From Jiangella alkaliphila (lineage in GTDB: Bacteria > Actinomycetota > Actinomycetes > Jiangellales > Jiangellaceae), in assembly GCF_900105925.1 (NCBI RefSeq), contig NZ_LT629791.1, positions 4,248,001 through 4,312,000 on the forward strand: a stretch of 64,000 bases of DNA, given 5' to 3'. The notes below the pieces were generated by a model. That model searched no databases and was not told the DNA's origin. It was given only the letters and a program-made list of their open reading frames with translations. Both the position numbers and the translations under genes were made by a program. Shown one piece after another: positions 1 to 64,000 of this stretch (its first letter is position 1; each line of letters starts with the position of its first letter).

Positions 1-3000
1 GCCTTCGAGACGATCTCGGCGGTCGCACAGGCCGACCGGGCGGAGGCCGAGTCCCTGGCGGCCAGGAACGATGCGGAAGAGGCACAACGTCTCGCCCTGG
101 CGGCCGGACGGGAGTCCGCAGCTGCCCGGACTTACGCGCAACAGGCCGCCGAGGCTGCCGACCGCGCCGCGGCGGCCGCCAACGTCGCTGTCCAAGCGGC
201 GCGGGCCGCGGCCGACGCCGCGCGCGCCGCCGCGGGGGCCGCCGGACGCGCGGCGACCGCGGCAGCGCGGGCCCACACGTCCTCTGACGAGGCGTGGGCG
301 GCCGCGACGGCGGCAGAGCTGGACGCCGGCGCTGCTGCCGCGGCGCTGGCTCACAACCGGCGAATGCAGGAGGTCGGTGCGCAGATCTCTGACTGGCGCG
401 CACCCATCGATCAGATCGCGGCAGTCGCCGCTCGGGCGTTCGCCGCGGCCGACGCCGCCGAGTCGGCGCGGGCGAACACCGAGGTCGCCGGGCGCGCGGC
501 TGAGGCTGCCGGCCATCATGCCGGGGACGCGAGCGCCGAGGCCAGGGCCGCGTTCGCCGCGGCCGGGCGGGCACGAACCAGCGCTGAACGGGCGCGGCGC
601 GCCACTGCGGAGACGGTCCGGCACGCGAACGTCGCCCAGGACGCGGCCGGCCAGGCGCGCGACGCCGCCACGCGGGCGGTGTCCTATGCGGAGGCGGCGG
701 GGAGGGCGGCGGCGAGTGCGGCCGAGCACGCCGGCAGTGCCGTCAACGCGGCCCAGCTGGCGACCGAGCACGCGAACAACGCCTACCGCGCGGCGGAGGA
801 CGCGTTGGATGCGGCGGAGCTCGCTCAGACCATCTATACGTCGGCGCGGTTGGCCGACGCCGAACGGCTCCAGGACGAGCTGGAGACCGAGTTGTCCTTG
901 GCCCGGCATGTCAGCGCGGAAGCGGCCGAGGTCCGCTGGGAGGACGTTCGCAGCTTCGACGTGCCGATGCGCGACTATCACGATCCGCAGGTCGATGCCC
1001 TGATCGCCGAGGCCGTCGACGATGAGACCGACCGGGCGGTGGCGGTGGGCCATGCGCGGGAGGTCGCACGGTACTTCGCGGTCGTGCCCGGCACGTGGAC
1101 CAGCTCGGCGGCTGTGGCCGCTCTCGGCGAGGACGACGACCGTGTGCTCGAGTTCGTCCGCAGCGGGCTGGCCCTCGCCGAGGAACAGGACGATCGCACG
1201 ACGCTGACGGGTCTCATGGTCACCGGCACCCCGGCCATGAAGGCCGCCGCGCAGGCCGCCCTCGACGCCGGCTGGCCCGACGTCATCGCGTTCCTCGACG
1301 ACCCGGACTATCCCGAGCGAGCGGCCGAAGAACGCGCGCGGGTCAACCGAATCCTGTCCGAGGCCCGCAGCGCCGGGAACGTCGAGACCGAGGAGGCGGC
1401 GAACATCGCCCTGCGCTCGGAGGATCCGGCCGCACTCGAGGTGTTCCTGGCGACGACACACAACACCGCTCGCACGATCGACGTCCGGGCGAAGGTCGGC
1501 GCGATCGCCGGCGACGAGTCCTACGGCACCGAGGTGCGCAACGGCGCCCAGGTCGCTCTCGCGGGCACGACGTCCATGCAGGTCGACTTCCTGGAGGTGG
1601 AGCAGCACCGCGCGGCCGAACGCGACTACGCGACCGCGACCCACAACTACATCGCCACCTCCTTGGTGATCGAGACGGCGCAGATCGCCGAGAAGGCCGT
1701 CCAACTGGCGCGCACCGCGCAGGCCGCCGCGGCGGATGCCCGCGGCGCGGCGGAGCAGGCCGTCGGTTACGCGAACGACGCCGGTGCGGCGGCCGGACGG
1801 GCGCAGGCGTTCGCCACCCAGGCCGTCGCCCACGCACAGGACGCCGCCGGATCCGCCGAGCGAGCGGCGCAGTCCGTCCGCACCGCTGCGGCCGCCACGC
1901 AGCAGGCCCAGCTGTCGGCCCGGCGGGCGTCCCTCTCGGCCGGCGCGGCACGCGCCTCGGCCGTGGCGGCGGCGCAGGACGCGGCCAGCGCGTTCGCCGC
2001 CTACGACGTCGCTTACAACGCGCAGTTCGAGGCCCATCAGGACGCGTCCGAAGCCGCTCGCATCGCCGTCGAGGTGTTCGAGGACTATCTGGAACAGGCA
2101 CGGCACCGTCTGGGCGATTTCAGGGCCGCCTCGGAGGTGCACTGCAGGATGGGGCCCCTGGACATCGACATGCCCGGATTCCACAACTGCGACCAATACA
2201 TCAACCAGGAGATCAACGACCCCAACGGGCCGCTGCACAACCCGGACGGCTACGCCGCGGACAACACCAGGCGCTGCAATGACCAGTTCGCCGGCGGGGC
2301 TCTGGACACCTGCCTGTCCCTCGTCCTGAGCCCGCTGTTCAAATACGCGCTCAACGGGATCGCCAGCCGTGAGATGGCCGGCCACCGTCTCGCCGACGAA
2401 TACGTGCTGCTGACCGCACGGGATCTGTACGAGGGTCTCTCGCAGATCGACGTGATCAACGACTGCCGGGACGCCCATCCCAGCAGCGGTCCAGGTGCCG
2501 CGTACAGCTTCGGCGAATGTGTCAGCGGGATCTGGGACATCGTCCAGAATCCCGACTGGGACCAGCACTCGAGCCAGTGGAACGGAACCTTCATCGGATC
2601 GCTCGTCCCCGAGGAACTCCGCTTCGCCCAGTACAACTCGATCTTGGGAAGAATGTACCTGCTCCACAACATCAACGATCAGGCCATCCTCCTCTCGATT
2701 CATGAGACCGAGCTCGCCACTTCACTGCTGCGCATCCTTCCGGCCGCGTGCGTGCTCGAGGGTGACACGTGCCCCCAGCAGGCGACCGCGTGGCAGCTCG
2801 AGAGGCTGAGTGAGTCGATCAGGCCGGAGAACAACCAGGGTTATCTCGTCGACGAGTCCGGACGGGTGCTCGACGCGAACGGTCTGCCCGTCGCGAGTCT
2901 CCCGCCGATCGACGATCTCGAGGAATGGGCGAGGTATACGGTCGAGAGCGGCCTGCACGAGGACTTGGCGGCCCTCGAGCAACGCATCGGACTCCTGTTC

Positions 3001-3318
3001 AGGCAGTCGTTCGGTCTGCCCATGGCGCCGCCGACCTGGCAGCTCGAGACACAGCTCGCACATCGTGTGGCCACGCGTGAGGTGGCGCTGCGCAACAACA
3101 CGCTGCGGCTGGTCATGAACAACCCGGGCGGTGTCTGCGACGCGGTGCCGCCCGAGACGCGGCCCGATGACCAGCGGCAGGTGGTGGCGGGGTGCGTCCA
3201 GGCCATCAAGATGCTGCTGCCGGCCGGCACGACCATGATCATCTACTACCCCGACCCGGAGAACCCGGGAGAACTCCTGGAAGTCACCGTCCGCGGCGTC
3301 GGCACCTGGCTGGACTGA
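1..3318 (+). CDS. ALF-repeat protein with deaminase-like C-terminus (5' end outside window)
   Basis: The reading frame is open from base 1, so the start lies upstream; 1105 residues are visible. Residues ~1-300 and ~555-700 are very alanine-rich helical or coiled-coil sequence. Between them (~350-540) are ALF-type repeats (ARYFAVVPGTWTSSAAVAAL, repeated EVFLA/DVIAFL units), typical of large streptomycete proteins of unknown role. The last ~75 residues contain NNPGGVC (Cys codon 3136), AGC (Cys 3193) and LLPAGTTM, resembling SCP1.201/DddA-type deaminase toxins with their paired zinc cysteines. The H-x-E element is not canonical: the best aligned site reads QLE (codons 3040-3048), and the nearby HRVA lacks Glu. 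No immunity-like gene follows. The repeat family is fairly certain; deaminase ancestry is inference. Confidence 0.8.
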   Translation, partial: AFETISAVAQADRAEAESLAARNDAEEAQRLALAAGRESAAARTYAQQAAEAADRAAAAANVAVQAARAAADAARAAAGAAGRAATAAARAHTSSDEAWAAATAAELDAGAAAAALAHNRRMQEVGAQISDWRAPIDQIAAVAARAFAAADAAESARANTEVAGRAAEAAGHHAGDASAEARAAFAAAGRARTSAERARRATAETVRHANVAQDAAGQARDAATRAVSYAEAAGRAAASAAEHAGSAVNAAQLATEHANNAYRAAEDALDAAELAQTIYTSARLADAERLQDELETELSLARHVSAEAAEVRWEDVRSFDVPMRDYHDPQVDALIAEAVDDETDRAVAVGHAREVARYFAVVPGTWTSSAAVAALGEDDDRVLEFVRSGLALAEEQDDRTTLTGLMVTGTPAMKAAAQAALDAGWPDVIAFLDDPDYPERAAEERARVNRILSEARSAGNVETEEAANIALRSEDPAALEVFLATTHNTARTIDVRAKVGAIAGDESYGTEVRNGAQVALAGTTSMQVDFLEVEQHRAAERDYATATHNYIATSLVIETAQIAEKAVQLARTAQAAAADARGAAEQAVGYANDAGAAAGRAQAFATQAVAHAQDAAGSAERAAQSVRTAAAATQQAQLSARRASLSAGAARASAVAAAQDAASAFAAYDVAYNAQFEAHQDASEAARIAVEVFEDYLEQARHRLGDFRAASEVHCRMGPLDIDMPGFHNCDQYINQEINDPNGPLHNPDGYAADNTRRCNDQFAGGALDTCLSLVLSPLFKYALNGIASREMAGHRLADEYVLLTARDLYEGLSQIDVINDCRDAHPSSGPGAAYSFGECVSGIWDIVQNPDWDQHSSQWNGTFIGSLVPEELRFAQYNSILGRMYLLHNINDQAILLSIHETELATSLLRILPAACVLEGDTCPQQATAWQLERLSESIRPENNQGYLVDESGRVLDANGLPVASLPPIDDLEEWARYTVESGLHEDLAALEQRIGLLFRQSFGLPMAPPTWQLETQLAHRVATREVALRNNTLRLVMNNPGGVCDAVPPETRPDDQRQVVAGCVQAIKMLLPAGTTMIIYYPDPENPGELLEVTVRGVGTWLD

Positions 3319-3332
3319 GCCGTTCCGCCACG

Positions 3333-3369
3333 CCCGCTGGGACGGCGCCGGCCGCGCCGTCCCAGCGGG
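3333..3369. terminator. Bidirectional terminator hairpin
   Basis: A perfect 15-bp GC-rich stem (3333-3347 with 3355-3369) and 7-nt loop sit between the convergent stops of the ALF protein and the amidohydrolase. There is no clear U-run, as is common for actinobacterial terminators. Confidence 0.7.
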
Positions 3370-3400
3370 TGCGGGCCTTACGGCGCAGGACGTCGAGCAT

Positions 3401-4249
3401 TCAGCGCACCTCCGGCAGCCGGTAGAACGCCGTCGCGGTGCCGCCGAGCACCTGGGCGCGGTCGTCGGGGGCGAGCGGCTCCAGCAGCTCGAGGGTCGCC
3501 CGCCACACCGGCTGGTAGCCGCCGGCCAGGACGCTGACCGGCCAGTCGCCGCCGAACATCAACCGGCCGGGACCGAACAGCTCGAGGGCGTGCTCGACGT
3601 ACGGCGCGAGGTCGGCGGTTTGCCACGTCTCCCAGTCCGCCGCCGTGTTGAGCCCGGACACCTTGGCGTGGACGTTCGGGTACTCCGCCGCGCGGCGCAG
3701 CAGCGACGCCCAGGGCTCCCAGCCGCGGTCGCGGATCGGCGGTTTGGCCAGGTGGTCGATGACCAGCCGCAAGCCGGGATGCCGCTCGGCCAGCGTGGCG
3801 ACGTGCTCGAGGTGCCGCGGCAGCACCGCCACCACGTCGAAGGCGAGGTCGCGCTCGGCCAGCAGCCCGAGGGTGTCGAGTACGGCGTCCTGCAGCAGCC
3901 AGTCCGGGTCGGGCTCGTCATGGATGAGGTGCCGGATGCCGACGAACCGGGGGTCGGCCGCGAACCGGTCGAGCACCGCCGTCGCGGCCGCGGCGTCAGT
4001 GAGGTCGGCCCAGCCGACCACGCCGGCCACCTCCGGGTGTCGGTCGGCCTGGGTCAGCATCGCCTCGGTGTCCTCGACGGAGTTCGCCGCCTGCACCAGC
4101 ACGGTGGCGTCGACCCCCGCGGCGGTCAGCTCGGGTTCGAGGTCCGGCCAGTCGAACGTGCGGTAGATGGGGCCGTCGGCGGGCGTGAGCCAGGGGTAGG
4201 CGACCGCATCGAGGTCCCAGAAGTGCTGATGTGCGTCGACGACTCTCAT
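3401..4249 (-). CDS. Amidohydrolase family protein (L-fuconolactonase-like, COG3618)
   Basis: 282 aa. The N-terminus MRVVDAHQHFWDLDAVAYPW is the hallmark of the amidohydrolase-2/COG3618 TIM barrels, which hydrolyse sugar lactones such as L-fucono- or L-rhamnono-lactone or related dicarboxylic lactones in the cytoplasm. Other family signatures are VGIRHLIHDEPDPDWLL, LRLVIDHLAKPPI and RLMFGGDWPVS near the C-terminus, where Asp is a probable metal ligand or catalytic residue. Length is normal. It faces a LAL regulator across a 217-bp spacer and is not in an obvious sugar operon, so the substrate cannot be read from context. Confidence 0.85.
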   Translation of the reverse strand: MRVVDAHQHFWDLDAVAYPWLTPADGPIYRTFDWPDLEPELTAAGVDATVLVQAANSVEDTEAMLTQADRHPEVAGVVGWADLTDAAAATAVLDRFAADPRFVGIRHLIHDEPDPDWLLQDAVLDTLGLLAERDLAFDVVAVLPRHLEHVATLAERHPGLRLVIDHLAKPPIRDRGWEPWASLLRRAAEYPNVHAKVSGLNTAADWETWQTADLAPYVEHALELFGPGRLMFGGDWPVSVLAGGYQPVWRATLELLEPLAPDDRAQVLGGTATAFYRLPEVR

Positions 4250-4466
4250 CCGGTGATCGACCTCCTGGCCAGAGTGTAGGGACTGCGGTTCGTGTCCAAG
4301 ACGTACTTCACAGCTCAGGAGTCCGCGTGGCCAGGCCCGTGTTCTCGTGCTGAGCTATGCCGCCGGGGTCTTGTAAGGAGCAAACGAGAGTGCGAGTCTG
4401 AGTGATCCGCTCTGGCCGGCGCGCCCGCACCCGCGCGGCTGGACCTCTCGTCCGCAGGAGGCAGTC

Positions 4467-7283
4467 GTGGAGTTCGGCTCGCGCCCGTCACGGCGGCTAC
4501 GAGGGCGTGACGAGGAGTGCCGGACGTTGCTCGACCTGCTGCGTGCGGCGCGGATGGGCACCAGCGGCGTGCTCATGGTGCAGGGTGAGGCCGGCATCGG
4601 CAAGACGGCCCTGCTCGATTTCCTCGTCGACGCGGCGACGCAGTGCCGGGTGCTGCGTGCCGCCGGCGTCGAGTCGGAGATCGAGCTCGCGTTCGCCGGC
4701 CTCCACCAGCTGTGCAGCCCGCTGCTCGACGGGCGCGACGGGCGCGACGGACTGGACGGACTGGACGGCCTGCCGGCGCCCCAGGCGGAGGCGCTCGGGA
4801 CGGCGTTCGGCCTGCGGACCGGCCGGCCGCCGGACCACTTCCTCATCGGGCTGGGGGTCCTGAGCCTGCTCTCGGAGCACGCGGACGACCGTCCTCTGGT
4901 CTGTGTGATCGACGACGCCCAGTGGCTCGACCGGGCCTCGGTCGAGATCCTGACGTTCGTCGCCCGCCGGCTTGCCGCGGAGCCGATCCTCATGGTGTTC
5001 GCGGCCAGGGCGGGCGGCGACGAGCAGGCGTGGGCGCGCCTGCCCCGGCTGGCGGTGCTCGGGCTGCCCAAGGCCGACGCCGTCGCCGTCCTGGAGTCGG
5101 TCGTGACGACGCCACTGGACCGGCGGGTGCGCGACCGGATCCTGGCCGAGACCCGGGGGAACCCGCTGGCGCTGCTGGAGCTGCCCCGGTCGATGTCGTC
5201 GGCCGAGCTGGTGTTCGGTCCCGCATCGCCGGCCGCCGGGACCGTGACCAGCCGCATCGAGGACGGATTCCGCCGCCGGCTCGACACGCTGCCCGACGAC
5301 ACCCGCAGGCTGCTGCTCGTGGCGGCGACCGAACCGCTCGGCGACGTCCACCTGCTCCGGCGCGCGGCCGAGCGTCTCGGTCTCACCATGGACGCCGCCA
5401 CCCCGGCCGAGGCCGCGGGCCTGATCGACGTCTGGGACGCGGTCCGGTTCCGGCACCCGCTCGTGCGCTCCGCGGTTTATCACTCCGCGACAGTGCCGGA
5501 CCGGCAGGCGGCACACCGCGTGCTCGCCGACGTCACCGACGCCGATCGCGACCCGGACCGGCGGGCCTGGCACCGCGCCCAGGCGACCACCGACCCGGAC
5601 GAGGGCGTGGCCGCCGAGCTGGAGCGCTCGGCCGACCGCGCGCTGGCTCACGGCGGCCTGGCTGCCGGCGCCGCCCTGCTGGAACGGGCCGCCCGGCTCA
5701 CCCCGGACGACGCCGACCGCGTCGAGCGCGAGCTCAAGGCGGCCCAGACCATGATGCACGCCGGTGCCGTCGAGGACGCGCTGCGCCTGCTCGGGCGGCT
5801 CGACCACCGGTCCCCGACCGAGCTGCAGCGCGCCCGCGCCGAGGAGCTCCAGGCCCAGATCGCGTTCGTCTCGAACCGTGGCCGTGAGGCCCTTCAGCTG
5901 CTGCTGGCCGCCGCTCGCCGGCTGGAGCCGCTCGATCTCGAGCTCGCGCGCGACACGTACGTCAACGCCCTCGAGGCCACCATGTTCGCCGGACTGCGGA
6001 TGGGCGAACCCGTGGTCGTCGAGGTCGCCCGGGCGGCGCGATCGGCGCCGCGTCCGCTGCGCACGCGGCAGAGCGATCTGTTCCTCCAGGCGATCGCCGT
6101 GCTCCAGGACGAGGGTTACGTCGCCGCGGCGCCCCAGATGCGACGGGTCGTCGAATCGTTCGACACCGACGACATCCCCGTCGAGGAGGCGCTGCGCTTC
6201 CTGACACTCGGGAGCGAGATCGCCATCTACCTGTGGGACCTGCCCGGGTGGGTCTCGTTGTGCCACCGGCAGCTGGGGCTCGCCCGCGAGTCCGGCGCCT
6301 TGCACGTGGCGCAGTTCGCGCTGTCCAACGTGCTCTACAAGAGCCTCTTCACCGGTGCCGTCGCCACCGCCTCCGCACTGCTCGACGAGGCCACCGCCCT
6401 GGCCGAGGTCGCCGGAAGGGCACTGCCGCCGTACAGCGAGATCGGCCTGGCCGCGTTCCGCGGCGACCAGGAGCACTCGGGACCGCTGATCGCCGCGGCG
6501 AGGTCCGACGCCGCCGCTCGCGGTGAAGGGGTGGTCGTGGCGCTCTCCCTCTGGGCCAGCGCCATGGTGGGCAACGGCAACGGCGACTACCCGGCCGCGC
6601 TGGCACACTGCCTCGAGCTCCTCGACCCGGCCGTGCATGACGGACGGGTGACGCTGCCGCCGGCCGGAACCCAGCCCGGCAGCTGGGCGCTGGCCGAACT
6701 GGTCGAGGCGGCCAGCCGGTGCGACGACGCCGCGACCGCGGCCGCGGCGGCCGAGCGGCTCGGTGAGGTGGCCGACGCCAGCGGCACGGACTGGGCGCTC
6801 GGCGTGTCGGCACGGTGCGCCGCACAGCTGCACGACGACAGCCGGGCCGAGGACCTCTACCGCGAGGCCGTCGACCGGCTCGAGCGTGCCGGCGCGCGGG
6901 TGGACCTGGCAAGGACCCAGCTGCTCTACGGCGAGTGGTTGCGCCGGTCGGGCCACCGCACGGAGGCGCGGGAGTTCCTGCGGCCCGCGCACGCCTCGCT
7001 GACGGCGATGGGCGTGAACGCCTTCGCCGAACGGGCCCGCCGGGAACTGGCCGCCACCGGCGAGACCGTGCGCGGGCGGGCCGCTCACACCCGCCAGGAA
7101 CTCACCGCCCAGGAGTTGCACATCGCCCGCCTGGCCGCGGAGGGACGCACCAACCCCGAGATCGGGGCCGCGCTCTACCTCAGCCGGCACACGGTGGAAT
7201 GGCACCTGCGGAAAGTGTTCGCGAAGCTCGACGTCAGCAGCCGCCGTCAGCTGGGCGACGCCCTGGGCCGGCCCGTCGCCTGA
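4467..7283 (+). CDS. LAL-type LuxR family transcriptional regulator with N-terminal ATPase
   Basis: 938 aa, the usual size for large ATP-binding LuxR (LAL/MalT-like) regulators. Residues 40-47 are a Walker A motif (GEAGIGKT); a Walker B (LVCVIDDAQWLD) follows near 145. The middle is a helical TPR-like sensor region. The last ~65 residues are a LuxR HTH (LTAQELHIARLAAEGRTNPE... TVEWHLRKVFAKLDV). The GTG start at 4467 is preceded by AGGAGG at 4456. ATP binding probably gates DNA binding in response to a ligand. The reductase at 7417 lies 133 bp downstream on the same strand and could be a target, but I see no operator. Confidence 0.93.
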   Translation: MEFGSRPSRRLRGRDEECRTLLDLLRAARMGTSGVLMVQGEAGIGKTALLDFLVDAATQCRVLRAAGVESEIELAFAGLHQLCSPLLDGRDGRDGLDGLDGLPAPQAEALGTAFGLRTGRPPDHFLIGLGVLSLLSEHADDRPLVCVIDDAQWLDRASVEILTFVARRLAAEPILMVFAARAGGDEQAWARLPRLAVLGLPKADAVAVLESVVTTPLDRRVRDRILAETRGNPLALLELPRSMSSAELVFGPASPAAGTVTSRIEDGFRRRLDTLPDDTRRLLLVAATEPLGDVHLLRRAAERLGLTMDAATPAEAAGLIDVWDAVRFRHPLVRSAVYHSATVPDRQAAHRVLADVTDADRDPDRRAWHRAQATTDPDEGVAAELERSADRALAHGGLAAGAALLERAARLTPDDADRVERELKAAQTMMHAGAVEDALRLLGRLDHRSPTELQRARAEELQAQIAFVSNRGREALQLLLAAARRLEPLDLELARDTYVNALEATMFAGLRMGEPVVVEVARAARSAPRPLRTRQSDLFLQAIAVLQDEGYVAAAPQMRRVVESFDTDDIPVEEALRFLTLGSEIAIYLWDLPGWVSLCHRQLGLARESGALHVAQFALSNVLYKSLFTGAVATASALLDEATALAEVAGRALPPYSEIGLAAFRGDQEHSGPLIAAARSDAAARGEGVVVALSLWASAMVGNGNGDYPAALAHCLELLDPAVHDGRVTLPPAGTQPGSWALAELVEAASRCDDAATAAAAAERLGEVADASGTDWALGVSARCAAQLHDDSRAEDLYREAVDRLERAGARVDLARTQLLYGEWLRRSGHRTEAREFLRPAHASLTAMGVNAFAERARRELAATGETVRGRAAHTRQELTAQELHIARLAAEGRTNPEIGAALYLSRHTVEWHLRKVFAKLDVSSRRQLGDALGRPVA

Positions 7284-7416
7284 CGATCGCGCGCCGTTCT
7301 CCAGGTCCTCGGGCCACTCGAGTCCACCGCTTCGGGATGTCGAGAATGTGGCGCCGGCTCCGTCCCAGGGACATCAGCGGCCACGACCGGCCGCATGACG
7401 ACGAAGGAGGACCACC

Positions 7417-7983
7417 ATGCGCAACCTCGTAGTCCAGCAGTGGGTGACCGTCGACAACATCGCCGCGGAGGAGGACGGCGGGCTCAGCTTCGTGTCGGGG
7501 GAGCCCTTCTCCGATGCGACCAACCCTGCGTTCAAGGCGAAGATGATGGGGTTCGTCGACTCGGTCGACACGTTGATCCTCGGCGCGAACACCTACGCCC
7601 AGACCAAGGACTACTGGCCGTACGCCGACGACCAGGGCGAGTACGGCGAGAAGCTCAACAACCTCACGAAGCTCGTCGCCTCGTCGAAGCTGGATGCCGC
7701 CCCCTGGGGCGACTTTCCCGCCGCGACCGTGACGCGCGACCCGGCCGCCACCATCCGGGAGCTCAAGGAGCAGGACGGCAAGGACATCTGGCTGTGGGGG
7801 AGCTTGACCCTCATGCGCTCCCTGCTGGGCGCCGGCGTCGTCGACGAGATCACCCTGCTCGTCTGCCCGGTGTCACGCGGTAGCGGAACACGCCTTTTCG
7901 AGGATCGGCAAGACCTGAAGCCGGTGGAGGCCACCGCGCTCGACAACGGCGTGGTGATTCTGCGCTACGAGATCAAGAAATAG
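7417..7983 (+). CDS. Dihydrofolate reductase / RibD C-terminal domain protein
   Basis: 188 aa, opening with MRNLVVQQWVTVDN and containing KDIWLWGSLTLMRSLL and ITLLVCPV, the pattern of the RibD-C/DHFR-like fold (YyaP/YwjB type). Members are NAD(P)H-dependent oxidoreductases of mostly unknown substrate; this is not a genuine folA or ribD. A strong Shine-Dalgarno (AAGGAGGA at 7404) precedes the ATG. The LAL regulator lies just upstream; the product is probably cytoplasmic, since no signal peptide is visible. Confidence 0.85.
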   Translation: MRNLVVQQWVTVDNIAAEEDGGLSFVSGEPFSDATNPAFKAKMMGFVDSVDTLILGANTYAQTKDYWPYADDQGEYGEKLNNLTKLVASSKLDAAPWGDFPAATVTRDPAATIRELKEQDGKDIWLWGSLTLMRSLLGAGVVDEITLLVCPVSRGSGTRLFEDRQDLKPVEATALDNGVVILRYEIKK

Positions 7984-8024
7984 CCGCGGCTCTGCTACGT
8001 CCGCGGCAGCGGGGGCGCGGCGCA

Positions 8025-8191
8025 CTAGGGCGTGTCTCCCAAGTCCATGGCCTACTGCGCGACGCCCAGGCGGCGCCTCGCTGCGTTCTCGTCAGTCGTC
8101 ATAGAACCCCGCTATGTCTCCCTCCTCGGCCTTGCGAGGCATCCACCTGGACGCCGCTCGCTACGGCCGAGACTTGGGAGACACGCCCTAG
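8025..8191. mobile_element. MITE-like palindromic element flanked by CTAG
   Basis: Terminal inverted repeats GGCGTGTCTCCCAAGTC (8029-8045) and its complement (8171-8187) are perfect, and imperfect complementarity continues inward. Each end is bounded by CTAG (8025-8028 and 8188-8191), looking like a 4-bp target duplication of the kind made by IS5-group transposases at YTAR sites. The 125-bp interior holds no convincing gene. It would be a non-autonomous element mobilised in trans; no matching transposase is in the window. Confidence 0.7.
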
Positions 8192-8451
8192 CCGTCGCCG
8201 CGCCCGGCGTAGTACGGACGATCGGGTCGGGAGGGTTCGACGGCCATGCAGCGGCTCCTTGAGCGTGGCGGGCAGCCCTGCGCGGACATGGGTGCACGGC
8301 CGCATCACCTGAGGCGGCACGTGAGACTATGAGGCCCCGATGGCGACGTCAAGCAATCGATTACTGAGGGCATCGCGAGCAGGTGCGCCTACCTGCGGTC
8401 AGCCCATCAAGCTCCACTGCTTTCGGAGAATTCGACGTCGAGGAGATGAGC

Positions 8452-9537
8452 ATGGGCGAGGGCATCCGGGGTCTGTCCAACCGGACGGCAGCGGTGAGCC
8501 GATCGATCAGCGCCGAGAACGTCACGGGCGGCAAGGGCGCCGGTGGGCGAGCGGTCGACGGCACCGGCGCTCAGGCGGCGGGCAGCCTCGGCCAGGGCTG
8601 GAAGATCTCGCCCAGCGTCAAGATCGCGCCCGGAGAGACCGTCGTGCTCGGCCGGATCGAGGGTTCCGGCACCATCACCCACGTGTGGTGCACCACCGCG
8701 CCGCATCGTGCGTGGCGAGGGACCATCCTGCGATTCCATTGGGACGACAGCGCCGAGCCCGCGGTCGAGGTGCCGCTCGGTGACTTCTTCTGCAACGGCT
8801 GGAACGCGTACAGCCACGTCTCGTCCGCGGTCGTCGCCGTCAACCCGAACGGGGGCTTCAACTGCTATTGGGAGATGCCGTTTCGCAGCGCGGCTGAGAT
8901 CACTGTGGAGAACGTCTCTGCCGAGGAGGTCGTGCTCTACTACCAGATCGACTACGAACTGGCCGAGGTTCCGCCGGCCGCCGCATACTTCCACGCCCAG
9001 TGGCGGCGCAGTCACCCGGTGCCGCTCGGCGAGGTGCACACGCTTCTCGACCGGGTCGAGGGGGCGGGCCACTACGTCGGGAGCTATCTGGCCTGGGGGG
9101 TCAACAGCCCGGGCTGGTGGGGCGAGGGCGAGGTGAAGTTCTATCTCGACGGCGACGACGCGTTCCCGACCATCTGCGGCACCGGCACCGAGGACTACTT
9201 CGGCGGTGCGTGGAACTTCGACGTCCCAGGTCAGGGGTACACGGCCTACACCACGCCATACTTGGGTCTCAACCAGGTGCTGCCGCCGGACGGGCTCTAC
9301 GCGAGCCAGCAACGGTTCGGGATGTACCGCTGGCACATTCTGGACCCGATCCGGTTCGCCGAAGACCTCCGGGTCACGGTGCAGAGCCTGGGTATCGGGC
9401 CGGGGCACCACAACGGCCTGCGCAGTCGGTTCCGGCAGACCAGCGACGACATCGCGTCCACGGTGTTCTTCTATCTCGACGCACCCAGCTGTTCGCGGCC
9501 ACCGGCGCCGGACCTGCGCACCATGGAAGTGGACTAG
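8452..9537 (+). CDS. DUF2961 / GH172-type protein
   Basis: 361 aa from the ATG at 8452, chosen because AGGAG at 8441-8445 is well spaced; ATG 8446 and 8383 are possible alternatives. The sequence has the DUF2961 signatures FHWDDSAEPAVEVPLGDFF, GFNCYWEMPF, VKFYLDGDD and GTGTEDYFGGAWNF. Characterised relatives are glycoside hydrolase family 172 enzymes acting on alpha-fructofuranosides or D-arabinofuranosides, with glutamates in the GTGTEDYF region among the active-site residues. No signal peptide is visible, so it may be cytoplasmic. It stands alone between a MITE-like element and an IS remnant. Confidence 0.85.
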   Translation: MGEGIRGLSNRTAAVSRSISAENVTGGKGAGGRAVDGTGAQAAGSLGQGWKISPSVKIAPGETVVLGRIEGSGTITHVWCTTAPHRAWRGTILRFHWDDSAEPAVEVPLGDFFCNGWNAYSHVSSAVVAVNPNGGFNCYWEMPFRSAAEITVENVSAEEVVLYYQIDYELAEVPPAAAYFHAQWRRSHPVPLGEVHTLLDRVEGAGHYVGSYLAWGVNSPGWWGEGEVKFYLDGDDAFPTICGTGTEDYFGGAWNFDVPGQGYTAYTTPYLGLNQVLPPDGLYASQQRFGMYRWHILDPIRFAEDLRVTVQSLGIGPGHHNGLRSRFRQTSDDIASTVFFYLDAPSCSRPPAPDLRTMEVD

Positions 9538-9550
9538 GTGTACCCGGCCA

Positions 9551-9662
9551 TCACGCTGGTAGCAGCCGGCTGGTCAGTGGGTGTCCTCCGAGTGCGTTGT
9601 GGCGGCGTTCAGCGTCGTAGTGCTCGAGCCAGGGTGCAAGTGCGGCTGCTCGTTCGTCGTGA
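9551..9662 (-). pseudogene. IS481-family transposase, C-terminal remnant
   Basis: Reading the minus strand to the stop at 9551-9553 gives DERAAALAPWLEHYDAERRH then NALGGHPLTSRLLPA, matching the end of IS481-type DDE transposases (WL.HYN..RRHSALGG.PP..RL). Sequence upstream of ~9662 no longer matches the family, so only the last ~37 codons survive. It lies in the 236-bp spacer between the DUF2961 gene and the methyltransferase and marks an old insertion. Confidence 0.75.
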
Positions 9663-9773
9663 GGAATAGTCAAGACCTGTGGATCGGCGTGTCGTACGAC
9701 TTGCCCTTCTGACGTCTTGCCGGATCACTCGACGAGCTGGCCGCCGTGACGTTGGCAGCAACGTGAACGCCGA

Positions 9774-10532
9774 TCAGTCGCGCGCGCCAGCGGCGGCGGC
9801 GTCGTGCAGGACGAAGGTGGCGAACCCCAGCTCGCGTCGCGCGCCGCTCAGCCAGGCCTCGAGATGCTCACGTGCAACGGCAAGCGCCTGGTCGCGATCC
9901 TCCGTCGTCGAGGCCTCCCGCACGGCCCAGTCGACGAGCGACCCACTCCAACTGAACTGGTAGTCGTCCCACTCGGCCAACGTGCTTACGTGCCCGTACG
10001 ACGGCTCGAACCCGTGCTCACGGATGGCTCGCACGAAGCCGGCGAGGTCGGGATAGGCGTCGGCAGAAACCTCAAGCGCCGCCAGCGCAGAGGCCGACGG
10101 GGGGCTCTCCCAGATGCTGTCGCCGATCAGCGCTTGGCCGCCGGGGCGCAGATGCCGCCGGACAGCGACCAGCATGTCCTTTAGCCCGCCGAAGGCGTGG
10201 CTCGCACCGACGCACAGCACCACGTCGAACGCCCCGTCGTCCCAGGTGGCGGCATCCGTTTCGACCCAGCGCACCCGGTCGCTCAGCCTCCGCTCGCCGG
10301 CACGCCTGACGGCAGAGGCCGGGAGCATGTGGTCTATCCCTACGCCAGTGATCCCGGGGTAGGTGAGCAGCAGCTCTTGCAGCCACTCGCCCTCTCCGCA
10401 CCCGAGGTCGACGGCGCGGGCGCCGTCGCTTGGGCGCAGCCAGCCGACCAGTTCGCGTAGCCGCTGGGGCGCCACCGGGGCCGCGATCGGATGGCGCAGG
10501 TGGGCAATGTCGAAGATCTCGGAGCGCTCCAC
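9774..10532 (-). CDS. Class I SAM-dependent methyltransferase
   Basis: 252 aa from a GTG at 10532 (VERSEIFDIAHLRHPIAAPV); an in-frame ATG at 10604 would add 24 residues with no family resemblance. Motif I is AVDLGCGEGEWLQ near residue 40, the acidic post-II region VRWVETDAATW, motif IV FDVVLCVGASHAFGG and motif VI LRPGGQALIGD. This is the Methyltransf_11/25 fold using S-adenosylmethionine on an unidentified small molecule. No strong ribosome-binding site decides the start. It lies amid decayed genes but is itself full length. Confidence 0.85.
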   Translation of the reverse strand: MERSEIFDIAHLRHPIAAPVAPQRLRELVGWLRPSDGARAVDLGCGEGEWLQELLLTYPGITGVGIDHMLPASAVRRAGERRLSDRVRWVETDAATWDDGAFDVVLCVGASHAFGGLKDMLVAVRRHLRPGGQALIGDSIWESPPSASALAALEVSADAYPDLAGFVRAIREHGFEPSYGHVSTLAEWDDYQFSWSGSLVDWAVREASTTEDRDQALAVAREHLEAWLSGARRELGFATFVLHDAAAAGARD

Positions 10533-10647
10533 TTCAGCAACGCTACAAGCAGACTCAACCGAGGCCGAGGCATTCCAGAGTGAGGTGCGTTGACCGCTCG
10601 CCACCGGTGCTGGGCGGACTCGATCAGCGTGAACGCCATAGCCACAA

Positions 10648-10950
10648 CTAGGGCGTGTCGCCGCGGCGCGCGGCGCGGTAGTGCGTGGGCGCGTATCCCG
10701 TGACCTGCTTGAATCTCCGGGAGAAGTGGTACGGGTCGGAGTACCCGACGGAGCGGGCGTTCTCGGCGATGTTCAACGTGCTGACCTCGAGCAGCGCCGC
10801 CGCCCTGGTCAGGCGTTGCCGGGTGACGTACTGCATCGGCGACATGCCGATGTGGTCATGGAAGAGCCGGGTCAGGTGCGACGACGAGAATCTTCCCTCC
10901 GCGGGCTCAACTCGACCTATGCACCTGACCTGCGCTTTCTTGATGGGCAT
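10648..10950 (-). pseudogene. Truncated AraC-family regulator (C-terminal HTH only)
   Basis: The last ~80 residues are classic AraC/XylS DNA-binding domain: SSSHLTRLFHDHIGMSPMQY, RQRLTRAAALLEVSTLNIAE and GYSDPYHFSRRFKQVTGYAP. The first helix of HTH1 and the whole N-terminal sensor domain are missing; the upstream residues do not match, so the gene is cut at its 5' side. The stop falls inside CTAGGGCGTGTC, identical to one end of the MITE-like element at 8025. A functional short HTH protein cannot be excluded. Confidence 0.75.
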
Positions 10951-11045
10951 CCGTGCCCGGCTACGCCGAGTACTTGACGCGGTCTTCCCTCGATGTCGAC
11001 GAAGTCGCGCAAACTGTCACCGAAATGAGCGCGCGGTCGACCAGT

Positions 11046-11638
11046 TCAGTCGGGGATGCCGAGCGAGTCCAGGGCCTGTGGCAGGTCACGGTCGCGGCCG
11101 AAACCTCGCGCCGTGATCAACTCGACGGCCTTGCGAGCTACGTCTCTGTCCTCCGTGGATGCGACCTCGGCGAGATTTCGCAGGTCGGCCGCGTCACGCG
11201 GTCGCCGCTCGTCGTCTCGCGCCAACAACTTCAGTGCGATGAGATGCCCGGCCGTTGCGACCGGAAGGGTCAAGCCCGGGATGATCTCGATTCGCTCGGC
11301 TGCCTGGGCGATCTCTCGTTCGATTCCCGAGCTGGCGAACAACAGATCGACGACCACATTGACGTCGCCGGCTAGCGGTGATGCAAGTCGGACCGTGGCG
11401 AGTCGTCCGGTCACGTCGTGGTCGATCGTTGCCAACAGTCGGTAGCCGTCGGCCAGGAGCGACCTGACGAGATCTTCGGCGGCGGTATCGTCGTCGACCG
11501 CGACGGCGTGTCGACGTCACGGGTGAATCGCGGCTCGGTCCGAGCCGATACGGCGAAGCCACCGATCAGCGCCCAACCCGCGCCGAGGCGGGTGAGGTCC
11601 TTCGCGGCGCGCCTCAGCGCTGCCTCGAGTTGGTTCAT
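11046..11638 (-). pseudogene. AbiEii-type nucleotidyltransferase, frameshifted
   Basis: The 5' half (from ATG 11638) reads LIGGFAVSARTEPRFTRDVD, the GG...DVD nucleotidyltransferase signature of AbiEii/MenT-like type IV toxins. The frame is then lost at ~11508 and resumes one frame over as AVAVDDDTAAEDLVRSLLAD through PVATAGHLIALKLLARDDER to the stop at 11046. Loss of one base (an Ile codon reduced to AC) explains it. The start overlaps the stop of the small upstream gene by 4 nt, indicating a former two-gene unit. The change could be real inactivation or a sequencing error. Confidence 0.8.
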
Positions 11639-11841
11639 CCGAATCGTCGGGAGAGCCGGCCCGCTGCGTCACCCATCGGGGCACCTGGGCGGTCGATACG
11701 CCATGCGTTGACCAGCGCCTCGATCTCGGCTTTCGTTGCGTCGGGATGTTCGCGACGCAGCTTGGCTCGGTACATGAGCTCACCGAACTCGTACATGTCG
11801 AGCACGCCACGTACTCGCCGTGCCGCGGCCGAATCGCTCAT
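11635..11841 (-). CDS. Small partner protein of the AbiEii-type gene
   Basis: 68 aa (MSDSAAARRVRGVLDMYEFG...), with RAKLRREHPDATKAEIEALV followed by WRIDRPGAPMGDA. Short proteins of this pattern commonly sit directly upstream of AbiEii-like nucleotidyltransferases in actinomycetes. The stop overlaps the toxin-like start by 4 nt (ATGA). It may act as antitoxin or partner, but it lacks an obvious DNA-binding motif; its function is unknown. With the partner frameshifted, it may now be an orphan. Confidence 0.65.
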   Translation of the reverse strand: MSDSAAARRVRGVLDMYEFGELMYRAKLRREHPDATKAEIEALVNAWRIDRPGAPMGDAAGRLSRRFG

Positions 11842-12140
11842 GCCGCAAGCCTAGCCAACTCAGCCCGTGCGCGACGGAACGCGAGGCCGGATCGACAACT
11901 AGGAATGTCGGGCGATGTGAACGCTGGGCAAGGGTCGCGACGACGGCGAGATGCCGGGCGGGCAGCCAGGACAGGTCAGGAGACACGACGAGAGCCTAGA
12001 GCGGTCGGCGACGCTGCGCACAACCGGTTTAGGCAGAGTCCCGACGGCGTGGTCCACCCCAGTCTCCGCAACGCTCGGTTCGTCTTGTGCGTAGATCCGC
12101 ATCCTGCGAGGTCCTGAGCGTCGCGTTTCATTGTTGCACT

Positions 12141-12580
12141 GGGGCCGCCGGCGTCGCCGAGCTGATCGGCCACACCGTTGTCCAGCCACGCAGCGGGTCG
12201 CGCTGCGGCTGTGGCGGCACCGGGTGCCTGGAAACGGTCGCCGTCTTCGCCGAACTGGCCGGATTCGCCGACACCGCCGCTGCGATCCGGGGCGGCCGCG
12301 CCGGCCACCGCAGGCTCGCGCGGCGCCGCTGCAGACCGCCGACTGACTCGCCATCGCCCTGGCCAACAGGCTAAACCTCCTCGGCCCGGAACTCGCCGCC
12401 AAGGGTGGCCGGGTTTCGCGCGGTCAGGGACGCCCTGTTCGACCCTGCTCCGAGAGGCGCCGCGACGGCGCGCGCCCCGATCCCGCGGGCAGCTACCGGG
12501 TCACCGGCGCGGCGTTCGGGCCCTGGGCCGGCGCTGTGGGCGCGGCGCTATCGGCCGCACCGGCCGAGCCGGCCTCATAA
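12141..12580 (+). pseudogene. Shattered ROK-family kinase/regulator
   Basis: Three frames together recover the C-terminal half of a ROK protein. GAAGVAELIGHTVVQPRSGS and the zinc motif CGCGGTGCLE lie near 12141-12230, IALANRLNLLGPELAAKGGR near 12352-12412, then RDALFDP and AATARAP in another frame, and VTGAAFGPWAGAVGAALSA before a stop at 12578. At least two frameshifts and internal deletions separate the blocks. ROK proteins are sugar kinases or repressors, which fits the adjoining sugar module. Its last 88 bp are antisense to the GntR gene tail. Confidence 0.7.
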
Positions 12581-13296
12581 GGCTGGGCCGGCACGTACAG
12601 GCCGGTGTCGATGACCCACCGCGAGGCTACGTACGCCGTCTCGGTCCGCTCGACCGGCCGGCCCTCGACGTCGTAAACCAGGCGCGACTCGACCAGCAAC
12701 GCGGCCGGCATCTCCAGCTCGAGCGCCTGGGCGTCGTCCTCGGAGGCCAGCCGCGCGGACACGTACCCCGACGCCTTGCCCCACTGGCGGCCGAGCTTCC
12801 TCAGCGCGGCGTCCAGGGATCCCGTCGCCAGGTCGTGGTCGAGGACCGCCTTGAACTCCTCGGGCAGCGTCGCCCGTTCGCGGGCGACGGGGATGCCGTC
12901 GGCCAGGCGGATGCGGTCGATGCGGACCACCCAGGTGTCCGGGCGACGGCCCAGCTGGACTGCCTCGGCGGGCGAGGTGATCAGTCCCGCGGAGACGATG
13001 CGCGATGACGCCGTCATGCCGCGCCGCTGCATGTCCTGGGTGAAGGAGAGCAGGACGGAGTCGGCCCGGTGCAGGGGCTTCGGCGCGACGAATGTGCCGG
13101 CCCCGCGCCGGCGCTCGATGAGGCCCTCGGCGGCCAGATTCTGCAGCGCCTGCCTCGCCGTCATGCGGCTCACGTCGAAGCGCTCGGCGAGCTCGGACTC
13201 CGCCGGCAGCAGGGAGCCGGCGGGCAGCGTGGCGCACCGCTCGCGCAGCCACCTCTCGATGACCCTGTAGCGCGCTGGACCGGGTGCCTTCGTCAC
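12493..13296 (-). CDS. GntR-family regulator, HutC/UTRA subfamily
   Basis: 267 aa. The N-terminal winged HTH spans ~8-75 (YRVIERWLRERCATLPAGSL, ERFDVSRMTARQALQNLAAE, RRGAGTFVA), followed by a UTRA effector domain (~95-240) that binds sugar phosphates or similar ligands. The last ~25 residues (GSAGAADSAAPTAPAQ...) do not look like UTRA and lie over the ROK remnant on the other strand. It is divergent from the SIS/binding-protein/hydrolase genes, and a HutC-consensus site lies in the spacer, so it probably represses that operon and itself until an amino-sugar or sugar-phosphate ligand appears. Confidence 0.9.
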   Translation of the reverse strand: MTKAPGPARYRVIERWLRERCATLPAGSLLPAESELAERFDVSRMTARQALQNLAAEGLIERRRGAGTFVAPKPLHRADSVLLSFTQDMQRRGMTASSRIVSAGLITSPAEAVQLGRRPDTWVVRIDRIRLADGIPVARERATLPEEFKAVLDHDLATGSLDAALRKLGRQWGKASGYVSARLASEDDAQALELEMPAALLVESRLVYDVEGRPVERTETAYVASRWVIDTGLYVPAQPYEAGSAGAADSAAPTAPAQGPNAAPVTR

Positions 13297-13333
13297 GGGC
13301 TCATCGTCGCATAGAGCGATTAATACGAATCAG

Positions 13334-13345
13334 ATGTCTATACAT
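13334..13345. promoter_or_regulatory. Putative HutC-type GntR operator
   Basis: ATGTCTATACAT contains GTCTATAC, an exact match to the HutC-subfamily consensus GT-N-TA-N-AC. It lies in the spacer between the divergent GntR and SIS genes in unusually AT-rich sequence (13315-13349), 65 bp before the SIS start. Confidence 0.65.
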
Positions 13346-13398
13346 TTGGGCGGCCATCGTGCAATGCTGAGGCACACCACGGAGGATATGGAGGACGG

Positions 13399-14169
13399 AT
13401 GCAGAGCTACGCAGGCGCCTGGACCAGGGCTGCCCTGGCGTCGACCGACCGGCTGCTGGAGAGCCAGGGCGACGCTCTGGAGACGGCGGCGGACTGGTCG
13501 GCCGACACCATCGCCGCGGACGGCCTGGTGCACGTGTTCGGTTCCGGCCACTCCCGTATACCGGTCGAGGAGATGTTCCCCCGCTACGGCTCCTACCCGG
13601 GCTTTCACCCGATCGTCGAGCTCTCCACCACCTTCCACACCCAGGTGGCGGGTGCCAACGGGATGCGCCAGGCGATGTTCATCGAGCGGGTGCCGGGGCT
13701 GGCTGAGATGGTGCTGCGCAACTACACGTTCGCCGGCCACGACCTCTACATGGGCTTCTCCGTCGGCGGGTCCAGCGCACTGCCGGTCGAGATGATGGCC
13801 GGAGCGCGGGCTCGCGGGATCAAGACGATCGCCGTCACGAACCTGGCCATGGGCGGCACCATGGCGGCGCATGCCGACCTCGTCGTCGACCTGCAGGCTC
13901 CGCCCGGCGATGCGGCGGTCGACATCGACGGGCTCGACACGCCGGTCGGGCCGGTGTCGACCCTGCTGTACACGGTCGTGGTCAATGAGATCAAGGTCCG
14001 CACCGCGGCCCGGTTGGTGGCCCGGGGCTGCCAGCCACCGGTCATCACGTCGGCGGTTCGGATGGGCGCGGAGCGTTCGCGCGAGCTCTTCGAGGCCGCG
14101 TTCCACGAGCACGCCCGGCGGGCCAGCAGGGCACTCGACCAGGGCACCTCGGCCGCTCCGGTCGCCTGA
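13399..14169 (+). CDS. SIS-domain sugar isomerase-like protein
   Basis: 256 aa SIS fold. GLVHVFGSGHSRIPVEEMFP binds the phosphate of a sugar phosphate, and FSVGGSSALPVEMMAGARAR, IKTIAVTNLAM and PVGPVSTLLYTVVVNEI complete the domain. It resembles the UPF0309/KpsF-GutQ-like group that isomerises or otherwise handles phosphosugars in the cytoplasm. The start is supported by GGAGG upstream. It is the first gene of a module with a binding lipoprotein (45 bp later) and a glycoside hydrolase. The exact substrate is unknown. Confidence 0.85.
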   Translation: MQSYAGAWTRAALASTDRLLESQGDALETAADWSADTIAADGLVHVFGSGHSRIPVEEMFPRYGSYPGFHPIVELSTTFHTQVAGANGMRQAMFIERVPGLAEMVLRNYTFAGHDLYMGFSVGGSSALPVEMMAGARARGIKTIAVTNLAMGGTMAAHADLVVDLQAPPGDAAVDIDGLDTPVGPVSTLLYTVVVNEIKVRTAARLVARGCQPPVITSAVRMGAERSRELFEAAFHEHARRASRALDQGTSAAPVA

Positions 14170-14213
14170 CCCGTCCCCCATCGGCACATGTCACCTCACT
14201 GCGGAGGCGCTAC

Positions 14214-15725
14214 ATGCGAACGAACAGCACAGCCACACGCGTGGCGGTCATTCTCGCGGCCCTGGCGATCGGCGCCTGCTCGACGACGTCGGCCGGCGAC
14301 GAGACGGGCTCGGGATCGGGCTCCGACGAGATCGTCGCCAGCGGCCAGTTCCCGATCGAGAACCTGGATCCCCATTCGCCCGTCGGCGGATCGCTGGGCA
14401 TGGAACTGGTGGCCAAGCACATCTTCTCCCGGCTGGTCCAGATCGACGCGAACGGGCAGCTCACCGGCGACCTCGCCGAAGAGTGGTCGGCCGACGACAC
14501 CGGCACGACGTGGACGTTCCAGCTGCGCGACAGCGTGAGGTTCTCCGACGGCTCGGAGCTGACGTCGTCCGACGTGGTCGCCTCCTTCGAGCGGCTGCTC
14601 GCGCTGGAGAGCCCGATCGCCGGCAACTTCCCCGACGTCACGGCGACGGCGCCGGACGCCACCACCGTGACGTTCACCGCCGCCGCCCCCGACGCGGCCC
14701 TGCCGGCCAAGCTCACCGCCGTCTACGTCGTGGCGGAGGAGACCCCGGCCACGCAGAGCGCCGGCGGGCAGCCGCCGGTCGGTTCCGGGCCGTTCGTCGT
14801 CGACGAGTTCGCCCCGGGCGCCGAGGTCGTTCTCAGCCGGAACGACGACTACTTCGGCGGTGCGCCGTCGCTCGCCAAGCTCACCTTCCGCACCATCCCG
14901 GAGATTGCCGCCCGGCTCACCGCTCTGCGGACCGGTGAGGTGGACGTGATCTGGGGCGTCCCGGACGACCAGATGGCATTGCTGCGCTCCGAGGAGAGCA
15001 TCGAGATCGATGCGGTGGAGAGCGACGCCACCTTCACGATGTGGTTCAACTCGACGACGCCGGCCCTGGCCGACCCGGCCGTCCGGCGCGCCATCTGGCA
15101 GGCGGTCGACTTCGAGACCATCGTCGCCCAGCTCTACCCCGAGACCGGCACGCTCGCGGACGCCCCCATCGCTCCGCCGGTGCTCGGTCACGCCACCCAG
15201 GAGCCCATGGTCTACGACCCCGATGCGGCCCGCGCCGCGCTGGCGGCGGCCGGCTTCGACTTCGACACCGTGCTGCGCCTGCAGTTCCAGTCGCAGTTCC
15301 GGTCGTTCGTCGAGGCGGTCGTCTCCGACCTTGCGGAGATCGGCGTGCAGGTGGAGCCGCTCGAGAAGGAGCAGGCCGTCTTCATCGAGGACCTGCTCGC
15401 CCTGAACTGGGACATCAACATGCAGCAGATCGGCACCGCGGGTTTCGATGCCGCCACCAACCTCGGCCGCCTCTACCCTTGCGCCGCCGGCCGCAATGGC
15501 TACTGCAACCCGGAGCTGGACGCGCTGCTGGCGCAGGCCGGGCAGACCCCGGACCCGGCGGAGCGCGAGCAGGTCTACGCCCAGGCCTCGCAGATCATCT
15601 GGACCGACGCCGTGGGTATGTACCCGATGTTCGTCAAGATGTCCTACGCCTGGGGCGCGAGCGTCAGCGGCTTCACCCTGGATCGAGTCGGGCTCCCCGA
15701 CTTCCGCGACGCCGGCGTCGAATAG
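14214..15725 (+). CDS. ABC transporter substrate-binding lipoprotein (family 5)
   Basis: 503 aa. The N-terminus is a lipoprotein signal with lipobox LAIGAC, so the protein is anchored outside the membrane through Cys ~23. The body matches solute-binding family 5 (Opp/Dpp/Nik type): FPIENLDPHSPVGGSLGMEL, WTFQLRDSVRFSDGSELTSS, GSGPFVVDEFAPGAEVVLSR and AIWQAVDFETIVAQLY. Family members capture peptides, nickel chelates or oligosaccharides; the neighbours suggest a glycoside. No permease or ATPase gene lies nearby, so it must use a transporter encoded elsewhere. Confidence 0.92.
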   Translation: MRTNSTATRVAVILAALAIGACSTTSAGDETGSGSGSDEIVASGQFPIENLDPHSPVGGSLGMELVAKHIFSRLVQIDANGQLTGDLAEEWSADDTGTTWTFQLRDSVRFSDGSELTSSDVVASFERLLALESPIAGNFPDVTATAPDATTVTFTAAAPDAALPAKLTAVYVVAEETPATQSAGGQPPVGSGPFVVDEFAPGAEVVLSRNDDYFGGAPSLAKLTFRTIPEIAARLTALRTGEVDVIWGVPDDQMALLRSEESIEIDAVESDATFTMWFNSTTPALADPAVRRAIWQAVDFETIVAQLYPETGTLADAPIAPPVLGHATQEPMVYDPDAARAALAAAGFDFDTVLRLQFQSQFRSFVEAVVSDLAEIGVQVEPLEKEQAVFIEDLLALNWDINMQQIGTAGFDAATNLGRLYPCAAGRNGYCNPELDALLAQAGQTPDPAEREQVYAQASQIIWTDAVGMYPMFVKMSYAWGASVSGFTLDRVGLPDFRDAGVE

Positions 15726-15748
15726 CCGGACGTGACGAGAGGACGGAC

Positions 15749-17629
15749 ATGATCGCACCGGCGTCGCTCCAGTACCTGGAGTTGCAGCGCTCCCTGTCCG
15801 AGGGTTGGAACACCTGGGACACCCGCAGCCTGCTGCGCCACGTCAGGCTGCCCGACGGGCTCGGGCTGACGCTCGGCCTGCACGAGCTGTACCGCGGCAC
15901 CAGCCTGCAGACCGTGCAGATCGGCCGGCGTGAAGAGGGCGCCGAGGAGGTCGCGCTCGGGCCCCACGCCATCCGCGGTGACTTCTCGGAGGTCACGGTC
16001 ACCTGGGCCGACCTCACCATCCGCGTGGCCGCCGCCCGGACCGGCGACGATCTCGTCCTGCTGGTCACCCCGCTGGACCACCGGCACCGGCCCGGCATCC
16101 TCACCGTGGGCGCCGGCTACCTGTGGAACCGAGACGGCGTGGTCCGCCGCGACGACGGCGTCCTCGCCGCCACCTCCGGCGAGACGGTCACCCCGATCCA
16201 CGTGACCGGTGAGCCGATCGACGACCCCTACGCCGACGTCGTCGGGCCCTACCTGGCCGTCGAGCTCGCCGAGCTCGTCGGGGTGAGCACCGGCACCCCG
16301 CGCACCGTCGAGGAGATCGACGAGATCGTCCGGCAGGCCCGCGCGGCCCACTGCCCGCCGCCGGAGTCCGTGGCCGACGAGCACCGCGAGATCGTCCGCG
16401 ACTCGATCGCCTGGAACACCGTCTACGAGCCCGCCGGCGACCGCGTCGTCACGACGGTGAGCCGGCTGTGGAACGTCGGCAAGCGCGGCGGCTACGCGTT
16501 GTTCTGCTGGGACGCGTTCTTCAACGCCCTGCTCGCCGACGTGAGCTCCACCGAGCTGGCATACGCGAACGCCGTCGAGATGTGCCGCGAGGTCACGCCG
16601 GACGGCTTTGTGCCCAACGTCGCGCAGGGCACCGGGCGCAAGACCTTCGACGGCTCGCAGCCACCGGTCGGCTCGATGGTGTGCTGGGAGCTCTACCTCC
16701 GCCACCGCGACCGCTGGTTCCTCGAGGAGGTGTTCGAGGTCCTGCTGAGTTGGAACCGCTGGTGGTGGAAGGCCCGGCACAACGGGGTCATGCTCAGCCC
16801 GGGGTCCACGACCTTCACGCCGGAGTATCCGTCGCCGCAGGACATCCCGCGGATCGGGAAGCACTTCGGGGCGACCTGTGAGACCGGCGCCGACGACCAC
16901 CCCGTCCTGCGCGACGCCGGATTCGACCCGGCCACCGGGCTGCTCGACATCGACGACGTCGGCCTCAACGCCGAGTACGTCATGGACTGCGAGGCGCTGG
17001 CGCAGATCGCCGAGACGCTCGGCCGCACAGCCGAGGCCGCGGAGGTCATCGAACGCGGCAGGGCCGTGGCCCGCCTCGTCGACGAGCGCCTCTGGGACGA
17101 CGAAGGGCAGATCTACCGCAGCCACTTCACCGCCACTGGGAAGCCGACCGCCTGGCTGGCGCCCATGAGCTTCTTCCCGCTCCTGGCCGGGATCGGCTTG
17201 GACGGGCGGGCGAAGGCCATGGCGGACCGGTACCTGCAGGACCCGCGCCAGTTCGGCGGGCCGCGGGCGCTGCCGTCGTCACCCCGGTCCGAACCCGCGC
17301 CGGCCCCGGGCGAGCACAGCTACTGGATCGGGCGGGCCTGGCCGCCGATCAACTTCCTTGTCTTCCTCGGGCTGCGCCGCGCCGGCCTGGACGCCGAGGC
17401 GACCTGGCTGGCCGAGCGCTCAGGTGAGCTGATCCTCGACGACTGGCGCCGTAACCGGCACATCCACGAGAACTACTCCAGCGAACACGACCGGCCTTGC
17501 GACGCGGCCAACAGCGAGCCGTTCCACTCCTGGGGCGCGCTGCTGAGCCTCACCGCGCTTGCCGGCCTCGACGCGGCGGGCGGGTTCGCGCTGACGGACG
17601 GCGGAGACGGCCTCGCCCGCCACGGCTGA
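15749..17629 (+). CDS. Glycoside hydrolase, MGH1/GH63-like (alpha/alpha)6 barrel
   Basis: 626 aa from ATG 15749, with GAGAGG upstream, 23 bp after the binding-protein stop. An N-terminal beta-rich part (~1-190) is followed by a helical barrel with GGYALFCWDAFFNALLADVS, DGFVPNVAQGTGRK, WNRWWWKARHNGVMLSPGS and SYWIGRAWPPINFLVFLGLR. These resemble GH63/mannosylglycerate-hydrolase-like enzymes. The WDAFFNALL acidic residue and the late Glu in NYSSEHDRPC are plausible catalytic acids by family analogy. No signal peptide, so it probably cleaves an imported glycoside. The module order is isomerase, binding protein, hydrolase. Confidence 0.85.
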   Translation: MIAPASLQYLELQRSLSEGWNTWDTRSLLRHVRLPDGLGLTLGLHELYRGTSLQTVQIGRREEGAEEVALGPHAIRGDFSEVTVTWADLTIRVAAARTGDDLVLLVTPLDHRHRPGILTVGAGYLWNRDGVVRRDDGVLAATSGETVTPIHVTGEPIDDPYADVVGPYLAVELAELVGVSTGTPRTVEEIDEIVRQARAAHCPPPESVADEHREIVRDSIAWNTVYEPAGDRVVTTVSRLWNVGKRGGYALFCWDAFFNALLADVSSTELAYANAVEMCREVTPDGFVPNVAQGTGRKTFDGSQPPVGSMVCWELYLRHRDRWFLEEVFEVLLSWNRWWWKARHNGVMLSPGSTTFTPEYPSPQDIPRIGKHFGATCETGADDHPVLRDAGFDPATGLLDIDDVGLNAEYVMDCEALAQIAETLGRTAEAAEVIERGRAVARLVDERLWDDEGQIYRSHFTATGKPTAWLAPMSFFPLLAGIGLDGRAKAMADRYLQDPRQFGGPRALPSSPRSEPAPAPGEHSYWIGRAWPPINFLVFLGLRRAGLDAEATWLAERSGELILDDWRRNRHIHENYSSEHDRPCDAANSEPFHSWGALLSLTALAGLDAAGGFALTDGGDGLARHG

Positions 17630-17675
17630 GACCGCGCTCTGGGCCGGGCGGCGACGCCGGCTGAACCGAACCGCG

Positions 17676-17830
17676 TCAGGGCTGCAGACCAGGTATCGGA
17701 GTGGCCGGCGGGCGGGTGTAGAGCAGTCCGCGGTGCAGGCGGGTCGGGCTGCCATACCAGAAGTCCAGCTCCCGTGGCACCAGCCGGCAGCCGGCCCAGC
17801 CGTCGGGGCGGGGAGCGGCTGGCTGGCCTC
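17676..17830 (-). pseudogene. Pyridoxamine 5'-phosphate oxidase family, C-terminal remnant
   Basis: The minus strand down to the stop at 17676 reads [20 protein letters not shown] then [14 protein letters not shown], the conserved C-terminal signature of PdxH/PhzG-type flavin oxidases (W.GyrlvP..iEFW.g...RLH.R..Y). Nothing matching the FMN-binding N-terminal half is found upstream in any frame, so only a tail fragment remains. The rest of the spacer to the tRNA (17831-18500) shows no supportable gene. Confidence 0.65.
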
Positions 17831-18500
17831 GGTGAGGGAGCGGGCGCGGTGGTGCAGGTCGGCTTCGGTGCCGTCATGCTCGAGACCATCCAAGGCCTCG
17901 ACCTGCGCTGGCCAGTCGTGTCGCCCGCTGCTCGCGAGGCGAACGCTCGCGCCCGCCGCGTCCTCGACGACGAACGGCCGACGAGCGAGCCGGCTCCATC
18001 GGCGGACGCCCACGACTACAAGGTGCCGCTCGGCGGCTGAGCGCTTCGGGTGGTCGGCAGAGCCAAGGCGCGCTCGTAACGATCCGATGTGCTCGACCGT
18101 CGGTTGACACGACACGGCTGGGCCCGGAGCTGGCAGCACCGAGCACCTGCCCGCCTGCGGCGCCCGGGTTCGCTTAGCCCGATCTGATCAACTGGCGGGG
18201 ACCGATCCGGCGCCCAGATGGGTCCAGAATCCGGTCGCACGGATTGTCTGGGGCCTGAGTCGTCGCTGGACTGATGGCAGCAGGTGGAGTCGGCCTCGGG
18301 CACTCCCCAGAAACTCACCACCTCACGGACCCAGGCAAGGCGAGAATGCCCGAGGCAGGCAAGATATTGGCGTACGGTGGATGACGCAGAGGACCCAGAC
18401 TTCGAGCAAGAGTCCAGGTCAGCGGGTGTTCGACCGAGAACCGACGAGGAACTCGGTCGGCGGAGCCTCCCTCGCATTGTGAGAGGGGTACACCTCTGAG

Positions 18501-18585
18501 TGTCCGAGGGGGGACTTGAACCCCCACCCCCTTGACGGGGACTAGCACCTCAAGCTAGCGCGTCTGCCTATTCCGCCACCCGGAC
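18501..18585 (-). tRNA. tRNA-Leu (anticodon GAG)
   Basis: The minus strand folds into a class II cloverleaf. The 7-bp acceptor has one G-U pair, the anticodon stem CTAGC/GCTAG carries loop TTGAGGT with anticodon GAG, a long variable arm follows, and the T arm contains GGTTCAAGTCC. The length of 85 nt includes the discriminator A. CCA is not encoded. It reads CUC/CUU leucine codons. Decayed sequence flanks its 3' side, a common integration target. Confidence 0.95.
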
Positions 18586-18685
18586 TCTGCGGCGCTTCAT
18601 GGAGCGCCAGCGGCCGGGTAACCATACCAAACCCGCGGGGCCCTCTGTCCAACTCGGGGTGCGACCGCAGCCGTCTCGAGAACGA

Positions 18686-18720
18686 ACGGCGCCGCCCGGA
18701 TGGGGGCCGGGCGGCGCCGT
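18686..18720. terminator. Terminator hairpin after the SH3 protein gene
   Basis: A perfect 14-bp stem (18686-18699 with 18707-18720) with 7-nt loop lies 16 bp beyond the stop of the minus-strand SH3 gene. Confidence 0.75.
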
Positions 18721-18736
18721 GGTCGTGGGGGAGGGA

Positions 18737-19351
18737 TCAGCAGTACGGCGGGGCCGCGCCGATGTTCGTCACGTAGCGGGCCGACACCCACTGGCCGCCG
18801 CCGTCGCCGGACAGCTGGTACCAGCGCCGGTTGCCGGAGACGTTCTGCGAGTCGACCTTGCAGACGATGGACATCCTCGCGCCGCTCGGGATCGAGCTGA
18901 CCTTGGCGTTGGCCGTCGTCGGGCCGCTGCGCACGGCCAGGGCCGTCGACGACGACACGCGGCCGGTGTACTCCTTGCCGTCGCCACAGAAGCGCGGCGC
19001 GGTGCCGATGTTCGCGACGTAGCGGGCGCTCACCCAGCGGCCGGTCGCGAGCTTGTACCAGAGGCTGTTGCCGCTGACCGACGGGCCGTACACCTTGCAC
19101 TGGATGGTGATGACAGCGCCTGCGGCGTAGGAGCCGACCTTGCTGGCGGCCGACGTGGGGGCGCTGCGGACGTTGATGCCCGCCGTGACGCGGCCCTTGT
19201 AGGTCGCGGCGGCGGCCGTGGCCGCGGAGTCGGCGGAGTCAGTGGGCTCGGCGGCCGAGGCGGTCGTGCCCGTCGCGAGCAGGCCGAGCGGAACGATGAT
19301 GGCCGTGGCGAGCGCGGTCGCCGTTCGCCGGAGCCGTTGCCGGATGATCAT
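18737..19351 (-). CDS. Secreted protein with two bacterial SH3 domains
   Basis: 204 aa from ATG 19351, which has AGGAGG just upstream. A typical Sec signal peptide (RQRLRR, hydrophobic core ATAIIVPLGLLATG, cleavage near ASA|AEP) is followed by two tandem SH3b repeats of ~65 residues, each running INVRSAP or LAVRSGP, then CKV, a W-Y-[KQ]-L core, then WVSARYV and NIG. Each carries two cysteines, consistent with extracytoplasmic disulfides. SH3b domains of this kind usually bind cell-wall peptidoglycan or act as secreted adaptors. No catalytic domain is present. Confidence 0.9.
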   Translation of the reverse strand: MIIRQRLRRTATALATAIIVPLGLLATGTTASAAEPTDSADSAATAAAATYKGRVTAGINVRSAPTSAASKVGSYAAGAVITIQCKVYGPSVSGNSLWYKLATGRWVSARYVANIGTAPRFCGDGKEYTGRVSSSTALAVRSGPTTANAKVSSIPSGARMSIVCKVDSQNVSGNRRWYQLSGDGGGQWVSARYVTNIGAAPPYC

Positions 19352-19551
19352 GGTGGACCTCCTGACTGCCGTCCCGGACGGTGCGACCGGGTATCGGCTC
19401 TCACCGTTAATCACTCCTCAGCGTGCCGCGCGGTTGCATGCGGTGCCCGAGATTCCGGTGATCGAGGTGGTCCGTATCAGTGCAGGTCACGGACGTACCA
19501 TCACTATGTGCGACAAGCCGGTCACGCTCGGCTACTATGGGAGTACACGGG

Positions 19552-19590
19552 GGCCGCTCCGCCTCTTGCCCCCCAACTGGCGGAGCGGCC
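19552..19590. terminator. Hairpin upstream of the 19625 gene
   Basis: A perfect 12-bp stem GGCCGCTCCGCC (19552-19563) pairs with 19579-19590 around a 15-nt loop and is followed by TTCCT. It could be a terminator or an attenuator in the leader of the next gene; no upstream plus-strand gene needs terminating. Confidence 0.45.
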
Positions 19591-19624
19591 TTCCTATGTC
19601 CCCGGCGCGAGCGCCTGATTCCCG

Positions 19625-20236
19625 ATGACAGACGCAGCGCGGGACGCCCTCGACGCCCTGGCCGACGCCGTGAGTCTGTGGCGCATCACCCCGGCTGCGT
19701 CGAAGGACGTCATCGACGCGGCGACCGACGCTCTGGTCGCGGGGCTCGATTCGCCGAGCCTGGGGATCCTGGCCGGCGAACCGGCGACTGCGACGACGTA
19801 CGAGCTCGAGGCGCTGGTCGACGACACGATGCGCGAACTCGGCCTGGCCCATGTCGTCGACGGCGACGCCGAGCGGGCGGCGCTGGCGGCGATGCTGCGC
19901 CGGTTGACGGCCGGCCGGATCGGCCCGCGCGAGCTGGCGGCGTGGGCGCACGCCCGCCTCGGTCACGGCGGCCATGCCGACGCCCAGCCGTTCGTGCACC
20001 TCGACGACGTCTACTACGTGTGGGCGGACGAGGGGCACGACCTCGGCCAGCTGGACCGGTGGACGTACGACGAGGCGGAGGCGTTCCTGGCCGGACGGCC
20101 GTCGCCCGGCCACGCGGACGGCTGGCTGGCCGGTCCGCTGATGGTGGACCCGCCGCCGCGACCTGTCCGGCGCACGCGCCTCGCCCGCCTCGTCCGACGA
20201 CTGGCGCCGCCCCGCCCGCCCCGCCGCAGAAGTTGA
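19625..20236 (+). CDS. Hypothetical protein
   Basis: 203 aa, not recognised. The first ~115 residues are helical and acidic (MTDAARDALDALADAVSLWR); two segments, ELEALVDDTMRELGLAHVV and GPRELAAWAHARLGHGGHAD, resemble small actinobacterial proteins of unknown function. A conserved-looking core (FVHLDDVYYVWADEGHD) and a strongly basic tail (RRTRLARLVRRLAPPRPP) follow. No signal peptide or membrane segment is visible. Codon use is ordinary for the window. It stands alone between the SH3 gene and the ArsR operon, and a perfect hairpin begins at its last codons. Confidence 0.65.
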   Translation: MTDAARDALDALADAVSLWRITPAASKDVIDAATDALVAGLDSPSLGILAGEPATATTYELEALVDDTMRELGLAHVVDGDAERAALAAMLRRLTAGRIGPRELAAWAHARLGHGGHADAQPFVHLDDVYYVWADEGHDLGQLDRWTYDEAEAFLAGRPSPGHADGWLAGPLMVDPPPRPVRRTRLARLVRRLAPPRPPRRRS

Positions 20237-20293
20237 TCATGGAGAAGGGCGGCTCTCGAGGCGCTCGACGGCCGCCCTTCTCCATGATCAACT
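20231..20293. terminator. 23-bp perfect hairpin
   Basis: A 23-bp arm beginning AGTTGATCATGGAGAAGG (20231-20253) is exactly complementary to 20271-20293 around a 17-nt loop. It overlaps the stop of the preceding gene and probably terminates it. The core GTTGATC-TGGAG recurs in the hairpin between pyrD and pyrF at 50367. Confidence 0.75.
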
Positions 20294-20547
20294 CGGCGGG
20301 TGGCGGGGCCGAACGCCTGCGATCACGGGGCCGGCCTTCTGGCCGGGCCGGACGGCGAAGGCGTGACCGTGGTGACCGGCGCCGCACAGGCGGTCACTGT
20401 GTGCTGCCAACGATCGCTGAGCCCGCAGCCGCCCAACGTCGGGAGCATCATCGTTACGGTCACGGACCCCGCATGGGTCGGCGCCCTTCGCCGATCCGGC
20501 CCGTGACTGTATGACGCGTGGCGATGCCGTCCGGTTCACACGATCGC

Positions 20548-20595
20548 TTGACAATTCCGGCCGAGATTCGTACTTTCCTGTGTAGTTAATTAACT
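20548..20595 (+). promoter_or_regulatory. Promoter and operator of the arsR-SRPBCC operon
   Basis: TTGACA (20548-20553), a 17-bp spacer and TACTTT (20571-20576) make a near-consensus sigma-70 promoter. A 12-bp perfect palindrome AGTTAATTAACT (20584-20595) sits at the expected transcription start, just before the Shine-Dalgarno GGAGGAG. A repressor bound there would block transcription, so autoregulation by the ArsR protein is likely. Confidence 0.7.
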
Positions 20596-20605
20596 GGAGG
20601 AGAAA

Positions 20606-20947
20606 ATGACGGTCGACACCGATGCGCTCACCGCGACGTTCGCCGCGCTGGCCGACCCGACCCGCCGCGCCATCCTGGCCCGGCTGACCCGGGGCGAGGC
20701 GACCGTCGGGCAGCTCGCGGAGCCGTTCGACGTGTCGCTGCCGGCCATCTCGAAGCACGTGAAGGTGCTGCAGAAGGCCGGGCTGATCGAGCAGACGCGA
20801 CGCGCGCAGTGGCGGTCCTGCCGGCTGCGCCCGGAACCGTTGCGCGACCTCGTCACGTGGATGACGCAGTACCGCGACTTCCTGGGCGACAGCTTCGACC
20901 GGCTGGACGAGTACCTGACGGACCTGCAGAAGGGAGATCGGTCATGA
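20606..20947 (+). CDS. ArsR-family winged-helix regulator
   Basis: 113 aa. LADPTRRAILARLTRGEATV then LAEPFDVSLPAISKHVKVLQ and LIEQTRRAQWRSCRL form the ArsR winged helix. There are no paired cysteines for metal sensing, so this belongs to the non-metal group that is usually co-transcribed with an SRPBCC/AHSA1 protein. The stop overlaps the next start by 4 nt (ATGA). The palindrome at 20584 is the probable autoregulatory operator. Confidence 0.93.
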   Translation: MTVDTDALTATFAALADPTRRAILARLTRGEATVGQLAEPFDVSLPAISKHVKVLQKAGLIEQTRRAQWRSCRLRPEPLRDLVTWMTQYRDFLGDSFDRLDEYLTDLQKGDRS

Positions 20948-21432
20948 CCCGACGCGAACTGGGCGACGCCGCCACCACCGTCGTCGCCGAGGGATCGGAA
21001 CTGCTCATCGAGCGCGTGTTCGCCGCGCCGCGTGAGCTGGTGTGGGCCGCCATGACGGTGCCGAAGCACCTGGCGCACTGGATCGGCCCGCACGGCACCA
21101 CTACCGAGGTGGTCGAGCTCGACCTGCGCCCCGGCGGCCGGTGGAGGTGGATCAACCGGACCGACGACGGCGAGGTCGCCTTCCACGGGGAGTACCTCGA
21201 GGTCGACCTGCCGAAGCGGCTGGTGCGCACGACGGCGCCGGACATGGAGCCGGCCGGCGGCCCGCCCGCCGTCGAGACCATCACGTTCGAGGAGGTCGAC
21301 GGCGGCACCCGGGTGCACTGGGTGACGACGTTCCCGTCGCCCGAGGTGCTGGACTTCGCCGTCGGCACCGGCATGACGCTGGGCATCCTCGAGCAGTTCG
21401 AGCGGCTGGCCGGGCTGTTGGCTCAGGACTGA
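20944..21432 (+). CDS. SRPBCC / AHSA1-domain protein
   Basis: 162 aa. LLIERVFAAPRELVWAAMTV, HWIGPHGTTTEVVELDLRPG and GGRWRWINRTDDGEVAFHGE are the AHSA1 (START-like) signatures: a hydrophobic-pocket fold binding small lipophilic ligands. It overlaps the ArsR gene by 4 nt. Pairs of this kind are widespread; the partner is thought to bind or modify a ligand sensed by the regulon, but its activity is not known. The stop lies 4 bp from the stop of the convergent MFS gene. Confidence 0.9.
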   Translation: MTRRELGDAATTVVAEGSELLIERVFAAPRELVWAAMTVPKHLAHWIGPHGTTTEVVELDLRPGGRWRWINRTDDGEVAFHGEYLEVDLPKRLVRTTAPDMEPAGGPPAVETITFEEVDGGTRVHWVTTFPSPEVLDFAVGTGMTLGILEQFERLAGLLAQD

Positions 21433-21436
21433 CGGC

Positions 21437-22648
21437 TCAGGACTGACGGCGCAGCGCGCGGGGGAGCGTGACGGCGACGGCGATGGTGGCCAGCGTGCCG
21501 CCCGCTCCGGCGATGATGAACGTCGTCGGCGCCGACGTCGCGTCCAGCAGCAGGCCGCCGGCCACGTAGGACAGGCCGGCGGCCAGCCCGATCGCCCCGT
21601 AGAGGTTGCCGAACACCCGCCCGAGCATCGCGTCGGGCACCAGCCGCGGCAGCAGCGTGTTGGTGGCGACGTCCATGGCGGCGATGCCGAGGCCGCGGAT
21701 CGTCTGCAGCGTGAACGCCGCCGCGACCGCCCACGCCAGACCGGTGAGCAGGTTGCCGACGCTGCTGACGGCGAATCCGGCGACCAGCAGCCACAGCATC
21801 GAGGCCCGCGCCGACCAGCGGGCGAGCAGCGCGTACCCGGCGAACAGTCCGATGCCGACGCCGGCCAGCAGGATCCCGGCGGCGGAGTCGCCCGCGTCGA
21901 AGGTGTCCTTGGCCAGCACCACCAGTGCGACGTCGTCGATGCCGTTGAACGCGACGACGGCGCAGAAGCCCAGCGCGATGATCCGCAGCGCCGGTACCCG
22001 CCACAGCTGCCCGAGCCCCTCCCGGGCGTCGGCCAGCAGCGAGCCGCCGCGCCCCTCCTCGGGCGACGACGGCGGCAGCGTCGGCAGCCGGACCAGCAGC
22101 AGCGCCGACAGCAGGAACGTCGCCGCGTCGACGAGCAGCACGCCCCGGACGCCGACCAGCGGGAACAGCGCGGCCGCGACCAGCGGGCCGAGCGCCTCGC
22201 CGCCGTTCGTCGCCAGCCCGAGCGCCGAGTTCGCCGCCGCCTGGTCGCGCTGCGGCACGATCGTCGCCACGGCCGCTCGCGACGCCGGCAGGAACACGTG
22301 GCCGGCCACCGCCCGCACGCCGACCAGCACCAGCAGCAGCGGCAACGGCGGCAGCGACAGCGCGATCGCGGCCAGCAGGCCGGCTTGCACCAGCTCGCAG
22401 ACGATCATCACCCGGCGCCGGTCCCACCGGTCGCTCACCGCACCGGCCAGCGGGCTGAGTAGCGCCGGCGCGAGGTCGCCGACCAGCAGGAGCAGCGCGA
22501 TCGCGATCGCCTGGCCGGCGGTGTCCGCGACGTACAGCATCAGCGCGACCAGACTCAGCGAGTCGCCGAGGAAGGAGATGGTGCGCGCCGCGAACAGCGA
22601 GCGGAAGGCGGCGTCGCGTCTCAACAAGGTCCCACCGTCGGTCCGCAC
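21437..22648 (-). CDS. MFS transporter (MFS_3 / EntS-like)
   Basis: 403 aa from GTG 22648 with about 12 hydrophobic segments. FRSLFAARTISFLGDSLSLV at the N-terminus and LLSPLAGAVSDRWDRRRVMI (the loop 2-3 motif A, G...DRWDRR) place it in the MFS_3 group of proton-driven efflux proteins. The C-terminal half repeats the topology (ALLARWSARASMLWLLVAGF). Substrate unknown; drug or siderophore export is typical. A second MFS gene lies 42 bp upstream on the same strand, so they may be co-transcribed. Confidence 0.9.
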   Translation of the reverse strand: MRTDGGTLLRRDAAFRSLFAARTISFLGDSLSLVALMLYVADTAGQAIAIALLLLVGDLAPALLSPLAGAVSDRWDRRRVMIVCELVQAGLLAAIALSLPPLPLLLVLVGVRAVAGHVFLPASRAAVATIVPQRDQAAANSALGLATNGGEALGPLVAAALFPLVGVRGVLLVDAATFLLSALLLVRLPTLPPSSPEEGRGGSLLADAREGLGQLWRVPALRIIALGFCAVVAFNGIDDVALVVLAKDTFDAGDSAAGILLAGVGIGLFAGYALLARWSARASMLWLLVAGFAVSSVGNLLTGLAWAVAAAFTLQTIRGLGIAAMDVATNTLLPRLVPDAMLGRVFGNLYGAIGLAAGLSYVAGGLLLDATSAPTTFIIAGAGGTLATIAVAVTLPRALRRQS

Positions 22649-22690
22649 GACGACGAGGATGGGTCATCGGGTGGCGCGGGCACAAGGCGG

Positions 22691-24094
22691 TTATCGCGCG
22701 CGGCGGCCGAAGCCGACGACCGCGGTGACGACGCCGAGGACGGCCAGGATGGCGACGAAGGCGAAGCCGGCGCGGAACCCGTCGAGCCCCGACCCGGCGA
22801 CGAGGACGGCGGACACGGCGGCCACGCCGGCGGCGCCACCCACCTCGCGCGCGGTCTCGATCAGGCCGGACGCCAGCCCCGCAGCGGACTGGTCCACGCC
22901 GGTCAGGGCGCCCATCTGCACCGCCGGCCCGCACAGCCCGAACCCGACCCCGGCGAGCAGGAACGCGGGCAGCACGTCCGTGACGTACGAGGCGTCGGCG
23001 GGCACCCGGGCCAGCCACAGGGCGCCGACGGCGAGCAGCAGCAGGCCGATGACCAGCGACACCCGCACGCCGGCCCGGGCGACCAGCCCCTCACCGGCCA
23101 TCGCGACGGCGACGATGGTGACCGTCGTCGCCAGCCAGGCCAGCCCGGTCATCGCCGGCGAGTAGCCGAGGATCTGCTGCATGAGCAGCGAGCCGATGAA
23201 GATGAAGGCCATGAGCGCGCCGAACGCCAGGAACCCGGTGAGGTTGGCGGCGACGAGCGGCCGGTTGCGCAGCGTCGACAGCGGCAGCAGCGGGTCGGGG
23301 GAGCGGCGCTCGATCAGCACGAACGCCGCCAGCAGCGCGGCGGCCGCAGCGAACAGCGCCAGCGTCGACGCCGCCGTCCAGCCGTGGCCGGTGGCGTGGT
23401 GCGGCGCGTACACGAACAGCAGCAGCGCGCCGGTCACCGTCGTCGCGCCCGCGACGTCCAGCCGCCCGCTGCGCTCGGCGACCCGGTCGGCGACGAGGAA
23501 CACCGTCGCCAGTGTGATGAGCAGCAGACCGGCCGGGACGTTGATCAGGAACGCCCAGCGCCAGCCCGGGCCGGCGGTCAGCAGGCCGCTCAGCACCACG
23601 CCAACGGCCCCGGCCGCGCCGTCCACGGCGGCGACCACCGCGAGCGCACGGTGCCGCTCACGTCCCTCAGGGAACGTGACGGCCAGCAGCGAGAGGGCGG
23701 CCGGCACGAGCAGCGCGGCCCCGAGCCCCTGCGCGGCGCGGGCCGCGATCAGCAGGCCGGGGTCGTGGGCGGCGCCGGCGGCCAGCGACGCGACTGTGAA
23801 CAGGGCCAGCCCGGCGACGAGGATCCGCCGGCGGCCCAGCCGGTCGGCCAGCCGGCCGCCGAGCAGCAGGAATCCGCCGAGCAGCAGGCCATAGGCGACG
23901 ACGACCCACTGCAGAGCGCCGTAGCCGCCGCCGATGTCGCGCTGGATCGACGGCAGCGCCACGTTCACGATGGCGGTGTCCAGGCCCACCATCGCCGTGG
24001 TGGCACAGGTGAGCGCGAGCACGAGCGCCGGCTTGCTCCGCCGCGCCGTCTCGCCGTCGGTGGAGGTGCTAGTCAGAGTCTCGGTGTGCGACAT
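22691..24094 (-). CDS. MFS transporter, DHA2 family (14-TM drug exporter)
   Basis: 467 aa with about 14 membrane helices. The start region has LALTCATTAMVGLDTAIVNV ALPSIQRDI and LLGGRLADRLGRRRILVAG, i.e. DHA2 motifs D1 and A, and motif C appears as VGVVLSGLLTAGPGWRWAFL. This is the EmrB/QacA-type proton antiporter group exporting hydrophobic drugs or metabolites. AAGGA precedes ATG 24094. The stop is 42 bp before the second MFS gene, suggesting an operon. No adjacent TetR regulator was found. Confidence 0.92.
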   Translation of the reverse strand: MSHTETLTSTSTDGETARRSKPALVLALTCATTAMVGLDTAIVNVALPSIQRDIGGGYGALQWVVVAYGLLLGGFLLLGGRLADRLGRRRILVAGLALFTVASLAAGAAHDPGLLIAARAAQGLGAALLVPAALSLLAVTFPEGRERHRALAVVAAVDGAAGAVGVVLSGLLTAGPGWRWAFLINVPAGLLLITLATVFLVADRVAERSGRLDVAGATTVTGALLLFVYAPHHATGHGWTAASTLALFAAAAALLAAFVLIERRSPDPLLPLSTLRNRPLVAANLTGFLAFGALMAFIFIGSLLMQQILGYSPAMTGLAWLATTVTIVAVAMAGEGLVARAGVRVSLVIGLLLLAVGALWLARVPADASYVTDVLPAFLLAGVGFGLCGPAVQMGALTGVDQSAAGLASGLIETAREVGGAAGVAAVSAVLVAGSGLDGFRAGFAFVAILAVLGVVTAVVGFGRRAR

Positions 24095-24164
24095 CGTCGG
24101 TCCTTCGTCAGGAGGGTTCGTCGCCCCACCGACGAAGACGCCGCCCGCGGATCGACATCCGCGC

Positions 24165-24194
24165 CGAAGAAATCCGAAGAAATTCGAAGAAGAG
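24165..24194. repeat. Three tandem 10-bp repeats
   Basis: CGAAGAAATC, CGAAGAAATT and CGAAGAAGAG follow one another in the spacer between the DHA2 gene and the sigma-factor gene. Possible regulatory iterons or slippage; no function is evident. Confidence 0.5.
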
Positions 24195-24208
24195 TGCGTC
24201 GCCGCAGG

Positions 24209-25438
24209 TCAGAGTGCGTCGAGCCGGCCGGTCAGATAGCGGCGGTCGGCGTCGGAGGCCGCCAGCCGCAGCGCCTCCTCGTACGCCGCGCGGGCCTCGG
24301 CGGTGCGGCCGTCGCGGCGCAGCAGGTCGGCGCGGGTCGCAGGCAGCAGGTGGTAGCCGTCCAGCCGGCCGGACGCCGCGAGCTCGTCCACCAGCGCGAG
24401 GCCGGCCGCGATGCCGTCGGCCATCGCGACCGCGACGGCCCGGTTCAGCTCCACCACCGGCGACGGCGCCAGCCGGCCCAGCTCCGCGTAGAGCGCGGCG
24501 ATCTGCGGCCAGTCGGTGCCGGCAGCGTCGGGCGCGGTGGCGTGGCAGGCGGCGATCGCGGCCTGCACCTGGTACGGCCCGCCGCGGCGCAGCGTCAGGG
24601 CCTCATCCAGGACGGCGACGCCCTCGTCGATCAGCGCGCGGTCCCATCGGGACCGGTCCTGCCGCTCCAGCGGGACGAGGACGCCGTCGTCGACGCGGGT
24701 CGACCGGCGGGCTTCGTGCAGCAGCATGAGTGCGAGCAGGCCGCGCGGCTCCGGCTCGTCCGGCAGCAGCCGGCCCAGCACCCGGGCGAGGTGGATCGCC
24801 TCAGCGGTCAGCGCGCGGCTGGCGTCGTGCTCGCCGTAGCCCTCGTTGAAGATCAGGTAGAGCACCGCCAGCACCGACGCCAGCCGCTCGGGCAGCAGCT
24901 CGGCCGGCGGGACGCGGTACGGGATGCCGGCCTCGGCGATCTTGCGCTTGGCCCGGACGATCCGCTGCGCCATGGTCGGCTCGGCGGTGAGGAACGCCCG
25001 GGCGATCTCGGCCGTGCTCAGCCCGGCCAGCGTCCGCAACGTCAGCGCGACCCTGGCCTCGAACGGCAGCGCCGGGTGGCAGCAGGTGAAGATCAGCCGG
25101 AGCCGCTCGTCCGGGATCTCCTCGGCGGTCGACTCGTCCGGCTCCCGCGCCAGCACGGCCAGCTGGCGCAGCTTGGCCTTTCCGGCGGCGTCACGGCGCA
25201 GCCGGTCGGTCGCGCGGTGCCGGGCCGTCGTGGTGAGCCAGGCGCCCGGCCGGTCCGGGACGCCGTCGCGCCGCCACGCCGTCAGCGCCGTCGCGAACGC
25301 CTCCTGCGCGCTGTCCTCGGCCAGGTCCCAGTCGCGGGTCTGCCCGATGAGCGTCGCGACGACCTGGCCCCACTCGTCCCGGTAGGCCGCGTCGACCGCG
25401 GCCCGCACCATCTCATCGGGACTGACGTCAGACCACAC
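24209..25438 (-). CDS. ECF sigma factor, ECF42-type with C-terminal TPR-like domain
   Basis: 409 aa from GTG 25438 (TTG 25450 is too close to AAGGAGG). Sigma region 2 includes DWDLAEDSAQEAFATALTAW and RPGAWLTTTARHRATDRLRR; region 4 includes LTLRTLAGLSTAEIARAFLT. A long C-terminal helical domain (from ~190; LIFNEGYGEHDASRALTAEA, PVVELNRAVAVAM) is diagnostic of ECF42 (DUF6596). ECF42 sigmas have no anti-sigma factor; the C-terminal domain modulates activity, and a DGPF protein is co-encoded, as here 30 bp upstream. It probably directs transcription of its own operon. Confidence 0.92.
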   Translation of the reverse strand: MWSDVSPDEMVRAAVDAAYRDEWGQVVATLIGQTRDWDLAEDSAQEAFATALTAWRRDGVPDRPGAWLTTTARHRATDRLRRDAAGKAKLRQLAVLAREPDESTAEEIPDERLRLIFTCCHPALPFEARVALTLRTLAGLSTAEIARAFLTAEPTMAQRIVRAKRKIAEAGIPYRVPPAELLPERLASVLAVLYLIFNEGYGEHDASRALTAEAIHLARVLGRLLPDEPEPRGLLALMLLHEARRSTRVDDGVLVPLERQDRSRWDRALIDEGVAVLDEALTLRRGGPYQVQAAIAACHATAPDAAGTDWPQIAALYAELGRLAPSPVVELNRAVAVAMADGIAAGLALVDELAASGRLDGYHLLPATRADLLRRDGRTAEARAAYEEALRLAASDADRRYLTGRLDAL

Positions 25439-25468
25439 GGTCGGCTGCAACCTCCTTGACGTCCGCCG

Positions 25469-25804
25469 TCATTCCCAGACCGGGCGGATCTCGACGCCGC
25501 CCCACCGCGCGTACGGGTGACCGGCGGCGATCGCGATCGCCTCGTCCAGGTCGGCGCACTCGATGAGCACTACGCCGCCGACGAAGTCCTTGGTCTCGGC
25601 GAACGGCCCGTCCGAGACCAGCGTCTCGCCGTCGCGGAACCGCACCGTCGTGGCCGACGCGACCGGCCGCAGCCGCACCCCGAACCGCTCGGCGCCGCGG
25701 CGCCGCAGGTCGGCCTCCCACGCCTGGTGGACAGGGTCGGCGTCCATCTCCTCGTTGCTCGGCGACCTCGACTCGTCGTCACTGATCAGCAGCACGTATT
25801 TCAT
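25469..25804 (-). CDS. DGPF / YCII-related protein, ECF42 partner
   Basis: 111 aa from ATG 25804 (MKYVLLISDDESRSP). It contains SDGPFAETKDFVGGVVLIEC, the DGPF motif that names the group, and ends HPYARWGGVEIRPVWE. The fold is the ferredoxin-like YCII domain. Genes for such proteins are the standard partners of ECF42 sigma factors and are usually their targets; the biochemical role is unknown. Upstream in-frame codons to 25879 look non-native. Confidence 0.92.
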   Translation of the reverse strand: MKYVLLISDDESRSPSNEEMDADPVHQAWEADLRRRGAERFGVRLRPVASATTVRFRDGETLVSDGPFAETKDFVGGVVLIECADLDEAIAIAAGHPYARWGGVEIRPVWE

Positions 25805-25933
25805 GGACCGAGTCTGGCACCGCTCGGGCGGCGTGTCGTCAGGCCTCGGTGAGCCGGATGACCGGGCATTGACGCTCACTATTGGCCTGGCACGTCGCGA
25901 ACCGCGGGTTGGCCTCGACGACCAGCCGCACTA

Positions 25934-25987
25934 CCCTATCATTCCGTAAATGACTTGGCGTATGGAGATGTTTACGGAATGATAGGG
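25934..25987. promoter_or_regulatory. 17-bp inverted operator before the excisionase-like gene
   Basis: CCCTATCATTCCGTAAA (25934-25950) is perfectly complementary to 25971-25987, with a 20-bp centre. The arms are strikingly AT-rich for this genome. Arm-to-arm centre spacing is ~37 bp, and the second arm ends 3 bp before the ATG at 25991. This suggests cooperative binding by the regulator encoded immediately downstream, shutting off its own promoter. Confidence 0.75.
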
Positions 25988-25990
25988 AGT

Positions 25991-26422
25991 ATGAGCGCGC
26001 TTTACTCCGCCGAGGACGTCGCCGAGCTCCTTGGGCTGCACGTCCGCACGGTGCGCGGCTACGTGCGCGACGGCCGGCTGCCGGCGGTACGCATCGGCAA
26101 GCAGTACCGCATCGCGGCCGAGGACGTCGACGCGCTGACGGGCGGCCGCACCGCCGCGGCCCGCCCCGAGCCGGCGGCGACGTCGCCGCGGGTGGAGGTG
26201 TCGGCCATCGTGCAGCTCGACGGCGTCGACCGGTCGACCGTCGACCGCCTCACCACGCTCGTGACGGCCGCGGCCGGCGGCCGGTCCGGCGGCGCGCGGC
26301 TGCACGTCCAGACCGTGTACGACCCGCACCGGCACAGCCTGAAGATCGTGGCCATCGGCAGCCCCGGCGACACCGCGGCGCTGGTCGGCCTCGTCGGCAC
26401 GTTCACCGACTCGGAGTTGTGA
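25991..26422 (+). CDS. MerR/excisionase-type HTH regulator with C-terminal sensor
   Basis: 143 aa. YSAEDVAELLGLHVRTVRGY then VRDGRLPAVRIGKQYRIAAE is an excisionase-like winged HTH (~4-50). After a linker, VEVSAIVQLDGVDRSTVDRL... LHVQTVYDPHRHSLKIVAIG forms a second alpha/beta domain of ~70 residues that I do not recognise. GGAG lies only 1 nt before this ATG, so translation could be leaderless or begin at ATG 25979. The flanking inverted repeat is its likely operator. The next gene starts within its stop codon. Confidence 0.82.
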   Translation: MSALYSAEDVAELLGLHVRTVRGYVRDGRLPAVRIGKQYRIAAEDVDALTGGRTAAARPEPAATSPRVEVSAIVQLDGVDRSTVDRLTTLVTAAAGGRSGGARLHVQTVYDPHRHSLKIVAIGSPGDTAALVGLVGTFTDSEL

Positions 26423-27297
26423 TGTCGATCTACCGGTCCGACGCCGCGCGCGACGCCGTCGAGGAGGGCTACCGGGCGCTCCTCGACCGCTGGCCCGTGC
26501 CGGCGATGCGGACGACGCTGCCCACCCGCCACGGCGACACGTTCGTCCTCGCCAGCGGCCCCGACGACTCCCCGCCGGTGGTGCTGCTGCACGGCGCCGG
26601 CTTCAACTCGGCGGCGTGGACGGGCGACGCGGCGCTGTGGGCGCGCACCCACCGGCTCTACGCCGTCGACGTCCTCGGCGAGGCGGGGCTCAGCGCGCCG
26701 GTCCGCCCGCCGCTGGCCTCCGCCGCCTACGCCGAGTGGCTCGACGACGTGCTCGACGGGCTCGGCGTCGCCCGGGCGCCGTTCGTCGGCGCGTCGCTGG
26801 GCGGCTGGCTGGCGGTCGACTTCACGGTGCGCCGGCCGGACCGGGTGGAACGGCTGGCGCTGCTGGTCCCGGGCGGCCTCGGGCGGCAGAAGCACGCCGC
26901 GGTGCTGGCGTCGCTCGCGCTGCTGCCGTTCGGCCGGCGCGGCCAGCGGGCGGCCGTCGCTCTCGTGCTCGGCCCGCGCGCTCCCCTCGGCGCTGGCGAC
27001 GGCGACGACGCGACCCTGCGGGCGCTCGGCGACCACCTGATGCTCATCCAGCGCGGCTTCCGGTACCGGCTCGATCGCCTGCCGACGTTCACCGACGAGC
27101 AGTTGCGCGGCATCGACGTGCCGGTGCTGGTCGTCGCCGGGGCGAAGGATCGCATGCTCGACGCGCGGCACACTGCCCGGCGGGTCCGGCGGCTGATCGC
27201 CGGCGCCACAGTCACGCTGCTGCCCGGCCTCGGCCACGTCCCCGCGGGCTACACGGAGTCCGTCCACCACTTCCTCACGAACGGAGACCCACGATGA
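26422..27297 (+). CDS. Alpha/beta hydrolase
   Basis: 291 aa. VVLLHGAGFNSAAW gives the oxyanion loop, FVGASLGGWLAVDF the nucleophile elbow (Ser), LVVAGAKDRMLDARHTA the acid region and LLPGLGHVPAGYTESVHHFL the catalytic His. All three triad positions are present. The substrate is probably a small ester or lactone; the closest architecture is the MhpC/haloperoxidase-like group. Start and stop overlap both neighbours (TGATG and ATGA), so it is co-transcribed with the HTH regulator and the YqeY protein and would be controlled by the 25934 operator. Confidence 0.88.
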   Translation: MSIYRSDAARDAVEEGYRALLDRWPVPAMRTTLPTRHGDTFVLASGPDDSPPVVLLHGAGFNSAAWTGDAALWARTHRLYAVDVLGEAGLSAPVRPPLASAAYAEWLDDVLDGLGVARAPFVGASLGGWLAVDFTVRRPDRVERLALLVPGGLGRQKHAAVLASLALLPFGRRGQRAAVALVLGPRAPLGAGDGDDATLRALGDHLMLIQRGFRYRLDRLPTFTDEQLRGIDVPVLVVAGAKDRMLDARHTARRVRRLIAGATVTLLPGLGHVPAGYTESVHHFLTNGDPR

Positions 27298-27689
27298 CCA
27301 GCGAGGTCCAGGCGCTGCGCGACCGGCTCCGCGCCGACCTCACCGCCGCGATGAAGGCGCGCAGGCCCGACGTCGTCACCGCGCTGCGGACCGCCCTGGC
27401 CGCCGTCGACAACGCTGAGGCCGTCGCCCCGAGCGAGCAGCCGAGCGCGGCCACCAGCGAGCACGTCGCCGGCGCCCACACCGGGCTCGGCGCGGCCGAG
27501 GCGGAGCGGCGCGAGCTGACCGCCGGCGACGTCCGGTCGATCCTGCGGGCGCAGGTGAGCGAGCGGCGTACCGAGGCCGAGCGGTACGACGCGCACGGCC
27601 GTCACGACGCCGCCGACCGGCTCCGCCGCGAGGCCGACGCGCTGGTCCCGTACCTCGGGTCCCAGGAGGGCCGGGCAGACCGGCGATGA
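27294..27689 (+). CDS. GatB/YqeY-domain protein
   Basis: 131 aa. LRDRLRADLTAAMKARRPDV then ALRTALAAVDNAEAV and LTAGDVRSILRAQVSERRTE match the YqeY family, a stand-alone version of the helical tail of GatB that binds tRNA in the amidotransferase. The length is shorter than typical YqeY (~150). A linker (PSEQPSAATSEHVAGAHTGL) is inserted between the two halves. It overlaps the hydrolase stop by 4 nt. Role unknown; it may have a tRNA-related activity. Confidence 0.85.
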   Translation: MTSEVQALRDRLRADLTAAMKARRPDVVTALRTALAAVDNAEAVAPSEQPSAATSEHVAGAHTGLGAAEAERRELTAGDVRSILRAQVSERRTEAERYDAHGRHDAADRLRREADALVPYLGSQEGRADRR

Positions 27690-27807
27690 GAGGGGGCCGG
27701 AGGCCTCTTCGACGTCGTCGGTTCGAGACGCCGAGCCAGGGTGACCGTACCTGCGACCATGCCCGGCACGACGACATCCAGGAGCTAGGACGGCGTAGCG
27801 TTGAGTC

Positions 27808-28695
27808 ATGGCGGATACCGACAGCGCCGCGTCCACGCCCGGCGACCTGGCCCGGCGGCTCGACGCCGCCGGATACCTGGCCGACGACGGGCTGGCGACG
27901 GCGGCGTTCCTCGCGTTGCGCATGGGCCGGCCGCTGTTCCTCGAGGGCGAGGCCGGGGTGGGCAAGACGTCGCTCGCCCAGGCGCTGGCCGAGGTGCTCG
28001 GCGCGCCGCTGATCCGGCTGCAGTGCTACGAGGGCGTCGACGCCGCGCAGGCGCTGTACGACTGGGACTTCCCACGCCAGCTGCTGCACCTGCGCGCGGC
28101 CGAGGCGGCCGGCGTCACCGACGTCGACCAGCTCGAGCACGAGCTGTACGACCGCCGGTTCCTGCTGGCCCGGCCGCTGCTGCGGGCGCTGGAGACGACG
28201 CCGTCGGTGCTGCTGGTCGACGAGGTCGACCGCGCCGACGACGAGTTCGAGGCGTTCCTGCTCGAGGTGCTGTCCGACTTCACCATCTCGATCCCCGAGC
28301 TCGGCACCGTCCGCGCCGAGACGCCGCCGGTCGTCGTCGTCACGAGCAACCGCACCCGCGAGGTGCACGATGCGCTCAAGCGGCGTTGCCTCTACCACTG
28401 GCTGGCGCACCCGACGTTCGAGCGCGAGGTCGCGGTCATCCGGCGGCGGCTGCCCGGCGTGAGCGAGCGGCTGGCCGATGACGTCGCCCGCGCGGTGCAG
28501 CGGCTGCGCGGCGCCGACCTGCTGAAGCCGCCCGGGCTGGCCGAGTCGATCGACTGGGTGACGGCGCTGACGGCGCTCGGCGCGACCGAGCTGTCGGCCG
28601 ACCTCGCGACCCGGACGCTCGGCGCGGTGCTCAAGTACCAGGAGGACACCGAGCGGATCATGGGCGAGGTCGCGGAGCTGGCCGGCCGGCCATGA
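27808..28695 (+). CDS. coxD: MoxR/CoxD-type AAA+ ATPase
   Basis: 295 aa. Walker A is GEAGVGKTSLAQAL (~52), Walker B SVLLVDEVDRADDEFEAFLL (~135) and the sensor region VTSNRTREVHDALKRRCLYH. CoxD-like MoxR ATPases act with a VWA protein to mature molybdenum hydroxylases such as CO dehydrogenase or xanthine dehydrogenase, for example in cofactor sulfuration. The next gene is the VWA partner, overlapping by 4 nt, and XdhC follows. No hydroxylase subunit gene is present in the window. The coxD symbol is by family, not proven function. Confidence 0.88.
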   Translation: MADTDSAASTPGDLARRLDAAGYLADDGLATAAFLALRMGRPLFLEGEAGVGKTSLAQALAEVLGAPLIRLQCYEGVDAAQALYDWDFPRQLLHLRAAEAAGVTDVDQLEHELYDRRFLLARPLLRALETTPSVLLVDEVDRADDEFEAFLLEVLSDFTISIPELGTVRAETPPVVVVTSNRTREVHDALKRRCLYHWLAHPTFEREVAVIRRRLPGVSERLADDVARAVQRLRGADLLKPPGLAESIDWVTALTALGATELSADLATRTLGAVLKYQEDTERIMGEVAELAGRP

Positions 28696-29846
28696 ACGAG
28701 GCGCCGGCGGTCGCCGAAGAGGTCCTCGGGTTCGCCCGGCGGCTCGCTGCCGCCGGCGTCGACGTCCCGCCCACCCGCGTGCACGCCATGCTCGAGGCGC
28801 TCGACGTGCTGGGTGCGGCGTCGCTGCGGTCGGTCTACTGGTCCGGGCGGACGACCCTGTGCGCGTCGCCGGAGGACGTCGAGCGGTACGACCGCGTGTT
28901 CGCCGCCTACTTCAGCCGGCAGCCGGACCGCCCGCCGCGGCGCGTCACCGTCCCGCCCGTCGCCCGACTGGTCGCGCTGCCCGACGACCCCGGCGGCGCC
29001 CGCGACGGCGACGACGCCGATCCTGACCGGCAGCGGGTCGCCACCGCCAGCCGCATCGAGGTGCTCCGTCACCGCGACGTGACGACCTTGGGCGCGGCGG
29101 ACCGGGCCGAGGTCGACCTCTACGTCAGCGCGCTGCTGCCGGCCGCCCCTGACCGCACCACCCGCCGGCTGCGCCCGTCGCCGTCGGGGCCGGTCGACGC
29201 CCGGCGGACGGTCCGGAGCATGCTCCGCCACGGCGGCGAGCCGGTCGACCTGCGGCGGCACCGGCACGGACGGCGGCAGCGGCGGGTGGTCTTCCTCGTC
29301 GACGTCAGTGGATCGATGGCGGCGTACGCCGAGACGCTGCTGCGCTTCGCCCACGCCGCCTGCCGCGTCCGTCCGGGGACCGAGGTGTTCACCGTCGGCA
29401 CGCGACTCACCCGCGTCACCCGTGAGCTGCGGCGACGCGACCCGGCGGTGGCGCTGGCGGCGGCGTCGGCGGCCATCGACGACTGGAGCGGCGGCACCCG
29501 GCTGGGCGACGAGCTGAAGGAGTTCCTCGACCGCTGGGGGCAGCGCGGCACCGCCCGCGGCGCCGTCGTCGTCATCGGCAGCGACGGCTGGGAGCGCGGC
29601 GACCCGGCGCTGCTGGCAGCCCAGATGGCCCGGCTGGCGCGGCTGGCCCGGCGCATCGTATGGGTGAACCCGCACCGAGGGTATAAAGGATACAGTCCAA
29701 GCACCGGCGGCATGCGGGCGGCGTTGCCGCACGTCGACCGGCTCGTCGCCGGTCACTCGCTGGGCGCGATGGAGGAGCTGGCCAGGCTGCTCGGCGGTCG
29801 CGAGCCGTCCAGGAGGGGTGGTGACCGTGCAGGAGGTCATGCGTGA
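28692..29846 (+). CDS. coxE: VWA-domain protein, CoxE-like
   Basis: 384 aa. The C-terminal von Willebrand A domain has the MIDAS motif VVFLVDVSGSMAAY (DxSxS, ~198), then WSGGTRLGDELKEFL and VVVIGSDGWERGDPALLAAQ. The N-terminal half is a helical region with RVHAMLEALDVLGA. CoxE partners CoxD in maturation of molybdenum hydroxylases. It overlaps coxD by 4 nt and runs 28 nt into the xdhC gene, so the three are translationally coupled. No membrane anchor is seen. Confidence 0.88.
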   Translation: MNEAPAVAEEVLGFARRLAAAGVDVPPTRVHAMLEALDVLGAASLRSVYWSGRTTLCASPEDVERYDRVFAAYFSRQPDRPPRRVTVPPVARLVALPDDPGGARDGDDADPDRQRVATASRIEVLRHRDVTTLGAADRAEVDLYVSALLPAAPDRTTRRLRPSPSGPVDARRTVRSMLRHGGEPVDLRRHRHGRRQRRVVFLVDVSGSMAAYAETLLRFAHAACRVRPGTEVFTVGTRLTRVTRELRRRDPAVALAAASAAIDDWSGGTRLGDELKEFLDRWGQRGTARGAVVVIGSDGWERGDPALLAAQMARLARLARRIVWVNPHRGYKGYSPSTGGMRAALPHVDRLVAGHSLGAMEELARLLGGREPSRRGGDRAGGHA

Positions 29847-30945
29847 GCTGGTGAGCGCCGCCGGCGACGGCGAGCGGACCGGCCTGGTCACCGTCGTCAG
29901 CACGTTCAAGTCCGCGCCCCGCCAGCCGGGCGCGTCGATGGCCGTCACCGCGTCAGGCGAGGCGGTCGGCAGCGTCTCCGGCGGCTGCATCGAGGGCGCG
30001 GTGTACGAGCTGGCGCAAGAGGTCATGGCCGGCCGGCCGCCGCTGCTGCAGCGCTACGGCGTCAGCGACGACGACGCGTTCGCGGTCGGGCTGACCTGCG
30101 GCGGGATCATCGATGTGTTCGTCGAGGCGGTGGACCGGTCGACGTTCCCGGCGCTGGCCGAGGTCGCGTCGAGCATCGACGCGTCGGCGCCGGTCGCCGT
30201 CGCCACCGTCGTCGCCGGGCCAGGCGACGTCGGCGCGCACCTCGTCGTCTGGCCGGACCGCGTCGCGGGATCGCTGGGCGGCGCGCGGCTCGACGACGCC
30301 GTCGCCGACGACGCGCGCGGCATGCTCGACCAGGGGATGACCGGCATCCGCCGCTACGGCGCTTCGGGGGAGCGCAGGTTGGACGATCTCGAGGTGTTCG
30401 TGCAGTCGTTCGCGCCGCGGCCGCGCATGCTGGTGTTCGGCGCGATCGACTTCGCCGCCGCGCTGGTCCGGGTCGGCCGGTTCCTCGGCTACCGCGTGAC
30501 GGTGTGCGACGCGCGGCCGGTGTTCGCGACGCCGCGGCGGTTCCCCGACGCCGACGAGGTCGTGGTCAAGTGGCCGCACGACTACCTCGCATCGACGAAC
30601 GTCGATGAGCGCACCGTGATCTGCGTCCTCACCCACGACCCCAAGTTCGACGTGCCGCTGCTGGCCGCCGCGGTCCGCACACCGGCCGCGTACATCGGCG
30701 TCATGGGGTCGCGGCGCACCCACGACGACCGGCTGGAGCGGCTGCGCGCCGAGGGGGTCACCGACGCCGAGCTGGCGCGGCTGGCGTCGCCACTGGGCCT
30801 CGACATCGGCGCCCGGACGCCGGAGGAGACGGCGGTGTCGATCGCCGCCGAGATCATCGCGGCGCGGTGGGGCGGGTCCGGCCGGCGGCTGCGCGACACC
30901 AGCGGACCGATCCACCGCGAACCGCTCGCCGCCGATGCCCTCTGA
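29818..30945 (+). CDS. XdhC/CoxF family molybdenum-cofactor insertion protein
   Basis: 375 aa. The XdhC/CoxI N-terminal domain shows SAPRQPGASMAVTASGEAVG and SVSGGCIEGAVYE; the XdhC Rossmann domain shows RMLVFGAIDFAAALVRVGRF, CVLTHDPKFDVPLL, YIGVMGSRRTHDDRLERL and GLDIGARTPEETAVSIAAEI. XdhC binds the molybdenum cofactor, promotes its sulfuration and hands it to xanthine dehydrogenase. The GTG start could be 29818 or 29821 (AGGAGG at 29811), both inside the previous gene. It overlaps the MocA-like gene by 11 nt. Confidence 0.9.
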   Translation: MVTVQEVMRELVSAAGDGERTGLVTVVSTFKSAPRQPGASMAVTASGEAVGSVSGGCIEGAVYELAQEVMAGRPPLLQRYGVSDDDAFAVGLTCGGIIDVFVEAVDRSTFPALAEVASSIDASAPVAVATVVAGPGDVGAHLVVWPDRVAGSLGGARLDDAVADDARGMLDQGMTGIRRYGASGERRLDDLEVFVQSFAPRPRMLVFGAIDFAAALVRVGRFLGYRVTVCDARPVFATPRRFPDADEVVVKWPHDYLASTNVDERTVICVLTHDPKFDVPLLAAAVRTPAAYIGVMGSRRTHDDRLERLRAEGVTDAELARLASPLGLDIGARTPEETAVSIAAEIIAARWGGSGRRLRDTSGPIHREPLAADAL

Positions 30946-31531
30946 CGTCGCCGGCTTGGTGCTGGCCGCCGGGTCGGGCTCCCGGTACGGCGGGCCGAAG
31001 GCGCTGGTCGAGTACGAGGGGTCGCGCCTGGTCGACCGTGCTGTGCGGCTGCTGTCCGCCGGCGGCTGCGACCCGGTGTTCGTGGTGTCCGGCGCCGTGC
31101 CGCTGAGCGTGGCCGGCGCGATCGTCGTGCACAACCCCGGCTGGGCGACCGGCATGGGGTCGTCGCTGCGGGCCGGCCTGCGCGCGCTGAGCTGGTCGGC
31201 GGCCGACGCGGTGGTGGTCGCCCTGGTCGACCAGCCCTGGGTCGGCGCCGAGGCGGTGACGCGGCTGCGGGCCGCGTGGGCGTCCGGCTCGGTGTCGGTC
31301 GCCGTGGCCACCTACGACGGCCGCCGCGGCAACCCCGTCCTGTTGTCCCGGAGTGTCTGGCCCGAGGTCGCCGCCCTGGCCGAGGGCGACGTCGGCGCCC
31401 GCCCCTTCATGACGGCCCACCGCGACCTGATCACGGCGGTGGACTGCACCGGCACCGGCCTCCCCGCCGACGTCGACACCCCCGCCGACCTCGAGCACCC
31501 GGCGTTGCCCCGGCGAGTTCGGGATGGGTGA
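30935..31531 (+). CDS. MocA-like molybdenum cofactor nucleotidyltransferase
   Basis: 198 aa. GLVLAAGSGSRYGGPKALVE is the NTP-transferase signature, followed by VVALVDQPWVGAEAVTRLRA and RRGNPVLLSRSVWPEVAALA. MocA-type enzymes add CMP to molybdopterin to give the cytosine dinucleotide cofactor used by CO and nicotinate/xanthine dehydrogenases. Overlap with xdhC supports one maturation operon (coxD-coxE-xdhC-mocA). GMP transfer (MobA) is the alternative; the context favours MocA. Confidence 0.86.
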   Translation: MPSDVAGLVLAAGSGSRYGGPKALVEYEGSRLVDRAVRLLSAGGCDPVFVVSGAVPLSVAGAIVVHNPGWATGMGSSLRAGLRALSWSAADAVVVALVDQPWVGAEAVTRLRAAWASGSVSVAVATYDGRRGNPVLLSRSVWPEVAALAEGDVGARPFMTAHRDLITAVDCTGTGLPADVDTPADLEHPALPRRVRDG

Positions 31532-31567
31532 GCGTCTACTGTCGCCCTGGCAACAGCAGGCGCTCAC

Positions 31568-32719
31568 TCATCGGTGTGGCCACTGCAGGGTGGGGAAGGT
31601 GGTGGCCGTCTTCGCTCGTTTGCCGTACCAGCCGTTCTTACTCGGCACCCAGTCGAGGATCGACGCCGGTTCGCCGAGGCCGCCGAGTTCGGCGGCGGTG
31701 CGGGCGCCGTGTTCGATGAGCCTTTCGACAAGGCCTCCGAGCTCGTCGGACGCGGTTCGCTCGGTGAGCTCGGCCACCCGGACCGGTGGCCCGAACTCGC
31801 GAGTCTCGGTCAGCCGCACGCCTGGCACCCTGCTCAGGTCGTCTGGCGAGATCCAGAACTGCGGCGCCTCGCCGGTGCCCGAGACGTCGATGGCGATCGA
31901 GTCGGTGGGCGCGACGAGGCACGGCAGCGGATCCTGGACGTTCCAGACGGCGTACGAGAGCACGGCATCGAGATCGGCGTTGTAGGCGGCCAACGGCCTC
32001 GCTACCGTGGCCGGCCCATCGCGATAGCTGTACTGATCGGCGAGCGCGTCCTGCATCATCGGACCGTAGGTGTTCTCCAGTTGCGTCAGCCGGGCGCGCT
32101 CGTAGAGCTTGCGCGCCGCCGCGTCGGCCGCTGGAACCCACGCCTCGAGGCGGGCCGAGCCGGCATCGTCGGCCTGCACGACCCGGTAGAGAAGCGGGCT
32201 GAGCCCAGGTGGCAGCGCTGCCGCGTACTCGATCACCGCGTAGCTCCACGCGACCCACAGCTCGGGCTCCTGCGACCCGACGAGCGCGATGTCTCGCGAC
32301 GTGGGCGCGAAGACGAGCAGTTCGCCGTCGACCTTCGCTCGATGGGGCTCGAAGACCTCGGGAACCGCCAGCAGGCCCGAGAGTCGCGACCCCGTCACCT
32401 GGACGCCGCGAGCGAACCGGCGGTGCTGCTCGAACCCGATCTCGAGCCCCAGCGTGTTGTCGCGGGCGCGTTCCAGGATCTGGTCGAACGTCTGGCCGAG
32501 CACGGTGCCGCCGTCGGCGAACCGCGACGGCTTCACCGGGCGGCCGGGCAGCATGATCCTGGTCGTCAGCAGTGGCGCCGCCGCCGGCGGCATGGGGATG
32601 CCGTCTCGCGTTCGGTCCTCGCGCATGGTCGTGGTCGCGCCGACCCCGAGAAAGAGTCCGCCGAGCGACTCTTCCTCCTCTGGGTCGAAGGTGAGCTGCC
32701 CAGACGCGGCGTCCGCCAC
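31568..32719 (-). CDS. Hypothetical protein (unrecognised)
   Basis: 383 aa from GTG 32719, preceded by GGGAGG. I do not recognise the family. The N-terminus is acidic and unstructured (MADAASGQLTFDPEEEESLG); the central part has GELLVFAPTSRDIALVGSQE then LWVAWSYAVIEYAAALPPGL, an alpha/beta-looking core; no signal peptide, membrane helix or metal-binding cluster is evident. It lies 36 bp from the convergent MocA-like gene and 42 bp upstream of nothing else on its strand. It sits between the hydroxylase-maturation and FdrA clusters, but nothing in the sequence links it to either. Confidence 0.65.
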   Translation of the reverse strand: MADAASGQLTFDPEEEESLGGLFLGVGATTTMREDRTRDGIPMPPAAAPLLTTRIMLPGRPVKPSRFADGGTVLGQTFDQILERARDNTLGLEIGFEQHRRFARGVQVTGSRLSGLLAVPEVFEPHRAKVDGELLVFAPTSRDIALVGSQEPELWVAWSYAVIEYAAALPPGLSPLLYRVVQADDAGSARLEAWVPAADAAARKLYERARLTQLENTYGPMMQDALADQYSYRDGPATVARPLAAYNADLDAVLSYAVWNVQDPLPCLVAPTDSIAIDVSGTGEAPQFWISPDDLSRVPGVRLTETREFGPPVRVAELTERTASDELGGLVERLIEHGARTAAELGGLGEPASILDWVPSKNGWYGKRAKTATTFPTLQWPHR

Positions 32720-32761
32720 AGTGCCTCCCGGTCGGTCGATCGACCATGCTAACCGGGCGGG

Positions 32762-34171
32762 TCAGAGCGGGGGAGCGGCGGCGGCGAGCGCCGACAGCGC
32801 CGACAGCGCCGAGGTGAAGCAGTCCATCGGCGGCTGGACCAACCCCGCGCCGACCTGGCCGGTGCCGGCGACCCGGCCGGCGATGCCGGTGTTGATCTGC
32901 GGCAGCACCCCGGTCCGCGCCACCAGCGTGACGTCGATGCCGGTCGGGGCGCCGCGGAACTCCAGGATCGGGATCGCGTACGCCGGATTCTCACCCACGG
33001 TGATCTCGTACATCAGCCGGCTGGTGGCCAGCGCGTCCGGCACCGACCCGCCGACGAACCGGACGATGGCCGGCGCGGCCGCCATCGCGAACCCGCCGAG
33101 GCCGATCGTCTCGGTGATCGCGGAGTCGCCGATGTCAGGGTTCGCGTCGTCCGGGCCGTAGGCGCCCAGGTACAGCCCGGCGGGCGTGTTCGCCGGCGCC
33201 GTGAACCACCGGCCGCCCGTCCCGGAGATCTGCAGGCCGAAGTCGGTGCCGTTGCGAGCCATCGCGGTGACGACGGTGCAGCCGGGGAGGTCGGCGGCGG
33301 CCGCGGTCTCCAGCTTCCCGGCCGGCATGACGAGGTTGAGGAAGAAGTGGTCGTTCCCGCCGACGAACGACGCCACCGCGGCGACGTCCGACGACGGCGC
33401 GCCGCTGTCGATCAGGGCGGGCAGCAGGTCGCGCAGCAGCATGAGGGTGCCGGCGCGGTTGCGGTTGTGGCCCTCGTCGCCCATCTGGACCATCTGCGCG
33501 ACGATCGCCTTGACGTCCACCGGCCCGCCCCGCCGGACGGCGGCCTGCAACAGCGGTCCCAGCACCGACGCCATCCAGCGCAGCCGCTCGAGTACGTCCG
33601 GCCCGTACGCGCCGTAGCGCAGCACCGCCCCGAGGCCCTCGTTCAGCGAGCACCACGCGGTCGTGTCGGTGGCCGGATCGCGCAGCTCGAACAGCCACAT
33701 CGACGGCGACACGACCCCGGCCATCGGCCCGACGCCGCCGCGGTCGTGACACGGCGACCACTCCACCCCATCGCCCGCGGCGAGCAGGGCCTCGGCCGAG
33801 GACGGCGACGACGCCAGGCCCTCGAACAGCATCGCCCCGATCAGCGCGCCGCGCAGCGGCCCGGATGCCCGCTCCCACGTGATCGGCGGCCCGGCGTGCA
33901 GGAACTGCCCGGGCTCGAGTCCGAGCACCTCGCGGGCCGGCCGGACGTCCACCAGCTCCGCTCCCGCCGCCAGCATCCGCGACAGCGCCAGCGCGTTGGC
34001 GTCCGGCCGGCGTGGGTCGGCGAGCACCCGGGCGAGGTCGTCCTCCGTCCCGGCCACCGGCGGCCGCCAGTCGACCGTCGTGACGGGCACCGCCTGGGCG
34101 GTCAGCGCGGCCGCGAACAGGTCGACGCCGGCGCTGACGACGCGCGGCTCCTCGCGCAGCAGGTCAGTCAT
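32762..34171 (-). CDS. allG: DUF1116 protein, AllG/YlbE-type
   Basis: 469 aa from ATG 34171 (GTG 34177 also possible). The start LLREEPRVVSAGVDLFAAAL then VDWRPPVAG, GPLRGALIGAMLFEG, VEWSPCHDRGGVGPMAGVVS and GHNRNRAGTLMLLRDLLPAL are DUF1116 signatures. In E. coli the homologue (ylbE/allG) is one of three genes (allFGH) assigned to oxamate carbamoyltransferase, the step converting oxalurate to oxamate and carbamoyl phosphate in allantoin breakdown. It is the last gene of the DUF2877-FdrA-DUF1116 operon, overlapping FdrA by 8 nt. The symbol is by family. Confidence 0.88.
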   Translation of the reverse strand: MTDLLREEPRVVSAGVDLFAAALTAQAVPVTTVDWRPPVAGTEDDLARVLADPRRPDANALALSRMLAAGAELVDVRPAREVLGLEPGQFLHAGPPITWERASGPLRGALIGAMLFEGLASSPSSAEALLAAGDGVEWSPCHDRGGVGPMAGVVSPSMWLFELRDPATDTTAWCSLNEGLGAVLRYGAYGPDVLERLRWMASVLGPLLQAAVRRGGPVDVKAIVAQMVQMGDEGHNRNRAGTLMLLRDLLPALIDSGAPSSDVAAVASFVGGNDHFFLNLVMPAGKLETAAAADLPGCTVVTAMARNGTDFGLQISGTGGRWFTAPANTPAGLYLGAYGPDDANPDIGDSAITETIGLGGFAMAAAPAIVRFVGGSVPDALATSRLMYEITVGENPAYAIPILEFRGAPTGIDVTLVARTGVLPQINTGIAGRVAGTGQVGAGLVQPPMDCFTSALSALSALAAAAPPL

Positions 34172-35657
34172 CGGCACCCCGGTTGACCAGCGCGATCGCC
34201 CCGCGGGCGGCCGTGGCGTTGGACAGGTGCACCGACGCGCCCGCGTCGCGCAGCGCCCGCGCCTGCGACTCCAGACCCTGCGGGTCGTCGGCGGTGCCGA
34301 TCAGCGCGACGACGACGGCGAGGTCGCGGCCGCGCGCTCCGGCGACGTTGCGGGCGCGGACGATCGCCGGCGCCAGCTCGGCGGCCGGGTCCGGGTGCGC
34401 ACCGTGGCCCAGCACGACGTCGAGCAGGACGACGCCGCAGGACGGGTCGCGCGCCTCGGCCAGCAGCCGCTCGGTCCGCAGCGAGTTGTCGATCATCGGG
34501 TGCGGCCGGCCGCGGGTCAGCTCGTCGTCGCCGAAGTCGATCATCGCGTGGCCCTCGGCCCACAGGCCGGGTCCGAGCGTCCACGACGGTTCCAGCGGGA
34601 TGTTCGAGCGCACCGGCCCGAACTCCGCGCTGACCAGCAGCATCGCCTCGTCGCAGAGCGTGCCGCCGGCGTACAGGCCGCGGATGTAAGGGTACGGACC
34701 GGTCGCGGGCGCCGTCGACGGCCACGACCGCGGCGCGCGCCACTCGGCGCCGGCGGTGGTCACGACGGTCTCCGCGACGGCGGTGAGGTCGGGGAGGCCG
34801 GGCCCGAGCAGCGCGAGCACGACCGGCTTGCCGAGCTTCTCCGCCCGTTCCCGGACGGCCTCGGCGACCTCCGGCGCGGGCGGCTTGCTCACGACGACGA
34901 CCACCTCGGTCGCGTCGTCGTCGGCCAGCAGGTCCAGCGCCGCGAGCGTCGACGCGCCACCGACCGCGGCGGACAGGTCGCGCCCGCCGACGCCGATGCA
35001 GTGGCTGATGCCGACGCCCGCGCCGTCGACCAGGCCGAGCAGCTGCTGCGCGCCGGTACCGGACGCGGCGACGACGCCGACCGGCCCCGGCCGCACGACG
35101 TTGGCGAACCCGAAGCCGACGCCGCCGATCACCGCCGTCCCGCAGTCCGGGCCCATCACCAGCAGGCCGCGCTCGCGGGCCTCCTGCTTGAGCCGGACCT
35201 CCTGCTCGACCGGCACGTTGTCGGAGAACACGACGACGTGCAGGCCGTGCTGCAGCGCGTCCATCGCGTCGGCGAACGCGTACCGGCCGGGCGTCGAGAC
35301 GAACGCGACGGTGCCGCCGTCGCGGCGGGCGGCCGAGCCGACGGTGCGCGGCGGGGCGGTGGCGCCGAAGCCGCCGCCGTCGTCGCCGGACGGACGGGCG
35401 GCCAGCGCCGACTCCATCCGCGCCAGCGCCCGGCCGAGTGCGGCGTCGTCGTCCGCCGTCACGCCGACGACGAGGTCGTTCGGGCTCGCCGCGGGGACGT
35501 CGAAGCCCATGCCGCCGAGCAGGTCGAGGTTCAGCTGGGTGGCCATCGCGACCAGCGCGCCGCCGACCCCGTCCTCGCCCCGGACCGCCTGGCTGACCTG
35601 CATCAACGTCACCGAATCGTGGTAGGTGCCGGCGCGCACCTCGACGTGGCGGATCAC
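34164..35657 (-). CDS. fdrA: FdrA family protein (AllF)
   Basis: 497 aa from GTG 35657. The acyl-CoA synthetase-like body has VMGPDCGTAVIGGVGFGFAN, GVVAASGTGAQQLLGLVDGA, GISHCIGVGGRDLSAAVGG and YIRGLYAGGTLCDEAMLLV, all FdrA hallmarks resembling succinyl-CoA synthetase alpha, including a conserved His. Together with the DUF1116 and DUF2877 partners it corresponds to the AllFGH set linked to oxamate carbamoyltransferase. It overlaps both neighbours (4 nt and 8 nt), implying one complex. No carbamate kinase follows. Confidence 0.9.
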   Translation of the reverse strand: MIRHVEVRAGTYHDSVTLMQVSQAVRGEDGVGGALVAMATQLNLDLLGGMGFDVPAASPNDLVVGVTADDDAALGRALARMESALAARPSGDDGGGFGATAPPRTVGSAARRDGGTVAFVSTPGRYAFADAMDALQHGLHVVVFSDNVPVEQEVRLKQEARERGLLVMGPDCGTAVIGGVGFGFANVVRPGPVGVVAASGTGAQQLLGLVDGAGVGISHCIGVGGRDLSAAVGGASTLAALDLLADDDATEVVVVVSKPPAPEVAEAVRERAEKLGKPVVLALLGPGLPDLTAVAETVVTTAGAEWRAPRSWPSTAPATGPYPYIRGLYAGGTLCDEAMLLVSAEFGPVRSNIPLEPSWTLGPGLWAEGHAMIDFGDDELTRGRPHPMIDNSLRTERLLAEARDPSCGVVLLDVVLGHGAHPDPAAELAPAIVRARNVAGARGRDLAVVVALIGTADDPQGLESQARALRDAGASVHLSNATAARGAIALVNRGADD

Positions 35658-36523
35658 CGGGTGGCCCCCGCGAGCGCGGCCAGCGCGACCCGGGCGCCCA
35701 GCCGCATCGCCGCGCCTGACGTGTGCCCGACGGCGAGCAGCCGCCGCTCGGTCGCGTCGACGTCGCCGCGGGCCGAGCCGAGCGCGGCCAGATAGGCGGT
35801 GAACTGCGGGACGGCCAGCCCGCGGGCGGCGTAGGGGAGCAGGCCGGCGGAGACGGCCGTGGTGCGGTGCAGCGGCCCGGCGGCCTCGACGGCGTCGGCC
35901 AGGCGGGCGGCGGCGCGGGGTCCGACGGCGGTGGCGACCACCAGCGCGCCGGCCAGGACGTCGTCACCGGCCGGAGTCAGGCCGGGGCCGAGCCCCAGCA
36001 GCCCGTCGACCGCTTCGGCGAGCTCGTCGCCGTCGCCGCACAGCAGCGCCAGGCCGAGCCGCCCGGCGGCCGCGACGACGGCGCCGTCCAGCGCCGGCTG
36101 GTCGGTCTGCCCGGCGGTGCGGCGGCGGGCCAGCCCGATGTCGCCGATGACGGCCGCGCGCGCCCGCCACCACCGCGCGACGGTGACGACCGCGCCGTCG
36201 TCGTCGCCGATGCGCAGCTCGCCCTCGCCCACCAGCGCGCGCTGGCCGGGCCGCAGCCCCGCCACCGGCCACGGCGTGACGACCGCGCACGGCAGACGCA
36301 CGGCGGCCGGACCGGTGAGGCAGAGCAGCACCGGCCCGGCGCCGTGGTCGACCAGGACGGCGGTGAGCGTGCGGGTGGCGGCCACGACCTCCCCGGCGAG
36401 TCGTGGGCCCCCCACGAGGGCGGCAACGGTGGTGCTCGCGGCGCCCGGCAGCACCTGCCGTGACGCGTCACCCGGCCACGGCCGGGTGGCCCGGACCCCG
36501 GTCGGGACCGTCGGTGCCGGCAC
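35654..36523 (-). CDS. allH: DUF2877 protein (AllH/YlbF-type)
   Basis: 289 aa from GTG 36523; the first ~15 residues are weakly conserved, so the true start may be slightly downstream. GLGPGLTPAGDDVLAGALVV is the signature of DUF2877, with LHRTTAVSAGLLPYAARGLA following. It is the first gene of the AllHFG-like operon, its stop overlapping the FdrA start (GTGA). The product is presumably the third component of the oxamate carbamoyltransferase complex. The 76-bp spacer to the divergent PucR gene must hold both promoters. Confidence 0.87.
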   Translation of the reverse strand: MPAPTVPTGVRATRPWPGDASRQVLPGAASTTVAALVGGPRLAGEVVAATRTLTAVLVDHGAGPVLLCLTGPAAVRLPCAVVTPWPVAGLRPGQRALVGEGELRIGDDDGAVVTVARWWRARAAVIGDIGLARRRTAGQTDQPALDGAVVAAAGRLGLALLCGDGDELAEAVDGLLGLGPGLTPAGDDVLAGALVVATAVGPRAAARLADAVEAAGPLHRTTAVSAGLLPYAARGLAVPQFTAYLAALGSARGDVDATERRLLAVGHTSGAAMRLGARVALAALAGATR

Positions 36524-36599
36524 TCGCAGCCTCCGTTCCGTCCAAGATCACCTGAACTGGGACTGCCACGAACGTAGCCGGGACCGCTACCGTCGTCGC

Positions 36600-38312
36600 A
36601 TGGGCAAACTTGCCAACGATCCGGCCCCGGGTTCGCCGGAGTTGCCAGCGGCCGGCGGCAAGTGGCCGTCCCGCGCCGTGGCGGGGCTGACGGTGCGCAA
36701 GGCGATGGAGATCCCCGCGCTGGCCGGTGCGCGGCTGCTGGCGGGGGAGGACGGCCTCGATCGCGTCGTCCAGCGCGCCAACATCATGGAGGTCCCGGAC
36801 ATCCTGCCGTGGGTGAAGCCGCACGAACTGCTGCTCACGACCGGGTACCCGCTGCGCAACACCCCGCAGGGGCTGCCCGGCCTCGTCGCCGAGCTGGACG
36901 CGCGCGGGCTGGCCGCGCTCGCCGTCAAGCTGCATCGCTACCTCGACGCGCTGCCCGACGAGATGGTGCACGAGGCGGACCGGCTCGGGCTGCCGCTGTT
37001 GCTGCTGCCCGACGCGGTCGGGTTCGACGACATCCTCAACCAGGTGCTCACCGGCGTGCTGAACAAGCAGGCGGCGGCGCTGGAGCGGTCGTGGGAGGTG
37101 CACCACGCGCTGCTGTCGGTGGTGCTCGAGGGCGGCGGTCTGACCGAGCTGGTCACGAAGACGTCCGCGGTGCTCGGCGTGCCGGTCATGGTGACGACGG
37201 CCGACGGGCGGGTGCTCGCCGAGGGCGGCAACCTCGACGACCTCGCGTCCTGGCGGCACACGCCGTGCTTCGACACGTCCGGCCGATTCCGCACCGAGTA
37301 CGAGCCCGGCGGCGTCCACTCCCATGTCGACGTGCCCGGCTGGCACGCCGTCGTGTCGATCGTCGCCGGGCGGGTCGACCACGGGCGCATCGTGGCGTTC
37401 GCCCGGCACCGCGCCCTCGACGACGCCGACGTCAACGTGCTGGAACGGGCCGCGACGGTCGCCGCGCTGGCGGTGAACAAGCAGCTCGCCGTCACCGCCG
37501 TCGAGAGCAAGTACCGCGGCGACTTCCTGCGGGACGTGCTGTCCGGCCGGGCCGGCGACCGGGACCGGATCGTGGCGCACTGCGAGTCGTTGGGCTGGGA
37601 CGTCGGCCGCGACCTCGTCGTCGTCGTGGCCGAGCTGGACCCGGAGAGCGGGCCGGCCGGGTCGGCGGGGCTGCAGCTGCGGCCGGTGCAGGAGCGGTTC
37701 ACCGTCGCCTGGCAGTCGGTCGTGCAGCGGCGCGACCCGCGGGCCGCCGTCGTCGGGTTCGCGCAGGAGGTGGTGGCGCTGCTGCCGGTGGGCGCGCGCC
37801 CGGACCCCGAGTCGTCCGTCCGCGACGTCGTCCGCCAGGTCTCCGGCGACGGTGGCGGCGGGCGCCGCTCGTTCTCCACCGGCGTCAGCCGCGTCGTCGA
37901 CGACCCCTCGCGGCTGCCCGTCGGGTACGAGCAGGCCCGCCGCGCCGTCGACGTCGGGCGGCAGATGAACGGCCGCGGGTCACTGGCGCACTTCGACAGC
38001 CTCGGCTCGTTCCGGCTGCTCAGCCAGATCGAGGACCGCGACGAGCTGCGCGGCTTCGTCCGCGAGACCCTGCACGGCCTCGCCGCCGACGACGACCCGG
38101 AGATGGAGGACCTGCGGCACACCCTCAAGGTGCTGCTCGACACCAACCTCAACGTCGCCGAGGCCGCCCGGCAGCTGCACTTCCACTACAACACGCTGCG
38201 GTACCGCATCAGCAAGCTGGAGCGCATGCTCGGCCCGTTCACCACCGACCCCGAGCTGCGGCTCGACCTTGCGCTGGCGCTCAAGGTGCTGCAGATGCGC
38301 GGGCTCAGCTGA
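36600..38312 (+). CDS. PucR-family transcriptional regulator
   Basis: 570 aa from ATG 36600. An N-terminal PucR domain (LTVRKAMEIPALAGARLLAG... ANIMEVPDILPWVKPHELLL) is followed by a GGDEF-like/GAF-type middle (MVTTADGRVLAEGG... YRGDFLRDVLSGRAGDRD) and a C-terminal HTH (LLDTNLNVAEAARQLHFHYN TLRYRISKLERMLGPF). PucR proteins control purine and ureide catabolism genes. It is divergent from allHFG and presumably activates that operon in response to an allantoin or purine intermediate. Confidence 0.92.
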   Translation: MGKLANDPAPGSPELPAAGGKWPSRAVAGLTVRKAMEIPALAGARLLAGEDGLDRVVQRANIMEVPDILPWVKPHELLLTTGYPLRNTPQGLPGLVAELDARGLAALAVKLHRYLDALPDEMVHEADRLGLPLLLLPDAVGFDDILNQVLTGVLNKQAAALERSWEVHHALLSVVLEGGGLTELVTKTSAVLGVPVMVTTADGRVLAEGGNLDDLASWRHTPCFDTSGRFRTEYEPGGVHSHVDVPGWHAVVSIVAGRVDHGRIVAFARHRALDDADVNVLERAATVAALAVNKQLAVTAVESKYRGDFLRDVLSGRAGDRDRIVAHCESLGWDVGRDLVVVVAELDPESGPAGSAGLQLRPVQERFTVAWQSVVQRRDPRAAVVGFAQEVVALLPVGARPDPESSVRDVVRQVSGDGGGGRRSFSTGVSRVVDDPSRLPVGYEQARRAVDVGRQMNGRGSLAHFDSLGSFRLLSQIEDRDELRGFVRETLHGLAADDDPEMEDLRHTLKVLLDTNLNVAEAARQLHFHYNTLRYRISKLERMLGPFTTDPELRLDLALALKVLQMRGLS

Positions 38313-39267
38313 AGGCGCGGGGCAGGCTGAACGCGGGGAACAGGGTGTCGTCCATGAATCGGGTGACCCGGGCGATCCGGTCGCCGTCGAGGGTGAGGAC
38401 GACGAGCCCGGCGGGCGCCGCGTCGAGGTAGCAGCCGAACGCGGGCTGAGCGTTGGCCCTGGTGGGAAGCAGTGCGTACCGCCGGCCGTCGCGCCAGGTC
38501 GCGCTGGCGTGGAGGAAGCCGGCGATCGCGGCAGTGCCGACGTACTGGTGCGGCGCCGGCGGCATGGCCAGCCAGGCGTCGTCGGTGAGCAGCGCGATCA
38601 CGGCCTCGACGTCGTCGGCGACGAACGCGGCGGCGAACCGTCGGCTGAGGCTGCGTTCGCCGGCCGAGCCGTGCGCCGGCGGCTGGGTGGCCGGCGGCCG
38701 CGTGGCCGGCGAGCGCAGGGTCGATCTGGCCCGCTGCAACGCCCCCTTGAGCGCCGTCGATGTCGTGTCGAGAACGACCGCCGCCTCCGCCAGCGGGAAG
38801 CCGAGCACGTCGCAGACCACCAGGGCGGCGGTCTGCCGCGGCGGCAGCTGCTGGAGCGCCTCGACGAAGGCCAGCTCGACCTGCTCGCGGCGCAGGTAGG
38901 CGGACTCGGGCAGCAGGACGTCGGGGTAGGGCTGCACCCACGGGACCTCGTTGTGCCGTGTCGGCTCCGGCGCGTCGAACGGCGGCACCGGCGCGAGCGG
39001 CGGCCGGCGTCCCGCGTCGCGGATCGCGTTGAGGCAGCGGTTCGTCGCGATGCGGTACAGCCAGCCGCGCACCGACGACCGGCCCTCGAACCCGGGCAGC
39101 CCGCGCCACGCCGCCAGCAGCGTCTCCTGTACCGCGTCCTCGGCGTCGGGCAGCCGGCCGAGCAGCCGGTAGCAGTGCAGGTGCAGCTCCCGGCGATAGG
39201 GGTCGACGAGCTCGGCGAACGCGTCCTGGTCGCCGGCTCGCGCGCGAGTGAGCAGCGCCGAGGTCAC
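38305..39267 (-). CDS. ECF sigma factor with C-terminal SnoaL-like domain
   Basis: 320 aa from GTG 39267. Region 2: LTRARAGDQDAFAELVDPYR, LHCYRLLGRLPDAEDAVQET and WLYRIATNRCLNAIRD; region 4: LPPRQTAALVVCDVLGFPLA EAAVVLDTTSTALKGALQRA. After residue ~205 a SnoaL/NTF2-like domain (FAAAFVADDVEAVIALLTDD) follows, as in SigJ/ECF41-like and related sigmas where this domain tunes activity in place of an anti-sigma factor. Stops converge with PucR (8 nt overlap). The divergent gene is itself SnoaL-like. Confidence 0.9.
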   Translation of the reverse strand: MTSALLTRARAGDQDAFAELVDPYRRELHLHCYRLLGRLPDAEDAVQETLLAAWRGLPGFEGRSSVRGWLYRIATNRCLNAIRDAGRRPPLAPVPPFDAPEPTRHNEVPWVQPYPDVLLPESAYLRREQVELAFVEALQQLPPRQTAALVVCDVLGFPLAEAAVVLDTTSTALKGALQRARSTLRSPATRPPATQPPAHGSAGERSLSRRFAAAFVADDVEAVIALLTDDAWLAMPPAPHQYVGTAAIAGFLHASATWRDGRRYALLPTRANAQPAFGCYLDAAPAGLVVLTLDGDRIARVTRFMDDTLFPAFSLPRAFS

Positions 39268-39349
39268 CGACGCATCGTCGCACGACCGTTCCGTTCCGTG
39301 GCGCGCCGGTGTCTGTACGGGGGAAGGTCCCTTCGAGAGAGGAACGATC

Positions 39350-39742
39350 ATGACTCGTGCCGCCCTGGACGTCGCGCTCGCCTACCACCACGCGTGGGCC
39401 GGCGGCGACCTGGACGCCGCGCTCCGTTACATCGCCGACGACGTCGTCTGCGAGGCACCGCCAGGCCGCCTGGAGGGCGTCGACGCCTATCGCGCGTTCC
39501 TGGAGCCGTACGTGACGGAGCTGGTCAGCGCGTCGCTGATCGCCGCGTTCGGCGACGACGAGACCGCGCTCGTCATGTACGACTCGGCGACCCGGCTGGT
39601 GGCGCAGGCGCCCGGCGCCGAGTGCGTCCGCGTCGCCGGTGGGCGCATCGTGCACAGCTGGTTCGTCTTCGACCGCGCCCCGTTCATGGTCGCCCGGGAG
39701 GCCGTGGTTGGATCGGTGGATGCCCAAGCCCCCGCTCCCTGA
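39350..39742 (+). CDS. SnoaL / NTF2-like protein
   Basis: 130 aa from ATG 39350 with GAGAGGA upstream. MTRAALDVALAYHHAWAGGD LDAALRYIADDVVCEAP is the NTF2-like start; GGRIVHSWFVFDRAPFM is near the end. The cone-shaped fold binds small hydrophobic ligands or acts as an isomerase. It is divergent from a sigma factor carrying the same fold, 83 bp away, suggesting that sigma factor controls it. It overlaps the next gene by 23 nt. Confidence 0.83.
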   Translation: MTRAALDVALAYHHAWAGGDLDAALRYIADDVVCEAPPGRLEGVDAYRAFLEPYVTELVSASLIAAFGDDETALVMYDSATRLVAQAPGAECVRVAGGRIVHSWFVFDRAPFMVAREAVVGSVDAQAPAP

Positions 39743-40121
39743 CGACATCAGCGAGTTCCTCGCCAAGCCCAACCCCGCCGTCATGGCGACCATCGGCCCG
39801 GGTGGTCCGGTCTCCGTCGCGACCTGGTACATCTGGGAGGACGGGCGCATCCTCATCAACCTCGACGAGTCCCGCAAGCGGGTCGAGCACCTGCGTGCAG
39901 ACCCGCGGGTCAGCCTCACGGCGCTCGCCGCCGACTGGTACACGCACGTCAGCGTCCAGGGCCGCGTCGTCGAGATCGTCGACGACGAGGACCTGGCCGA
40001 CATCGACCGGCTGTCGCGGCACTACCTCGGCCACGCCTACGGCGTGCGCCACCGCCGCCGCGTCAGCGCCTGGATCGAGGTCGACCGCTGGCACGGCTGG
40101 GGGAAGTTCGCCGAGCGCTGA
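39720..40121 (+). CDS. PPOX-class flavin/F420-dependent oxidoreductase family protein
   Basis: 133 aa. FLAKPNPAVMATIGPGGPVS VATWYIWEDGRILIN then KRVEHLRADPRVSLTALAAD and YTHVSVQGRVVEIVDDEDLA match the pyridoxamine-phosphate-oxidase-like split barrel used by mycobacterial F420- or flavin-dependent reductases. Length is typical of the single-domain F420 group (TIGR03618-like). It overlaps the SnoaL-like gene by 23 nt, so the two are co-expressed. Cofactor identity cannot be told from the sequence alone. Confidence 0.85.
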   Translation: MPKPPLPDDISEFLAKPNPAVMATIGPGGPVSVATWYIWEDGRILINLDESRKRVEHLRADPRVSLTALAADWYTHVSVQGRVVEIVDDEDLADIDRLSRHYLGHAYGVRHRRRVSAWIEVDRWHGWGKFAER

Positions 40122-40136
40122 GTGGTCGCTTCACCG

Positions 40137-40673
40137 TCAGCGCAGCCCGACGGCGTCGTGGCGCCAGAAGATCTCCGAGTAGACGAGCGTGCCGGTCATC
40201 CACGGCTCGTACGCGCTGAGCGTCCGGACCTGGAACGCGGCGTCGGGGATGCGCAGCGACGGCCGGCGGAACCCGAGCGGCTCGCCGGGCTCGAACCCGA
40301 ACCTCGGGTAGTAGCCCGGCGAGCCCTCCAGGAACACCGCGGGCGCCCCCTGCTCGTCGGCCAGGTCCAGGCCTTGGGTGATCAGCTTTCCGCCGATGCC
40401 TCGGTTCTGGTGTGAGGGGAGCACCCCGACCGGGCTCAGCACCAGCACGTCGACGAGCTTTGCGGGCGCGTCGAGCAGGCTGCGGGTGAGCAGCACGTGC
40501 CCGACGATCTTCTTGTCGTCGACGGCGACCAGGGAGAGGCCGTTGCCGGGTTCGACCAGGCCGCGGAGGTCGTGGTTGAGGTTCGCGACGTGCTCGCCGT
40601 CGTCGCCGAACGCCTGCCGGTGCACGTCGTCCACGGCCTCCTGGTCGGCGGGTTCCTCCGGGCGCAGCTCCAT
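40137..40673 (-). CDS. GNAT N-acetyltransferase (YhbS-like)
   Basis: 178 aa from ATG 40673 (GTG 40682 is an alternative). The acetyl-CoA loop is SHQNRGIGGKLITQGLDLAD (Q-x-x-G-I-G), preceded by IVGHVLLTRSLLD and followed by VFLEGSPGYYPRFGFEPGEP, a pattern shared with YhbS-type acetyltransferases. Substrate unknown. Its start region and upstream 38 bp are duplicated 790 bp away, before the 41121-41453 gene. Confidence 0.88.
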   Translation of the reverse strand: MELRPEEPADQEAVDDVHRQAFGDDGEHVANLNHDLRGLVEPGNGLSLVAVDDKKIVGHVLLTRSLLDAPAKLVDVLVLSPVGVLPSHQNRGIGGKLITQGLDLADEQGAPAVFLEGSPGYYPRFGFEPGEPLGFRRPSLRIPDAAFQVRTLSAYEPWMTGTLVYSEIFWRHDAVGLR

Positions 40674-40711
40674 GGCGGTCACCGTAGGTGGCCGTGCCGG
40701 CCGGCCGCACG
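40664..40711. repeat. Duplicated leader, copy 1 (GNAT gene start)
   Basis: 48 bp covering the first codons and leader of the GNAT gene. It matches 41455-41502 at 42 of 48 positions in the same orientation, including GGCCGGCCGCACG. Confidence 0.7.
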
Positions 40712-40719
40712 GGGTTTTC

Positions 40720-41124
40720 TCAGGTCGTGTCCCACGCCAGCTCGGGGGAGATGTCCCGATGCGTCGCGTAGTACTCCGCCGCTGCGACCGCGACCTCCAG
40801 TGGCACGACCTGCCTGGCGGGATAGCGACCCGGCTGGCCGCCGGCCACCATCACGACGTCGTCGGCCCCGGAGGCGGCTGTCTCGTTGATCAGAGTGTGG
40901 AAGACCTGGTTGTCAGCGGTCACGTACAGCACGAGGCCGAGCCGGTTGTCGCCACCGCAGCCCAGGTGCGCCTCGCCGTCGGCCGCGATCGTCACGATCG
41001 TCCGGTGCTCGCCGTCGAGTGCGGTGAGCCGGCGCCGGACCTCGCCGACGTCCGTCAGCGGCGCCTCGTTCTCGCTCGGACCGTCGTCCCAGCAGAGGCT
41101 CATTCCGGCTGTGACGCCGTTCAT
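40720..41124 (-). CDS. Imm1-family immunity-like protein
   Basis: 134 aa. TIAADGEAHLGCGGDNRLGL VLYVTADNQVFHTL then RYPARQVVPLEVAVAAAEYY ATHRDISPELAWDT resemble Imm1, an alpha/beta immunity protein typical of polymorphic-toxin loci and known as a neighbour of deaminase toxins. No toxin gene lies beside it, so it is an orphan or a toxin-escape gene. Its start overlaps the stop of the upstream gene by 4 nt. The family call rests on the C-terminal V-P-L-E-x-A motif and overall pattern. Confidence 0.65.
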   Translation of the reverse strand: MNGVTAGMSLCWDDGPSENEAPLTDVGEVRRRLTALDGEHRTIVTIAADGEAHLGCGGDNRLGLVLYVTADNQVFHTLINETAASGADDVVMVAGGQPGRYPARQVVPLEVAVAAAEYYATHRDISPELAWDTT

Positions 41125-41453
41125 CGCCGTTCCGAGAGCAGGTCGTCGTAGTACTCGCCGAGCGTTGCCGGCAGCGAGTCCCGGTCGATGGTCTCCAGCC
41201 GGTCCAGCGTGGCGTCGGGGAGCAGGTGCCGCTCGGTGATGGCTCCGAGTGCGTTCAGCTGGGCCTCCAGGCAGTCCGCCTCCGCCTCCACGGACGCAAG
41301 GCTGACCAGCACGTACGACACGATCAGCACGTCCGTCTCGTCGAATCCGGCGTAGACGTCGGTGATCACGTCGGCCGCCAGTTGGCGGGCGGCCGTGTCG
41401 CTGCTGGTCAGGCCGCGGAGGTGATCGAGCAGCGCGGCACTCGGCATGCTCAT
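41121..41453 (-). CDS. Hypothetical helical protein coupled to the Imm1-like gene
   Basis: 110 aa from ATG 41453 (ATG 41447 also possible). Entirely helical in appearance: LLDHLRGLTSSDTAARQLAA, DVLIVSYVLVSLASVEAEAD and LETIDRDSLPATLGEYYDDL. The pattern of acidic residues resembles small HEAT-like or immunity-type proteins, but I do not recognise a family. It is coupled to the Imm1-like gene by a 4-nt overlap and is itself preceded by a 4-codon mini-ORF with another 4-nt overlap. Confidence 0.65.
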   Translation of the reverse strand: MSMPSAALLDHLRGLTSSDTAARQLAADVITDVYAGFDETDVLIVSYVLVSLASVEAEADCLEAQLNALGAITERHLLPDATLDRLETIDRDSLPATLGEYYDDLLSERR

Positions 41454-41502
41454 CGCAGCTCCATGTCGGTCACGGTAGGCGCCGGTCCCGGCCGGCCGCA
41501 CG
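41450..41502 (-). repeat. Duplicated leader, copy 2, with 4-codon mini-ORF
   Basis: The copy of the GNAT gene start (41455-41502) keeps ATG GAG CTG CGA (MELR), then TGA at 41450-41452, overlapping the ATG of the next gene at 41453 (ATGA). The scar of the duplication therefore supplies a ribosome-entry mini-ORF coupled to the hypothetical gene. Confidence 0.6.
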
Positions 41503-41724
41503 CGATTTTGCGGCGGCGTTCGGCGCCTTGGCACGCCTGAGCGCCGCGCTTGGCACGGCTGGGCGTCGTTGGCGCGTCCGGAATGTCGGTATTGGCGCGA
41601 CGTTCAGCCGTGCCAAGGCGCCGGCCGTCCGGAGAAGATCCCGACGCGCTGTCACATTCGGGCTTCGGAAACGACCCATAGGAAGTGAGCGGTCCAACCG
41701 GGGCCGCAGGGGAGAGGAGCCGAC

Positions 41725-41871
41725 ATGCAGACCGACAGCCGCCAGACCGAGCAGCCGGCCGAAGAGGTCCGCGACGAGCTGCGCGAGGCCTATGACGCCG
41801 AGGACGACGAAGAAGGCGAGGTGGACGAGAGGGGCGAGGGAGGCGAGGCCGGGCAGCCGGCGCGGGTGTGA
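41725..41871 (+). CDS. Small acidic protein
   Basis: 48 aa: MQTDSRQTEQPAEEVRDELR then EAYDAEDDEEGEVDERGEGG and a short tail ending ARV. A good Shine-Dalgarno (GAGAGG at 41711) is correctly spaced. It is strongly acidic and probably disordered; no family is recognised. It lies 113 bp upstream of the pyr operon on the same strand and could be transcribed into it. Confidence 0.55.
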   Translation: MQTDSRQTEQPAEEVRDELREAYDAEDDEEGEVDERGEGGEAGQPARV

Positions 41872-41946
41872 CGGGGCCGACAGCGCGTCGCGGCGGGGAG
41901 GGCCGGAGGCCGCTGATATTCTCGCAATCGACCGACATCCTTTAAG

Positions 41947-41974
41947 TCCCGTCCCGTGAGGCGGGGAAGGAGGT
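41947..41974 (+). promoter_or_regulatory. PyrR-binding leader hairpin overlapping the pyrR ribosome-binding site
   Basis: TCCCGTGAGGC (41952-41962) matches the PyrR-binding loop consensus UCCNGNGAGGY. It is closed by CCC/GGG pairing (41948-41950 with 41964-41966) and abuts AAGGAGGT (41967-41974). The layout fits translational repression by PyrR-UMP, as shown for mycobacterial pyr operons, rather than Bacillus-style attenuation. A possible -10 TATTCT lies at 41917. Confidence 0.7.
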
Positions 41975-41984
41975 CCTGCGAAGC

Positions 41985-42566
41985 ATGTCTCGCGACCTTT
42001 CCGGCGCACGCGAAGTGCTCGACGGCGACGACGTCGCCAGGGCACTGACGCGTATCGCGCACGAGGTGGTCGAGCGCAACAAGGGCGCCGCCGACCTCGT
42101 CCTGCTCGGTATCCCGAAACGCGGCGTGCCGCTCGCGTACCGGCTGGCCGAACGCATCTCCGCCGTCGAGGGGGTCGAGGTCCCGGTCGGGGCGCTCGAC
42201 ACCACGATGTACCGGGACGACCTGCGGCTGCGGCCGGCCCGGGCGCTCGAGCACACCGACATCCCGAACGGCGGGGTCGACGACCGCATCGTGGTGCTGG
42301 TCGACGACGTGTTGTTCTCGGGCCGGACCATCCGGGCGGCGCTGACGGCGCTCGAGGACATCGGCCGGCCGCGCGCCGTCCGGCTGGTCGTCCTCGTCGA
42401 CCGCGGGCACCGGCAGCTGCCGATCCGCGCCGACCACGTGGGCAAGAACATCCCGACCAGCCTCGCCGAGAGCGTGAAGGTCCGGCTCACCGAGACCGAC
42501 GGCCACGACGGCGTCCTCCTCGACAAGCCGGGGCGCACCGACGAACAGCAGGAGGCCACCCCGTGA
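41985..42566 (+). CDS. pyrR: Bifunctional pyr operon regulator / uracil phosphoribosyltransferase
   Basis: 193 aa. The PRPP-binding motif is [20 protein letters not shown], with [20 protein letters not shown] near the N-terminus. PyrR senses UMP/UTP and binds pyr mRNA; it also has weak uracil phosphoribosyltransferase activity. First gene of the pyrimidine operon; the leader hairpin at 41947 is its probable own target. The stop overlaps the GTG start of pyrB by 4 nt. Confidence 0.96.
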
Positions 42567-43507
42567 TCCGTCACCTGCTGTCCGCCGGCGACCTGTCGCG
42601 CGACGACGCCACGCTGGTGCTCGACACCGCCGACGAGATGGCCCGGCTCACCGAGGGCCGCGCCGTGAAGAAGCTGCCGACGCTGCGCGGGCGCACCGTC
42701 GTGAACCTGTTCTTCGAGGACTCCACCCGCACCCGCACGTCCTTCGAGCTGGCGGCGAAGCGGCTGTCGGCCGACGTCATCAACTTCTCCGCGAAGGGGT
42801 CCAGCCTGTCCAAGGGCGAGAGCCTCAAGGACACCGCGCTGACGCTCGAGGCGATGGGCGCCGACGGCGTCGTCGTGCGGCACTCGTCGAGCGGTGCGCC
42901 GTACCGGCTGGCGACGTCGGGCTGGATCAACGCGTGCGTGGTCAACGCCGGCGACGGCACCCACGAGCACCCGACGCAGGCGCTGCTCGACGCGTTCACC
43001 ATGCGCCGGCACCTCGGCGACCTCGCCGGCAAGCGCATCGTCATCGTCGGCGACGTGCTGCACAGCCGGGTCGCACGCAGCAATGTCCTGCTGCTGGCGA
43101 CGCTCGGGGCCGACGTCACGCTGGTCGCGCCGCCCACGTTGCTGCCCAACGGCGTCGAACGATGGCCGTGCGCCACGAGCTACGACCTCGACGACGCGCT
43201 GACCGGCGCCGACGCCGCCATGATGCTCCGCGTCCAGAACGAGCGCATGAACGACGCCTTCTTCCCGTCCGCGCGCGAGTACAGCCGCCGCTACGGCCTC
43301 GACGCCCGCCGCCAGGCGCTGATGCCGCCCGAGGCGCTGGTGCTGCACCCGGGCCCGATGAACCGCGGCATGGAGATCACCGCCGAGGTCGCCGACAGCG
43401 CCCGCTCGGTCATCGTCGAGCAGGTCACCAACGGCGTCTACGTCCGCATGGCCGTCCTCTACCTGATGCTGGCCGGCACCAACACCACCACCGAGGAGGC
43501 GGCATGA
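42563..43507 (+). CDS. pyrB: Aspartate carbamoyltransferase catalytic subunit
   Basis: 314 aa. [20 protein letters not shown] is the carbamoyl-phosphate site (S-T-R-T-R), [17 protein letters not shown] provides the mobile Ser/Lys loop and [12 protein letters not shown] the aspartate-side His. It condenses carbamoyl phosphate with aspartate, the committed step to UMP. GTG start inside the pyrR stop. No pyrI is present, so a trimeric enzyme or a PyrB-PyrC complex is expected. Confidence 0.97.
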
Positions 43508-44832
43508 GCGGCACCCTGATCACCAACGCGCGCGTCCTCGGCGGCGACCCGCAGGATCTGCTGATCGACGACGGCGTCATCGTCGCCCTCGGCGCCGAGG
43601 CGGCGGCGAAGGCCGGCGAGGGAGCCGAGGTCGTCGACGCGACCGGGCTGATCGCGCTGCCCGGCCTGGTCGACCTCCACACGCACCTGCGCGAACCCGG
43701 CCGCGAGGACGCCGAGACCGTCGACACCGGGACGAAGGCGGCGGCACGAGGCGGGTTCACCGCCGTCCACGCGATGGCCAACACCGACCCGGTCGCCGAC
43801 ACCGCCGGCGTCGTCGAGCAGGTCTGGCGGCTGGGCCGCGAGGCCGGCCACGCCGACGTCCGCCCGGTCGGCGCGGTCACCATCGGCCTGAAGGGCGAGC
43901 GGCTGGCCGAACTGGGCGCCATGGCCGAGTCGGCCGCCGGCGTGCGGGTCTTCTCCGACGACGGCATCTGCGTCCACGACGCCATGTTGATGCGCCGCGC
44001 GCTGGAGTACGTGAAGGCGTTCGACGGCGTCATCGCCCAGCACGCGCAGGAGCCGCGGCTCACCCAGGGCGCGCAGATGAACGAGGGCGAGCTGTCCGGT
44101 CGGCTGGGCCTGCGCGGCTGGCCGAGCGTCGCCGAGGAGGCGATCGTCGCCCGCGACGTGCTGCTGGCCGCCCACGTCGGTTCGCGCGTGCACATCTGCC
44201 ACCTGTCGACGCGCGGCTCGGTCGAGATCGTCCGGCTGGCCAAGGAGCGCGGGCTGCCGGTGACGGCCGAGGTCACGCCGCACCACCTGCTGCTCACCGA
44301 CGAGCTGGTGGCCGGCTACGACCCGCGCTACAAGGTCAACCCGCCGCTGCGCTCGGCCGCCGACGTCGCCGCGCTGCGCGAGGCGCTGGCCGACGGCACC
44401 ATCGACATCGTCGCCACCGACCACGCGCCGCACCCGGTCGAGGCGAAGGACTGCGAGTGGGACGCCGCCGCCTTCGGCATGCTGGGCCTCGAGACGGCGC
44501 TGTCGGTCGTCCAGCACACCATGGTCGACACCGGCCTGCTCGACTGGGCCGGCGTCGCCGACCGCATGTCGTTCGCGCCGGCCCGCATCGGCCGCTGCGA
44601 CACCGGCGAGCGGCCGCACGGACGCCCCGTCGCCGCCGGCGAGCCGGCCAACCTCACGCTCATCGACCCGAGCACCACCACCACGGTCGACCCGTCGACG
44701 TCAGCGTCGCTGTCGCGGAACACGCCGTACGAGGGCATGAAGCTGCCAGGCACCGTCGTCGCGACGTTCCTGCGCGGCCGGCCCACGCACCACACGCTCC
44801 AGACGCACCACACCCCAGGGGGACAGGCATGA
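43504..44832 (+). CDS. pyrC: Dihydroorotase
   Basis: 442 aa from ATG 43504, overlapping the pyrB stop. [20 protein letters not shown] is the metal-binding signature of class I dihydroorotase, with [22 protein letters not shown] and [16 protein letters not shown] completing the binuclear zinc site and catalytic Asp. It cyclises carbamoyl aspartate to dihydroorotate. Coupled to carA by a 4-nt overlap. Confidence 0.97.
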
Positions 44833-45973
44833 CGACGAGCCAACCGGCGCTGCTCGTGCTCGAGGACGGCCGGACGTTCCGCGGCCGCTCGTACGGCGCG
44901 CCCGGTGAGACGTTCGGCGAGGCCGTCTTCGCCACCGGCATGACCGGCTACCAGGAGACGCTGACCGACCCGTCCTACCACCGCCAGGTCGTGGTGCAGA
45001 CGGCGCCGCACATCGGCAACACCGGGGTGAACGACGACGACCCCGAGTCCGGCCGCATCTGGGTGGCCGGCTACGTCGTCCGCGACCCCGCCCGCCGTGC
45101 GTCGTCCTGGCGCAGCCGGCGCAGCCTCGACGACGAGCTGGCCGCTCAGGGCGTCGTCGGAATCAGCGGCATCGACACCCGCGCGCTCACCCGCCACCTG
45201 CGCGAACGCGGCGCCATGCGGGTCGGCATCTCCAGCGTCGAGACCGACGCCGACGCGCTGCGGCAGCGGGTGCTGGACAGCCCGGAGATGCTCGGCGCCG
45301 ACCTCGCCGCCGAGGTCAGCACGCAGCAGCCCTACGTCGTCCAGGCCAATGGCGAGCGAAGGTTCACCGTCGTCGCGCTCGACCTCGGCATCAAGACGAT
45401 GACGCCGCGGCGCATGGCCGAGCGCGGCATCGAGACGCACGTGCTCCCCGCGACGGCCACGATCGACGACGTCCTCGCCCACGAGCCCGACGGCCTGTTC
45501 CTGTCCAACGGCCCCGGCGACCCAGCGACGGCGGACGCGCCCATGCGCGTCGTCCAGGCGGCGCTCGAGCGCGACCTGCCGTTCTTCGGCATCTGCTTCG
45601 GCAACCAGGTGTTCGGCCGCGCGCTCGGCTTCGGCACCTACAAGCTGGGCTACGGCCACCGCGGCATCAACCAGCCGGTGCAGGACCGCGGTACCGGCAA
45701 GGTCGAGGTGACGGCGCACAACCACGGCTTCGCGGTCGACGCGCCGCTGGAGGGCACCACCACGACGCCGTACGGCGCCGCCGAGGTCAGCCACGTCTGC
45801 CTCAACGACGACGTCGTCGAGGGCCTGGCCCTGCGGGCGAGCGACGGCGCGCTCAAGGCGTTCTCCGTCCAGTACCACCCCGAGGCCGCGGCCGGCCCGC
45901 ACGACGCCGCCTACCTGTTCGACCGGTTCATCGACGTCATGTCGGCGGCCCGGTCCGCCGCGAAGGAGGCCTG

Positions 45974-45974
<1 letters not shown>
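44829..45974 (+). CDS. carA: Carbamoyl-phosphate synthase small (glutaminase) subunit
   Basis: 381 aa from ATG 44829. The C-terminal class I glutamine amidotransferase has nucleophile Cys ~256 in [16 protein letters not shown] and the His/Glu pair in [13 protein letters not shown]. The N-terminal domain begins [20 protein letters not shown]. It supplies ammonia to CarB for carbamoyl phosphate used by PyrB and arginine synthesis. The stop overlaps the carB start (TGATG). Confidence 0.97.
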
Positions 45975-49272
<3,298 letters not shown>

Positions 49273-49276
<4 letters not shown>

Positions 49277-50352
49277 CGGCGTACGACCTGCTGTTCCGGC
49301 GGGTGCTGTCGAGGCTCGACGCCGAGAAGGCACACAAGGGCGCGTTCGCGGCGATGCGGCTGGCCGCCCGGGTGCCGGGGCTGGCATCGTACGGACGGCG
49401 CCGTCTGGGCCCGTCCGGTGCGAGCGCGGGCGCCGGCGTCGAGGCGTTCGGCCTGCACTTCCCGGGGCCGCTGGGCCTGGCCGCCGGGTTCGACAAGAAC
49501 GCCGTCGGCATCGACGCCCTGGCCGCGCTCGGCTTCGCGTTCGTCGAGGTCGGGACGGTCACCGGGCGGCCGCAGCCGGGCAACCCCAAGCCGCGGCTGC
49601 ACCGTCTGGTCGCCGACCGCGCCGTCGTCAACCGCATGGGCTTCAACAACGACGGCGCCGCCGTGGTGGCCGCCCGGCTGGCCCGGCGCCGCCGCCGTCG
49701 CGGCGCGCTGCCGGTCGTCGTCGGCGTCAACATCGGCAAGTCCAAGGTGGTGCCCGAGGCCGAGGCCGTCGGCGACTACGAGGCCAGCACCCGGCTGCTC
49801 GCCCCCTATGCCGACTACCTGGTCGTCAACGTCAGCTCGCCGAACACGCCGGGCCTGCGCGACCTGCAGGCCGTCGAGCTGCTCCGGCCGCTGCTCAGCG
49901 CCGTCCGGGCACAGGCCGACGCCGTCACCACACTCCGGGTGCCGCTGCTGGTGAAGATCGCGCCCGACCTCGGCGACGACGACGTCCTGGCGGTGGCGAA
50001 GCTGGCGCTCGAGCTGGACCTGGACGGCATCATCGCGACCAACACCACCATCGGCCGCGACGGGCTGCGCTCCACGCCGATCGCGGTCGAGCGGGCCGGC
50101 GCCGGCGGGCTGTCCGGCGCGCCGCTCGCGGGCCGGTCGCTGGAGGTGCTGCGGCTGCTTCGCGGCGCCGTGGGGGAGCGGCTCACGCTGGTCGCCGCCG
50201 GCGGCATCACGACCGCCGACGACGCGTACGAGCGGCTGCGGGCCGGCGCGACGCTGGTCCAGGCCTACACCGCGTTCATCTACGGCGGACCGTTCTGGCC
50301 GGCCCGCGTGCAGCGCGACCTGGCCCGCCTGATCGAGGAGGACCCCCGATGA
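49273..50352 (+). CDS. pyrD: Dihydroorotate dehydrogenase (quinone), class 2
   Basis: 359 aa, GTG start in the carB stop. [49 protein letters not shown] and the catalytic [15 protein letters not shown] (Ser base) identify class 2 PyrD. FMN sites are [18 protein letters not shown] and [20 protein letters not shown]. The N-terminal amphipathic region binds the membrane, where electrons go to menaquinone. A 103-bp spacer with a hairpin follows, the first break in the overlapping operon. Confidence 0.96.
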
Positions 50353-50366
50353 CCCCCCACCCTCAA

Positions 50367-50438
50367 GTTGATCTTGGAGTTGTTCGGCAATTGCGGGGGC
50401 ATTTGTCCGGTAGATACCCGAAGAACTCCAAGATCAAC
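50367..50438. repeat. Hairpin repeat between pyrD and pyrF
   Basis: GTTGATCTTGGAGTT and TTCGG (50367-50387, one-base interruption) pair with 50418-50438 around a 30-nt loop. The G at 50382 faces the G at 50423 as the only mismatch. The core GTTGATC-TGGAG matches the hairpin at 20231. It could attenuate transcription before pyrF or stabilise the upstream mRNA. Confidence 0.7.
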
Positions 50439-50455
50439 GTGGCTGGGGGGCGGCG

Positions 50456-51322
50456 ATGAGCGCCGGGGAGACGTTCGGGCGGCGGTTGCATGCGGCCATG
50501 CGGGCGCGTGGGCCGTTCTGCGCCGGCATCGACCCGCACCCCGGCCTGCTGACCGCCTGGGGGCTCGACGACGACGCCACCGGGCTGGAGCGGTTCGCCC
50601 GCACGGCCGTCGAGGCGCTGGGCGAGACGGTCGCGGTGCTGAAGCCGCAGTCGGCGTTCTTCGAGCGGCACGGGTCGCGCGGCGTCGCCGTGCTGGAGCG
50701 GGTCGTCGCCGACGCGCGCGCCACCGGGGCGCTGGTCCTGCTGGACGTCAAGCGCGGCGACATCGGCTCGACGATGCAGGCCTACGCCGACGCCTACTGC
50801 GACCCGGCGTCGCCGCTGTGCGCTGATGCCGTCACCGTCTCGCCGTATCTGGGCTTCGAGTCGCTGCGCCCGGTGCTCGACACCGCGGCCGCGCACGGCA
50901 ACGGCGTGTTCGTGCTGGCGTTGACGTCCAATCCGGAGGGCCCGGAGGTCCAGCACGCGCGGACCGCCGACGGCCGCACCGTCGCCGGGACGATGCTCGA
51001 CCACGTCCGCGCCGCCAACGCCGCCGCCCTCGCCGCCGGCGATCCGCTGGGCGGCGTCGGGGTCGTCGTGGGCGCCACGACCGGCGGGAACGGCGAGGAT
51101 CTCGCCGTCGGCGGACCCTTGCTCGCGCCCGGCCTCGGCGCCCAGGGAGCCACCGTCGCCGACCTCGCGACGGTGTTCGGGGCCGCCCTGCCGCAGGTCG
51201 TGCCTTCGGCGTCGCGGGAGATCCTGTCCGCCGGACCGGACCCGCGGGCTCTCCGCGAGGCAGCCGTCCGGACCATCGAAGATGTCCGTGACCTGCTGTT
51301 TCGTGCCTCGGCCGAGGCCTGA
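50456..51322 (+). CDS. pyrF: Orotidine-5'-phosphate decarboxylase, type 2
   Basis: 288 aa, the longer mycobacterial-type PyrF. FCAGIDPHPGLLTAWGL and VLKPQSAFFERHGSRGVAVL precede the catalytic LLDVKRGDIGSTMQAYADAY (D-x-K-R-G-D). ADAVTVSPYLGFESLRPVLD and LLAPGLGAQGATVADL follow. Final step to UMP. It starts 18 bp after the hairpin at 50438. Confidence 0.96.
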   Translation: MSAGETFGRRLHAAMRARGPFCAGIDPHPGLLTAWGLDDDATGLERFARTAVEALGETVAVLKPQSAFFERHGSRGVAVLERVVADARATGALVLLDVKRGDIGSTMQAYADAYCDPASPLCADAVTVSPYLGFESLRPVLDTAAAHGNGVFVLALTSNPEGPEVQHARTADGRTVAGTMLDHVRAANAAALAAGDPLGGVGVVVGATTGGNGEDLAVGGPLLAPGLGAQGATVADLATVFGAALPQVVPSASREILSAGPDPRALREAAVRTIEDVRDLLFRASAEA

Positions 51323-51507
51323 TCGGCACGAGTTCGGCGACTTCCAGCGCGACACGCGGGGGACCTCGTACCGTGGATTCATCCGGACAGGTACGGTGGA
51401 TTGCGTTGCTGACCTGGCGGTTCACTCGCTAGGTTCCTGAAACAAGGCCGCCGGAAGCGGTGGTCGGACCCACATCCACACAACGACACAACAGAGGTGA
51501 CCCGCTC

Positions 51508-51822
51508 GTGGCGCTCCCTAATCTGACTCCCGAACAGCGCGCGGCCGCTCTCGAGAAGGCTGCCGAAGCTCGCCGGGAGCGTGCGGAGGTCAAGAACCGC
51601 CTGAAGAACGCCGGAGCCCGTCTCGGTGACGTGCTCAAGGAAGGTTCGAACAATGAGGTCATCGGCAAGATGAAGGTCTCTGCCCTCCTCGAGTCGATGC
51701 CCGGCGTGGGCAAGGTCCGCGCCAAGCAGATCATGGAGGAGATCGGCATCGCCGAGACCCGTCGCGTGCGTGGCCTGGGCGCGAACCAGTCGGCTGCGCT
51801 GATCGAGCGTTTCGGCGGTTGA
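51508..51822 (+). CDS. mihF: Actinobacterial integration host factor
   Basis: 104 aa from GTG 51508 ([20 protein letters not shown]), with AGAGGTGA upstream; an in-frame GTG at 51460 lacks family similarity. [40 protein letters not shown] is the helix-two-turn-helix DNA-binding motif of mIHF/sIHF. These nucleoid proteins are essential in mycobacteria and affect development in Streptomyces. The stop overlaps the gmk start by 4 nt. Confidence 0.96.
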
Positions 51823-52421
51823 GCCTGCACACGTCCCATCCGCGGTCGGCCCCGCGGGTCATCGTCCTGTCGGGGCCGACAGCGGTAGGAAAGACGACCG
51901 TCGTCAAGAAACTGCGCGCCGCCCATCCGGAACTGTGGATCTCCGTGTCCACGACCACCCGGCCGCCGCGGCCGCGAGAGATCGACGGCGAGCATTACCA
52001 CTTCGTCGACGACCCCACGTTCGACAAGATGATCGAGCTGGGCGAGTTCCTCGAGTGGGCCGTGGTGCACAAACGGGCGAAGTACGGCACGCCGCGGGGC
52101 CCGGTCGAGCGCGCGCTCGCCAACGGCCACTCGGTGCTGCTCGAGATCGACCTGCAGGGTGCCCGCCAGGTCAGGGAGGCCATCCCCGACGCGCTGTTCG
52201 TGTTCCTCGCCCCGCCGAGCTGGGACGAGCTGGTCCGCCGGCTCATCGGCCGGGGCACCGAGACGGAGGCCGAGCGCGAGCGCCGGCTGACCACCGCCCG
52301 CGAGGAACTGGCCGCGGAGGCTGAGTTCGACGTCACGCTCGTGAACACCGATGTCGAGACGGTTTGCGAAGAGTTGGTAACCTTGATGCGTACCCCCCAC
52401 TTGACGAGCCCGGAGGCATGA
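51819..52421 (+). CDS. gmk: Guanylate kinase
   Basis: 200 aa. [20 protein letters not shown] is the P-loop, followed by [40 protein letters not shown] (GMP binding) and [13 protein letters not shown]. Converts GMP to GDP with ATP. The TTG at 51819 lies in the mihF stop (TTGA) and is the most economical start; no internal ATG precedes the P-loop. Overlaps rpoZ by 4 nt. Confidence 0.95.
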
Positions 52422-52750
52422 GCGTGGCCGGAACTCAAGGCGTTGCCGAGGGCATCACCTTCCCACCCATCGACGACCTGCTGGCCAAGACCGACTCCAA
52501 GTACGGCCTGGTCATCTACGCGGCCAAGCGCGCGCGGCAGATCAACGCCTACTACTCCCAGCTGGGCGAGGGCCTGCTCGAGTACGTCGGGCCGCTCGTC
52601 GAGACGCACGTGCAGGAGAAGCCGCTGTCCATCGCGCTGCGCGAGATCGACGCCGGCCTGCTCACCGCCGAGCACATCGACCCCAACGACATCGACGCCG
52701 AGGACCCGGTCGCACCGGTCAAGGCCGAGCCCGCGGCCGAGCAGAGCTGA
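52418..52750 (+). CDS. rpoZ: RNA polymerase omega subunit
   Basis: 110 aa from ATG 52418, with GGAGG upstream. [36 protein letters not shown] is the conserved omega core binding the RpoC C-terminus; [16 protein letters not shown] follows. The acidic tail is poorly conserved. Order gmk-rpoZ is general in actinobacteria. Confidence 0.96.
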
Positions 52751-52765
52751 CGGCTGTCACATCTG

Positions 52766-53971
52766 ATGGCTGAGATCGTCCTCGGTATCGGGGGCGGCAT
52801 CGCCGCCTACAAGGTCGCTGACGTCCTGCGCCGGCTCACCGAGTCCGGCCACGGCGTCACCGTCGTACCCACCAGGTCGGCCCTCCGCTTCGTCGGAGAG
52901 CCGACCTGGGCCGCGTTGTCGGGCCGCCCGGTGCACACCGAGGTGTTCGACGACGTCCACGAGGTGCCGCACGTGCGCATCGGCCGGCACGCCGACCTCG
53001 TGCTGGTGGCGCCCGCCACGGCCGACCTGATGGCCAAGGCGGCCGCCGGGCTGGCCGACGACCTGCTGACGTCGACGCTGCTCACCGCGCGCGGGCCGGT
53101 GGTGTTCGTACCGGCCATGCACACCGAGATGTGGGAGCACCCGGCCACCGTCGCCAACGTCGAGACGCTGCGCAAGCGCGGCGCGCTCGTCGTCGAGCCC
53201 GCCGTCGGCCGGCTCACCGGCGCCGACACCGGCAAGGGCCGGCTGCCCGAACCCGCCGACATCTACGCCTACGTCACCGACGTGCTCACCCGCGGCGAGG
53301 CCGGCCCCGACCTCACCGGCCGGCACGTCGTCGTGTCCGCCGGCGGCACCCGCGAGCACCTCGACCCGGTCCGGTTCCTCGGCAACCGCTCGTCCGGCCG
53401 GCAGGGATACGCGCTGGCCCAGGCCGCGGCCGCCCGCGGCGCCCGGGTCACGCTGGTGGCGGCGAACGTCACGCTGCCCGACCCGGCCGGCGTCGACGTC
53501 GTCCGCGTCGGCTCCGCGGCCCAGCTGTACGACGCCATGGTGGCAGCCGCGGCCGGCGCCGACGCCGTCGTCATGGCCGCCGCCGTGGCCGACTTCCGGC
53601 CGGCCACCTATACCGACACCAAGATCAAGAAGTCGGCCGACGGGTCGTCACCGGTCATCGAGCTGGAGCGGACGACCGACATCCTGGCGCACCTGGCCGC
53701 GCACCGGCCCGACCCGAAGCAGGTCGTCGTCGGGTTCGCCGCCGAGACCGGCGACGCATCCGGCAGCGTGCTCGAGCACGGCCGGGCGAAACTCGCCTCC
53801 AAGGGCTGCGATCTGCTGGTGGTCAACGAGGTCGGCGCCGACCGCGGGTTCGAGTCCGAGGACAACGCCGCGGTCGTCCTCGGCGCCGACGGCAGCTCTG
53901 TGACCGTGGAGAGCGGCCCGAAATCGGCGCTCGCGCACGTCGTCTGGGACCTCGTCCACGCCCGCCTCTGA
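52766..53971 (+). CDS. coaBC: Bifunctional phosphopantothenoylcysteine decarboxylase / synthetase
   Basis: 401 aa. CoaC part: GIGGGIAAYKVADVLRRLTE, HVRIGRHADLVLVAPATADL and FVPAMHTEMWEHPATVAN (FMN flavoprotein; His base). CoaB part from ~185: HVVVSAGGTREHLDPVRFLG NRSSGRQGYALA, VVMAAAVADFRPATYTDTKI KK. It performs two consecutive steps of coenzyme A synthesis. It follows rpoZ by 15 bp. Confidence 0.96.
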   Translation: MAEIVLGIGGGIAAYKVADVLRRLTESGHGVTVVPTRSALRFVGEPTWAALSGRPVHTEVFDDVHEVPHVRIGRHADLVLVAPATADLMAKAAAGLADDLLTSTLLTARGPVVFVPAMHTEMWEHPATVANVETLRKRGALVVEPAVGRLTGADTGKGRLPEPADIYAYVTDVLTRGEAGPDLTGRHVVVSAGGTREHLDPVRFLGNRSSGRQGYALAQAAAARGARVTLVAANVTLPDPAGVDVVRVGSAAQLYDAMVAAAAGADAVVMAAAVADFRPATYTDTKIKKSADGSSPVIELERTTDILAHLAAHRPDPKQVVVGFAAETGDASGSVLEHGRAKLASKGCDLLVVNEVGADRGFESEDNAAVVLGADGSSVTVESGPKSALAHVVWDLVHARL

Positions 53972-54110
53972 GCGACACTCGGGACGACGATGCGCGTCTC
54001 AGTATGTGGCTGAAAAGTGTCCAGAGTCCGGACCTCAGCGCACATGAAGTGGGACGATCCCCTACAGTTGTGCTTCGCGGACGGTGGTCTGCGTCAAGAG
54101 GGGGCTTGAG

Positions 54111-55301
54111 TTGTCTCTACGTCTGTTCACATCCGAATCCGTCACCGAGGGTCATCCGGACAAGATCTGCGACCAGATCAGCGACGCCGTGCTCGACGCG
54201 CTGCTGAAGGACGACCCGAACAGCCGGGTCGCGGTCGAGTCGATGGTGACCACCGGGCTGGTCCACGTGGCCGGCGAGGTGACGACCCGCGGTTACGCCG
54301 ACATCCCGGGCATCGTCCGCGACACCATCCTCGGCATCGGCTACGACTCGTCGACCAAGGGCTTCGACGGCTACTCGTGCGGCGTGTCGGTGTCCATCGG
54401 CTCGCAGTCGCGCGACATCGCGCAGGGTGTGGACTCCGCGTACGAGCACCGCGTCGAGGGCGACCTCGACCCGCTCGACCTGCAGGGCGCCGGCGACCAG
54501 GGGCTGATGTTCGGCTACGCGAGCGACGAGACGCCCGAGCTGATGCCGCTGCCGATCATCGTCGCGCACCGGCTGGCGCAGCGGCTGGCCGAGGTCCGCC
54601 GGTCCGGCGCCGTGCCGTACCTGCGGCCCGACGGCAAGACGCAGGTCACCATCGAGTACGACGGCGACCGCCCGGTCCGTCTCGACACCGTCGTCGTGTC
54701 GACGCAGCACGCGGCCAACATCGACCTCGAGCAGCTGCTCACCCCTGACATCGCGAACCAGGTCGTCAAGCCGGTGCTCGAGGCGTTCGAGCTCGACGAC
54801 CACGACTTCCGGCTGCTGGTGAACCCGACCGGCCGGTTCGAGATCGGCGGCCCGATGGGCGACGCCGGCCTCACCGGGCGGAAGATCATCATCGACACCT
54901 ACGGCGGCACGGCCCGGCACGGCGGCGGCGCGTTCAGCGGCAAGGACCCGTCGAAGGTCGACCGCTCCGGCGCCTACGCCATGCGCTGGGTGGCGAAGAA
55001 CGTCGTCGCGGCCGGACTGGCCCGCCGCTGCGAGGTGCAGGTCGCCTACGCCATCGGCAAGGCCGAGCCGGTCGGCCTGTTCCTCGAGTGCTTCGGCACC
55101 GAGACGGTGCCGGTCGAGCGCATCGAGGCCGCCGTCACCGAGGTCTTCGACCTGCGGCCGGCCGCGATCATCCGCGACCTCGACCTCAAGCGGCCCATCT
55201 ACGCGCAGACGGCCGCCTACGGGCACTTCGGCCGCGAGCTGCCCGACTTCACCTGGGAGCGCACCGACCGGGTGGAAGCCCTGAGAGCGGCTGCGGGTTG
55301 A
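54111..55301 (+). CDS. metK: S-adenosylmethionine synthetase
   Basis: 396 aa from TTG 54111 ([20 protein letters not shown]), with a G-rich AGAGGGGG upstream; GTG 54084 would add nine atypical residues. Signatures: [20 protein letters not shown] and [20 protein letters not shown] (phosphate loop). Condenses methionine and ATP. The 139-bp 5' spacer shows no SAM riboswitch that I can fold by eye. Confidence 0.95.
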
Positions 55302-55395
55302 TCGTCCTCGCGGCGGAGCGGAGCTTCGTCCACGAGGACCAGCGGGAGGTACGGCGGCGTCCGTAGCGTGATGGCGCGCCGTCTGCTGCCGATCG

Positions 55396-55545
55396 GCGGA
55401 CGAGCCCGCCCTCGACGTCCCCGGGGGTGGCATCGCCTACGGCCACACCGGCAGCACGCTGGGCTTCGTCACGTACGCGTTCTCGTCGCCTGACGGCGAC
55501 CGGCAGGTCAGCGTTGCGGTCACCGTCGAGGATCTGCTGGCGCGT
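55396..55545 (+). pseudogene. Serine hydrolase (beta-lactamase family) C-terminal remnant
   Basis: In frame 1, ADEPALDVPGGGIAYGHTGS TLGFVTYAFSSPDGDRQVSV AVTVED matches the KTG-like box and final strands of class C beta-lactamase-type serine hydrolases (Y-G-H-x-G-S-x-x-G-F). The N-terminal active-site region is absent. It fills the middle of the 324-bp spacer between metK and priA; nothing else is seen there. Confidence 0.65.
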
Positions 55546-55625
55546 CGTGGAGAATCTGGACCGTATTCTCGGGTGAGCCTGTGGACAACGCGGGGCCGGG
55601 TCCGCGGGTGCGGTAGAACGGGTCT

Positions 55626-57647
55626 GTGAGCGCATCCGAGCCGGCCGAGTCCGACCAGTTGGCGCTGGTCGCCGCGCCCGGCCGGCGCCGGTTCCGCACC
55701 CGAGAGCCTGAGCCGGTCGCGGACGAGCTGCCGGTGGCCGCGGTGCTGGTCGACGTCGGGCTGCCGCATCTGGACCGGCCGTTCGACTACCTCGTGCCCG
55801 CCTCGATGGCCGACGCCGCCGTCGTGGGCGCCCGGGTGTCGGTGCGGTTCGCCGGCACCGACCACGACGGCTTCGTCGCCGCGCGGAAGGACGCCAGCGA
55901 CCACGAGGGCAAGCTGGCGCGGCTGCGCCGGGTGGTGTCGCCCGAGCCCGTCCTCGCGCCGGAGATCGCCGCGCTGGCCCGCGCCGTCGCCGACCGCTAC
56001 GCCGGCACCGTCTCCGACGTCCTGCGGCTGGCCGTCCCGCCCCGGCACGCCACCGCCGAGAAGGCCGCGTCGCCCGACCCGCCGGTCCCGCCGGCCGCGC
56101 CCGACCCCGGCGGCTGGGCCGAGCACGTCGACGGCGTCGCGCTGCTGGACGCGCTGGCCGGCGGGGGGGCGCCGCGCGCCGTCTGGACCCCCGGACCGGC
56201 CGCCGACTGGCCCGACCTCCTCGCCCGGCTGGTGGCCGCGACGCTGTCCGGCGGACGGGGCGCGCTGGTCGTGGTGCCCGACGGCCGCGACGTCGCGCTG
56301 GCATCGTCGGCCCTGACGGAGCTGCTGGGGTCGGGCAGCCACGTGGAGCTGGAGGCCGACGCCGGGCCGTCGACGCGGTACAAGCGCTGGCTGTCGGTGC
56401 GCCGCGGCGCCGTGCGGGCCGTCGTCGGGACGCGGTCGGCCGCGTTCGCGCCCGTCCACGACCTCGGGCTGGTCGTCGTCTGGGACGACGGCGACGACCT
56501 GCACGCCGAGCCGCGGGCGCCGTACCCGCACGCCCGCGAGGTGCTGCTGCTGCGCGCCCACCAGGCCGGCGCGGCCGCCGTCGTCGCCGGGTTCGCCCGC
56601 ACCGCCGAGGCCGAGCAGCTGCTGGCGACCGGCTGGGCCCGGCCGGTGACGCCGTCGCGGCAGGCCGTGCGGGCCGCCGCGCCGCGGGTCCAGACCAGCG
56701 GTGACGACTACGAGCAGGCCCGCGACGAGGCCGCCCGCAGCGCCCGGCTGCCGTCGCTGGCCTGGCGGACGGCGCGTGCGGGGCTCGGCCGCGGCCCGGT
56801 GCTCGTGCAGGTGCCGCGGGCCGGCTACCTACCGGGTGTTGCCTGTGCGCGGTGCCGCACGCCCGCGCGCTGCACGGCCTGCTCCGGGCCGCTGGTGCTC
56901 GGCCAGGCCGACCAGCCGCCGCGGTGCGCCTGGTGCGCCACGGCGTACCCGTCGTGGCAATGCGGGGTCTGCGGGCACGGGTCGCTGCGGGCGACCGTGG
57001 TCGGGGTGCGGCGGACGGCGGAGGAGCTGGGCCGCGCGTTCCCCGGCGTGCCGGTGCTGCTGTCCCGCGGCGACGCCGTCCGCTCGTCCGTCGGTGCCGA
57101 GCCGGCGCTGGTGGTGGCCACGCCGGGGGCGGAGCCGGTCGCCACCGGCGGCTACACGGCGGCGCTGCTGCTGGACGGGACCGCCCTGCTGGCCCGGCCG
57201 AACCTCCGCGCTGCCGAGGAGGCGCTGCGCCGCTGGCTGCGCGCCGCCGCCCTGGTCCGTCCCGGCACGATGGGCGGCGAGATCGTCGTCGTCGCGGACT
57301 CCTCGGCGCCGGCCGTCCAGGCCCTGGTCCGCTGGGACCCGGCCGGCTTCGCCGCGCGCGAGCTGGCCGAGCGGGCCTCGCTGCACCTGCCGCCCGCCGC
57401 GCGCGTGGCGGAGCTCACCGGCGCTGTCGTGGACGTGGACGACCTGCTCATGCACGCCGAGTTGCCTGCTGATGCGGAAGTGATCGGGCCGGTGCCCGTG
57501 GAGGACGGCGCGCGAGCGATGATCCGGTCGCCTCGTGGCGCGGGGACGGCGCTCGCCGCTGCGCTGCGGTCGGCCGCGGGGGTGCGGTCCGCTCGTCGTA
57601 CGGGTGGGTCGGTACGTGTGCGGATCGATCCCGTGGACTTCGCGTGA
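55626..57647 (+). CDS. priA: PriA-like primosomal protein N' (helicase-degenerate, actinobacterial)
   Basis: 673 aa, GTG start. The N-terminal DNA-binding domain (VAAVLVDVGLPHLDRPFDYL VPASMADAAVVGARVSVRFA) is intact. The zinc region CARCRTPARCTACSGPLVLG... CAWCATAYPSWQCGVCGHGS has the eight expected cysteines. No Walker A GKT or DEAH box is recognisable in the middle, as is normal for actinobacterial PriA, which are regarded as non-helicase replication-restart factors. Confidence 0.92.
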   Translation: MSASEPAESDQLALVAAPGRRRFRTREPEPVADELPVAAVLVDVGLPHLDRPFDYLVPASMADAAVVGARVSVRFAGTDHDGFVAARKDASDHEGKLARLRRVVSPEPVLAPEIAALARAVADRYAGTVSDVLRLAVPPRHATAEKAASPDPPVPPAAPDPGGWAEHVDGVALLDALAGGGAPRAVWTPGPAADWPDLLARLVAATLSGGRGALVVVPDGRDVALASSALTELLGSGSHVELEADAGPSTRYKRWLSVRRGAVRAVVGTRSAAFAPVHDLGLVVVWDDGDDLHAEPRAPYPHAREVLLLRAHQAGAAAVVAGFARTAEAEQLLATGWARPVTPSRQAVRAAAPRVQTSGDDYEQARDEAARSARLPSLAWRTARAGLGRGPVLVQVPRAGYLPGVACARCRTPARCTACSGPLVLGQADQPPRCAWCATAYPSWQCGVCGHGSLRATVVGVRRTAEELGRAFPGVPVLLSRGDAVRSSVGAEPALVVATPGAEPVATGGYTAALLLDGTALLARPNLRAAEEALRRWLRAAALVRPGTMGGEIVVVADSSAPAVQALVRWDPAGFAARELAERASLHLPPAARVAELTGAVVDVDDLLMHAELPADAEVIGPVPVEDGARAMIRSPRGAGTALAAALRSAAGVRSARRTGGSVRVRIDPVDFA

Positions 57648-57777
57648 TCCATCGTTGGCCGTCCCCCTGCTGCCCATGGTCTTAGCCGTGAACGCGCGCC
57701 TCAAGTCCGGCGCCTCTGCTGGTTGCGGGGGTCTGTGGTTGGGGCTCTGGACTTGACCCGCGCGTCCCCGGTCTAAG

Positions 57778-59442
57778 CCTCGATCCACCGACCAGCTTGG
57801 TGACGTCGTCTGGTTTCAGGCGAGGTGGTTGTGATCACGTTGGGTGTGAGTGAGTTGCCGGTCTGCCCGGCTTTCCACTGGGGTTCCTTCTCGTGCCGGC
57901 GGGGGCTGGTGGTCAGGTGTGTGTCGTGGCGGGCCGGGGGAAGAGGGCGTTGTAGAGCGTGGACCACGCGGTCTGCCAGGGCCAGTTGGTCGGCAGGTGC
58001 AGGGTCAGACGCCGGGCGGAGGTGGCGATCCGGGCGGGGACGGTGATGAGTTTGCGGCGGATCGTCGCGGTGGTCGCCCTGGTCAGAGTGGGGGTCTTGG
58101 TCAGGGTCGCGGCGGCGCGGGTGAGGTTGAACGCCATGACCGCGCAGACGAGCCAGGCCGCGTTGGCGTTGAACACCCCGGAGGGCAGGTGGGCCAGCGC
58201 GGAGGCCTTGAGGTCGGCGTGGACGTTCTCGATGACCGCGTGGGCCCGGTGGGTCTGGTCCGCGGCGACGGTGTCCATCTCGGTGGTGTCGGTGGTGGTG
58301 AAGAAGGCGTGGAAGCGCCAGGAATCGAACAACGTGTCCTGGCCTTCGCTGTTGCGGGGGTTGAGATCGGGGATACGGCGGACCACGAGCCGGCCGGGGA
58401 CCTGGTCGGTCTTGTTCTTGGAGGTGAACGCGGTGAAGGGAACCTCGGCGACCTCGGCACGAGAGTTCCATGTTCTGGTGGTCTCGTCGTAGACGGCGTC
58501 GGTGTATTTGATCGTGGTCCAGGCGGTCTCGGCGATGCCGGCGATGGCGCGTTTGACCGCCGGGTCCATCCGCACGGTGATCGAGACGTTCGCGCCGGCC
58601 TTCAACGCTGCGGTGACCAGGGCGTGGGAGTAGAACGCCGAGTCCGCCCGGACCAGCACGTCTCGGCCGGCCAGGTGGGTGCGGCGGATCAGGGCGAGGG
58701 CGTCGGTGGCCAGACGCGTCGCCCCGCGTGGGGACCCGGCCGAGCCGTTGCGCAGGCGCTGGGCGGCGATCACCGGCGCGAAGGTCTGGCTGGAAACGGT
58801 GGCCAGCACGGCGTTCAGGCCCCGCACCCCGGAGTACCCGAACCCCGCGCCCTGCTTCTGATAGCCGTGTACCTCCACGATGGTGTCGTCGATGTCGACC
58901 ATCACCGTCGCGGTGTCTGCGGTCTCGCCCAGCAGGGCCGTGCGCTGGGTCAGGTTGATCAGAAACCGAGAGGCGATCGCGTCGGCTTGGCGGACATGGC
59001 CGAAGGTGAAGGCGCGCAGGAACGAGCCAAGTGTGGAGGGGGCGTAGATGCCGGCGAAGACCTTCCCCATCGCGCCGTGGCGTAGCAGGGCCATGTCGTC
59101 GATGCTGTCCGCGCCGGCGGTCATGCCGGCGACCAGGCCCGACAGCTTCAGCCCGGCGTTGGCGCCCTTGTCCGTCGGCACGCTCAGGTGCTCATCGCCC
59201 AGCTCGCGCAGCCGTGCCTCGCCGGCCAGGGCCATCGCCGGGACCAGGCCCGCCGACGACACGAGGTTGGGCTCATCGAAGGCCGCCGAGACGACCGGTC
59301 GGGTGTGAGAGAGTTGCATCTACGAGATGCCCTTCTTGAGCTGGCGATACGTGCCTTAGACAAGTCGTATCCTCCCAGCTCAGAAGCGCATTCTCACGCT
59401 CCCACGCCCTACCACGACACTCCACCTGTCGGTGGATCGAGG
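57778..59442 (-). mobile_element. IS1380-family insertion sequence, intact
   Basis: 1665 bp. Terminal inverted repeats CCTCGATCCACCGAC (57778-57792) and its complement (59428-59442) are perfect. CTAAG occurs directly outside both ends (57773-57777 and 59443-59447) as a 5-bp target duplication. The single transposase ORF is uninterrupted, so the element is probably recent and active. Confidence 0.93.
57913..59319 (-). CDS. IS1380-family DDE transposase
   Basis: 468 aa. GLVPAMALAGEARLREL, VDIDDTIVEVHGYQKQGAGF GYSGVRGLNAVLA and VLVRADSAFYSHALVTAALK are IS1380 landmarks; the DDE acidic residues lie in VDIDDT, RADSAFY and the later VIENVHADLKASALAHLPSG. It cuts and pastes the surrounding element. 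No frameshift or stop is seen. Codon use is slightly less GC-biased than neighbours. Confidence 0.94.
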   Translation of the reverse strand: MQLSHTRPVVSAAFDEPNLVSSAGLVPAMALAGEARLRELGDEHLSVPTDKGANAGLKLSGLVAGMTAGADSIDDMALLRHGAMGKVFAGIYAPSTLGSFLRAFTFGHVRQADAIASRFLINLTQRTALLGETADTATVMVDIDDTIVEVHGYQKQGAGFGYSGVRGLNAVLATVSSQTFAPVIAAQRLRNGSAGSPRGATRLATDALALIRRTHLAGRDVLVRADSAFYSHALVTAALKAGANVSITVRMDPAVKRAIAGIAETAWTTIKYTDAVYDETTRTWNSRAEVAEVPFTAFTSKNKTDQVPGRLVVRRIPDLNPRNSEGQDTLFDSWRFHAFFTTTDTTEMDTVAADQTHRAHAVIENVHADLKASALAHLPSGVFNANAAWLVCAVMAFNLTRAAATLTKTPTLTRATTATIRRKLITVPARIATSARRLTLHLPTNWPWQTAWSTLYNALFPRPATTHT

Positions 59443-59893
59443 CTAAGAACGGGCAGCTATCAGGGGGACGGGGGGAGTGTGGGCACAGCCCGACTGAAGG
59501 TCGAGTCGACGTCGATAGCGCCGGCCGTCCTCGATGTCGGGGGCCGTGGTCTGGGTGTGTCGAGGACGGTTTCTGCCGTCGAGGACGGCTGGGCGGGTCC
59601 TGGTCTGGCGTTACGTCGTGGTCTGCCGTGACGCGAAACGGAGGATTCGGGGCTCGTGGCGTGACTGGAGACCAGGACGTGACGGCAGACCAGGAGCCCG
59701 ACGGACACCATCCTGGGTGTGGAGCGCGTCCTGGGTGTGAGGCGCGTTTCCGGGCCTGTTTCGGCGGTTCGGCGCGACTCACACCCAGGACGCGCCTCAC
59801 ACCCAGGAAGCCAACGGTGCAAATCGGGCGCGGGCTGTGCCCGGTTCTTCCCCGTCCCCCTGAAAGCTGCCTAAGAACGGGCAGCAGGGGGAC
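59443..59893. repeat. Nested inverted/direct repeat region beside the IS
   Basis: This ~450-bp gene-free stretch has three layers. (1) 15-bp direct repeats CTAAGAACGGGCAGC at 59443-59457 and 59871-59885. (2) 40-nt outer inverted arms at 59453-59492 and 59831-59870, identical except for a 7-nt block and one other base. (3) An inner hairpin, 59711-59746 with 59773-59808, each arm made of two tandem 18-mers beginning TCCTGGGTGTG. Further partial repeats (GTCTGCCGTGACG at 59621, complement near 59679) lie between. No ORF is convincing. The IS inserted at its left edge. Confidence 0.75.
59854..59893. terminator. Terminator hairpin after the ECF-type ATPase gene
   Basis: GTCCCCCT (59854-59861) and GCTGCC (59866-59871) pair with 59880-59893, with a 4-nt bulge and 8-nt loop. 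It lies 6 bp beyond the stop of the minus-strand ATPase gene. GTCCCCCTGCTGCCC at 57661 is a related half-site. Confidence 0.6.
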
Positions 59894-59899
59894 GCTTGA

Positions 59900-60571
59900 C
59901 TACACCAACCCCACGTAGAACTCGACAGCCGCCCCCGGCGCACCGTCGAACACCAGACGACCGTCATCGAAGACGAGGACGCGGTCCATCGCCAGCACGG
60001 CGTCGAGGTCGTGCGTGACCAGGACGACCCGCTGCGGCAGCTCCGCCAACAGCTTCAGCACGTGACGCGTGTTGCGCAGGTCCAGCAGGGTCGTCGGTTC
60101 GTCGCACACGAGCACCTTCGGCTCCGTCACCAGCACCGAGCAGAGGGCCAGCAGCTGCTTCTGCCCGCCGGACAGCAGGTGCGCCGGGTGGTCGGCGTGT
60201 CCGGCCAGGCCGAACGTGTCGAGCGCCGCAGCCACCCGCTCGGGCACCGCGGAGCGGGGGAGGTCGCGCAGCCCGAACGCGACGTCCTCGGCGACCGTCG
60301 GCATGAGGATCTGGGCGTCGGGGTCGGTGAAGACGAACCCCACCGACCGCCGCACCTCCGCGCCGGACCGGCCCCGGGTCGACCGGCCGTCGACCGTCAC
60401 CGACCCGGACGACGGCAGCACCAGCCCGTTGAGCAGCCGCGCGAACGTCGACTTGCCCGACCCGTTGGCGCCGATGACGCCGACCCGCTGCTCCGTCAGA
60501 GTGACGGTGACGTCGCGCAGCACCACCCGGTCGCCGTACCGGTGCGTGACACCCCGGACCTCGATGCTCAC
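59900..60571 (-). CDS. Energy-coupling-factor (CbiO/BioM-like) ATP-binding protein
   Basis: 223 aa from GTG 60571 (SIEVRGVTHRYGDRVVLRDV). Walker A GVIGANGSGKSTFARLLNG, Q-loop region VGFVFTDPDAQILMPTVAED, signature LLSGGQKQLLALCSVLV, Walker B KVLVCDEPTTLLDLRN and H-loop VTHDLDAVLAMD are all present. Such ATPases drive ECF vitamin or metal transporters with an EcfT (CbiQ/BioN) and an S component; neither is here. The start overlaps the metallopeptidase stop by 4 nt. Confidence 0.9.
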   Translation of the reverse strand: MSIEVRGVTHRYGDRVVLRDVTVTLTEQRVGVIGANGSGKSTFARLLNGLVLPSSGSVTVDGRSTRGRSGAEVRRSVGFVFTDPDAQILMPTVAEDVAFGLRDLPRSAVPERVAAALDTFGLAGHADHPAHLLSGGQKQLLALCSVLVTEPKVLVCDEPTTLLDLRNTRHVLKLLAELPQRVVLVTHDLDAVLAMDRVLVFDDGRLVFDGAPGAAVEFYVGLV

Positions 60572-61470
60572 AGGGACGACGCGGCGAACGTGTCGCAGGC
60601 GGCGACGTCGCCGGTCTGGAAGCCGGTCGTGAACCAGCGCTGCCGCTGCTCGCTGGAGCCGTGCGTCCACGACTCAGGCGTGACGGTGCCCTGGAAACGC
60701 TCCTGGATGTAGTCGTCGCCGACGGTCTCGGCGGCGGCCAGCGCGTCGGCGATGTCCTGGTCGGTCAGCTCGGTGATCAGCGGCTGGCCGGTCTCGTCGT
60801 CGGCCGTCGTGGCGCGGTGCGCCCACATGCCGGCGTAGCAGTCGGCCTGCAGCTCCAGCCGGACGGCGTCGGAGTCGGGCCCGGACTGGGTGCGCACGCG
60901 CTGCATCTGGCCGGTGAGGTTCTGCACGTGGTGGCCGTACTCGTGGGCCAGCACGTACGCCTCGGCGAACTGGCCGCTCGGCCCGCCGTACGTGGTGCGC
61001 AGCTGGTCGAAGAACCCGAGGTCGAGGTAGATCTGCTGGTCGCCGGGGCAGTAGAACGGCCCCACCTGCGACGACGCCGTGCCGCAGCGGGTGGTGACCG
61101 ACGAGGTGAAGAACGTCGTCGTGGCCGGCGTGTACTGCTGGCCGGCCGCGGCGAAGTACTCCTCCCAGAACGCCTGGACCGAGTTCACGTAGAGCACGAA
61201 CCGGCAGTCGGGGTTCTCGTCGATGTCGGCGACCACCTGGCACTCGCGCTCCAGCTCGCCCTCCGACCCCGGCTCGGCCTGGACGCCGGACGCGTCGCCG
61301 CCTTCGCCGCCGAGGAGGTCGGCCGGGTTGGTGCCGGTCAGCAGTGCGATCAGCGCGAGGACGACCACGCCGATGCCGCCGCCGGCCGCCGCCGTGCGGC
61401 CGGCCGGGCGCCGGCCGCGCTGGTCGGACACCTGGGAAGGATCCAGGCGTGCCCGCCGGTTGAACTTCAT
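60568..61470 (-). CDS. Membrane-anchored neutral zinc metallopeptidase (YpfJ/KPN_02809-like)
   Basis: 300 aa from ATG 61470, GGGAGG upstream. A basic N-terminus and one membrane segment (GGIGVVVLALIALL, ~30) are followed by an acidic linker and the zinc domain: AEAYVLAHEYGHHVQNLTGQ (HExxH, ~175) and RLELQADCYAGMWAH, whose Glu is a likely third ligand. Four cysteines in the outer domain suggest disulfides. The natural substrate of the family is unknown. Confidence 0.92.
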   Translation of the reverse strand: MKFNRRARLDPSQVSDQRGRRPAGRTAAAGGGIGVVVLALIALLTGTNPADLLGGEGGDASGVQAEPGSEGELERECQVVADIDENPDCRFVLYVNSVQAFWEEYFAAAGQQYTPATTTFFTSSVTTRCGTASSQVGPFYCPGDQQIYLDLGFFDQLRTTYGGPSGQFAEAYVLAHEYGHHVQNLTGQMQRVRTQSGPDSDAVRLELQADCYAGMWAHRATTADDETGQPLITELTDQDIADALAAAETVGDDYIQERFQGTVTPESWTHGSSEQRQRWFTTGFQTGDVAACDTFAASSL

Positions 61471-61577
61471 GGCCGATTCACCTCCCGCGTAGACTGCACA
61501 CCATGATGCCCGTGGCGGACTGATCGTGCTGGACCGATCGCCCACCCATTCCCAGGCCACGGAGAGTTCACCCTGAC

Positions 61578-63176
61578 ATGATCACCGCTCACCACCTCGA
61601 AGTGCGCGCAGGCGCGCAGGTACTGCTCGACGACGCCAGCCTCCGCATCGGTCCCGGCGACAAGGTCGGCCTCGTGGGCCGCAACGGCGCCGGCAAGACG
61701 ACGCTCACCCGCATCCTGGCCGGCGAGGGCCAGCCGGCCGCCGGCTCCGTCGTCCGCACGGGACCGATCGGCTACCTGCCGCAGGACCCGCGGGCCGGCG
61801 ACCCCGAGGTCATCGCCCGCGACCGCATCCTCAGCGCCCGCGGGCTCGACGCCGTTGTCGCCGGCATGCGCACGGCCGAGAAGCAGATGGCCTCCAGCGA
61901 CCCCGCCGAGCACGAGCGCGGCATGCGCCGCTACGCCCGGCTCGAGGCCGAGTTCCTCGCCGCCGGCGGGTACGCGGTCGAGAGCGAGGCGGCCAGCATC
62001 GCCGCCAGCCTCGGGCTGCCCGACCGCGTGCTCGCCCAGCCGCTGAAGACGCTCTCCGGCGGCCAGCGGCGCCGGGTCGAGCTGGCCCGCATCCTGTTCT
62101 CCGACGCCGAGACGCTGCTCCTGGACGAGCCGACGAACCACCTGGACGCCGACTCCATCGTCTGGCTGCGCGACTTCCTGCGCGCCTACAAGGGCGGCCT
62201 GGTGGTCATCAGCCACGACGTCGCGCTGCTGGACAAGACCGTCAACCGGGTCTTCCACCTCGACGCCAACCGCGCCGCCCTCGACGTCTACAACATCGGC
62301 TGGACGGCCTACCTCGCCCAGCGCGAGACCGACGAGCGCCGTCGGCACCGCGAGCGGTCCAACGCCGAGAAGAAGGCCGCCGCCCTCAAGGCGCAGGCCG
62401 ACCGCATGCGCTACAAGGCCACCAAGGCCACCGCCGCGCAGAACATGGACCGCAGGGCGCAGCGGCTGCTGGCCGGCCTTGAGGAGCAGCGCCGCTCGGA
62501 CAAGGTGGCCAAGCTGCGCTTCCCCGACCCCGCGCCGTGCGGCAAGACCCCGCTCACCGCGTCGGGCCTGTCGAAGTCGTACGGGTCGCTGGAGGTCTTC
62601 ACCGACGTCGACCTCGCCATCGACCGCGGCAGCCGGGTCGTCATCCTGGGCCTCAACGGCGCCGGCAAGACGACGCTGCTGCGGCTGCTGGCCGGCGTCG
62701 AGAAGGCCGACACCGGCGCTGTGGAGCCCGGACACGGGCTGCGGCTGGGCTACTACGCCCAGGAGCACGAGACGCTCGACACGTCCCGCACGGTGCTCGA
62801 GAACCTGCGCAGCACCGCGCCGGACCTCCCTGAGCTGGAGGCGCGGCGGGTGCTCGGCTCGTTCCTGTTCTCCGGCGACGCCGTCGACAAGCCGGCCGCG
62901 GTCCTGTCCGGCGGCGAGAAGACCCGGCTGGCGCTCGCCTCGCTGGTGGTGTCCAGCGCGAACGTGCTGCTCCTGGACGAGCCGACGAACAACCTCGACC
63001 CCGCCTCCCGCCAGGAGGTGCTGGCCGCGCTGCGCTCGTTCGCCGGCGCGATCGTCCTGGTGACCCACGACGAGGGCGCCGTCGAGGCACTAGGCCCCGA
63101 ACGGGTCGTGTTGCTCCCCGACGGAGTCGAAGATCTGTGGAACCCTGACTATGCAGAGCTCGTCTCACTCGCATAG
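61578..63176 (+). CDS. ABC-F family ATPase
   Basis: 532 aa with two ABC domains and no membrane part. Walker A motifs VGLVGRNGAGKTTLTRIL (~35) and VVILGLNGAGKTTLLRLLAG (~355); signatures LSGGQRRRVELARILFSDAE and LSGGEKTRLALASLVVSSA; Walker B LLLDEPTNHLDADS and LLLDEPTNNLDPAS. A charged linker (ETDERRRHRERSNAEKKAAA) lies between. ABC-F proteins act on the ribosome E-site in translation rescue or antibiotic resistance. It belongs to the general actinobacterial EttA/Uup-like group. Confidence 0.94.
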   Translation: MITAHHLEVRAGAQVLLDDASLRIGPGDKVGLVGRNGAGKTTLTRILAGEGQPAAGSVVRTGPIGYLPQDPRAGDPEVIARDRILSARGLDAVVAGMRTAEKQMASSDPAEHERGMRRYARLEAEFLAAGGYAVESEAASIAASLGLPDRVLAQPLKTLSGGQRRRVELARILFSDAETLLLDEPTNHLDADSIVWLRDFLRAYKGGLVVISHDVALLDKTVNRVFHLDANRAALDVYNIGWTAYLAQRETDERRRHRERSNAEKKAAALKAQADRMRYKATKATAAQNMDRRAQRLLAGLEEQRRSDKVAKLRFPDPAPCGKTPLTASGLSKSYGSLEVFTDVDLAIDRGSRVVILGLNGAGKTTLLRLLAGVEKADTGAVEPGHGLRLGYYAQEHETLDTSRTVLENLRSTAPDLPELEARRVLGSFLFSGDAVDKPAAVLSGGEKTRLALASLVVSSANVLLLDEPTNNLDPASRQEVLAALRSFAGAIVLVTHDEGAVEALGPERVVLLPDGVEDLWNPDYAELVSLA

Positions 63177-63300
63177 AGAGGTCGATCCACCCTGCGTTTT
63201 TTCGTTCCCTGGAGGGACGATCCAGCCTTCGAGTGGCGAAAAAGCGTAATGGAGCGGATCATTGTCCTCTGTCATGCAGGACAACGAAACGGGAGGACGC

Positions 63301-63522
63301 GTGGCCGAGAAGTTGGTAAAAGGCGCGCGGATCAGTGGGGGGCAGCGTGACAAGCTCGCCTCTGACCTGAAGAAGAAGTACGAAGGTGGTCGGAGCATCC
63401 GCGAGCTCGCCACCGAAACCGGGCGTTCCTACGGGTTCGTCCACCGGGTTCTGTCGGAGTCCGGTGTCAACCTACGAGGCCGTGGAGGGGCCACACGAGG
63501 CAAGGCGAAGAAGCAAGCCTGA
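63301..63522 (+). CDS. Small helix-turn-helix protein
   Basis: 73 aa from GTG 63301 (VAEKLVKGARISGGQRDKLA), GGGAGGA upstream; ATG 63274 is a weaker alternative. SDLKKKYEGGRSIRELATET GRSYGFVHRVLSESGVNLRG is a complete HTH, and the tail RGGATRGKAKKQA is basic. The protein is conserved in actinomycetes next to ABC-F genes, as here; it probably binds DNA, but targets are unknown. Confidence 0.88.
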   Translation: MAEKLVKGARISGGQRDKLASDLKKKYEGGRSIRELATETGRSYGFVHRVLSESGVNLRGRGGATRGKAKKQA

Positions 63523-64000
63523 ATCAGCCCCAGTTGGTCGAGATGCCGGAGGAGGGTGGCCTCCAGCAGCTCGATCACCCCGACAAACGCTTCGTCACCC
63601 ATCGCGCGGTCCCCGGCGCGCACGCCTCCTGAGGCGAGCGGGGGCGAATCACCGAGTCAGCCCGTCCGGTGAATCGTTCGGCGGATTATCGAGTCGTCGC
63701 ACTCGAACCCGAGGGGCCTTCTTTTGGAGCCGATCGGCAAGTCCGACATATCGGACGGCTTAAACGGTCGCGCTCTGCACTGTTGATCTTGATTCACGCC
63801 ATTGCCCGAGTAATTGGTCGCTTTCACGCAGAGTGACGTGAAGGCAGAGTCGGTGCCCGTTCGCGTTCTTTGCGTAGCGGGACCATCGGGCACTTCAGCA
63901 TGCCCGGAAACGCTCCCACGGAGTCGGCCAGGCCTATGTCGGCCGGCTCGTCGGCATGCCCAGGTACGGACCGCTTCTGTCACGGTGCGTGACGGATTCG
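63523..64000. other. Gene-free stretch at the window end
   Basis: No supportable gene in 478 bp. The right half has lower GC than the rest of the window and two operator-like inverted repeats: GTCCGA/TCGGAC (63741-63756) and TTCACG/CGTGAA (63823-63842). It may be the control region of a gene beyond 64000. Confidence 0.4.

Follow-up and report, generated by a model that had tools for sequence, protein, structure and literature searches.

The analysis covers 64,000 nucleotides of the Jiangella alkaliphila genome (the window), in which a small regulator gene, an alpha/beta hydrolase gene and a gene for a short YqeY-like protein follow one another on the forward strand behind a pair of inverted arms. 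The features are as follows.

25839..25921, minus strand: 3' remnant of an F420H2-dependent reductase-like gene (stop codon 25839-25841), outside the module and immediately to its left, from alignment to relatives
25931..25950, minus strand: left operator arm, half-sites 25931-25940 and 25941-25950, 10 bp apart (EM motif scan; phased-array test, p=0.0025)
25955..25983, plus strand: proposed promoter TTGGCG-N17-AATGAT, its -10 overlapping the right arm and ending 7 nt before the start codon
25971..25990, plus strand: right operator arm, half-sites 25971-25980 and 25981-25990, 10 bp apart and inverted relative to the left arm (perfect arm; EM motif scan; phased-array test)
25991..26422, plus strand: regulator, 143 aa (HTH_17 E 9.8e-16; TIGR01764; AlphaFold2)
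26422..27297, plus strand: alpha/beta hydrolase, 291 aa, similar to carboxylesterase NP/YbfK (Abhydrolase_1 E 6.4e-15; 4ccy YbfK E 1.5e-36)
27294..27689, plus strand: short YqeY-like protein, 131 aa, the N-terminal part of the family only (PF09424, 43.6 bits)

The regulator stop codon (26420-26422) and the hydrolase ATG (26422) are fused in the sequence TGATG, while the YqeY-like ATG (27294) and the hydrolase stop codon (27295-27297) are fused in ATGA, and the YqeY-like gene ends at 27689. These junctions bear out the start-to-stop overlap of all three genes described in the initial annotation, a reading made from the sequence alone. No Rfam match to an RNA element was obtained in 25400-28000.

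Each of the two arms (25934-25950 and 25971-25987) measures 17 nt; they are 100% complementary and enclose a 20-nt loop, with the second arm ending 3 bp before the regulator ATG at 25991, so that the perfect 17-bp arms reported earlier are correctly placed. Written as pairs of half-sites, one window arm is CTACCCTATC-ATTCCGTAAA and the other is TTTACGGAAT-GATAGGGAGT. An arm length of 17 nt is unusual, not decisive in 64 kb, and by itself suggestive only. When the whole window was shuffled 20 times, 19 shuffles had 11-14 nt as the arm length of their longest perfect inverted repeat with nearby arms and one had 17 nt, and longer perfect repeats occur at two other sites in the window, 20231-20293 (arm 23) and 59724-59808 (arms 18 and 19). 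The repeat is convincing because of its place and because a half-site array is kept upstream of homologues of the regulator. Additionally, the 17-mer at up to 3 mismatches was found in the 7.7-Mb genome at these two arms with no other match (the reversed pattern, as control, gave 1 match), and the target is therefore probably local. A plain palindrome was tried as the common operator and set aside, as no more than 14 of the 48 upstream regions have a best ungapped inverted repeat that is significant at p<0.05 (40 shuffles per region); a half-site motif was used in its place.

This motif came from an unsupervised search of the 100-110 bp before 46 homologues, two near-identical regions of the 48 having been dropped and spacing not being given to the search. 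It is 10 bp long, approximately DWWAGGGAAG (reverse complement CTTCCCTWWH), with a likelihood score of 310 versus 24-49 in three shuffled sets (25 restarts for the real set, 8 for the shuffled). The 46 regions contain 169 motif sites versus a shuffled mean of 44.5 (maximum 55), and 60 same-direction site pairs at 9-11 bp. Offsets from block to block have a main peak at 29 bp with lesser ones at 19, 39 and 49 bp which, together with the 9-11 bp pairs, places the sites near one face of the helix. Block orientation is nearly constant, only 5 pairs having the opposite arrangement. As read from the sequence, the operator of the window is two approximately 10-bp half-sites per arm, one helical turn apart, with the arms inverted, and the motif scan marks a third site at 25961-25970. 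The operator proposed earlier is thus real and does lie before the regulator, but it is not a single 17-bp palindrome, since it consists of phased half-sites in two inverted blocks.

When motifs were trained on half of the regions and tested on the other half in six repeats (38 of 48 upstream regions, each below 70% identity, 10 dropped), the test halves contained 55-78 sites, where shuffled halves averaged 16-21, and 11-30 pairs of same-strand sites 9-11 bp apart, where 100 shuffles gave at most 3. A stricter cut-off of 62% identity for non-redundant operators was rejected: it leaves only 8 of the 48 regions and is an identity that shuffled pairs can also reach (mean 57%, maximum 64%), and split tests on these small sets were erratic, several failing to recover the motif. 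A test for the two-block array, in which no tested locus contributed to the motif applied to it, gave p<0.05 at 45 of 50 loci, its shuffles preserving dinucleotides only approximately. By group, these are 6/6 Jiangellaceae, 4/5 proteobacterial plasmid loci and 35/39 other actinomycetes, where the training halves could hold near relatives of the tested operator; in all groups, related operators are not independent. The window array scored p=0.0025, the floor of the test, with a motif trained outside the Jiangellaceae. The initial annotation had named homologues without the operator as evidence against its reading. Only five of the 50 loci fail the array test, namely L003 (p=0.70), L007 (p=0.05), L073 (p=0.09), L081 (p=0.07) and L088 (p=0.08), and the operator is otherwise kept. 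Compared with 960 windows of near composition from the same loci, 46 of 48 upstream regions lie above the 95% level and 44 above the 99% level, the motif not being held out in this control. The five proteobacterial loci were drawn from 11 proteobacterial records among 13 found, several Klebsiella records scoring identically, and their plain site count (19 versus a shuffled mean of 11.4, maximum 20) is not above shuffles; evidence at these loci rests on phasing, not on site number.

The proposed promoter fits the same arrangement. The pattern TTGNNN-N17-AANNAT is present at 5/5 Jiangella loci inspected, with 7 nt from the -10 to the called start codon at four of them; at the fifth (L002) the distance is 10 nt, or 7 nt to an earlier ATG. 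Across the 48 upstream regions TANNNT hexamers are enriched at starts 12 nt (14/48) and 14 nt (8/48) before the start codon, and thus the right block is probably part promoter. We infer from this spacing a leaderless transcript with its -10 within the right arm, an overlap that suits autorepression by occlusion.

The regulator matches HTH_17 (58.2 bits, cut-off 27) and the TIGR01764 excise family (50.3 bits, cut-off 28.8), while MerR-like PF00376 scores just under its cut-off (E 3.2e-6, 27.3 bits versus 28.2). These matches, together with the conserved array, uphold the earlier description of an excisionase-like regulator with its own operator before a hydrolase-YqeY operon. The protein is divided into a winged helix (residues ~1-50), a linker and a C-terminal domain (~70-142). 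An AlphaFold2 model built from 8 sequences has a mean pLDDT of 80.0 and a pTM of 0.48, with residues 56-66 below 50 pLDDT, whereas the C-terminal domain modelled alone reaches a mean pLDDT of 87.4 and a pTM of 0.75. Structural prediction of the second domain (residues 65-143) had been suggested with the initial annotation, and the outcome is a small predicted ferredoxin-like fold, beta-alpha-beta-beta-alpha, through which the regulator may dimerise. The best Foldseek matches to the whole model are the BldC-DNA structure 6ama (E 6e-3, probability 1.00, TMt 0.83) and Pukovnik Xis 4j2n (E 0.011); no match at E<=0.001 was obtained for the whole model or for the C-terminal domain. The structures nearest to the C-terminal domain are designed proteins, many of them named ferredoxin folds (VIA Z <=9.9), along with such natural domains as KH domains (Z 7.7), the Pcc1-containing KEOPS structure 9d85 (Z 8.1) and part of the amidohydrolase/peptidase 4wjb (Z 8.7). 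A Z value near 8 may reflect a common arrangement only, and the structure searches of the model returned no convincing natural relative of this domain. Among 50 regulators, H17, L14, T20, L30, G36, Y39 and R40 are invariant in all, as is D111 in the C-terminal domain, whereas position 23 varies.

Two other affiliations of the regulator were considered and rejected. An anti-phage MADS regulator is not indicated, as NCBIfam MAD1 scores 27.6 bits against a cut-off of 80 and the PADLOC mad1 match (E 3.7e-11) is limited to residues 1-52, a similarity at the level of the HTH only; no PADLOC model matched the hydrolase, the YqeY-like protein or one DUF4180 protein at E<=0.01. Nor is a phage origin, as the Bosea regulator used as query gave only short HTH matches, in two Thermus phage P23-77 records.

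The hydrolase is similar to Bacillus carboxylesterases (YbfK 4ccy, E 1.5e-36; NP, E 7e-36). Its presumed triad Ser125-Asp243-His272, assigned by motif, is kept in an alignment of 30 rows, in which three loci are entered twice, with the serine in 27/30, the aspartate in 29/30 and the histidine in 29/30. The short YqeY-like protein scores 43.6 bits against PF09424 (cut-off 27), with its best stretch covering profile positions 36-90 of 143, and its alignment to 1ng6 (148 residues) consists of two weak segments that span residues 2-96. The best stretch ends at position 87-90 in 5/6 short YqeY-like proteins tested, the sixth (Klebsiella) matching profile positions 1-35 only and below cut-off. Thus, in comparison with full YqeY (1ng6, 8xjg), the N-terminal part aligns and approximately the last third is missing. 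The YqeY domain of GatB has been reported to be needed for activity and proposed as a tRNA anchor (PMC4027206). The third gene had been annotated as tRNA-related, a role that is unsupported here because its product matches the family only to approximately position 90 of 143, that is, in the N-terminal part, and the same genome holds a separate full-length YqeY (G000:C1:859877-860311). No paper on the YqeY/GatB tail domain was found in the open literature searched.

Within Jiangella the regulator is present in 5 of 12 genomes, the one studied here included; four of these have all three genes and J. aurantiaca is without the hydrolase. One further genome (G009) has the YqeY-like gene alone, with no regulator and no motif site upstream. 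Three others (G005, G012 and G014) are without the module and have a reductase-like gene lying between YCII and MoxR; this gene is intact in G014, the one genome where it was checked against PF04075 (E 1.9e-25). Window positions 25784-25921 align to the junction of YCII and the PF04075 gene in G014 and G005, and positions 25782-25929 to that in G012. The reductase 3' remnant of the window ends approximately 10 bp short of the operator. In J. rhizosphaerae an ORF resembling this reductase lies upstream of the module. In G007, G010 and G015 MoxR was seen without YCII in the flanks, and these genomes are uninformative on the site.

A search with the regulator gave a match at E<=1e-20 in 40 of 393 Actinomycetes genomes, belonging to 7 families. 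The partners encoded within -700 to +1900 bp of the regulator on either strand at these 40 loci are the hydrolase (20), DUF4180 (14), the YqeY-like protein (8), a methyltransferase (4) or none (3). The DUF4180 class is Pfam-confirmed in two tested proteins and otherwise assigned by a model built from 8, and the methyltransferase class is loose, its model coming from two proteins and also matching other-strand genes at L003 and L007. At 5 of the 40 loci, four of them in Jiangella, the three genes follow one another on the same strand as regulator-hydrolase-YqeY. On plasmids of Bosea, Microvirga and one Klebsiella group, the regulator and hydrolase genes are divergent from the YqeY-like gene with the array between them, the Microvirga array missing significance (p=0.08). 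The Klebsiella Kp3-21 plasmid locus reads regulator-hydrolase-DUF4180 and a Burkholderia plasmid locus regulator-DUF4180. The module also exists elsewhere, with array and partner genes at homologous loci in actinomycetes and on proteobacterial plasmids.

The gene set proposed earlier as a unit is not fixed. On a tree of 50 regulator sequences at least 19 changes of partner label are needed (hydrolase 12, DUF4180 9, YqeY 4), a rough count given poor support for 14 of the tree's 47 inner branches; L003 and L007, both outside the 40-genome count, were set to "none" for it. A fixed hydrolase-YqeY pairing is ruled out by L001 (regulator and YqeY, without hydrolase), by hydrolase-only loci and by G009. 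Scattered gene neighbourhoods, named at the outset as an argument against a module, are found in part: hydrolase, YqeY-like and DUF4180 genes swap behind one regulator, and they come from a small recurring pool. As judged from gene content, the regulator is stable and its cargo is drawn from that pool, and the variation in cargo means that no single function is implied. Searches of the open literature found no paper joining an excisionase-family regulator, YqeY and a hydrolase, and no on-topic paper for an excisionase-family regulator of a hydrolase operon; DUF4180 is named in a single paper of the literature searched.

BldC, a MerR-like regulator of Streptomyces, provides the closest point of comparison. 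It is described as a pleiotropic regulator consisting of a winged helix only, which binds head-to-tail on direct repeats with the consensus AATTXXXX(C) (PMC5859096). On whiI these repeats are reported to be 9 bp, and on smeA-sffA to be separated by one turn of the DNA; RdfS, BldC and lambda Xis are described as forming head-to-tail oligomers or cooperative filaments (PMC11963761). The regulator resembles BldC in its winged-helix fold (6ama, TMt 0.83, E 6e-3) and in its AT-rich half-sites with C-G pairs approximately one helical turn apart; unlike BldC, it has a second domain, inverted blocks of half-sites and an operator unique in the genome. A BldC-type winged helix on direct repeats is known already; the added C-terminal domain and the two-armed repeat ladder set the present regulator apart from it. 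With the Pukovnik Xis and RdfS excisionases/RDFs it shares membership of the HTH_17/excise family, but its array lies upstream of its own gene and before enzyme-type cargo. It also has a DNA-binding domain related to that of classical MerR proteins and an overall inverted symmetry, and differs from them in the 17-bp proposed spacer, a modelled C-terminal alpha/beta domain in place of a long helix, and half-sites phased at 10 bp. The hydrolase, for its part, resembles Bacillus carboxylesterase NP/YbfK in its match to 4ccy and in its retained Ser-Asp-His triad. No paper on a BldC-like, MerR-related regulator with a ferredoxin-like dimerization domain was found in the open literature searched.

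The reading that we favour, and consider somewhat probable, is a local autorepressor cassette with a BldC/Xis-type regulator whose C-terminal domains join the two arms over a leaderless promoter until a signal releases them. What the sequence itself shows is the overlap of the genes, the array with its phasing, inversion and conservation, and the winged-helix kind of the regulator; on this we infer the following scheme. Winged helices would sit head-to-tail on the two approximately 10-bp half-sites of each arm, along one DNA face, and the ferredoxin-like C-terminal domains would bridge the inverted arms so that a single complex forms. This complex would cover the proposed leaderless promoter TTGGCG-N17-AATGAT and keep its own operon off. 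On a signal sensed by the C-terminal domain the complex would then come off, and the regulator, the carboxylesterase NP-type esterase and the short YqeY-like protein, a putative helper, would be co-produced. The esterase might act on the inducer itself, although this is a guess.

An activator or a silencer would be expected to show the same DNA features. It is unlikely that the regulator is an activator, with an arm-bound complex that, in the fashion of MerR, remodels the polymerase or brings it to the promoter embedded there: its winged helix is MerR-like (PF00376, under the cut-off as given above), but the proposed -10 overlaps the right arm close to the start codon, which fits occlusion, and the 17-bp spacer of the proposed promoter in 5/5 Jiangella loci differs from the 19-20 bp reported for classical MerR promoters (PMC5859096). 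Quite unlikely, too, is an antibiotic or translation-stress cassette in which the YqeY-like protein, DUF4180 and the esterase guard against a ribosome- or drug-related stress that the regulator senses. In Mycobacterium abscessus a WhiB7 binding-site table does list MAB_2956, a "GATB Yqey superfamily" gene that may or may not be of the short form, with a value of 64.05 under a heading ending "whiB7-Tet (RNAseq)", although a second table of the same paper, concerned by its context with drug sensitivity, has "Not detected" for it (PMC10727445). The Klebsiella copies adjoin a class D beta-lactamase gene, but plasmid neighbours may be chance; in the text of the OXA-926 paper none of the searched context words was found.

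It is very improbable that the regulator is a mobile-element excisionase or architectural protein and that the repeat belongs to a site of attachment or excision: the TIGR01764 match, the fold match to Pukovnik Xis, the occurrence on plasmids and the presence in only 5/12 Jiangella genomes would suit it, but the array stands directly before the regulator gene in 7 actinomycete families and not at both ends of a unit, and the arms are present once in their own genome. That the repeats are conserved promoter elements only, with no operator, is equally remote: the TANNNT peaks at 12 nt (14/48) and 14 nt (8/48) speak for it, but a promoter leaves unexplained the inverted, 10-bp-phased blocks that reach approximately 60 bp upstream.

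The locus is a conserved, portable-looking and probably autoregulated cassette under a BldC/Xis-type regulator with an added domain. More tentatively, and with some doubt on our part, the locus may represent a new repressor architecture, in which opposing BldC/Xis-like filaments are tied by a signal-reading ferredoxin-like domain to form a portable switch of the Actinomycetota and proteobacterial plasmids, repeatedly loaded with a small stress or detoxification set (esterase, N-terminal YqeY and DUF4180). If true, this would show how BldC-type filament formers become ordinary, perhaps ligand-controlled, local repressors. Additionally, a single regulator and a single esterase family are linked here to both DUF4180 and a shortened YqeY, which provides a handle on the function of these two.

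The left flank of the module, the YqeY-like genes found elsewhere and two further repeats in the window comprise the following features.

Window 24212-25801, (-): Sigma-70-like factor gene (Sigma70_r2/r4 + DUF6596)
Window 25839-25921: what is left of a reductase-like gene, its 3' end
L092 (a locus in the Jiangella genome G009) 1102-1467: solitary YqeY-like gene, 77% identical
L044 4492-7295 and L120 863-4295 (Klebsiella plasmid loci): paired regulator and hydrolase genes, plus a divergently oriented YqeY-like gene
Window 20231-20293: perfect inverted repeat, 23-nt arms (AGTTGATCATGGAGAAGGGCGGC), 17-nt loop
Window 59724-59808: perfect inverted repeats that interleave, with arms of 18 and 19 nt

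The reductase-like remnant ends about 10 bp before the operator in the window and shows where sequence was deleted or replaced in this strain; counterparts of the gene occur in G005 and G012 and as an ORF in locus L006, and the corresponding gene in G014 belongs to PF04075. The Sigma-70-like factor gene, which has a YCII protein gene upstream in an arrangement syntenic across several Jiangella genomes, borders the module yet apparently stands separate from it.

The G009 YqeY-like gene occupies the same position as the module, with regulator, hydrolase and operator sites all absent at that locus. On the Klebsiella plasmids, the three genes are adjoined by an OXA-926-type class D beta-lactamase gene.

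Elsewhere in the window, the 23-nt arms exceed those of the operator's inverted repeat in length, and the interleaved repeats are made up of repeated CCTGGGTGTG/CACACCCAGG units.

MAB_2956, a "GATB Yqey superfamily" gene, is tabulated among WhiB7 binding sites of M. abscessus in PMC10727445; a link between antibiotic stress and YqeY-like proteins is possible.
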